Shown: positions 1 through 34,703 of the stretch, piece by piece | Position numbering within the stretch: the first letter of the stretch is position 1 | Layout of the letters: each line of letters begins with the position of its first letter | Origin: Fidelibacterota bacterium | Lineage (GTDB): Bacteria; Fidelibacterota; Marinisomatia; Marinisomatales; TCS55 | Length of the DNA stretch: 34,703 nt | Direction: 5' to 3' | Assembly: GCA_012964665.1 (NCBI GenBank) | Contig: DTTO01000015.1 | Coordinates: 8,687-43,389, forward strand | The notes under the pieces: generated by a model | Databases searched by the model: none | What the model was told of the DNA's origin: nothing | What the model saw: only the letters and a program-made list of their open reading frames with translations | Program-made: the position numbers and the translations under genes

Positions 1-768
1 CCCGCCATATTTCTCATCGCCAAATATCGGATGGTTCATACTGGCGGAATGTACACGGATTTGATGAGTTCGTCCAGTTTTAGGATAAAAAGCAACCTCA
101 CTTAAAATTTTACCCTGATTGATGACTTTATAGTCAGTAATGGCCTGCTTTCCAACTTTATTGATTACATACGATGTGTGGTCAGTACGCATGCGCCTAA
201 TGGCAGCATCAATCTGCCCTTCTGTTTCTTTCCAGTTATTCCAGGTAACAGCCAAATATTCTTTTTGAATTGTACGATTTTCAAACTGAGCGGCCAGGTT
301 TGAATGGGATTGATTGTTCTTGGCAACCAGAATCACACCGGAAGTATATTCATCCAATCGATGGACGATCCCAGGGCGAAGTACTCCATTGAAGTCAGAC
401 AGGGTTTCAAAATGGAAGGCCAATCCATTCACCAAAGTATGATTTCTTTTTCCAACACCTGGATGCACAACTATTCCAGCGGACTTATTAACAGCAATAA
501 TATCTTCATCCTCATGGAGAATATTCAACGGTATATCTTCTGGTGTAATCCGGTTTAATTCCGGAGTACGATTAGGAAAAGAATATTGAATAGTTTCATT
601 TCCATCCAGCTTGAACCCCGTTTTGGATTCTTTGCCATTTACCAATACGAGACCGTCTCGGATCATTTTTTGAATCTGAGACCGACTCAGATCGGTCAGT
701 TGGTCAGAAATAAATATATCCAGTCGAATATTTTTACCCCCTGCGGCTAAAAGTATTTTATTCCTCAA
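1..768 (-). CDS. rluD: RluA/RluD-family rRNA pseudouridine synthase, 3' end cut by the window edge
   Basis: Family role: converts specific uridines in 23S rRNA (helix 69 for RluD) to pseudouridine. About 256 residues are visible. An S4-like RNA-binding region lies at about residues 10-60, and the catalytic motif HRLDEYTSG is at about 136-144 with the catalytic Asp at about 139. The family's conserved GRTHQIRVH stretch is near the left edge, so only the last 60 or so residues are missing. The start is unusual: the frame opens at a stop near 790 and has no ATG before the S4 region. The best candidate is TTG at 768, which overlaps the end of lspA by 11 nt. It closes an ileS-traR-lspA-rluD run; lspA next to rluD is a common bacterial pairing. 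Family certain; the exact paralogue (RluD rather than RluC) rests on context. Confidence 0.9.
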   Translation of the reverse strand, partial: MRNKILLAAGGKNIRLDIFISDQLTDLSRSQIQKMIRDGLVLVNGKESKTGFKLDGNETIQYSFPNRTPELNRITPEDIPLNILHEDEDIIAVNKSAGIVVHPGVGKRNHTLVNGLAFHFETLSDFNGVLRPGIVHRLDEYTSGVILVAKNNQSHSNLAAQFENRTIQKEYLAVTWNNWKETEGQIDAAIRRMRTDHTSYVINKVGKQAITDYKVINQGKILSEVAFYPKTGRTHQIRVHSASMNHPIFGDEKYGG

Positions 769-1231
769 TTTGAGAAGCTTTTTTTCGATTTAAAATCAGT
801 GAATCATACAGCACAAACCCCAGACCTACCGTTACGCAGGAATCGGCCAAATTGAAAACATACCAATGAAAATCGCCGATCATAAAATCAAGAAAATCGA
901 CCACTTCTCCTAACAAAATACGATCGATCAAATTACCTATGGCACCGGCCAGTATCAAGGCAACACCAGTACGAATCAAAATCTCATCGTCTTTGATAGA
1001 CCATAGATACCAGAATAGAAATCCTGTAAAAAGAATGGATATTGCAGAAAAGACATAGATGCCAAGTGGAAAATTGATGCCAAATGCCATTCCGTCATTG
1101 GACACATAGGTCAAATGAAAAAATTCCGGAATAACTGGAATTGATTCGTATAAAGACATTGTATTTCTTACAACTGTCTTTGAAATTTGGTCTGCAAATA
1201 CCATGATGGCACTCACAAACAATATTTTCAT
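758..1231 (-). CDS. lspA: Lipoprotein signal peptidase (signal peptidase II)
   Basis: Inner-membrane aspartyl protease that removes signal peptides from diacylglyceryl-modified prolipoproteins. The 157 residues are typical of the family. Four hydrophobic segments are visible, at about 3-21, 55-78, 86-104 and 124-146. Both catalytic aspartates sit in their conserved contexts: D103 in GNLIDR and D130 in FNLAD, with the family stretch GEVVDFLDF between them. The N-terminal Asp-Gln pair (D14, Q15) and the YVSNDGMAFG stretch also fit. The ATG overlaps the upstream TraR/DksA stop codon as ATGA, so the two are probably translationally coupled. Its substrates include lipoproteins encoded in this same window: the cyclophilin at 12973-13602 and the TlpA-like protein at 9552-10145. 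Confidence 0.97.
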   Translation of the reverse strand: MKILFVSAIMVFADQISKTVVRNTMSLYESIPVIPEFFHLTYVSNDGMAFGINFPLGIYVFSAISILFTGFLFWYLWSIKDDEILIRTGVALILAGAIGNLIDRILLGEVVDFLDFMIGDFHWYVFNLADSCVTVGLGFVLYDSLILNRKKASQIEE

Positions 1232-1638
1232 GCTAACCCAAGCTTTTCTTTTTCTTTACAATCCACGCATTTTGTAGCACTGGGGACTGCCATCATCCTT
1301 TCTTCCGGAATCAGATCTAAACATATTTTGCAAATACCAAAACTACCTTCCCTGATACGTTCAAGGGCAATTTCCAGGCTCTTGAAGTAATCACTGCCGC
1401 GATTCATGAGCATAAAGTTTTTTTCCTGCTCATGGGAATCTGTACCCGCATCCGCCATATGAAGGCTATAAATGGCATCCGGCGTAACACCGCCTTGTTT
1501 ATTTGTTGCGGATCCAATTCCTTCTCGCAATGTATCTACTTCCTCAGAAACTGAGCCCATTTTTTCTACAATTTGCTTTTGAAACTTTTTCAGTTTTGAT
1601 TTTGTATATTTTTTTCCCAATGTTCTCATCCCTTTCAA
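1228..1638 (-). CDS. TraR/DksA-family zinc-finger protein
   Basis: Probable RNA polymerase secondary-channel regulator of the DksA/TraR superfamily. A charged, probably coiled-coil N-terminal half (about 10-95) precedes a four-cysteine zinc finger C103-x2-C106-x17-C124-x2-C127, the spacing of the DksA C4 finger. An acidic stretch, MADAGTDSHEQE at about 61-72, lies where DksA-like proteins carry their tip or near-tip acidic residues. I cannot tell whether it binds ppGpp as true DksA does. The start is uncertain: TTG at 1638 overlaps the ileS stop, while ATG at 1629 shortens the protein by three residues; neither has a well-spaced Shine-Dalgarno. It sits between ileS and lspA, with stop and start codons overlapping on both sides. 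Confidence 0.88.
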   Translation of the reverse strand: MKGMRTLGKKYTKSKLKKFQKQIVEKMGSVSEEVDTLREGIGSATNKQGGVTPDAIYSLHMADAGTDSHEQEKNFMLMNRGSDYFKSLEIALERIREGSFGICKICLDLIPEERMMAVPSATKCVDCKEKEKLGLA

Positions 1639-4600
1639 ATATTTACACGTTTGAGGCCAAATTGAACCTGCTGGTTCCCAATCTGAAACTGATCAGAGAA
1701 CTCACCGGTTTTATCTTCATTAACAAGTTCAACAGCCAACACTTCATTTTTAAAAAAGTCTTCGAAAGTCCGAATTGCTTCACCGACTTCACCATCGAGG
1801 ATTCCATAAATTTTGATACGATCTTCGACGGCGAAATTAGCATTTTTCCGCATCGTTTGCACCTGTCTAATTACGTCCCTTACTATACCTTCCTGAATCA
1901 GTTTTTTCGTTAATTTTGTCGTCAATCCCACCGTTACATGGTCATCGCCAGAAGCAGTAAATCCATCCACAGATTCGGCATTAAATAAAAGGTCATCCCT
2001 GCCAATGCTGACACTTTTGCCATTTAGATCAAATTCATAACTCTTTTTTGATCGAATTTCCTCTAAAATTTTATTGCCGTCGCTTTCAGCTAAAAAACTT
2101 TGGATGGCTGGGAGCTCCTTACCAAACTTCTGCCCAAGAACCTGCAAATTTGGTTTAATATCATATCGCAGCAGATCGAGTTCAGATGGGACACGGTTGA
2201 TTGATTTTACATTGAGTTCATCCAATATAATATTTTGCTGGTCCATAATAAAATCAGCAATATCATCATCACTCACACTAAAAGAAAGTTTAGTCAACGG
2301 TTGACGGATTTTCAGATTAGCTTTATTTCGTGCAGATCGTCCAAATTCAACCACACGGCGAAGCGCATCAACCTTATCCATTAAGATTGTATCAACCTTG
2401 TTTTCATTTGCAATGGGATAATCGCATAAGTGGATACTTTCTGGTGCAGTTTCATCCAAATTCCGTACAAGATTTTGATATATTTCTTCTGTAATTAAAG
2501 GCAGGACGGGGGCCAAAACTTTAATCACATTGTTCAAAACTTCATAAAGTACTATATAGGCCGCCTGTTTGTCACTGTCATCCTCACTTTTCCAGAAACG
2601 GCGGCGGCTACGGCGAATGTACCAGTTGGATAATTCTTCCAAAAAAAGTTCAAATTTATTCATCAATTGATCAGAACGAAACTGATCCAAAGCTAGCCGA
2701 GCATCTCGAATAAATGCATGCAGTTTAGATAATACCCAGCGATCCATAATATTCAGATCAGAATCAGCGACATTTACTTTTTTTGGATCGAACTCATCCA
2801 CAGCGGCATATGTAGCAAAGAAAGAATAGGAATTCCAAAGCTGGATTAGTTTTTTGCGGACTTCACTACCGTGGCCATAACCAAACAGTAAATTGTGTTC
2901 CGGATTCTGCGCAGCATACATCCACCGCATCACATCCACACCCATTTTTTCTGCTGCATCATCAAACCAGATTGTATTCCCCCAGGATTTATGCATATCC
3001 CGACCAGTCTCATCCTTCACTAGCGCATGCCCAAGTAATGTTTTAAATGGTGCTTTTCCCTCCAGCAAAGCGGACATTGCCAACAATGAATAAAACCAGT
3101 TTCTGAATTGTCCTGGGAAAGATTCAGTTACAAAATCACCAGGGAACCATTCTTTCCAATAATCTTTATCGGTATGGTAGCCAAGTGTGGAAAATGGCAC
3201 AATGCCCGCATCCAGCCAAGGATTGCCTACATCTTCGATCCGTGAACCGATCAAGCCCGAATCCGGATGTTTAATCTTTACTTTATCAATCCATGGCCTA
3301 TGAGGGCTATGCCCTTCGAATTCATCCCAGCCTTCCACAGCCAATGATTTCAGTTCTTCTTTCGAACCAACCACATAATAGGTATCATCATCAAAAGTCC
3401 ATATGGGCAACGCCAATCCCCAAAACCGTTTTTTAGAGATCATCCAATCACCCATATTATCTAGCCATTCATGCTCTCGTTCTCGACCCCACTCCGGGAT
3501 CCAATTAATTTCGTCCACAATTTTTTTAATTTCATCCCGCCAATCCATATTGATGTACCATTCATCAACTAGGCGAAAAACCAATTCTTCTCCGGAGCGC
3601 CAGCAATGTGGATAAACATGGGGATAGTCCTCCACATAAACCAATAGGTCCCTTTCTTTAAGGTCATCGATAATTGCCTGGACAGTTTTTTCATCAGTAG
3701 CACTTTTGCCAGACAACCAACCAAAATTACCCGTGAATTTTGACTCTTCATCGAGCGGGGCGATACTGACCATACCCAATTTTTGACCAATTTTATTATC
3801 AATATCACCGCAACCAGGAGCCATGTGAACGATACCCGTCCCTTCACCACCCACAACAATATCATTTCCCATGCCGTCTTTGCCAGGATCAATCACCTGA
3901 TGTTGAGATTTTCCGCACGAACCCTCTACTTTTAATTTTTCATCCACTATCGGAAAACCACCCAGCTCTGATTGAGCATCAAAATGATCGTAAGGACCAT
4001 CATAGGCCCAGCCTACCATGTCTGATCCCTTGATTGTTCCCAAGACTTTATAGCCACCACGTTCTTTAAATATTTGTTCTATCGTTTTGAGTTTGGGGAC
4101 ACCTTCAATCCATTGTTTCTTTTCTTTGAATTGTTTATCTAGGCGTTGGAACTCGAGATTTTCTTGAGCAAAATAATAAATAGACCCATCAACGGCCTGT
4201 AATTTTATATAATCCAAGTTCCCGTTGACCCCAGCGATTACGTTGGACGTCAATGTCCATGGTGTGGTGGTCCAGATTAATAAATATTCATTTTCCCTGT
4301 CTCGAAGCGCAAAACGAACAAACACAGCTTTATGAGATACGAGCTTTCTGCCCTCGATAATTTCCATTTGCGAATAGGAGGTGCCTGACCTTCCGGACCA
4401 TGGTACGACATCAGAACCGCGATAGATTTTACCTTTTTCATGTAATTTTTTAAGAAAACCCCAAATCGTATAATTATTCTCATCGGACATGGTAAAATAA
4501 GAATTATCCCAATCCATCCAGTAAGCGAGGCGCTTGGATTGTTCGGTCTGAACACCGGAAAATTTATCAACGCGCTCCTTGCACATATTCACAAATTTCT

Positions 4601-4940
4601 CAATACCAAATTCTTCCACTTCCCGCTTGGATTTAAATCCCAGTTCTTTTTCAACTTCCACTTCAACCCATAATCCTTGACAATCGAATCCCTGTTGGTA
4701 GCGGAGTTCATGGCCGTCCATTGCCTTATACCGGTTATACAGGTCTTTTAAGGTGCGGCCCCAGGCGTGGTGAACACCCATTGGATTGTTGGCGGTGATA
4801 GGACCATCGATAAAAGACCATTTGGGTTGGCCTGTATTGGCTTTCCGCCTTTTATGGAAAATATTATTTTTTTCCCAGAAATCGAGAATTTTATGCTCAA
4901 TAGCAATAAAATCTGCTTCTGGATTGATACGCTGGATCAT
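1635..4940 (-). CDS. ileS: Isoleucyl-tRNA synthetase with altered HIGH and KMSKS motifs
   Basis: Class I synthetase that charges tRNA-Ile. At 1101 residues it is longer than typical IleRS1 (about 940) and matches the IleRS2 length class. Visible in order: catalytic N-terminus; CP1 editing domain with a GTGIVHMAPG-type stretch (encoded near 3830-3860); second half of the Rossmann fold; anticodon-binding helical domain; and a long C-terminal extension. No cysteine zinc cluster is seen at the C-terminus. The class I HIGH motif, expected at residues 55-58, reads GVHH rather than HxGH. The KMSKS loop reads DMHKS (648-652) followed by WGN. The gene starts at ATG 4940 with no clear Shine-Dalgarno and leads a run with traR/dksA, lspA and rluD. 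Identity is secure from overall architecture; the motif changes are discussed as findings. Confidence 0.96.
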   Translation of the reverse strand: MIQRINPEADFIAIEHKILDFWEKNNIFHKRRKANTGQPKWSFIDGPITANNPMGVHHAWGRTLKDLYNRYKAMDGHELRYQQGFDCQGLWVEVEVEKELGFKSKREVEEFGIEKFVNMCKERVDKFSGVQTEQSKRLAYWMDWDNSYFTMSDENNYTIWGFLKKLHEKGKIYRGSDVVPWSGRSGTSYSQMEIIEGRKLVSHKAVFVRFALRDRENEYLLIWTTTPWTLTSNVIAGVNGNLDYIKLQAVDGSIYYFAQENLEFQRLDKQFKEKKQWIEGVPKLKTIEQIFKERGGYKVLGTIKGSDMVGWAYDGPYDHFDAQSELGGFPIVDEKLKVEGSCGKSQHQVIDPGKDGMGNDIVVGGEGTGIVHMAPGCGDIDNKIGQKLGMVSIAPLDEESKFTGNFGWLSGKSATDEKTVQAIIDDLKERDLLVYVEDYPHVYPHCWRSGEELVFRLVDEWYINMDWRDEIKKIVDEINWIPEWGREREHEWLDNMGDWMISKKRFWGLALPIWTFDDDTYYVVGSKEELKSLAVEGWDEFEGHSPHRPWIDKVKIKHPDSGLIGSRIEDVGNPWLDAGIVPFSTLGYHTDKDYWKEWFPGDFVTESFPGQFRNWFYSLLAMSALLEGKAPFKTLLGHALVKDETGRDMHKSWGNTIWFDDAAEKMGVDVMRWMYAAQNPEHNLLFGYGHGSEVRKKLIQLWNSYSFFATYAAVDEFDPKKVNVADSDLNIMDRWVLSKLHAFIRDARLALDQFRSDQLMNKFELFLEELSNWYIRRSRRRFWKSEDDSDKQAAYIVLYEVLNNVIKVLAPVLPLITEEIYQNLVRNLDETAPESIHLCDYPIANENKVDTILMDKVDALRRVVEFGRSARNKANLKIRQPLTKLSFSVSDDDIADFIMDQQNIILDELNVKSINRVPSELDLLRYDIKPNLQVLGQKFGKELPAIQSFLAESDGNKILEEIRSKKSYEFDLNGKSVSIGRDDLLFNAESVDGFTASGDDHVTVGLTTKLTKKLIQEGIVRDVIRQVQTMRKNANFAVEDRIKIYGILDGEVGEAIRTFEDFFKNEVLAVELVNEDKTGEFSDQFQIGNQQVQFGLKRVNI

Positions 4941-5017
4941 GATTCTGTTTTACGGCCCGTTTTGGGGGTGCAAAAATTAGTCTTTACCTCTTCCACAAAC
5001 AAAGCAGAAACCATAAT

Positions 5018-5047
5018 AAAAAAAGGCGATGTCACCATCGCCTTTTT
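5018..5047 (-). terminator. Rho-independent terminator after htrA
   Basis: A 7-bp stem GGCGATG (5025-5031) / CATCGCC (5036-5042) with a 4-nt loop is flanked by an A-run (5018-5024) and a T-run (5043-5047). Read on the minus strand it lies just past the htrA stop codon and ends in a run of T, so it separates htrA from ileS. The flanking A/T runs pair with each other, so it could work in both directions. The ileS promoter should therefore lie within the 77 nt between it and the ileS ATG. Confidence 0.88.
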
Positions 5048-5069
5048 CAAAATTAAATTTAATGAATAA

Positions 5070-6467
5070 TCAATCTTCCAGTTCAAGGGTCATATAGCGT
5101 GCAACTCCCTCCCTTTTCAAATGGAGCATGACCATATCCCGCTTTCGCGTTTCTTTAATTAGGGATGTAAATTCTTTGGGTGAATTACACTTTTTAGTCC
5201 CCACTCTTGTAATGAGATCCCCAACTCGAATTCCTGCTTCATCAGCAATACTACCTTCAGCAACCGCCGTCACAATGACCCCTTCCTCACGGCTGTTAAT
5301 ATCATATTCTCTCATTAGTCGCCTTGTAAGCGCTGAAACCTCCAGCCCCAATTCATTTGTTTGGGTTGGTCTGCTGGATGCATAAAGCACATCATCTTCA
5401 GGCATTTCTTCCAGCCGTACTTTCAACGTTTTCTTGCGGCCATCACGGATAATCACGAGCTCATAGTTCTGATTTGGCTTTGATGCAGAGACGGTATTGC
5501 GGAGATGATCAACATTATTCACCTTTACATCTTCAAATTGAACAATAACATCGCCTGTTTCAACGCCTGCTTTTTTCGCGGGGCCATCAACGACCACATC
5601 TGCTACCAACGCGCCGCTTCTGGTTTTCAGACCCAATGCCCTGGCGGAGGTTTCATCAATGGGTTGAATGGAAACACCAATCCACGAACGAAGCACTTTA
5701 CCATGGTCGAGCAAATCAGACATAACCCTTTTCACCATATTAGCAGGTATAGCAAAACCAACCCCCTTATTGCTTCGATCAAAACTGTTCGTATAAATGG
5801 CTGTATTAATTCCAACTAGATCGCCAGCGGTATTTAATAATGCGCCACCACTGTTGCCAGGGTTAATGGCCGCGTCGGTTTGAATAAAATCTTCGTATAT
5901 ATCACCCTGAATGATATTCCCCCGGCCCTTGGCAGAAACGATTCCAGCTGTTACGGTATGGCTTAAATTGGCAGAGAAGGGACTCCCTACAGCAATCACC
6001 CATTCACCGACTCTTAATGCATCTGAATCACCAAATTCGAGATCAGTGAGGCCACGAGCATCAATTTGCAGCACAGCCAGATCAGATTTGGGATCCCGAC
6101 CAATAATCGATGCATCATACTCCATTTTATCCAATAGTCGCACTGTAATCTCATCCATGTCTTCCACCACATGGTTATTCGTAATGATATACCCTTTCCT
6201 AGCGTCTACAATCACACCGGAACCAAGGGCAGTAGATTTGAATTCACGCTGCGGTTGTTGGAAGAAAAACCGGAATAAATCATTATCCTGGGGTGAATTC
6301 CGGTGATATTGACTTAAGTCAATATTCTTTTCCGTAAAAATCGTGACAACGGCCGGATTAGCCTTTTCGGCAATATCGGCAAATTGATCGCTAAATTGTT
6401 TTAAAAGGGTATTCTGGGCAAAAACATTGCCTACCATAATGACTATTAATAATAATTTTCTCATCAT
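5070..6467 (-). CDS. Periplasmic HtrA/DegP-family serine protease with two PDZ domains
   Basis: ATP-independent envelope protease/chaperone for misfolded proteins. A signal peptide covers residues 1-18, ending VFAQ. The trypsin-like domain has the full triad: H99 in TNNHV, D129 in KSDL and S206 in GNSGG. Two PDZ domains follow, at about 265-350 and 370-460. The length of 465 is standard for DegP/DegQ types. Two consecutive ATG codons open the gene; an AAGGA sequence lies better spaced for the second (6464), so the protein may begin one residue later. A terminator follows. The upstream neighbour on the same strand is a secreted M1 peptidase, so both encode envelope proteolysis. I do not assign DegP, DegQ or DegS from sequence alone; two PDZ domains argue against DegS. 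Confidence 0.96.
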   Translation of the reverse strand: MMRKLLLIVIMVGNVFAQNTLLKQFSDQFADIAEKANPAVVTIFTEKNIDLSQYHRNSPQDNDLFRFFFQQPQREFKSTALGSGVIVDARKGYIITNNHVVEDMDEITVRLLDKMEYDASIIGRDPKSDLAVLQIDARGLTDLEFGDSDALRVGEWVIAVGSPFSANLSHTVTAGIVSAKGRGNIIQGDIYEDFIQTDAAINPGNSGGALLNTAGDLVGINTAIYTNSFDRSNKGVGFAIPANMVKRVMSDLLDHGKVLRSWIGVSIQPIDETSARALGLKTRSGALVADVVVDGPAKKAGVETGDVIVQFEDVKVNNVDHLRNTVSASKPNQNYELVIIRDGRKKTLKVRLEEMPEDDVLYASSRPTQTNELGLEVSALTRRLMREYDINSREEGVIVTAVAEGSIADEAGIRVGDLITRVGTKKCNSPKEFTSLIKETRKRDMVMLHLKREGVARYMTLELED

Positions 6468-6523
6468 TTCCTTCTATCTTATGATGTTCAATTTAATGCA
6501 CTTCAATAACCAATGTTCCATAA

Positions 6524-9448
6524 TCAAATACTTTTTTGAAAACTAAATACCCAGTCATTCATTTCTTCAATTGATTTGCCATCAATTGTGGCTTTAAGAG
6601 GCTTATCAATTCTTAAATAAATGGGTTGACCAAAGACAGTTGTAGATAATCTCAAACCAATGCCGTAATCCATTAGACGAGTATCTTTAAATCCCTTATC
6701 ATTTAAAACAAACTTCGATCCTGAAAGAGTTCCTTCATCTAAAAATGCTGCAAGTTCTAAATTACTTCCACCAAGTTTTTTGTATATAAATCCTTCAAGG
6801 GTTATAGCAAATATTTTCTCCACACCTACGAACCCTTGGTTACCAAATGCTCTAAGATTAGCATCGCCTGGCAAATGATAACGATTACGCAAATCTATAT
6901 TCCCGTAAAAACTGGTCGCATCTCTAAGATAAGCTTTTTCATACGTTGTGCCGGAACCGGCACCTTCAATAGTGAAGCGCTCTTGAACAGGCACCCCTTT
7001 GGAATCAGTCCAAATATATCCTAAGATATCTTGGATTCGTAAACCAAATAAACTCTTCCTCTTTTCATATTTATTTATCAAAGTGAGTCGCGTAAAGGAC
7101 CAATCAGAAATACCACGAGGCGAAAAATCAAGCATAATTATATCATTTGTCAGACCTGTAGAACCAGTCACTTTAATTGTAAATACTGTTAAAAGACCTG
7201 TATCAAATAAATTAGTACGACTTGTATCTGTTGCATTTGTTAGAGAAACTCCAGATGTTAGTGACCATATATTTCCATTGGGATTTGTAGGATTTAGCTG
7301 CTTTGAGGATGAGATTCCAAAACCACTTACCCCACCCAAATTGTAGATATAAAAATTCTTTTTCCCAATTCCTTTAAAAAGATTTCGGTTCCAACCGGAA
7401 ATTTTCCAGAATATTTTTCCAGTTTCAGTGCCCACATTGATATCTGTCGTTATTTCTTGTAAAAGACCATAGCTCCTTATATTTCTAAAACCTGGTATAT
7501 AGCCATCTTTCTCAAGATAATGGACCGTGGGATACCATTGCCGTAAAAATCGATTTCGAGGTTGATAGCGCATACCCGGGCGGTAGAATAATTTTTCTTT
7601 GGGCATTTTTCCAGTAAAATTATTTCTAAAATCAATATCCATTGATTGGGCATCAGGATCTAAAGTGGCTAATTTGGGTTCACTGGCCACATTATAGGTA
7701 AACGCATCAGTTGTGCGAAACTTATGGTTTTTCCACCAAATTCTATGAGCTGTACCATCTTCTAAAGTAGTTTCCACTAATTGAGGTAGATCTCGATTCC
7801 CATGACGAACAATATTTAATGTTACATCCCAAGATCCATCAGCTTGTTTATTTTTTTTCCAACCCTTAATACCATAGTCCAAGAGGCGCGTATCATGAAG
7901 CCAAGGCCGAAAAAACCAATCTAGGTCCTCCCCACTTATATCTTCCATGGCATCAATAAAACGCCTTTCATTAGTGTGTTTCAGATTCCAGCGGCGGTAA
8001 TATTCCTGCATTCCCTTAGTGAAAGTTTCTTCACCCAATATATATTTCAATTCATCTAACATAAGAGATGGTTTCGTATAGGCATTGGCGCCGGCAGCAC
8101 GACTACCCTTAAACATATAAGTTGAACGGCTAATTGGTTCATCCTGGCCACTTGCCATGAAAGCAATCATACCCCACTGAGAACTGCCAAGACTATTATT
8201 AAATCGCCAATATTTCTTTTGCCAATCCTTATAACGACTAGTAGATAAATCAAAACCATGATCGCCATAACGGTCCATCATATACCACCTAGTTTGAAAG
8301 GAAGTAAATCCTTCATCCATCCATGCTTCGCGGACCTCATTGTTGGCTAGGATACCATAAAACCATATATGGCCGCCTTCGTGAAGAATTAGCCCTTCCG
8401 ATTCACTCCCATTCATCACCAACATGGGATATTCCATCCCACCACCAGCTAGCCGATCCGTATTAGTCACTTGTGGATACGGATACATACCAAACTTTGT
8501 ACTTAACCACTCTATTGCTCTTTCCGTTCTTGCTACTGCTTTTTTTGTCCACTTTTGTCCATTCTTTTGATTAAACAAGGCATGAACAGCAATTCCATTC
8601 CATTGACCACTTTCATAAACAAAATCAGGTGTCGTTACCCAGGCAAAATCATGGACATTTTCCGCATAAAAAGAGACCACTCGTCTTTCATCTTCGTTGT
8701 ACTTTGATCGATTGGTCTTGAATTCTTTAAGCCATTCAGAAAATTTTTGACTGGTATCTACACGAACTTCTTCCCATCCAGGATCACCACTAGTCACAGT
8801 TCCTGTGGAACCAATGATATATCCTTGAGGGACATCCATGGTCACATCATAGGTGCCGAATTCTCCATAGAATTCCCCCTCTGCATGGAATGGCTCATTG
8901 AACCATCCATTTTCATCATAGACTACAACTCGTGGATACCACTGAGCAAAATTGTATTGTTTTCCAATTCGCCCTGCGCGTTCTGAAAATTCTCCTACAT
9001 GTTGTACCCAGTCCAAATTAATATTCATCGATTCATTAGGCGCCAATCCATTCTTTAATTTTGCAGAAAGAATGGTATCATCAATTTGAAATGTATCTGC
9101 CAATGCGTTGCCACTTTTATCAATCACAAAATTGCTGATGTCATAATAACTTAAATATGGTTCCATTCCCTTTTTAAACTTTGCTCCTCTACTGGCCCTC
9201 CCTAAACCTGCCAAATATTCTCTATGCTTCACCGTTCCTTCCTGGAAGGCGTTCGCATATAAATTGAGATAAAAATGGTATAATGTATCCGGGGAATTAT
9301 TGACATACGATATGGTTGAATGGCCCCCAATAGTGTTTTCGGCCGTATCCAGCCTTACATTCATTTTATATTGGACAAATTGCTGCCAGTATTCACCGGC
9401 AAACAGTGTGGTCACATTCAAAAGGAAGACGATAATAAGTGATTTCAT
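6524..9448 (-). CDS. Secreted M1-family metallopeptidase with a C-terminal Omp85-like beta-barrel domain
   Basis: A signal peptide (1-17) is followed by an M1 aminopeptidase-type N-domain. The gluzincin core has GGGMEYP at 335-341 (the GAMEN-like substrate loop), the zinc motif HEGGH at 356-360 and the third zinc ligand E379 in WMDEG, 19 residues after the last His, the normal M1 spacing. A helical and beta-rich part extends to about 620. The last 330 residues are unlike a peptidase: alternating polar/hydrophobic strands, an LRAF motif near 866 preceded by LPGDAN, an FLDEG strand near 900, then DYGIGLRLSTTVFG and a terminal strand WVFSF. These recall the last strands of Omp85/BamA barrels, with LRAF at the place of the VRGF/Y motif. 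The peptidase call is firm; the barrel is my inference. Its ATG lies 103 nt below the TlpA-like gene. Confidence 0.85.
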   Translation of the reverse strand: MKSLIIVFLLNVTTLFAGEYWQQFVQYKMNVRLDTAENTIGGHSTISYVNNSPDTLYHFYLNLYANAFQEGTVKHREYLAGLGRASRGAKFKKGMEPYLSYYDISNFVIDKSGNALADTFQIDDTILSAKLKNGLAPNESMNINLDWVQHVGEFSERAGRIGKQYNFAQWYPRVVVYDENGWFNEPFHAEGEFYGEFGTYDVTMDVPQGYIIGSTGTVTSGDPGWEEVRVDTSQKFSEWLKEFKTNRSKYNEDERRVVSFYAENVHDFAWVTTPDFVYESGQWNGIAVHALFNQKNGQKWTKKAVARTERAIEWLSTKFGMYPYPQVTNTDRLAGGGMEYPMLVMNGSESEGLILHEGGHIWFYGILANNEVREAWMDEGFTSFQTRWYMMDRYGDHGFDLSTSRYKDWQKKYWRFNNSLGSSQWGMIAFMASGQDEPISRSTYMFKGSRAAGANAYTKPSLMLDELKYILGEETFTKGMQEYYRRWNLKHTNERRFIDAMEDISGEDLDWFFRPWLHDTRLLDYGIKGWKKNKQADGSWDVTLNIVRHGNRDLPQLVETTLEDGTAHRIWWKNHKFRTTDAFTYNVASEPKLATLDPDAQSMDIDFRNNFTGKMPKEKLFYRPGMRYQPRNRFLRQWYPTVHYLEKDGYIPGFRNIRSYGLLQEITTDINVGTETGKIFWKISGWNRNLFKGIGKKNFYIYNLGGVSGFGISSSKQLNPTNPNGNIWSLTSGVSLTNATDTSRTNLFDTGLLTVFTIKVTGSTGLTNDIIMLDFSPRGISDWSFTRLTLINKYEKRKSLFGLRIQDILGYIWTDSKGVPVQERFTIEGAGSGTTYEKAYLRDATSFYGNIDLRNRYHLPGDANLRAFGNQGFVGVEKIFAITLEGFIYKKLGGSNLELAAFLDEGTLSGSKFVLNDKGFKDTRLMDYGIGLRLSTTVFGQPIYLRIDKPLKATIDGKSIEEMNDWVFSFQKSI

Positions 9449-9551
9449 TTTTGCTTGAATTATTATAGGGTTAAATCTGCCATTGGAGTAAATGTTAGGA
9501 TAATTATTGTGTCATGAATAGATGTTAGACACGGGGGCTTTAATTTGGATA

Positions 9552-10145
9552 TTAGGAAGCCAAGTAAGGTTTTAAGTCTTCATAAAATATTTTTTCATTA
9601 CGAGGGCCAATATAACCTTTAACAATATATCCATCCCGATCAATGATCAGTGTTGTCGGCAACCCATTGATAGGTTGGCCAATTGCACGACCATAAATAG
9701 ATGTAACCATCATCGTTTCATTATTGTCAATATCGGTGAGAACAGTATACTCCATATCCCAGTTATCCATGAAATTAAGTATGTTTTTTGCCGATCCAGA
9801 GGTAATGGTAATACCCACAATCTCAAGACCACGCCCTCTATGTTTTGAATAAAGCTTATTAAAATCAGGTATCTCCCTGCGACATGGACCGCACCATGTA
9901 CCCCAAAAGTTGAGCAAAATCACTTTACCGCGATTTTCGCTTAAAGTGAATAAATCGCCTTGCACCGTTTTGAGTGTAAAATCCGGTGCCTTGATGGCAA
10001 AATCCGGACGTTTTGGCGACTTATTGGAATTGATCATTTTATTCACAATATCTTTCGGCTGGGTCGCTTCTTTCATTTTCTGTTTTTGACCACAACTGAT
10101 TGCAATTAATATGGACATCAATAAAATAATTCTCATTTTGAGCAT
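9552..10145 (-). CDS. TlpA/ResA-like thioredoxin-fold lipoprotein
   Basis: Envelope thiol-disulfide oxidoreductase. The N-terminus is a lipoprotein signal with lipobox LIAISC, acylated Cys at 18, so the protein should be membrane-anchored facing the periplasm. An AhpC/TSA-Redoxin type thioredoxin domain runs from about residue 50 to the end. Its active site is C85-G-P-C88 in FWGTWCGPCRR, and LPTTLIIDRDG supplies the cis-Pro region. The length of 197 is usual. It lies 8 nt downstream of the DsbD-like gene and is probably its reductant client, as ResA/CcmG types are in cytochrome c maturation or general disulfide reduction. No cytochrome maturation genes are in the window, so the target is unknown. 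An in-frame ATG at 10136 is an alternative start. Confidence 0.93.
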   Translation of the reverse strand: MLKMRIILLMSILIAISCGQKQKMKEATQPKDIVNKMINSNKSPKRPDFAIKAPDFTLKTVQGDLFTLSENRGKVILLNFWGTWCGPCRREIPDFNKLYSKHRGRGLEIVGITITSGSAKNILNFMDNWDMEYTVLTDIDNNETMMVTSIYGRAIGQPINGLPTTLIIDRDGYIVKGYIGPRNEKIFYEDLKPYLAS

Positions 10146-10153
10146 CTTTCTAA

Positions 10154-12031
10154 TTAACCCGCTAATCCTACATCCAGAAAATCTAGAAAATTATCTAAGT
10201 TTCTTGTCATGCCCGGATAGGTAGCTATTACTTCATTTTCAGGACTTAAAATTACATAATAGGGCAATGCCGCTGTCCCGAATCGATTAATTTCGTACTC
10301 CTGGTTTTCCCTATGATTGGGTCCGCCATCTGTATACAACTGCACCAACACCATTTCACCAAACCGATGCTTTACCTCTGTTTTGGTAAAAACATTGGAT
10401 TCCATCCAACGGCAGTTGGTACAGGTATATCCGGTAAAATCAATAAATACCGGTTTGCCGGTGGCTTTGGCTTCGGACAGTCCCCGATCTAGATCTCTGT
10501 ACCAGGTGAATTCTTCCGCCATGGATGTTCCGTTCGTTCGCACCGCACCGGATTCCCCCTCAACAATCGGCGGAAGATAAGAATATATCAAACCATGAAT
10601 CCTTTGACCAAAAAGACCGGATGTTAAGTATAAGCCAAAGGTTAAGAATGCTGTGCTGATTATCAGCCTAGGAACGCTTATCGATGCGAATGGAGAATCG
10701 TGAGGCAGTTGAATTTTCCCCAGGAGATAAACACCAGTTAATAACATCAACACCGCCCACACGGCCAGAACGGAACTGTGGGTGAAAAACCCCCAACCCC
10801 AAACCAGATCCGTATTGCTTAGAAATTTAAAAGCTGCTGCCATTTCTAAAAAGCCCAAAACTACTTTTACTGAATTCAGCCACCCGCCAGATTTAGGCAT
10901 TTTGGCCAAATATTGAGGAAAAAGTGCTAAAAAGAAAAACGGTAACGCAAAGGCACCGCTAAAAGCCACCATCCCGATCAAAGGCCAGAACCATTGCCCA
11001 TGGGATGCAGCCACCAACAGCAGTCCTACAAATTGCACTGTGCATGTAAAACTTGTAAGGGTAAAAGTGACAGCCATAAAAAGCGTACCGATTACACCGC
11101 CACGGCCTTCCTGATTCAATGAAAAATTGCGCAGTTTTTCTGGCAATTGAATCTCGTACATCCCAAAAAGAGACAGGGCAAAATAAATGAATAAAGCAGC
11201 AATAAATAAATTCACCCACGGACTGGCAGCTAATTGGTTTGCGCCGGATGCGCCAAGGGTGATCGCCAGAATAAATCCAAGGATAGAAAAGGTGGCAATA
11301 ATTCCTAATGTATATATGATGGCATTATTGACCGGTTTCCCTTCACCTTTTTCTCCCTGATGGGTGAAAAAGGAAACGGTAATTGGTATCATAGGGAACA
11401 CACAGGGTGTCAATAAAGCCAGAAATCCCATAGTAACAGCTAATAAAATAAACGAGATAAATCCTTTTTCAATCTCCGCATCCAAATTTATATCTCCGAA
11501 ATCATCGAACTCTTTCACTGCCGCAATCATTTCTGTTCGATTTTCCCTTGTAGCGCCGGCATCAACATTCACTGAAATAGTTAAAAATTCTTCCTTTGGA
11601 GGATAACAAAGAGAAGCATTACAAACCTGATAAAGAACACCCACGGAAAGTTCATATTTACCCGGTTTAAGATCTGATTTTAGTAAAACTGGAGCCGTGA
11701 AAATTGCGCCGCCTTGATGGGTTCGCGTATTGGTTTCAAATCCATCGTCATATTTTTCAATCGGCGCTTCTTCTAATACCATACCCGCTTCCGCGATTGC
11801 GTCACCGATAACAATTACCCGACTTGCAACGGGACCCTTACCTTGATCCCTTAAGGCATATATCTTCCATTCTTCGTCCATGGTAGCAGTAACAACAATA
11901 TCGACAACTTCTCCAGCTCGAGCATTTTCTTCCGCTTTTGCCGAGAGTGTGACCGGAGTGTCAAACTGTGCCCATAGACTAGTCAGGAAGAATAGACAAA
12001 GAAAAATAATATTTTTTGATTTATTTAGCAT
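10154..12031 (-). CDS. dsbD: DsbD-like thiol:disulfide interchange protein
   Basis: Carries electrons from cytoplasmic thioredoxin across the inner membrane to periplasmic thiol proteins. I place the start at ATG 12031, which gives a clean signal peptide (1-22) and avoids overlapping the upstream patatin gene; the frame stays open to an upstream ATG at 12079. Three domains of DsbD are visible: an N-terminal alpha-type domain (about 25-160) with C137 and C142; a membrane domain of about eight helices (about 190-480) with one redox cysteine in TPCVFP (C210) and its partner in FTCTVQ (C330); and a C-terminal thioredoxin domain with C537-T-N-C540. All six expected cysteines are present. It sits directly upstream of the TlpA-like lipoprotein, a natural partner. 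Confidence 0.95.
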   Translation of the reverse strand: MLNKSKNIIFLCLFFLTSLWAQFDTPVTLSAKAEENARAGEVVDIVVTATMDEEWKIYALRDQGKGPVASRVIVIGDAIAEAGMVLEEAPIEKYDDGFETNTRTHQGGAIFTAPVLLKSDLKPGKYELSVGVLYQVCNASLCYPPKEEFLTISVNVDAGATRENRTEMIAAVKEFDDFGDINLDAEIEKGFISFILLAVTMGFLALLTPCVFPMIPITVSFFTHQGEKGEGKPVNNAIIYTLGIIATFSILGFILAITLGASGANQLAASPWVNLFIAALFIYFALSLFGMYEIQLPEKLRNFSLNQEGRGGVIGTLFMAVTFTLTSFTCTVQFVGLLLVAASHGQWFWPLIGMVAFSGAFALPFFFLALFPQYLAKMPKSGGWLNSVKVVLGFLEMAAAFKFLSNTDLVWGWGFFTHSSVLAVWAVLMLLTGVYLLGKIQLPHDSPFASISVPRLIISTAFLTFGLYLTSGLFGQRIHGLIYSYLPPIVEGESGAVRTNGTSMAEEFTWYRDLDRGLSEAKATGKPVFIDFTGYTCTNCRWMESNVFTKTEVKHRFGEMVLVQLYTDGGPNHRENQEYEINRFGTAALPYYVILSPENEVIATYPGMTRNLDNFLDFLDVGLAG

Positions 12032-12057
12032 CTCAAATCGGGGCGAACATAAGTATT

Positions 12058-12972
12058 TTAATTCTGGTGACCAAACCATTGTTTCAAGCGGTACTTCAGG
12101 CTTGATTTATGCTTTATTTCCTGTCTAATTAAGGACATTGCATTTTCACACGCAGCAACCCCTTGATTAAAAAAATAATCCAATTTCCCAAATTCGGACC
12201 ATTGGTAATCTTCCACTTCAGGACTAATCAGTACATCGGCTGCTTTTGCGCAATTTTCAATCAAGTTTTGATAGGTAGTCATATATGACCGCATTACGAT
12301 TTCATATATGTTTGTTTCCTGTAAAGGTTTCATACCTTTTCGACGAATATCAATCCCAATCAATATATCAACCTCTTTTCTAATAATCGTTGTAGGTAGC
12401 GACATACTCGCTCCTCCATCGACTATTAATTGATGATCGATTTCTGTCGGTTCAACAAATCCAGGTATGGAACCACTTCTTGTGGCTGCTTCTACCAAAT
12501 CTCCCGTTTCATAAACAACGTGCTCACATGCATTTAAATCAGTAGCAATTATTTTCAGTGGTATCTGTAATTCATCAAAAGTTGCAACTGGAATCAAAAA
12601 TTTAAAGGCATCTTTTAAACGTCTTTTTTTTATAATTGAATTCTGGTGTAAAGACATGGCTAGTACAATCTGATCCTTCACCTTTTTCACGATCTGATTA
12701 AAAGCAGAACTAGAGGATGAGGGTCGATTGATCAGATGCTTTATCCCTAGCGCCTTAAATTGTTCACTATCGATAAATTCCTTGAACCTGTTCTCAACCC
12801 ATTGTGGGTCAAGGGTCGCCGCATACATGGCGCCTACGACACTGCCGATACTTGTCCCGGCAATTTGATGAATTGGAATTTTATTATCATGCAGTACTTG
12901 AAGTGCACCAACATGGGCTGCACCCCTTGCACCGCCGCCCCCTAAAGCAAGGCCTATTATTGGCCCTGACAT
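12058..12972 (-). CDS. Patatin-like phospholipase, RssA-type
   Basis: Ser-Asp dyad acyl hydrolase, probably acting on membrane lipids. It shows the glycine-rich oxyanion loop GGGGARG at 11-17, the nucleophile S41 in GTSIG, and the catalytic Asp D185 in VDGG. No signal peptide or membrane segment is seen, so it should be cytoplasmic or membrane-associated, as for RssA/YchK proteins of about 300 residues. It begins immediately after the cyclophilin stop codon (TAAATG) with a GAAGGG ribosome-binding sequence four bases upstream. Substrate and physiological role cannot be read from the sequence. A secreted, virulence-type patatin is unlikely given the absence of an export signal. Confidence 0.93.
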   Translation of the reverse strand: MSGPIIGLALGGGGARGAAHVGALQVLHDNKIPIHQIAGTSIGSVVGAMYAATLDPQWVENRFKEFIDSEQFKALGIKHLINRPSSSSSAFNQIVKKVKDQIVLAMSLHQNSIIKKRRLKDAFKFLIPVATFDELQIPLKIIATDLNACEHVVYETGDLVEAATRSGSIPGFVEPTEIDHQLIVDGGASMSLPTTIIRKEVDILIGIDIRRKGMKPLQETNIYEIVMRSYMTTYQNLIENCAKAADVLISPEVEDYQWSEFGKLDYFFNQGVAACENAMSLIRQEIKHKSSLKYRLKQWFGHQN

Positions 12973-13602
12973 TTAACCCTTCATCGCCTCACTGTGTTTC
13001 ATAATCTTTACGGTCATTTCCACTTTTTCAAATGGGTTATCAACATCCGGACCTTGGTAACCTCGATTTTCCCGTCTGGGTGTATTTACATTGATAATTT
13101 GATCAATCACTTCCAAGCCTTTAATAACTTGTCCAAAAACCGTATACTGTCCATCAAGATCAGGCCTCGAAGCGTGACAAACAAAGAATTGGCTTGACGC
13201 ACCGTTAGGGTCTGGCGTTCGAGCCATGGAAAGAGTCCCTTTCACGTGTAATTGATCGTTGAATTCACCCGGAATCATCCAGGTATCAGGATCATTTTCT
13301 CGTCCGATACCAAAAAATTTACCTGCACGCCCACCACTGCCATCATTCAAACGGTTAGTATCTTTTGAATTAGGGTCACCGCCTTGAATAACAAAACCGG
13401 GCATCACACGGTGAAATGTAGTTCCGTCAAAATATCCTTCCTTTGCAAGAATGGTAAAACTCTCTACATGCATGGGTGCTATTTCCGGGTAGAATTCAAC
13501 TACCATATCACCAAATTGCGTAGAAATAACAGCAACATCCTTCTCTTTGGAACAGCTCATAAATAAAACCCCAATTAATATCAATGTGATTAATTTTTTC
13601 AC
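12973..13602 (-). CDS. Cyclophilin-type peptidyl-prolyl cis-trans isomerase, lipoprotein
   Basis: Folding catalyst of prolyl bonds. A lipoprotein signal ends in lipobox LFMSC with C17 as the acylated residue, so the enzyme should face the periplasm. The cyclophilin domain covers about 22-205, with the catalytic [13 protein letters not shown] stretch at 63-75 (R65), SSQFFV and the DGQYTVFG stretch. The start codon is GTG at 13602, overlapping the pyrE stop as GTGA, and is supported by an AGGAG nine bases upstream. At 209 residues it is a single-domain form with a short insert around 80-105. Together with DsbD, TlpA and HtrA it gives the window a marked envelope-folding character. Confidence 0.95.
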
Positions 13603-14177
13603 TTACTTATACTCCTGCTCCCAGGTTTTGTAGTTGGAATTGCTGCCAATGATTCCGGGATATCATTTTCGTCATAACTCACTGCTTCCATCGATACTAA
13701 AGAAAATTGATTATCGTGCAAAATAACAGATCCGTTACTTCGATCTACAATAATTGCTAAACCAATAATTATACCACCAGATTTTTCCACCAAATGCATC
13801 ACTTCCTTTACAGAGCCTCCCGTGGTAATTACATCCTCCACCACCAAAACTTTTTCACCGGGAACAATGGTAAATCCGCGACGTAAGGTCATTTCAGCGT
13901 TTTCACGCTCAGCAAAAATGGTTCGCTTCCCCATAGCGCAACCAACATTTGTTCCAATAACAATACCGCCAACAGCTGGTGAAATTATGGTATCAATTTC
14001 TGACCCTTCAAAATGACCTGCGATTTTTTGTGTAAATTGAGCCAGGTGCTTAGGATATTGCAGTACTTTGGCACATTGGAAATAAGTAGGGCTATGGCGA
14101 CCTGAGGTCAGGATAAAATGCCCTTCAAGCAGTGCGCCTGTTTCCCGAAAAATGTTTAAATATTTATCACGACTCAT
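13599..14177 (-). CDS. pyrE: Orotate phosphoribosyltransferase
   Basis: Transfers phosphoribose from PRPP to orotate to make OMP, the fifth step of de novo pyrimidine synthesis, in the cytoplasm. The type I phosphoribosyltransferase PRPP-binding motif is [11 protein letters not shown] at about 112-122. The orotate-side loop is [12 protein letters not shown] at 21-32, and the flexible-loop region with basic residues is near 84-100. The 192 residues are normal for bacterial PyrE. The ATG lies 11 nt inside the end of pyrF, and its stop overlaps the cyclophilin GTG, so all three are probably one transcript. Confident assignment: the adjacent pyrF performs the next step. Confidence 0.97.
13603..13616 (-). 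promoter_or_regulatory. Shine-Dalgarno fixing the GTG start of the cyclophilin gene
   Basis: AGGAG at 13616-13612 on the minus strand, nine bases before GTG 13602, lies inside the last codons of pyrE. There is no better in-frame ATG, and the lipoprotein signal begins directly at this GTG. Confidence 0.65.
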
Positions 14178-14970
14178 ACATTAAATCTCTCATTTTATTT
14201 ACATAATCTTGTGCAGCATTTCGAATTGCCGACTTGCTTAAATCTCCGGCAAAACTGATACTCCTTGATACATTGATAAGGGCAATTCCATCTATATTCC
14301 CATCGATCATACTTTTTGTTAAATCGCCGCCTTGTGCACCGATGCCTGGAATTAAAAATGGCAATCCGGGCGCATTCCCCCGGACACGGCTGATTTCCTC
14401 CGGCGATGTTGCGCCGACCACCAAACCCACATTATCATTTTGATTCCACTGCACTGCCAGTTGGGCTATTTTATCAAATAATAATCCTTTCCCAGTAGGA
14501 AGTGACTGTAAATCAATAGCAGAAGGATTTGACGTTCGACAAAGAATAAATGCACCCTTTTCAGGTGCTTCAGTAAATGGTGTAATCGAATCCTGCCCCA
14601 TATATGGACTTAATGTAACAGCATCAAATCCAAAATGATCAAAAATACTTTTCGCATATTGCTTGGCAGTATTGCCAATATCCCCACGTTTTGCATCACC
14701 GATAATGACCACATCATTATCAAAATAATCCATGGTTTCTTCTAACCATTGGTAACCGGGGCTCCCCCACCTTTCAAAAAAAGCCAGGTTAGGCTTGTAT
14801 GCAGCAACTAAATCCCGCGTAGCATCAATCACGCGAAAGGTGTGTGCCTTAAGATCATCTAACGAGGAACTGGTTGCATTCAACCTCTCTGGATTAATAT
14901 CCAATCCGACGCAAAGATGACTCTTTTTTACCTTTATAATCTCTGAAAGTCGGACATTAAACGATTTCAT
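14167..14970 (-). CDS. pyrF: Orotidine 5'-phosphate decarboxylase, subfamily 2
   Basis: Decarboxylates OMP to UMP, the last step of de novo pyrimidine synthesis. The catalytic Asp-Lys array is in [12 protein letters not shown] at 91-102 with K94, the form typical of the longer, subfamily 2 enzymes. [11 protein letters not shown] at 20-30 is the N-terminal substrate loop. I chose ATG 14970 (267 residues). The open frame extends to 15078, but that would add 36 residues unlike the family and run into the divergent acetyltransferase gene. It heads the pyrF-pyrE-cyclophilin-patatin-dsbD-tlpA run; its promoter should lie in the 92-nt divergent spacer, though I found no convincing minus-strand boxes there. 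Confidence 0.95.
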
Positions 14971-14997
14971 AGGTGCAGAATTTACTTTGTCATGGTA

Positions 14998-15026
14998 TGA
15001 ACAAAAAAAAGGAATGTATCTATAAT
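14998..15026 (+). promoter_or_regulatory. Candidate sigma-70 type promoter for the GNAT gene
   Basis: A perfect TATAAT at 15021-15026 is preceded, at the ideal 17-bp spacing, by TGAACA at 14998-15003 (four of six matches to TTGACA). Predicted transcription starts near 15033, leaving a leader of about 30 nt before ATG 15063. It lies in the spacer between divergent pyrF and the acetyltransferase. Confidence 0.5.
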
Positions 15027-15062
15027 GACATGAATAGCTAACTCCCATTAAATTCAACTGTA

Positions 15063-15680
15063 ATGGAACAACTTTCATTTTCCACTTCTCAGAAATCCCG
15101 ATCCCGTGTGATTGCCTCGAGCGGTGTATTTCAGATTGAATTACTCGAGCGTGTCGGTGAAGCTGATTATCCTCAACTAATTAAAATTTCAAAATCGTTG
15201 GTAACAGAATATGGCGAAAAAGCGATCCTTACTAAATCAACAATTCAAAAATATTTTAATAAACCCGGATCCTTGCCTTTTATTGCCTGCTATAGAAATA
15301 AAATTATCGGATATATTATCGGCGTGCCACTCGAGGAATTAAGCCAAGAACCTTGGGCACAACTAGATGAAAATTTTGGTAAGGGCAATACACTTTACAC
15401 CTACGCTTTTGTGATTCAGTCAGAATATAAAGGAAATGGATACGCGAAAATGTTGAAACGTGTTTTTCTCAGCTGGGCTAAGAAAAGGAGACAAATCGAA
15501 CATATTACCGGCCATGTTGTTAATGGTATCTCGGCCCAATTTACAGGCGACATACGCATCGTGAATCGGATCGATAATTGGCAAGGAACCGGCAAATCAT
15601 TTGAATATTATCGTCGAGATTTAACTCCAGAACAATCTTCTCCTTTAAAAAACAATCCGCCTTTAATAACACGCGCTTAA
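15063..15680 (+). CDS. GNAT-family N-acetyltransferase
   Basis: Acetyl-CoA dependent acyltransferase of unknown substrate. The GNAT fold occupies about residues 24-185. The acetyl-CoA pyrophosphate loop is visible as YKGNGYA at 122-128, directly after the strand TLYTYAFVIQ, which matches motif A. The first 20 residues (polar, Ser/Arg-rich) and the last 20 (Pro/Asn-rich) look disordered. It is one of only three plus-strand protein genes here, diverges from pyrF, and its stop overlaps by 4 nt the stop of the convergent sodium symporter. A TATAAT promoter candidate precedes it. Whether it modifies a protein, a sugar nucleotide or a small molecule cannot be judged. Confidence 0.85.
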   Translation: MEQLSFSTSQKSRSRVIASSGVFQIELLERVGEADYPQLIKISKSLVTEYGEKAILTKSTIQKYFNKPGSLPFIACYRNKIIGYIIGVPLEELSQEPWAQLDENFGKGNTLYTYAFVIQSEYKGNGYAKMLKRVFLSWAKKRRQIEHITGHVVNGISAQFTGDIRIVNRIDNWQGTGKSFEYYRRDLTPEQSSPLKNNPPLITRA

Positions 15681-17107
15681 TCCTTTTTTGTTAATAGGCT
15701 AACCACCACCAGTGAAACCACCGATAAGGTGATTGCTGGTAAAACTTCATCCATATTGTTATAGACATTCGCCGGAATAATATTGCGGATAAAACCAGCT
15801 TCTTTCCATAACAATGTGGTTACCGTACCGGTTAGAATGGAGACAATCGCCCCCTGCTTTGTAGCGCCTTTCCAAAATAAAGCTGCCACCAGGCTTGGCG
15901 TAATTGCTGCGCCGTAGATCGTATAAGCATAAAGTGCACGTTCAAAAAATCCCGCTGATTTGGCAAATCCCAATGAAACGATATAGGCAACGATTCCTAA
16001 AATGAGCACCAATACACGGCTTAAAAAAACAATCTTCTTTTCATCCGCATTTGGATTTATATAATTAAGGTATATGTCCCGCATTAGGGTTGTGGCTGGT
16101 ACAAGCAAATAACTATCAGCTGTGGAAATAATAATACCAACAATTGTGGTCATCATAATTGCACCCAAAAAGGTAGGTAAAAATTTATGGGCAGCATAAA
16201 TCAACACGTACTTTCCTACTTCTGCGTCAGGAATCATACTTGATACAATCCATGCGGAAGCAATAATCATTAATTCGGCTAGTGCAACCGCAAAGATTAA
16301 AACCTTGGTAGCGGATTTTGCCCCTTCGGCATCCTTACTGGCAAAAAACCTTTGATACATATTGGCATCACCCAAGATCAACAAAAAGGGTGGAAGGCAG
16401 AAGTTGATGATATCCATAGTGGAATACACACCCCAAAAATTCATGTGATCTGGTTTTCCCATGGCATCAAATGAAGCTGCCATTCCGGATAAACCGCCCG
16501 CTTCAGCAAGAAAAATTGGAATGGCTATGATGAATGAAAACAGAATAATAATTCCATTGGCTACATCCGTATAGGCAACACTGACTAGCCCGGCCAGCAT
16601 GGTATACGCAATAATAAAAATGGCTGCAATGATCGTTCCTGTTTCCACACTGATTAACGAATTTCCACCTGGATCTGTTAGTATCGTTTTCAGGACGGCA
16701 CCACCAGCATTATACTGGTAACTGACAATGACCATATAGGCAATCACAAGTGCAATTACAGAAAGTAATCGTGCAGAGGGTCCATATCGATCACCCAAAA
16801 TTTCTGGAACGGTAAACTTTTCAAATGATCTGACTTTTCCTGCAATTTTTGTCAGGAGGATAATACCTATAATACTACCCAAAGGCAGAATGAGGGCGGC
16901 CATCCCCGTGTCATAAGTCTTTCCGGCATTTCCAAGGATAGAGCCTGTTCCCATCCAGGTGGCCAACATAGTCCCTACAAGAATCCAAGGAGTTAAAGAT
17001 CGACCTGCAACTGCGAAATCGGACTGAGTTTTAATTTTTTTGGCTTTATACAGCCCAATTCCAATTAATGTAAATAAATATAGGAGAATGACAACTAAAT
17101 GAATCAT
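15677..17107 (-). CDS. Sodium:solute symporter (SSF family)
   Basis: Sodium-coupled uptake permease of the SSF family (PutP/PanF/SGLT relatives), with about 13 hydrophobic segments across 476 residues, the family norm. The first segment is followed by the SSF loop KAKKIKTQSDFAVAGRSL at about 21-38, and GTMLATWMGTGSILG (50-64) corresponds to the conserved TM2 substrate/sodium region. A charged loop with NPNADEKKIVFL follows the DSYLLVPATTLMRDI segment, which matches the TM8 sodium site region. Substrate (proline, sugar, pantothenate or other) cannot be read. It is monocistronic, convergent with the GNAT gene and divergent from the DUF255 gene. Confidence 0.93.
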   Translation of the reverse strand: MIHLVVILLYLFTLIGIGLYKAKKIKTQSDFAVAGRSLTPWILVGTMLATWMGTGSILGNAGKTYDTGMAALILPLGSIIGIILLTKIAGKVRSFEKFTVPEILGDRYGPSARLLSVIALVIAYMVIVSYQYNAGGAVLKTILTDPGGNSLISVETGTIIAAIFIIAYTMLAGLVSVAYTDVANGIIILFSFIIAIPIFLAEAGGLSGMAASFDAMGKPDHMNFWGVYSTMDIINFCLPPFLLILGDANMYQRFFASKDAEGAKSATKVLIFAVALAELMIIASAWIVSSMIPDAEVGKYVLIYAAHKFLPTFLGAIMMTTIVGIIISTADSYLLVPATTLMRDIYLNYINPNADEKKIVFLSRVLVLILGIVAYIVSLGFAKSAGFFERALYAYTIYGAAITPSLVAALFWKGATKQGAIVSILTGTVTTLLWKEAGFIRNIIPANVYNNMDEVLPAITLSVVSLVVVSLLTKKD

Positions 17108-17178
17108 GTTTTGTTTCTGTATTGGTTAACTTGAGGCGCTGAAATTAATTTCACACTATACGATTTCCAAGAGTAGCC

Positions 17179-19329
17179 ATGTTAGCGAAACAATTAACTT
17201 CTTTTGTGATATTTTTTGGATTGGTCCCGTTTTTATGGAGCCAATCCGATGAATTTGATTCAAACCAAAAGGAAAAACACGTGAATCGTCTGGCCAAAGA
17301 GTCCAGCCCCTACCTTTTACAGCACCAGTATAATCCCGTGGATTGGTATCCATGGGGACAGGAAGCATTTGACAAAGCAGCTCAGTTGGATCGGCCCATT
17401 TTTCTTTCCATCGGATATTCTACCTGCCACTGGTGCCACGTGATGGAGCATGAATCATTTGAAGATGAACAAGTGGCCGACCTTTTGAATGAAAATTTTA
17501 TTTCTATCAAAGTGGATCGGGAAGAAATGCCTGAAGTGGATCATGTATATATGTCCGTTTGCCAGGCCATGACTGGCCGCGGTGGTTGGCCGTTGACCAT
17601 AATTATGACGCCTAAAAAAGAGCCCTTCTTTGCTGGAACTTATTTTCCTAAAAGCGGTCGATTAGGACGGCCAGGCATGATGGAACTTCTACCCTCTATT
17701 GCTGATGCATGGAAAAATCGACGTGATGAATTAGTAAAGTCTGCGAATAAAATTCATGAATTTTTAATTAGCTCTAATAAAAAACAATTGGGTGATGCCT
17801 TAGATGAATCCATATTACAGAATACCTACTCCCAATTTGTAAATCGCTATGATAAAAACCATGGAGGATTTGGAACGAGACCCAAATTCCCTTCACCTCA
17901 TAATCTAATTTTTCTTTTGCGGTTTCATCATATGACTGGTGATAAAACATCCTTAATGATGGTTGAAAAAACACTACAAGAAATGCGCATGGGCGGCATT
18001 TATGATCATGTGGGGTTTGGCTTTCACCGCTATTCTACCGATGCGGAATGGCTGGTACCTCACTTTGAAAAAATGCTCTATGATCAGGCAATGCTCGCCA
18101 TGGCATATACAGAAGCTTTTCAATTAACTGGAAATAAGGTTTATAAAAAAACAGCAGAAGAAATTTTGACTTACGTGCAAAGAGATATGACTGATTCTCT
18201 AGGTGGATTTTATTCAGCAGAGGATGCAGATAGTGAAGGTGAAGAAGGTCTTTTTTATTTATGGAAAATTGAAGAATTAAATTCAATTTTGGAAGGTGAG
18301 GATGCTAGATTTGTTCAACACGTATTTAATCTTCAACCCGATGGAAATTATAAAGATGAAGCTACGGGCCAATTTACTGGAAGAAATATTTTTTATTTAA
18401 ATAAATCCACATCAGAATTGGCTGATAAGAAAAAGATGTCTATCATCCGGGACAAACTTTTTCATGTTCGTGAAAAACGCATTCACCCCATAAAGGATGA
18501 TAAAATCCTAACAGACTGGAATGGATTAATGATTGCCGCATTTGCCAAAGCCGGCGTGGCTTTTAATTCGCAAGAGTTGATCGAAGCCGCTGAAAAATGC
18601 GCCCAGTTCATTTTGGAAAAACTAACTGATGAAAATGGCAGAATGAAAAAGAGATTTAGAATTGGAGTATCCGGGTTGGATGCGCATTTGGATGATTATG
18701 CCTTTTTTGCGTGGGGATTATTAGAATTATACGAAGCAACTTTTAATATTCAATACCTCCAAAAAGCAATTCAAATAAGCGAAATAATGGTTGCGGAATT
18801 CTGGAACGAATCCAGCGGAGGATTTTATTTAGGCAGTGATAAAACCGAAGCATTAATTGTTCGGTCTATTACAGGATATGATGGAGCAATTCCTTCAGGT
18901 AATTCCATCGCCGCTATGAACCTGCTCAAATTAACGCGCATTACAGGGAATGTAAAATGGGCAGAAATGGCTGACAAAATATTTAATGTATTTTCAAATG
19001 AAATTGAAAGAGCACCCACTGGCTTTACATCAATGGTGACCGCTTTTTTGTTTGAATCAGACCGTCCAAAAGAGATCGTCATCGTGGGATCAGGAAAAGA
19101 TCCTGAAACATGGGCTGCTCTAGATAGAATTAAATCAAAATACAATCCAAATAAGGTAATCCTCTTTAAAAATATTGATGATACAGAACGTGAACTTTCG
19201 CCTTTGGCTAAATGGACTGCTACCCAACAAACGATTGATAATAAAACAACTTTTTATGTCTGCCAAGATTTTGCCTGTAAAATACCCACAACGGATATTA
19301 AACAGGCTATCAAATTCATTAATGAATAA
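17179..19329 (+). CDS. Thioredoxin-domain protein of the DUF255/SPATA20 (YyaL) family with a signal peptide
   Basis: The N-terminal hydrophobic segment (about 5-21, ending LWSQ) looks like a cleavable signal peptide, which would place the protein in the periplasm. The DUF255 thioredoxin-like domain follows at about 36-195: the family hallmark [18 protein letters not shown] at 42-60 and the redox motif C83-H-W-C86 in [14 protein letters not shown]. The rest (about 220-715) is the six-hairpin glycosidase-like domain of this family, including [14 protein letters not shown] and [11 protein letters not shown]. The length of 716 is typical. The biochemical activity of the family is not established, so none is claimed. 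It overlaps a downstream small gene by 8 nt. Confidence 0.93.
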
Positions 19330-19531
19330 ATCACTCTCAAAACGTGTTGGTGAATTATTTGCTCATGTTCAGGACCTAATAGATACTGCTACACATACCG
19401 TGATTCAACGTGCGCGCGAAAAAGGTGAAACTAAAAATAGATTATTTGATTTTTTTTCTTCTGCTGGTGATGCTTACTATAAAAAATATACAGATATTAA
19501 AAAAGGAAAGGAATCCCACACGGATTCTTAA
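19322..19531 (+). CDS. Small hypothetical protein (69 aa) overlapping the DUF255 gene
   Basis: Starts at ATG 19322, which lies within the last codons of the DUF255 gene, overlapping its stop by 8 nt in another frame. The product is highly charged and mostly helical by eye, beginning [15 protein letters not shown] and ending in a Lys/Asp/Ser-rich tail. There are no cysteines, signal peptide or membrane segments. I do not recognise a family. The overlap suggests translational coupling to the DUF255 protein. It could be a chance open frame, but its length, position and normal amino acid composition favour a real gene. Confidence 0.6.
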
Positions 19532-19555
19532 TGAAGCCAGACAAAACTTCTATAT

Positions 19556-20791
19556 CTAATTATTTGGATATAAGTTGGATTCACCTTCGCTTTTTGCTAC
19601 CACCACAGCTCCGATGCTATCGCTAGCCACGTTCACCATGGTACGGTACATGTCCAAAGGTCGGTCCACGGCCAGCATGGTACCCACGATTACTCCAGCG
19701 CCAGGGTGATCTCCGAGACCTACAGCACCCAGTACAATAAAGATCATTACCAGTCCTGCAGAAGGAACCGCAGCTGCACCCACAGAAGCCAGAAAAGCGG
19801 TCAAGACAACCACGACCTGTTGTGAAATAGATAGATCAATCCCTAGTGCCTGAGAAATAAATAAAACACCGGCACATTCGTAAAGTGCCGTCCCATCCAT
19901 ATTGATCGTTGCTCCCAAAGGCAGTACAAAGCTGGTGGTACGATTCGAAACCCCTACATTATTTTCGATGCAATCAATTGTCACTGGTAGTGTGGCACCA
20001 GATGAACTGGTTGAAAATGCGGTGGCAAAAGCGGAAGCCATAGCCTTCCAATGTTTCAAAGGACTGATTCTAGTGAAAATAAAAAATACCAGTGGTAGAA
20101 TAACCAGAAAATGGAAGGAAAGACCGATAAATATGGTAATTATATATTTACCCACAGCCTTAAAAACATCTATTCCTGAATTGGCAACTGCTGTAGTGAT
20201 TAGGCCAAATACACCAATGGGAAGCAGTGCAATGATGCCTTGAGTAAGCTTCATCATTGCTTTAAATCCATATCCAAAAAAATTTATAAAAAATTCTTGC
20301 GGTTTCCCGGAAAGCCGGGTAATAGAAAAACCAAATAAAATAGACCAAAATATAATACCCAGCATATCTCCATCGGCAGCAGCTTTGATAGGGTTCAAGG
20401 GTATCATCCGTATCAATATTCCTGCTAGGGAATCAGGTTTATTCAATGATGCCGGATCAAAATCTCCACCCATACCTGAAAATTCAACTCCAACTCCTGG
20501 CTTAATGATGTTGGTCAGCAACAGTCCTGTTATAATAGCCAAAAAAGATGTTAAAAAATAATACCCGAACGTTTTGGCGCCCATTCTTCCAAGTGTTTTG
20601 CTATCACCAAGACTTGCCACACCGCTGGTGATGGAAAAAATAATGAGAGGAACAATGATCATTTTTAGCAGGCGCATGAAAATAGTCCCAAGCGGTGTTA
20701 CCACTGTTGATCTTTCCCCCATAATAAGTGCGAATAATATGCCCAGAGCCATCGCAATGAAAACCTGCCAGTGAAGTTTTAGCTTAAACAT
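19556..20791 (-). CDS. Dicarboxylate/amino acid:cation symporter (DAACS/GltP type)
   Basis: Sodium- or proton-coupled inner-membrane carrier for glutamate, aspartate or C4-dicarboxylates. The family fingerprints are present: the serine-rich HP1 loop SSSG at 262-265 within TSSSGATLPVT, and the TM7 cation-binding motif NMDGT at 297-301. About eight hydrophobic segments plus two hairpins fit a 411-residue GltP/GltPh fold. Substrate preference is not readable with confidence. It is a single gene with convergent neighbours downstream (24 nt from the small gene) and a 397-nt upstream region holding a palindrome and a candidate RNA gene. Confidence 0.95.
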   Translation of the reverse strand: MFKLKLHWQVFIAMALGILFALIMGERSTVVTPLGTIFMRLLKMIIVPLIIFSITSGVASLGDSKTLGRMGAKTFGYYFLTSFLAIITGLLLTNIIKPGVGVEFSGMGGDFDPASLNKPDSLAGILIRMIPLNPIKAAADGDMLGIIFWSILFGFSITRLSGKPQEFFINFFGYGFKAMMKLTQGIIALLPIGVFGLITTAVANSGIDVFKAVGKYIITIFIGLSFHFLVILPLVFFIFTRISPLKHWKAMASAFATAFSTSSSGATLPVTIDCIENNVGVSNRTTSFVLPLGATINMDGTALYECAGVLFISQALGIDLSISQQVVVVLTAFLASVGAAAVPSAGLVMIFIVLGAVGLGDHPGAGVIVGTMLAVDRPLDMYRTMVNVASDSIGAVVVAKSEGESNLYPNN

Positions 20792-20863
20792 TTGTAGAAT
20801 TTAACTTCAATTTGAAGCGAAGCCCAATAATGCAAAAATAATTTTTACAAATATATATTGTCA

Positions 20864-20881
20864 TGCAACACCGGTGTTACA
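20864..20881. promoter_or_regulatory. Palindrome, candidate operator upstream of the DAACS symporter
   Basis: A perfect 12-bp palindrome AACACCGGTGTT (20867-20878) extends to 18 bp with a single mismatched pair (TG-c before it, a-CA after it). It lies 73-90 nt upstream of the symporter ATG and about 60 nt upstream of the candidate RNA promoter. The size and symmetry fit a dimeric repressor or activator site. No regulator gene is adjacent, so the protein is unknown. Confidence 0.4.
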
Positions 20882-20940
20882 GCGGCCGTTATCAAAAGAG
20901 TAAATCAAATTTCTGGATAATTTTTTAATTCGAGGTTTTC

Positions 20941-20968
20941 TTGAAAGCAATAAAATAATAACTGTAAA
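20941..20968 (+). promoter_or_regulatory. Candidate promoter of the structured RNA
   Basis: TTGAAA at 20941-20946 (five of six matches to the -35 consensus) and TGTAAA at 20963-20968 (four of six matches to the -10) are 16 bp apart. This predicts a start near 20975, just before the first paired base of the RNA. The sequence is AT-rich, so chance matches are possible. Confidence 0.33.
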
Positions 20969-20974
20969 CTCTAA

Positions 20975-21190
20975 CAGCTATTTAAGATTTCTTACTTCAG
21001 TCTGTGAATTTCAGGATCTTCAATTATTAATCCTAGAGATCACTCTCTGAAGCCAAAAAACAGGCCTTTCCTGATTTTATTGGGATAAAGGAAGTTTGCT
21101 GGCGCCAGGTGCCTCTACCGTGTTTTACGGATCCTTGAAATCAATTCTGAAGTAATAAAAGAAAAACCCCCGATTTATTCGGGGGTTTTT
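20975..21190 (+). ncRNA. Candidate structured RNA of about 200 nt, 6S RNA (ssrS)-like
   Basis: The 397-nt gap 20792-21188 has no credible protein gene, but 20988-21159 folds by hand into one long interrupted rod. The closing stem is TTACTTCAG (20992-21000) with CTGAAGTAA (21147-21155), nine perfect pairs, extendable past one mismatch. After a small asymmetric loop, a 12-bp stem pairs 21008-21019 with 21129-21141, with one bulged base. A central bubble follows (21020-21034 and 21117-21128). The apical arm pairs 21035-21038/21113-21116, 21041-21043/21109-21111, 21052-21055/21100-21103, 21058-21061/21094-21097 and 21065-21069/21087-21091. Several G-U pairs work only for a plus-strand transcript. 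A strong terminator follows at once. Closing stem, central bubble, apical arm and size are those of 6S RNA; the identity is inference, since I recognise no conserved primary sequence. Confidence 0.5.
21162..21190. terminator. Strong bidirectional rho-independent terminator shared by hflX and the candidate RNA
   Basis: The stem CCCCCGA (21167-21173) / TCGGGGG (21179-21185) has a 5-nt loop and is flanked by AAAAA (21162-21166) and TTTTT (21186-21190), so it ends in a T-run on either strand. On the minus strand it begins inside the hflX stop codon (21189-21191). On the plus strand it ends the structured RNA. Confidence 0.93.
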
Positions 21191-22460
21191 ACTTATTTAA
21201 TTCCGCTTGTATTTGGTTGATTCGCCAGCGGGAGGCTTTTACTTTTAGTCGTACACAATCATCTTCATAATTACGCTCCAAAACATCTACCCCTTTTTGT
21301 GCAAGTGCCATTTCTTTTGCTTCCTTGTACGAAAAAAGAAGATCAATAGTCTGAAAATCTTTATCCATTACATCAACAATCTTCTGGGTAAGTTTATTAA
21401 TGCGTAAATTATTTAAGGCAGATAAATAAATCCCTTCGGGAAATTTTCGCTTTAAAAAGTTCAATTGTTTTGCAGCATTTTCTTCGTCAATTTTATTCAT
21501 TATAACAACCGTTTGATGTCTTTCAGCCCCAAGTTCTTTTAAAACTTCTACAATTGTATTATAGTGCTCCACAACTTGTGTTGATGATGCATCTAGAACC
21601 AGGAGAATTAAATCTGCATCAACAACTTCCTTTAAAGTACTTTTGAAAGTGGCCACTAAATGATGGGGTAACTTTCGTACAAATCCAACGGTATCACTAA
21701 GAAGAATTTTATGCGAAGTATTTAATTCAACCGATCGGATGGTTGTATCCAAAGTTGCAAAAAGTTTATCCTCAACAAAAACATTGGCACCCGAAATTGC
21801 ATTCATTAGTGTTGATTTTCCTGCATTGGTATAGCCAACCAGAGCAACTTTAAATACATTTCCACGTCTTTTACTTTGTGTTTCGCGTTCTTTTTCAATT
21901 TTTATTAGATCACGTTTTAATTTCGAAATACGTGTTCTGATTAAACGCCTGTCTACCTCAATTTGAGTTTCACCTGCACCTGCACGTGTCCCTATTCCAC
22001 CCATTTGGCGTTCCAAATGACTCCAGGCCTTGGATAATCGGGGCAGCATATATTCCAACTGGGCCAATTCAACCTGGGTCTGGGCCTCCTTGGTTTGTGC
22101 ATGCTGTCTGAAAATATCCAAAATAAGGGCACCCCGATCTATAACCTTTACATCCTTCGCTAGGTTAATAAAATTTTTTAATTGAGCTGGGCTAAGTTCA
22201 TCATCAAAAATGATTAAAGAGACACCTAATTCTTTAGCCTGGCTGATAATCTGTTCTGCTTTACCAGTACCAATAAAAAAAGACGGATTAATTCGTGATA
22301 ATTTTTGCGTGATATTACCAACAACCTCAGCACCTGCAGTGATGGCCAAAAGACGTAATTCATCAAGATGATCTTCTACTATTTGTTCATCCAATTCACC
22401 ATGAATTACTCCTATGAGGAGAGCTTTTTCTTTTGATTTGGAGTTAGAATTATTAATCAT
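21189..22460 (-). CDS. hflX: Ribosome-associated GTPase HflX
   Basis: TRAFAC-class GTPase that binds the 50S subunit and splits or rescues stalled ribosomes. The HflX-specific N-terminal domain covers about 1-150. The linker helix carries the family signature GGIGTRAGAGETQ at 154-166. The G domain has G1 GYTNAGKS (209-216), G3 DTVG (256-259) and G4 NKID (about 317-320), followed by a short C-terminal domain. At 423 residues it is normal length. Its ATG overlaps the BatA-like gene's stop (ATGA). It is the last gene of the long minus-strand run and ends at a strong terminator. Confidence 0.97.
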   Translation of the reverse strand: MINNSNSKSKEKALLIGVIHGELDEQIVEDHLDELRLLAITAGAEVVGNITQKLSRINPSFFIGTGKAEQIISQAKELGVSLIIFDDELSPAQLKNFINLAKDVKVIDRGALILDIFRQHAQTKEAQTQVELAQLEYMLPRLSKAWSHLERQMGGIGTRAGAGETQIEVDRRLIRTRISKLKRDLIKIEKERETQSKRRGNVFKVALVGYTNAGKSTLMNAISGANVFVEDKLFATLDTTIRSVELNTSHKILLSDTVGFVRKLPHHLVATFKSTLKEVVDADLILLVLDASSTQVVEHYNTIVEVLKELGAERHQTVVIMNKIDEENAAKQLNFLKRKFPEGIYLSALNNLRINKLTQKIVDVMDKDFQTIDLLFSYKEAKEMALAQKGVDVLERNYEDDCVRLKVKASRWRINQIQAELNK

Positions 22461-24511
22461 GGTTGAACTTTTAGCGCATCGGGTCTTGGACGGCTTAAAT
22501 ATGATTCAAGCATAAATAATGCTATTGCAATCATTAAGAAAAAGCGCCACAATGCTTTTCCATGGCGCTGGGTAGTAATCGTTTGTATTATATCTGTACC
22601 TGGATTAATCCAAACTGTCCTACTTTTACCTAATATAGACATAATTTGATTTGACTGAGCACGTAGATTCGGTTTTTCAAAGGGTGAAAGCTTTGTTGAA
22701 AAAGCAGTATAAAACTTGTCCCCAGCAAATACGTCATAGGACCCTAATTCATGAATTTGATCGATGATCAGTGCTTCACGATTATAATCAGGTACAACCA
22801 GGATTCTATTTCCCGATGGTGTAACAAATGACCATTTTTCATTGATAAGGTCTTTTTTTATTTTAATATACTTTGATTGTCCGACTTCAACCATGGATGT
22901 ATTGATTTCATCGGTTGCGGACAAAATGAGCAGACGATGAATTAACGGAATGAGCAACCCTTTTATTCCAAAATCATTCCATTTTAAATCCAATGGCGAT
23001 GTAAAATAATAAATTTGACTTCCGGAATGAGGTATTTCAATGAAAAATGGGTCACCATTATTTAGAGACAAAATCATTTTGTGATAGGACTGTTTTTCAA
23101 CGCTATTATATATGAAAACCTGGGGAAGGGCAGAATTAATATCCCTTAAGTTTAATTCCCGCAGGACAGGGTTATCACGATCCTTTACTTCTACAGAAAA
23201 ATATGATTCACCTTCTAATTGTACTCTTTCTATAAATTCTGGCAGTTTCAAATTAGATGATGTAATTGAATCAATATTTTCTGAATTTTTCCCTGCAAAC
23301 CAAAGAATACTGCCACCTTCACCTAAAAACCTTTTCATGGACTCAATAGCTGAAGCAGATAAATACTTTGGATCCTGGAGAATTAATACATCAGTTTCCT
23401 CCAGATAGACTCGATCAATTCTACCCATGACTTTTAATTCGATATCCAGAAATCGGTCTTTCCCACTGATGGATTTCAAAATTGTTCTTACCATGAACAA
23501 ATCATCTTGAGAATTGGCAATTACCTTGCAAGCTATTTGCTCCGGTATTGTAAGCTCAAATGTCTGTATGTCATCCAGCGCATAATCATCTCGAGGAATT
23601 TCTAACTTACCCCTTATAACACCGCTTTTCCCGGGATATACCTGAAATAAAAATTCTTTGCTACGTTCAGGTTGAAAATGAGATACGATTTGACCCACGC
23701 GTTCTTTATTAAGATATAATTCAATAGGAATATTGCGTTTCTCGATTTTTCCCATATTCTCAATTTTTGTATTAAGCTTTAATAAATGGTTGGGAAGTTT
23801 AATTTGGCTTACAGCAGATATGTCAGTGATAGATACATTATCAGCTAATGCTTCCTGCCCAATGCAGTAAAACCGCCAGCTATCGAATTCTGTACTAAAA
23901 TTTGACGGCGGTACAACGGGAAAATCACTTAGGATAAAACACTCCCGGTTAACTGTTGCTCCTTCAACTGATTTTAATACAGAATCTACCAATGCCCAGA
24001 TATTATCTTTTCCGACCGCTTGGTTGACATTCCAATTGGCCATGTTTACTGTAATTCCTTTTTCAAAGATCCCTTTATATAGTTGTCGAACTGGTGTTGT
24101 TTGATAAACTTGCAAATCCACTAATCCATCAAAACCAGAAAAAATATTCGGTAATTCAAATTTAACTCGATCAAGAAAAGAAGTACGGTCTTTTGTTACG
24201 GCCATACTGGCTGAATTATCAATAATTATAACCACGGTTGATTCTTTTTCACTTGGTATCCAGGCTGAATCATTGATTTGTACTGGGCCTGAAACCATTA
24301 TAACTAAAGCTGCAATTATGCACATTCTTAACACGATTAACAACCACTGCCTGATTATTAATTTTCTGATGGTTTCATGCTCCAGTTCCTGGATGTGACG
24401 AATTGAAGAAAAATCAACTATATTTGTATTACGGTGACTAATAAAATGAATCACGAGGGGCAGCGATACTGCAAAAAGGCCCCATAGGACAGAAGGAAAT
24501 AAAAAGGACAT
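22457..24511 (-). CDS. BatA-domain/VWA membrane protein
   Basis: The N-terminal hydrophobic pair of segments (about 1-25 and 56-76) with the motif LPLVIHFISHRN matches the BatA (aerotolerance regulator N-terminal) domain. A von Willebrand factor A-like domain follows, with the MIDAS motif DNSAS at 98-102. The large remainder (about 210-650) is a soluble, presumably periplasmic region, ending with one transmembrane segment at about 660-675 and a short basic tail. At 684 residues it resembles the FCB-group BatA/VWA proteins rather than the short BatA of about 330 residues. Function is unknown; no MoxR ATPase or DUF58 gene, the usual partners, is within the window. It overlaps hflX (ATGA) and the kinase-like gene (TAATG). 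Confidence 0.85.
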   Translation of the reverse strand: MSFLFPSVLWGLFAVSLPLVIHFISHRNTNIVDFSSIRHIQELEHETIRKLIIRQWLLIVLRMCIIAALVIMVSGPVQINDSAWIPSEKESTVVIIIDNSASMAVTKDRTSFLDRVKFELPNIFSGFDGLVDLQVYQTTPVRQLYKGIFEKGITVNMANWNVNQAVGKDNIWALVDSVLKSVEGATVNRECFILSDFPVVPPSNFSTEFDSWRFYCIGQEALADNVSITDISAVSQIKLPNHLLKLNTKIENMGKIEKRNIPIELYLNKERVGQIVSHFQPERSKEFLFQVYPGKSGVIRGKLEIPRDDYALDDIQTFELTIPEQIACKVIANSQDDLFMVRTILKSISGKDRFLDIELKVMGRIDRVYLEETDVLILQDPKYLSASAIESMKRFLGEGGSILWFAGKNSENIDSITSSNLKLPEFIERVQLEGESYFSVEVKDRDNPVLRELNLRDINSALPQVFIYNSVEKQSYHKMILSLNNGDPFFIEIPHSGSQIYYFTSPLDLKWNDFGIKGLLIPLIHRLLILSATDEINTSMVEVGQSKYIKIKKDLINEKWSFVTPSGNRILVVPDYNREALIIDQIHELGSYDVFAGDKFYTAFSTKLSPFEKPNLRAQSNQIMSILGKSRTVWINPGTDIIQTITTQRHGKALWRFFLMIAIALFMLESYLSRPRPDALKVQP

Positions 24512-25095
24512 TAGATCGGTGTAGAAAGCATCATCATTATCGCACCTGATCCGAGTGGTATTTTAAAATTGTCATCTAATGGAATCGGTATTAATTCCAT
24601 AATCATAGCTGTGATTGCCCCACTCAATGAAACCATCAATGGTAGAAATGGAAAGTTCAAAGCGATAATGATACATATAATCAATCCACCAAAAAATCCT
24701 TCCCAAGTTTTATTCCCAATTTTATGTTTTCCGAATCGTTGCCCAATTAATCCTGCTGCGGTGTCCCCAAGGCTCATATAAATAAGTGCAATAACGGCTA
24801 CCGGTTTGGAAAATAACGTAATCGTTATTACAGCGCCAATCATCACCCATGTGGCGCCTGTAAGTTTCCCATCTATTTCATGGCTTCTCAACATGTCATT
24901 AAACAGGTACTTAAAAAGAGACTGGATCCAGCCTACCTTATGGCGAAAAATATCAATAAGAATGGATAAAACCATAAAACCAGTTAGCACTTTTATAATC
25001 TGCCATTTCTCTGGAAACACATATAAATAACTCAAAGGTATAAGAAGATTAAAAACGTGGATTAATTTTCTTTTATATTCGTTAATTGAGATCAT
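24511..25095 (-). CDS. Diacylglycerol/polyprenol kinase family membrane protein
   Basis: Small polytopic protein (194 residues, about six hydrophobic segments) of the CTP-dependent dolichol kinase/SEC59-like and phosphatidate cytidylyltransferase-like superfamily. The opening NEYKRKLIHVFNLLIPLSY is the family's characteristic R-K-x-x-H motif in the first segment. The conserved SLGDTAAGLIGQRFGKHKIG loop (about 107-126), followed by NKTWEGFFGG, is the presumed nucleotide-binding region. It likely phosphorylates a lipid alcohol such as undecaprenol, farnesol or diacylglycerol; which one cannot be judged. Start overlaps the PASTA gene stop (ATGA); its stop overlaps the BatA-like ATG. Confidence 0.85.
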   Translation of the reverse strand: MISINEYKRKLIHVFNLLIPLSYLYVFPEKWQIIKVLTGFMVLSILIDIFRHKVGWIQSLFKYLFNDMLRSHEIDGKLTGATWVMIGAVITITLFSKPVAVIALIYMSLGDTAAGLIGQRFGKHKIGNKTWEGFFGGLIICIIIALNFPFLPLMVSLSGAITAMIMELIPIPLDDNFKIPLGSGAIMMMLSTPI

Positions 25096-25853
25096 TTTTC
25101 ATTTGAGAGTTGGTCAAAAATATCCTGTAGGTCCAATATACTCACAACCAAGTCTACTTGTGTCGTCTGGTCCAGAACTGTGCCAGGCGCAATATTTTGG
25201 TCTAATACTGTGTAAGGAACTAAATCTTCGTTTTGCTGATAAGAAACTTTACCCAACTTCAGCCTAGCTCGGATTAATGCTTCCTTTGCTTTTTTCATGC
25301 TTAAACCAAATAACTGGGGAACTTGAAAAAAGTCTGGCGGTAATCCCTGGCTTACTGTTATTTGTAATCCAAGACCTTTTTTAATGTAATCACCATATTT
25401 AGGGAACTGCCAGGCTACCGTTCCTTTAGGATAATCAGGATTATATTCTGTGTAAACAGTATCTATTCTCAGTCCAAGTTGTTGTAAGGATAATTCTGCG
25501 CTTCTCCGCGATTGACCAACCAAACTTGGCACCAAAATCATTTTTTCTGACCGAGCAATTTTTAATCTAATGGTTCGCCCTGGTTTTACTATTTCCCCTG
25601 CAAGTGGATACTGATCTATCACTGTTTGAGGATCAAAACTCGATGTATAAACCGTATCATAAACGACACCTTTAAATCCCTCTACATTCAATTCCGTGAT
25701 TGCCCGTTTAAGCGTTTTTCCTGTTACATCCATGACAATTATCGTCTTGTCTTGCCGAACATAGATTGGCAAAATAAACCAATCAAAAACGAAGATCAAT
25801 CCAAGGGAAACAACCCCAATAGCAATTAAAAACTGTAAAATTTTATTAATCAT
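25092..25853 (-). CDS. PASTA-domain membrane protein without a kinase domain
   Basis: One N-terminal transmembrane segment (about 6-28), then three PASTA repeats at about 40-102, 105-170 and 176-240, with the typical opening (V-P-x-L-x-G) clearest in VPSLVGQS and VPQLFGLS. PASTA repeats generally bind peptidoglycan fragments or beta-lactams and occur in penicillin-binding proteins and Ser/Thr kinases. Here neither a kinase nor a transpeptidase is attached. The orientation should be short cytoplasmic tail, long periplasmic PASTA part. It overlaps rsmB upstream and the polyprenol kinase gene downstream by ATGA, fitting a cell-envelope role. Function beyond cell-wall binding is not inferable. 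Confidence 0.9.
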   Translation of the reverse strand: MINKILQFLIAIGVVSLGLIFVFDWFILPIYVRQDKTIIVMDVTGKTLKRAITELNVEGFKGVVYDTVYTSSFDPQTVIDQYPLAGEIVKPGRTIRLKIARSEKMILVPSLVGQSRRSAELSLQQLGLRIDTVYTEYNPDYPKGTVAWQFPKYGDYIKKGLGLQITVSQGLPPDFFQVPQLFGLSMKKAKEALIRARLKLGKVSYQQNEDLVPYTVLDQNIAPGTVLDQTTQVDLVVSILDLQDIFDQLSNEK

Positions 25854-27160
25854 TTTTTCCGGATCCTTGCGGCAAACATCCCATCAACATTATCACGAGG
25901 AGGAAAAGTCTCCAAACATCCTTTATGATTTAGCCAACTATTTGGTACAAAGTTTTTTCCAGATTCAAGAGAGAAATTATTATTCAATTTAAGAAACGAC
26001 TCAACCACATTCCAATTCTCTTCCATCTCAAGTGAACATGTTGCATAGACCAATATCCCACTCGGTTTTAAAAATTGCGCCATATGACCTAAGATTGCTG
26101 TTTGAATTTCGGCCATGGATTTCATATCATTTTCTTTTCGGCGCCAACGAATATCAGTGCGCCTGCCCATAACACCCGTTCCGGTACAAGGCGCATCAAT
26201 CAATAAACGATCAGCCATGGGGAATTCATCTGCACTAGCATCTTTATAATTCCATTGTATCGGTATTTTAAGTCGTTTAGCTGTTGCTTTCCCTAATTTG
26301 ACGCGTTTTCTACTAAGATCGGATGCATAAATATTGCCTTTGAATTTCATTTTTTCAAAAATATAACCGGATTTTGTTCCGGGTGCAGCACAACAATCTA
26401 TAATGGTTTCTCCAGATTGTGGATCTAACAGTTCGACAACCGCTCCAGAGGCCCTATCTTGAACGATAACCATCCCTTTTTGAAACAGATCACTTTTTAA
26501 AACATACTGCGCTCCAGACTTCACTCTGATAAAACTATTGGATTCGGGACTGTTCACTATTTCTATTTCCAATTTTTCTAAATCCTTACGGATATTCTCC
26601 TTTGACTTTGACATCCAATTCAAACGAAAATCAGTGGAAGATTGTTCATTAAAATATTCACATAATTGCAATGTTTTCTTATTACCAAAATGATGAATCC
26701 ATTTTTTAATTAACCAATCTGGGAATGAATACCATTCCGAGAGTGATTGATTATCATCTTTATGAATTGGATCAATTTCATTTGTCTTTCGCATAAGTGC
26801 ATTCACCAATCCGCCAAACTTTTTACCTAATTCAGTTTTTGTTAGTTCCACCCATGAATGAACTGCTGCATAAGACGGAATTGAATCATCCATAAGGGAT
26901 TCATAAAATCCAAGTCTTAGAATAATATTTATGGATGGATTGAGCTTTTTGATTGGCTTATCCAGAAATAAAGATATCCAATAATCTAATCGTGCTTGCC
27001 ATCGCACAACCTCATTTGTCAAGATGAAAGATCTTGAAATACTAGTTTGTGATAATCTTGTTTTCTTAAAGTATTGATCACGAACTATCTTTAAACGCTT
27101 ATTTGATCGATGATACTCTTTTAGAATATGAAATGCATAATAACGCGCATCATTCATCAT
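25850..27160 (-). CDS. rsmB: 16S rRNA (cytosine-C5)-methyltransferase RsmB
   Basis: Methylates C967 of 16S rRNA using S-adenosylmethionine. The N-terminal NusB-like domain (about 1-135) distinguishes RsmB from RsmF and other m5C enzymes. The Rossmann methyltransferase domain carries the SAM motif CCAAPGTKSG at 256-265 and both catalytic cysteines: C325 in DAPCTGTG and C375 in YATCS. The length of 436 is typical. The start is a double ATG (27160 and 27157) overlapping the fmt stop. The fmt-rsmB pairing is a widely conserved gene order, which supports the call. Confidence 0.97.
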   Translation of the reverse strand: MMNDARYYAFHILKEYHRSNKRLKIVRDQYFKKTRLSQTSISRSFILTNEVVRWQARLDYWISLFLDKPIKKLNPSINIILRLGFYESLMDDSIPSYAAVHSWVELTKTELGKKFGGLVNALMRKTNEIDPIHKDDNQSLSEWYSFPDWLIKKWIHHFGNKKTLQLCEYFNEQSSTDFRLNWMSKSKENIRKDLEKLEIEIVNSPESNSFIRVKSGAQYVLKSDLFQKGMVIVQDRASGAVVELLDPQSGETIIDCCAAPGTKSGYIFEKMKFKGNIYASDLSRKRVKLGKATAKRLKIPIQWNYKDASADEFPMADRLLIDAPCTGTGVMGRRTDIRWRRKENDMKSMAEIQTAILGHMAQFLKPSGILVYATCSLEMEENWNVVESFLKLNNNFSLESGKNFVPNSWLNHKGCLETFPPRDNVDGMFAARIRKK

Positions 27161-28086
27161 TCACCAATTGGATCACCTAAGTTGAATTGGACTCCTTGCA
27201 AACAAGCTGCCATACTCATCCTTCTTTTATCTGCTAATTGGATTTCAAAAATCTCTAGCTCCCCTTCACCGCATGAAATGGCCATTCTGTTTTTTTCTAA
27301 TAATGAAATTTTTCCAGAACCTGTTGATTGTTTTCCCATTAACACTTTGGATTTAAATATTTTTAACCTTTTCTCATTCAATGTTGTAAATGCACCCGGT
27401 GACGGTGAGAATGCTCTAATTTGATTGTGTATTTTTTGCGCTGTTTGGGACCAATCAATTTTATACATTTCCTTTCTTATTTTAGGCGCTAACGATGCTA
27501 AATCATTGTTTTGGTTTATAGCTTGAACCGTTCCGTCCTCTATCTTGTCTAATGTCCGTAGCATAAGAGCAGCACCTTGGACCATGATTCTTTTTGAAAG
27601 AGATCCAAAGTCATCTTCATGATTAACGATAATTTTTTCCTGCAATAAAATCGCACCCGTATCCACATTTGGCTCAATAAAAAAAGTGGTAATACCCGTT
27701 TCTTCATCTCCATTCAATAATGCATGCTGAATCGGAGCAGCACCTCGGTACTTTGGAAGTAACGAAGCATGGAGATTGACTGCTCCAATTTTTGGAATTT
27801 TCAAAAGATCTCTTGGTAATATTTTGTAAGCAACCACAACAAAAAGATCAGGCGATAAAGACTTCAATTTGAAATGAAAATCTTGATCCTCCACGGATTC
27901 TGCTGGAATAAAATCAAGCTTTAATTCTTGGGCTAATTTACCGATCGGCGAATAGTTTAATGTGCGACCTCGACCCATGGATTTAGGCGAATTACTTACG
28001 ACACTGATAACTTCATGTTTTGACTCATGAAGTGCAGTTAATGTTTGTTTGGCAATTTCCGGGTTGCCCATAAATACAACTCTCAT
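27157..28086 (-). CDS. fmt: Methionyl-tRNA formyltransferase
   Basis: Formylates initiator Met-tRNA using 10-formyl-tetrahydrofolate. It starts at ATG 28086 with MRVVFMGNPE, the usual Fmt N-terminus; a TTG two codons upstream (28092) is less likely. The catalytic residues N105 and H107 in NLHASLLPKYRG, and D142 in NVDTGAIL, are all present. The C-terminal OB-like domain covers about 205-305. The length of 309 is standard. It lies 42 nt after def, which removes the same formyl group after translation, and overlaps rsmB. Confidence 0.97.
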   Translation of the reverse strand: MRVVFMGNPEIAKQTLTALHESKHEVISVVSNSPKSMGRGRTLNYSPIGKLAQELKLDFIPAESVEDQDFHFKLKSLSPDLFVVVAYKILPRDLLKIPKIGAVNLHASLLPKYRGAAPIQHALLNGDEETGITTFFIEPNVDTGAILLQEKIIVNHEDDFGSLSKRIMVQGAALMLRTLDKIEDGTVQAINQNNDLASLAPKIRKEMYKIDWSQTAQKIHNQIRAFSPSPGAFTTLNEKRLKIFKSKVLMGKQSTGSGKISLLEKNRMAISCGEGELEIFEIQLADKRRMSMAACLQGVQFNLGDPIGE

Positions 28087-28128
28087 AGGCAAACACTTTC
28101 TAAATAAATCAAATGATTTGAAAAAAAA

Positions 28129-28668
28129 TTAAAAAACTAAAGCCTTTCGATCTTTGGCTCGAGTAACTGTGCCTTTTTTAATCATTTTTAATTCTTTCTG
28201 AACTCCCATTTTCACTGCTGATGAAACACGATCTACAATAAAAATACCATTTAAATGGTCCATTTCATGTTGAATAGCCCGCGCTAGAAGTCCATCAATT
28301 TTTTGTTTATGCTCTTTTCCAGACTCGTCTTGGTATTTGAATTCAATAAATTCCGGACGCTTTACTTCAAGACGGACCTCAGGAAGAGAAAGGCATCCCT
28401 CTTCAAACCAGGATTCACCCCCGCTATCCATGATTTTCCCATTGATAAAAATATGAATACTTTCTCCCTCTGATTCTATATCTGAGATATCAATAACGAA
28501 AAGGTTGAGATCCACGCCTACCTGATTGGCTGCAAGGCCGATACCATTCGCCTCATACATAGTATCAAACATATCATCCAACAATGGAGAGAGTGTGCTA
28601 AAATCCTCTACCGGTTTACATACTTTTCGGAGAATGGGATCTCCATAATGTACTATTTCCAAGGCCAT
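28129..28668 (-). CDS. def: Peptide deformylase
   Basis: Metal-dependent hydrolase that removes the formyl group from nascent protein N-termini. All three family motifs are intact: GIGLAANQ at 42-49, EGCLSLP at 90-96 (metal ligand C92) and HEMDH at 134-138. The length of 179 and the lack of large insertions fit a type 1-like enzyme. The ATG shares a base with the yajC stop (TAATG), so the two are probably coupled. A weak AT-rich inverted repeat in the spacer before fmt does not look like a terminator. Confidence 0.97.
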   Translation of the reverse strand: MALEIVHYGDPILRKVCKPVEDFSTLSPLLDDMFDTMYEANGIGLAANQVGVDLNLFVIDISDIESEGESIHIFINGKIMDSGGESWFEEGCLSLPEVRLEVKRPEFIEFKYQDESGKEHKQKIDGLLARAIQHEMDHLNGIFIVDRVSSAVKMGVQKELKMIKKGTVTRAKDRKALVF

Positions 28669-29018
28669 TAAGTCTGGTCCCCAATGGCATCAATTTCGGC
28701 ATCTCCTACTTTACCACTCAGTCCAGCAACTGCAGATCTATTAATGGTAATAGTAGTTTTATTATCTATTTTAAGAATTAGTGCTTTTTTTTCTTTTGAT
28801 TTGAACCCGCCTATAGTTCCATGTATACCTCCAATGGTCACAATACGGTCTCCCTTTTTTAACTCTTCCAGCATCCTTTTTTTTTCTTTCTGCCGTTTAG
28901 CTTGAGGGCGAATCATCAAAAAATACATGATAAGCAAAATAAGTATAAAAGGTAAATAGGCTAATAATCCGCCACCTTGTGCACCTTGACCACCTGCAAA
29001 TAATTGTATAAAATTCAA
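28668..29018 (-). CDS. yajC: Sec translocon accessory subunit YajC
   Basis: Small single-pass inner-membrane protein associated with SecDF. It has a transmembrane segment at about 18-38 with the conserved MIRPQAKRQKE just after it, then the small beta-rich domain with GDRIVTIGGIHGTIGG at about 55-70. The length of 116 is standard. The start codon is TTG at 29018, supported by a textbook AGGAG six bases upstream; there is no in-frame ATG nearby. secD and secF, frequent neighbours, are not adjacent here; instead def follows with a 1-nt overlap. Confidence 0.95.
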   Translation of the reverse strand: MNFIQLFAGGQGAQGGGLLAYLPFILILLIMYFLMIRPQAKRQKEKKRMLEELKKGDRIVTIGGIHGTIGGFKSKEKKALILKIDNKTTITINRSAVAGLSGKVGDAEIDAIGDQT

Positions 29019-29029
29019 TAAAAACTCCT
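29019..29029 (-). promoter_or_regulatory. Shine-Dalgarno fixing the TTG start of yajC
   Basis: AGGAG at 29029-29025 on the minus strand lies six bases before TTG 29018. It is one of the clearest ribosome-binding sites in the window and decides the non-ATG start. Confidence 0.75.
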
Positions 29030-29065
29030 ATTTTTTAACGAGGAAATTACAATTTTGTATAAGTA

Positions 29066-30241
29066 TTAAGCTGACTTTTTGATCCTGATTTCAAAGCAAG
29101 TGCCAAAACCAATTTTACTATGTAGCACTTTGATTTCTCCATCGTGAATTTCATTGATAATACGATTCACCAATGATAGGCCTAGCCCCCATCCTCTTTC
29201 CTTTGTACTGAATCCTGGGCGAAAAATATTTTTCCAATCCTTTTTCAGTATACCTGCTCCATTATCTTGAATTTGAATGATACCTGACTCGTTATCGGAA
29301 GATATGGAGATATTAACTTTCCCCTTTTCGCTTTGAATCGAATCAATACCATTCCGAATCACATTCTCAATAGCCCAACCCAAGAGGATTTCATTCCCTT
29401 CGATCCAGATATCATCTATTCCTGAAACAGTCAATTCGATTTCATTTTTTAACAAAGGAAGTCTTTTTTTCAAATATACGCTTTGCCGATCAACCAATTC
29501 TTTCAAGGAAATACTTTTCAGTTCCGAATCATAACCCATTTTACTAAACCTGCTACCAATCTGTTCCAACCGTTTTAAGTCTGATTCCATTTCTTTTACA
29601 ACATTATAAGACTCTTTTGGATGGGTTCTTAATCGGTCCACCCATCCCATGAGTGCTGAAACGGGCGTTCCTAATTGATGAGCGGTTTCCCGAGCCATCC
29701 CAACCCAGATATTGCGTTTCTCGCTATTTCGAATAGAATTGAAGCCAATAAAACCGAGAAAAATAAACAGAGCGACGACCCCAATTTCTAGATAAGGCAA
29801 CCACTGTAGTTTTCGGATGAGATCAGAGTCTCCGTAATGTAAATAACCTAATAGGATAGATTCATTTGAATCAGGATCCGTGTAAACAATTGGAATAGGA
29901 TCATTCTGTTTATCCATGGATGTTAAAGACTTTTGCAGTTGCTCAGGAGTTAAGCTTTGTGAAAGATTACGAGCATAAATTGGTTTATTCTCTGAATCAG
30001 AATAAATGATTGGGAATTGGACTTTTTTTATGATCTCGTCAAAAACAAAATTCAGATTAGTATCCGAGTCTTCATTCACAGTTTTGGCAATTATTTCTGA
30101 ATAAAGTTTAACGATCTCCCTATTATCATTTCTAAGACGATTTACAATCGAATTTGAATAGGCCAATAAACCGATAACCAATATTAATCCGACAAAAAAG
30201 AGCCCAAGTTTGATATTGACACTGTTGCGATAACCATTCAT
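29066..30241 (-). CDS. Orphan sensor histidine kinase
   Basis: Membrane two-component sensor. Two transmembrane segments (about 11-29 and 149-168) bracket a periplasmic sensor region of about 120 residues that matches no domain I recognise. There is no HAMP linker. The H-box is ARETAHQLGTPVS with phospho-acceptor H188. The HATPase domain has an N-box (VIRNGIDSI), G1 (DNGAGI), an F-box (FRPGFSTK) and G2 (GWGLGLSLVNRI), all intact, so it should be active. The length of 391 is ordinary. No response regulator lies in the window. It overlaps the upstream YfhO-like gene by ATGA and is 47 nt from yajC. Confidence 0.93.
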   Translation of the reverse strand: MNGYRNSVNIKLGLFFVGLILVIGLLAYSNSIVNRLRNDNREIVKLYSEIIAKTVNEDSDTNLNFVFDEIIKKVQFPIIYSDSENKPIYARNLSQSLTPEQLQKSLTSMDKQNDPIPIVYTDPDSNESILLGYLHYGDSDLIRKLQWLPYLEIGVVALFIFLGFIGFNSIRNSEKRNIWVGMARETAHQLGTPVSALMGWVDRLRTHPKESYNVVKEMESDLKRLEQIGSRFSKMGYDSELKSISLKELVDRQSVYLKKRLPLLKNEIELTVSGIDDIWIEGNEILLGWAIENVIRNGIDSIQSEKGKVNISISSDNESGIIQIQDNGAGILKKDWKNIFRPGFSTKERGWGLGLSLVNRIINEIHDGEIKVLHSKIGFGTCFEIRIKKSA

Positions 30242-32577
30242 GATTTTTTGTTTCCAAAATATCCCAATCCAATGAATCCTAAAGCCAGGGCAAATGAAGC
30301 AAAAGAGATTATTACTCCTTTATTGAAAGCAGATTTGTCATATATGAATTCAATCGTATGTTTTCCCGTTGGAACAACGACACCCCTTAAAATACCATTT
30401 ACTAAATGGGTCTGCGTTTCTTCACCATCAATCATGGCTTTCCAACGAATCGGATAATATATTTCGCTCAATACCAGGAAATGATTACCATCTGACTCTG
30501 TTGACATGGTTATTCTGTGAATACTTTTTTCGAAATGAGTAATTGACACCTGACTGCCAGAAGAAACGCTCACTTCATTTGAAACATAGGCTGTTTTTCT
30601 CGGATCAAAATCTGGTTGTATAATTTTATTCCAAACCTCATCTTCTGATATAACTTCTGTTTTGTTTACAAACCAAGCTCGGGGCAATGTATTGTCCACT
30701 TCATAAACTTCTATCGGCAGATCTCCGCGGGAGGATTTTAACGCTCCGCTTTTCACCAAGCTCAGTTCCGGATGATTGATCTTCTGGGGACTGATAAGGT
30801 ATTTCACATTCATCATTCGCAATACAGGGATTGCTGCAGCATTGCCAGTTTTGGCTAAAAACGTATTGTATTTTTTCAGTTTCGCGGGATGATATCCACC
30901 GATCGATTCTAAACCAAAAGCAGCAAAACGGCTTTCACCAAATAAACCACCTACTGGATAAATTCTATAAATACTTTTATCCAATAATAAGAACTGAACA
31001 ATTTCATCTACCTGAAAAAATCGATCTACCGCGCGTTTTGATATTAATTGCGACTCACGCCCACTTGCGCGAGAGGGCTGAATGATTTTATGGTTAACTA
31101 TACCAATATCTACGATTGCCGAAGCTATAATTATACTTACAAGGACATGCTGCGAAACTTTTCGTTTGATCCAAAGCCATATCATTACCATAAAAACTCC
31201 TGATAAAAGAATCATCAGCCATACATCCTCCTGCCAAAGGCTCCAACGAAGGTTGTTCAATGCTTGGGCAGCTCGTGGATCTTGCATCATAGGGGGAGAA
31301 AAACTCCCTCGGACTGCAGATTCAACGCCCGAACCAATAAGTACCATACTAATAAAGGCCAATCCTACTGCCGTTGCAAATCCCCAGAACCATTTCGGGA
31401 TTATTTCTGCTTTTAATGCTACAAGTTTATCCAACCCAAACGCGGCTAGAACAGCCACATTAAACTGGAGTAAGATAAGAATCATGTGCGGAACACGAAA
31501 CTTGTTGAAATATGGAAAAATGTTGAAAAATAAATCATAAACAAGGCTAAAATGCCTACCAAAGGAAATGAAAAGTGCCAAAATCGAAGTAACAGTGAAA
31601 AACCAATGGATTAATTCTCTTTTGTGAATCAATCCGATCATAGCCAATAGCAGGATAATGATTCCCATATAATTTGGATAATCTGTAAATGGCATATACC
31701 CCCAATAAGACTGTCCACCGAATCCAAATGCAGAAGGAATAAAAAAGGTCATTATTTCTTTCGGGTGAAAGGACCATCCGGTGGCATAATTATAATCTGC
31801 GCCACCACCTGCAGATCCTCCCCTAATGGAAAATGGGGTATAATCCATAGCTGGTAAAAATATGATCAATGATATGCCAACCCCAATCAAACAAGCCAAA
31901 ATAAAATATCCAAATCCTTTTCCAATATTGGCTTTTTCGTCCGAATTGCGAAGTCCATTGATTAACATTAATAAACTATAAGCACCAATCAACATCCAGG
32001 TATAATAGGCGATCTGAGCGTGGCCTCTTTGCAATTGAAAACCTAGTAATACTGCCAGCCATCCGGTATCCCAGAAATTGGTATTTTGCCATAATCTTAC
32101 GGTAAACCAGAAAACCCATGGTATATAGGCGGCGGTCATCATTTGACTGCCGTGCCCGAAGACAACCATGGTAACCATGTATGGTGTTATCATAAAAGCG
32201 GTTGCACCTAATCCGGCCGCCCAATCTGAACATTTAAAATGTCTTAACAAAAGGAACCCGCCTATTCCCGCAAAGAGGAGATGGAGCAGTTGAATGAGCA
32301 TTCCCGGTAAAAAAAACAGTTTAAATAAATATTCCGGGAAATAAAGCTTTGATAAATTTGTAAACGCTTCCGCAGACGGCATTCCACTAAATACCCATGG
32401 CTGCCATTGGGGAAATTCGCCCGTTTCAACGGATAAATCATTTAAGGCCATACCCACAGCTTTAGGACTAAGACTATCTGGTGAACTAAATGTTTTCCCA
32501 CCAAAAATAACTGGCTCAAAAAATACAGCGATAATAACGAGCATCGCTAAGGATGCTAAAATGATCGGATTTTTCAT
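30238..32577 (-). CDS. YfhO-family polytopic membrane protein
   Basis: Large membrane protein (779 residues from ATG 32577; a TTG at 32589 is a possible earlier start). The first segment is followed by an extracytoplasmic loop with SPDSLSPKA and a conserved W-x-P-W region, then about 12 more hydrophobic segments to about residue 490. A soluble beta-rich domain (about 500-750) and a last transmembrane segment complete it. The C-terminal FLVLSEIYYPIRWKAMIDG stretch (about 700-720) is characteristic of YfhO proteins, which are GT-C-like; B. subtilis YfhO has been linked to lipoteichoic acid glycosylation. Placed beside a flippase and a glycosyltransferase, a role in polysaccharide or glycolipid assembly is likely but inferred. 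Confidence 0.85.
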   Translation of the reverse strand: MKNPIILASLAMLVIIAVFFEPVIFGGKTFSSPDSLSPKAVGMALNDLSVETGEFPQWQPWVFSGMPSAEAFTNLSKLYFPEYLFKLFFLPGMLIQLLHLLFAGIGGFLLLRHFKCSDWAAGLGATAFMITPYMVTMVVFGHGSQMMTAAYIPWVFWFTVRLWQNTNFWDTGWLAVLLGFQLQRGHAQIAYYTWMLIGAYSLLMLINGLRNSDEKANIGKGFGYFILACLIGVGISLIIFLPAMDYTPFSIRGGSAGGGADYNYATGWSFHPKEIMTFFIPSAFGFGGQSYWGYMPFTDYPNYMGIIILLLAMIGLIHKRELIHWFFTVTSILALFISFGRHFSLVYDLFFNIFPYFNKFRVPHMILILLQFNVAVLAAFGLDKLVALKAEIIPKWFWGFATAVGLAFISMVLIGSGVESAVRGSFSPPMMQDPRAAQALNNLRWSLWQEDVWLMILLSGVFMVMIWLWIKRKVSQHVLVSIIIASAIVDIGIVNHKIIQPSRASGRESQLISKRAVDRFFQVDEIVQFLLLDKSIYRIYPVGGLFGESRFAAFGLESIGGYHPAKLKKYNTFLAKTGNAAAIPVLRMMNVKYLISPQKINHPELSLVKSGALKSSRGDLPIEVYEVDNTLPRAWFVNKTEVISEDEVWNKIIQPDFDPRKTAYVSNEVSVSSGSQVSITHFEKSIHRITMSTESDGNHFLVLSEIYYPIRWKAMIDGEETQTHLVNGILRGVVVPTGKHTIEFIYDKSAFNKGVIISFASFALALGFIGLGYFGNKKS

Positions 32578-32592
32578 TTTAAAATTCAAATT

Positions 32593-34089
32593 TTAATTCG
32601 AGTTCCTTTTAAACACGCCCAATCCTTTGAAAAAATCCAAATCTTCTTCTTCAATTTTAAGTATCCACATTGTAATACCAAAAATTCCCAAGGATGAAAT
32701 ACCAGCTAGGGCCAATGTGACCAAGGTATGGTAAGCCATCAGAGAATTCTTTAAAAGTCCTAGTCCTATCACGGTTAAAATGCCTGCAATAATTGGTTTG
32801 AATATTTTTCGATTAATAAAACTTATTTTTAAGATAATACCGACCTCGATTACCCTGGCCAATCCCACAACTGTTAAAGAGATAAAAGTTGCGATTGCTG
32901 CGCCCATAACGCCATGTTCCGGAATCAGGTATATATTGAGCCCAAAGTTTAAAATAAAGGCACCAATCGTATTCCACAATACCAATTTCGTGTAACCTGC
33001 CATACTTAGGGTTGGACCTGCAGCACCCAGAATTGCCTGAATACAAGTTGCCAAAGTCAGTACAATCAAAATTTGAGCACTAGATATATATTCTTCACCA
33101 AATAATAATAATACTTTTTCCGGGAAGAGGATAAACACAATCGAAATCGGGATCGCACACATAAAAAGCCAACGACTCACCAGTTTATAAGTATTGGCCA
33201 TATTCTTTTTATCGCCTGCAGCGTGAAATTGAGAAACCATGGGTGCGTAAATACTAAGAAATGATAGCAGCAATGCTTGAAGTAATCCTGCAGTACGAGC
33301 AGCAGGATAATAAAGCCCCACAGTTACTGCATCCGTGAAATATCCCAGCATCAGAATGTCCATCCAATGCATAAAAGTTTGGAGGATTGTTACAAACATA
33401 AGAGGATATGAAAATTTTAATAATTTTATATCAAATTTGGTTTTTAGCATTTGATCGTTCGTAACACCTGAAACTTTTTTCAATACAATAATCATAACCA
33501 AAAACCCGATCACACCAGTGATCAACATGGGTAACATAATTGCTGATTCAATTGAGAAAAACCAAAAGCATATAACCATCACAGAAAGTAAAATTGTAGG
33601 ATTTAAAAATTGGGTGACCATCGTTTTGTATTTGAGCCGCTTAAATCCCTGGGTCGCGAAGGCGGAAACAAGTGTAAGTGAATTAAAAGGAATCGCGATT
33701 GCGAATACGATCAATACTGATGTTAAAAGGGATGTTTGATTTAATATTTTTGTTGCGATAAATCCTGAGGCAATAATTAATACGGACATAATTACAAGTG
33801 AAAAGATAGCAGTCATTTTTAAGGCAGACGCAATTAATTTTTGAATTTTTTGAGAATCCTTTTCAAGATCTAATCGGCTCACAAATCGCATAATACCCGT
33901 TTCCAAACCCATTTTCCCTAACACTTCGGAAATAAGCATAATTGAGTTAGCCAAAGAATAAATACCGAGAAATTCTGCTCCGACCCAACGAGCCAATAGT
34001 GCGGCGTATAGGTAGCGATTAATATTACCATAAACAAGCCCGGAAAAGGTGATGGTGGATTCTTTTGCGATTTTTCTGGCGATATTCAT
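32593..34089 (-). CDS. Wzx-like polysaccharide flippase (MOP superfamily)
   Basis: Probable exporter of lipid-linked oligosaccharide across the inner membrane. The 498 residues show about 14 evenly spaced hydrophobic segments. The opening ARKIAKESTITFSGLVYGNINRY and the second-segment region WVGAEFLGIYSLANSI match the polysaccharide-biosynthesis exporter (Wzx/RfbX) pattern rather than the drug-MATE branch. The short cytoplasmic tail is charged. The upstream glycosyltransferase overlaps it by ATGA and YfhO follows after 3 nt, so the three are probably one surface-glycan unit. The carried sugar chain is unknown. Confidence 0.9.
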   Translation of the reverse strand: MNIARKIAKESTITFSGLVYGNINRYLYAALLARWVGAEFLGIYSLANSIMLISEVLGKMGLETGIMRFVSRLDLEKDSQKIQKLIASALKMTAIFSLVIMSVLIIASGFIATKILNQTSLLTSVLIVFAIAIPFNSLTLVSAFATQGFKRLKYKTMVTQFLNPTILLSVMVICFWFFSIESAIMLPMLITGVIGFLVMIIVLKKVSGVTNDQMLKTKFDIKLLKFSYPLMFVTILQTFMHWMDILMLGYFTDAVTVGLYYPAARTAGLLQALLLSFLSIYAPMVSQFHAAGDKKNMANTYKLVSRWLFMCAIPISIVFILFPEKVLLLFGEEYISSAQILIVLTLATCIQAILGAAGPTLSMAGYTKLVLWNTIGAFILNFGLNIYLIPEHGVMGAAIATFISLTVVGLARVIEVGIILKISFINRKIFKPIIAGILTVIGLGLLKNSLMAYHTLVTLALAGISSLGIFGITMWILKIEEEDLDFFKGLGVFKRNSN

Positions 34090-34703
34090 GCTTGAAGGAT
34101 CTCAGAATAAAGTATCTCAAACTTTGGTATTATATTGTTTTCAGAAAATTTTTCTTTAACAGCATTCCTACCTGAGAGTCCTTGTTTAATCATTAAATCT
34201 AATTCATCAATGTTATTATTGATTATATCGACCATAGTTTCATTTGAATCTGCTATCCATAATCCATCTGATTCTTCAAGCCCAATACCTTCTGCCCCCA
34301 CGGGTGTTGTAATTACTACGGTTCCACATGCCAATGCATGCGGAATTTTCATTTTTAGTCCAGACCCGATTTGAATTGGTGCTACCATCATCATTTGGGA
34401 AGCTAAAAATCCATCTACATCATCGATAAAACCGAGATAGTTAATTCCTTGTATACCTTTTATTTTGTTAACCAAATAATTCGGCAAGTCTTTTCCAATG
34501 ATATTTAATTGAATTTTATCTAATAATTGAGGGAATAACTCATCAATCAAAATTTGGACAGCCTGAATATTCGGTTCACGATTAAATGAACCAACGAAAC
34601 AAATGGCTTTAGGGTTTTTCTCTGTACTTCTAATTGCAGGTATTGTGATCTGGGGCGGAATTACATGAATCGGAGATTCACAACCGAGGTTTTGTAAATA
34701 ATC
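34086..34703 (-). CDS. Glycosyltransferase, GT-B fold (GT4-like), N-terminal part cut by the window edge
   Basis: The reading frame is open to the right edge: 51 codons precede the first possible start (TTG 34550), and their translation fits the family, so the gene continues outside the window. About 205 C-terminal residues are visible. They begin in the inter-domain linker, then CFVGSFNREPNIQAV, the usual start of the nucleotide-sugar domain. The phosphate-binding and acidic region follows as APIQIGSGLKMKIPHALACG, with glutamate replaced by Gln/Gly in places, and then TTPVGAEGIG. It resembles the Glyco_trans_1_4 type acting on surface glycans. Donor and acceptor cannot be assigned. It overlaps the flippase gene (ATGA). 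Confidence 0.88.
   Translation of the reverse strand, partial: DYLQNLGCESPIHVIPPQITIPAIRSTEKNPKAICFVGSFNREPNIQAVQILIDELFPQLLDKIQLNIIGKDLPNYLVNKIKGIQGINYLGFIDDVDGFLASQMMMVAPIQIGSGLKMKIPHALACGTVVITTPVGAEGIGLEESDGLWIADSNETMVDIINNNIDELDLMIKQGLSGRNAVKEKFSENNIIPKFEILYSEILQA

Follow-up and report, generated by a model that had tools for sequence, protein, structure and literature searches.

A probable divergent 6S RNA (ssrS) gene next to hflX in a Marinimicrobia bacterium

Between hflX and the gene for a dicarboxylate symporter, the 34,703-nucleotide stretch of DNA analyzed here (the window) carries a structured RNA, for which a preliminary description had proposed a 6S identity. The locus raises the question of whether this RNA is a 6S RNA and, if so, why the general Rfam model of the family (RF00013) does not find it. 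Our reading, to which we give a probability of about 0.93, is that a Marinimicrobia bacterium here encodes a divergent 6S RNA (ssrS). This reading rests on a covarying rod, a conserved promoter and terminator, copy number and homology to loci that Rfam recognizes. Relatives were sampled at two levels, 130 genomes of the order and 245 genomes of the phylum.

Locus and fold of the RNA

The position proposed for the RNA agrees with the domain matches of its two neighbors (GTP-bdg_N/M and MMR_HSR1 in HflX, SDF in the symporter). The RNA lies on the plus strand and both neighbors on the minus strand (Table 1). Orthologues of HflX with 74-94% identity were found in MAGs of Candidatus Marinimicrobia (Neomarinimicrobiota, SAR406). 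The symporter slot beside the RNA gene turns over among relatives (L001-L030). In the window and in its nearest relative (L002) the gene in this slot is divergent from the RNA, and in most other relatives an SDF symporter (~40% or ~75% identical) is encoded upstream, in the same direction as the RNA. Several further families of the order also keep the YyaL-like gene near the RNA and hflX.

Table 1. Features of the RNA gene and its surroundings, in window coordinates
Feature	Position	Strand	Evidence and remarks
DUF255/Thioredox_DsbH (YyaL-like) gene	17179-19329		Beyond the symporter gene
SDF-family dicarboxylate symporter gene	19556-20791	-	Other flank of the RNA gene
Predicted sigma-70-type promoter, TTGAAA-18-TAAACT	20941-20970	+	9/12 consensus matches; kept in relatives
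Probable 6S RNA core	20990-21157	+	Full-length covariance-model match; reciprocal matches with RF00013-positive loci
Outer closing stem, 5' side	20992-21000	+	9 bp with 21147-21155; predicted fold and covariation
Inner closing helix (P2/downstream duplex), 5' side	21005-21018	+	Pairs with 21130-21145; covariation and fold
Central bubble, 5' strand	21019-21033	+	15 nt; predicted fold
Apical arm	21034-21117	+	Invariant columns; covariation in helices 3-6
Central bubble, 3' strand	21118-21129	+	12 nt; predicted fold; in relatives aligned to the Rfam CCCACC block
Closing stems, 3' sides	21130-21155	+	Covariation and predicted fold
Intrinsic terminator	21162-21190	+	12-bp stem; predicted, usable in both directions
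hflX	21189-22460	-	Pfam GTP-bdg_N, GTP-bdg_M, MMR_HSR1; convergent with the RNA gene; synteny in relatives

The long interrupted hairpin that had been paired by hand is closely reproduced by the computed fold of the core, with its nine-pair closing stem, second closing stem, central bubble of 15 and 12 nt and long apical arm all at the positions of Table 1. With the terminator included, the minimum free energy is -68.2 kcal/mol vs -46.9 +/- 4.0 kcal/mol in 200 dinucleotide shuffles (z -5.31), the controls suggested earlier, none of which was as low. In the fold computed without the terminator, positions 21020-21033 are unpaired with a probability of 0.83-0.97. A small CCGU/ACGG hairpin is possible in the 3' bubble (21118-21130); it appears in the minimum free energy structure of the window with partial probability, and its sequence varies among relatives. 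The rod with its closing stem, large open 5' bubble strand and apical stem has the canonical layout of 6S RNA.

The promoter-like pair noted upstream was recovered as a predicted promoter, and its elements (TTGAA ... TGTAAACTt) are conserved in most same-genus relatives, with the RNA start predicted near 20976. The strong terminator that had been placed directly 3' of the hairpin is also found there, following the 168-nt core, and this predicted terminator is common to the convergent hflX, which it faces. In one genome of the same genus (G007, locus L017) the usual GC-rich terminator directly 3' of the RNA is absent (downstream of 1670). The RNA has a size of ~180-200 nt, its own predicted promoter and terminator and usually a single copy, all of them properties of 6S RNA.

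Homologues and the reach of the covariance models

No Rfam family reaches its gathering score in the window. At E<=10 the RNA region gave no match to 6S RNA or to 6S-Flavo (RF01685), and what did match were mainly weak hits on the terminator, to rimP, rnk and other families. A search of the window's own genome (75.6% complete) with RF00013 gave no match. Therefore, the Rfam test proposed in the preliminary description fails on the window alone. RF00013 matched 14 of the 130 genomes of the order at E<0.1, none of them in the window's own family; two were over the cut-off, the best with 46.7 bits vs 46.4.

Homologues were found by blastn in 49 of 61 relatives, some of the weakest matches covering terminators only. 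A first covariance model (R1) was built from 23 homologues only, all from RF00013-negative families close to the window. R1 matches were found in 89/130 genomes of the order and overlap all 14 RF00013 matches, for instance at 2580-2759 and 2584-2754 in G091:C29 and at 31447-31642 and 31452-31638 in G043:C5. The RF00013-positive loci L059-L067 score 76-103 bits with R1, and L068, which contains Ns, scores 64 bits. As in the window, hflX adjoins the RNA at all ten of these loci (L059-L068), and a YyaL homologue is also present at seven. In the phylum, R1 matched 145/245 genomes, among them loci of other classes in G213 (E 1.4e-9) and G214 (E 2.3e-9), which coincide with RF00013 matches of 65.4 and 62.8 bits. 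The core in the window scores 156 bits with R1 (E 1.4e-37), its sequence being part of the R1 training set.

A second, order-wide model (R2) contains 70 sequences, thirteen of them RF00013-positive, and gives the core 124.7 bits. R2 recovered 12/12 fetched RF00013 loci over the cut-off outside the order, all in other classes, which are the best Rfam-positive 6S loci elsewhere in the phylum, with E values of 6e-21 to 4e-16. R2 gave no match at the E. coli ssrS locus or in unrelated sequences flanking hflX in other phyla. Because R2 misses E. coli 6S RNA, the connection with classical 6S RNA is made through the Rfam-positive Marinimicrobia intermediates, of which L059 and L147 score with both models.

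Covariation, which the preliminary description had suggested examining, is strong in an alignment of 70 homologues of the order (A3). In A3, which was fitted to the structure of the model and is compared with shuffles that do not preserve relatedness, so that its numbers lean upward, 91.7% of cells pair vs 74.3% after shuffling, both-sided (compensatory) changes occur in 38 of 50 pairs and the covariation score is 0.514 vs 0.197, none of the 500 shuffles reaching the real value in any of the three. Shifting the 3' partners by 1-3 columns lowers pairing to 37-55%. The outer stem (helix 1) has double changes in all eight modelled pairs and is 96.6% paired; its covariation is unambiguous despite the upward lean. 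Helix 2, the inner closing helix, has double changes in 11 of 13 pairs, and helix 3, adjoining the bubble, is the weakest (79.5% paired, with one pair failing in 41 sequences). An alignment of 28 sequences contains an invariant block UUCAGGAUCU.C.A across the inner helix and the 5' bubble and the invariant apical blocks AAAAAACAG.CCUU ... AAGG..GUUUGCU; a 3' block that ends in UGAAA is conserved. RNAalifold found double changes in 21 of 41 pairs. The apical motif CAAAAAACAGGCCUU (21054-21068) ... AAGGAAGUUUGCUG (21088-21101) is nearly invariant across the order, which exceeds what is expected of a plain helix, and a -35-like contact is presumed. A likeness of the apical arm to the domain of SRP RNA was set aside, because no SRP match was found at E<=10 and 6S homology explains the conservation of the arm.

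The 6S reading, the putative pRNA and other explanations

Reciprocal model matches at identical places, hflX synteny with RF00013-positive orthologues and strong covariation all support the 6S identity proposed in the preliminary description. Against it stand the lack of an RF00013 match at E<=10, the failure of R2 on E. coli 6S RNA and the A at position 5 of the putative pRNA. An unrelated trans-acting or protein-binding RNA, its rod resembling 6S RNA by coincidence, might be argued from the missing direct Rfam match of the window; the reciprocal matches, the hflX synteny shared with RF00013-positive loci and the intermediates scoring with both models make this highly improbable. That the sequence serves hflX or the symporter gene in cis, as a leader, attenuator or untranslated region, is scarcely conceivable. 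The RNA does lie between these genes and has its terminator in common with hflX, but it is encoded opposite to both, has a promoter-like site and terminator of its own, and is retained in relatives while the other flanking gene changes in identity and orientation.

The anatomy of 6S RNA comprises a rod, an open 5' bubble with a small hairpin opposite and a pRNA start within the bubble, the apical arm corresponding to the -35-like region and the 3' bubble to the -10-like region (PMC8414754, PMC8876501). The pRNA has an adenine beside its start and GG at positions 4/5 or 5/6 (PMC8414754). In cmscan alignments of relatives, the ACCCACCGUG block lines up with CCCACC, the Rfam block of the 3' bubble, and at the edge of the 5' bubble GGAACC or AGGAUCU lines up with the Rfam block GAgCC. 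Mapped via the Rfam alignment, C21021 of the window is presumably the counterpart of the E. coli pRNA start. The pRNA would then start opposite C21021 and is predicted to read 5'-GAAGAUCCUGAAAU (longer form 5'-GAAGAUCC...); the adenine beside this putative start (A21022) is kept. With starts placed by alignment, the pRNA of the window would read GAAGA, with GA at 4/5, as in its clade, and A instead of G at position 5, and that of family f8 would read GUAGGUUCC (GUAGG, with GG at 4/5).

By analogy with the rest of the family, we infer that this RNA is transcribed, binds RNA polymerase and templates pRNA, and membership of the family suggests a function on sigma-70 RNA polymerase. An abundant RNA of ~200 nt would occupy the polymerase carrying the housekeeping sigma factor by imitating an open promoter, its apical arm being -35-like and its 3' bubble -10-like. 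From about C21021, the polymerase may copy the 5' bubble strand and the inner closing helix, the putative template, into a short pRNA, and this synthesis would open the inner helix and free the polymerase once nucleotides return. When pairing of 9-14 template bases was forbidden in silico, the remaining rod stayed folded, with a 3'-bubble hairpin of 5 bp.

A 6S RNA by descent may also have changed its function in this clade, by losing pRNA templating or by binding core polymerase as Ms1 of actinobacteria does, which shows that a 6S-like fold can bind the core enzyme instead (PMC9130861). The drift of the clade below Rfam detection, the reduction of the usual GG to GA and the almost invariant part of the apical arm, suggestive of a special contact, would fit such a change. 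However, strong conservation of the 5' bubble edge, the closing helix and the 3' bubble block is what an RNA acting as template and promoter mimic should show, and the RNA has a size typical of 6S RNA, while Ms1 measures ~300 nt with extra hairpins (PMC9130861). We therefore consider a changed function improbable. Somewhat less improbable, but still unlikely, is that 6S rules are altered here, reading jointly the invariant apical motif as a specific contact with polymerase or sigma and the pRNA as one without GG; if true, release would follow neither the E. coli nor the B. subtilis type.

As a probable 6S RNA, the window RNA can be compared with three known forms. With 6S/SsrS (RF00013, including B. 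subtilis 6S-1) it shares the closing-stem rod, the open 5' bubble, the apical arm, ~200 nt and its own terminator, and perhaps a 3'-bubble hairpin (of partial probability in the window), and its sister-family orthologues score over the full RF00013 model. It differs in falling below RF00013 detection, in the putative GA instead of GG at pRNA positions 4/5, and in adjoining hflX, where E. coli 6S RNA adjoins the gene for 5-formyltetrahydrofolate cyclo-ligase. The 6S-Flavo RNA is likewise a lineage-specific form missed by the general model (PMC2864571), but it belongs to another phylum and does not match the window RNA. The Ms1 RNA, which binds core polymerase (PMC9130861), resembles it in the 6S-like central bubble and in a link to RNA polymerase, proposed here by analogy; its additional 5' and 3' terminal hairpins have no counterpart in the window RNA, where the core is directly followed by the terminator.

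Occurrence in the phylum

R2 matched 184/245 genomes of the phylum (76/94 of the better-quality ones) vs 56/245 for RF00013 (19 over the cut-off, the best with 85.3 bits), so that the standard model underdetects 6S RNA in this lineage. The form in this group has diverged beyond detection by that model, and the Rfam miss in the window reflects how far the model's sensitivity reaches, not a biological trait that defines the family. It is a clean case of a nearly universal RNA called absent owing to model sensitivity. The novelty is limited: the branch is new and escapes Rfam, but the family as such is nearly universal. The range of 6S RNA comes to include a large ocean lineage without cultured members, and a literature search found no paper naming 6S RNA together with Marinimicrobia. 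The alignment offers a basis for an improved Rfam seed and a sequence to seek in ocean metatranscriptomes.

Family f15 of the same order (G063-G075 and others), with genomes of 0.4-1 Mb, several of them >90% complete, gave no match to R1, R2 or RF00013; 6S RNA has either been lost there or diverged extremely. In the R2 search, G020 and G057 (91% complete) were without the RNA though their families otherwise carry it, possibly owing to assembly gaps. Matching genomes have one match each, except for three of those listed, which have two. In G109, two different 6S-like matches are present (G109:C43:339-511, L128, and G109:C4:2980-3151, L132); the genome may encode a further 6S RNA, or the bin may be mixed (contamination 4%).
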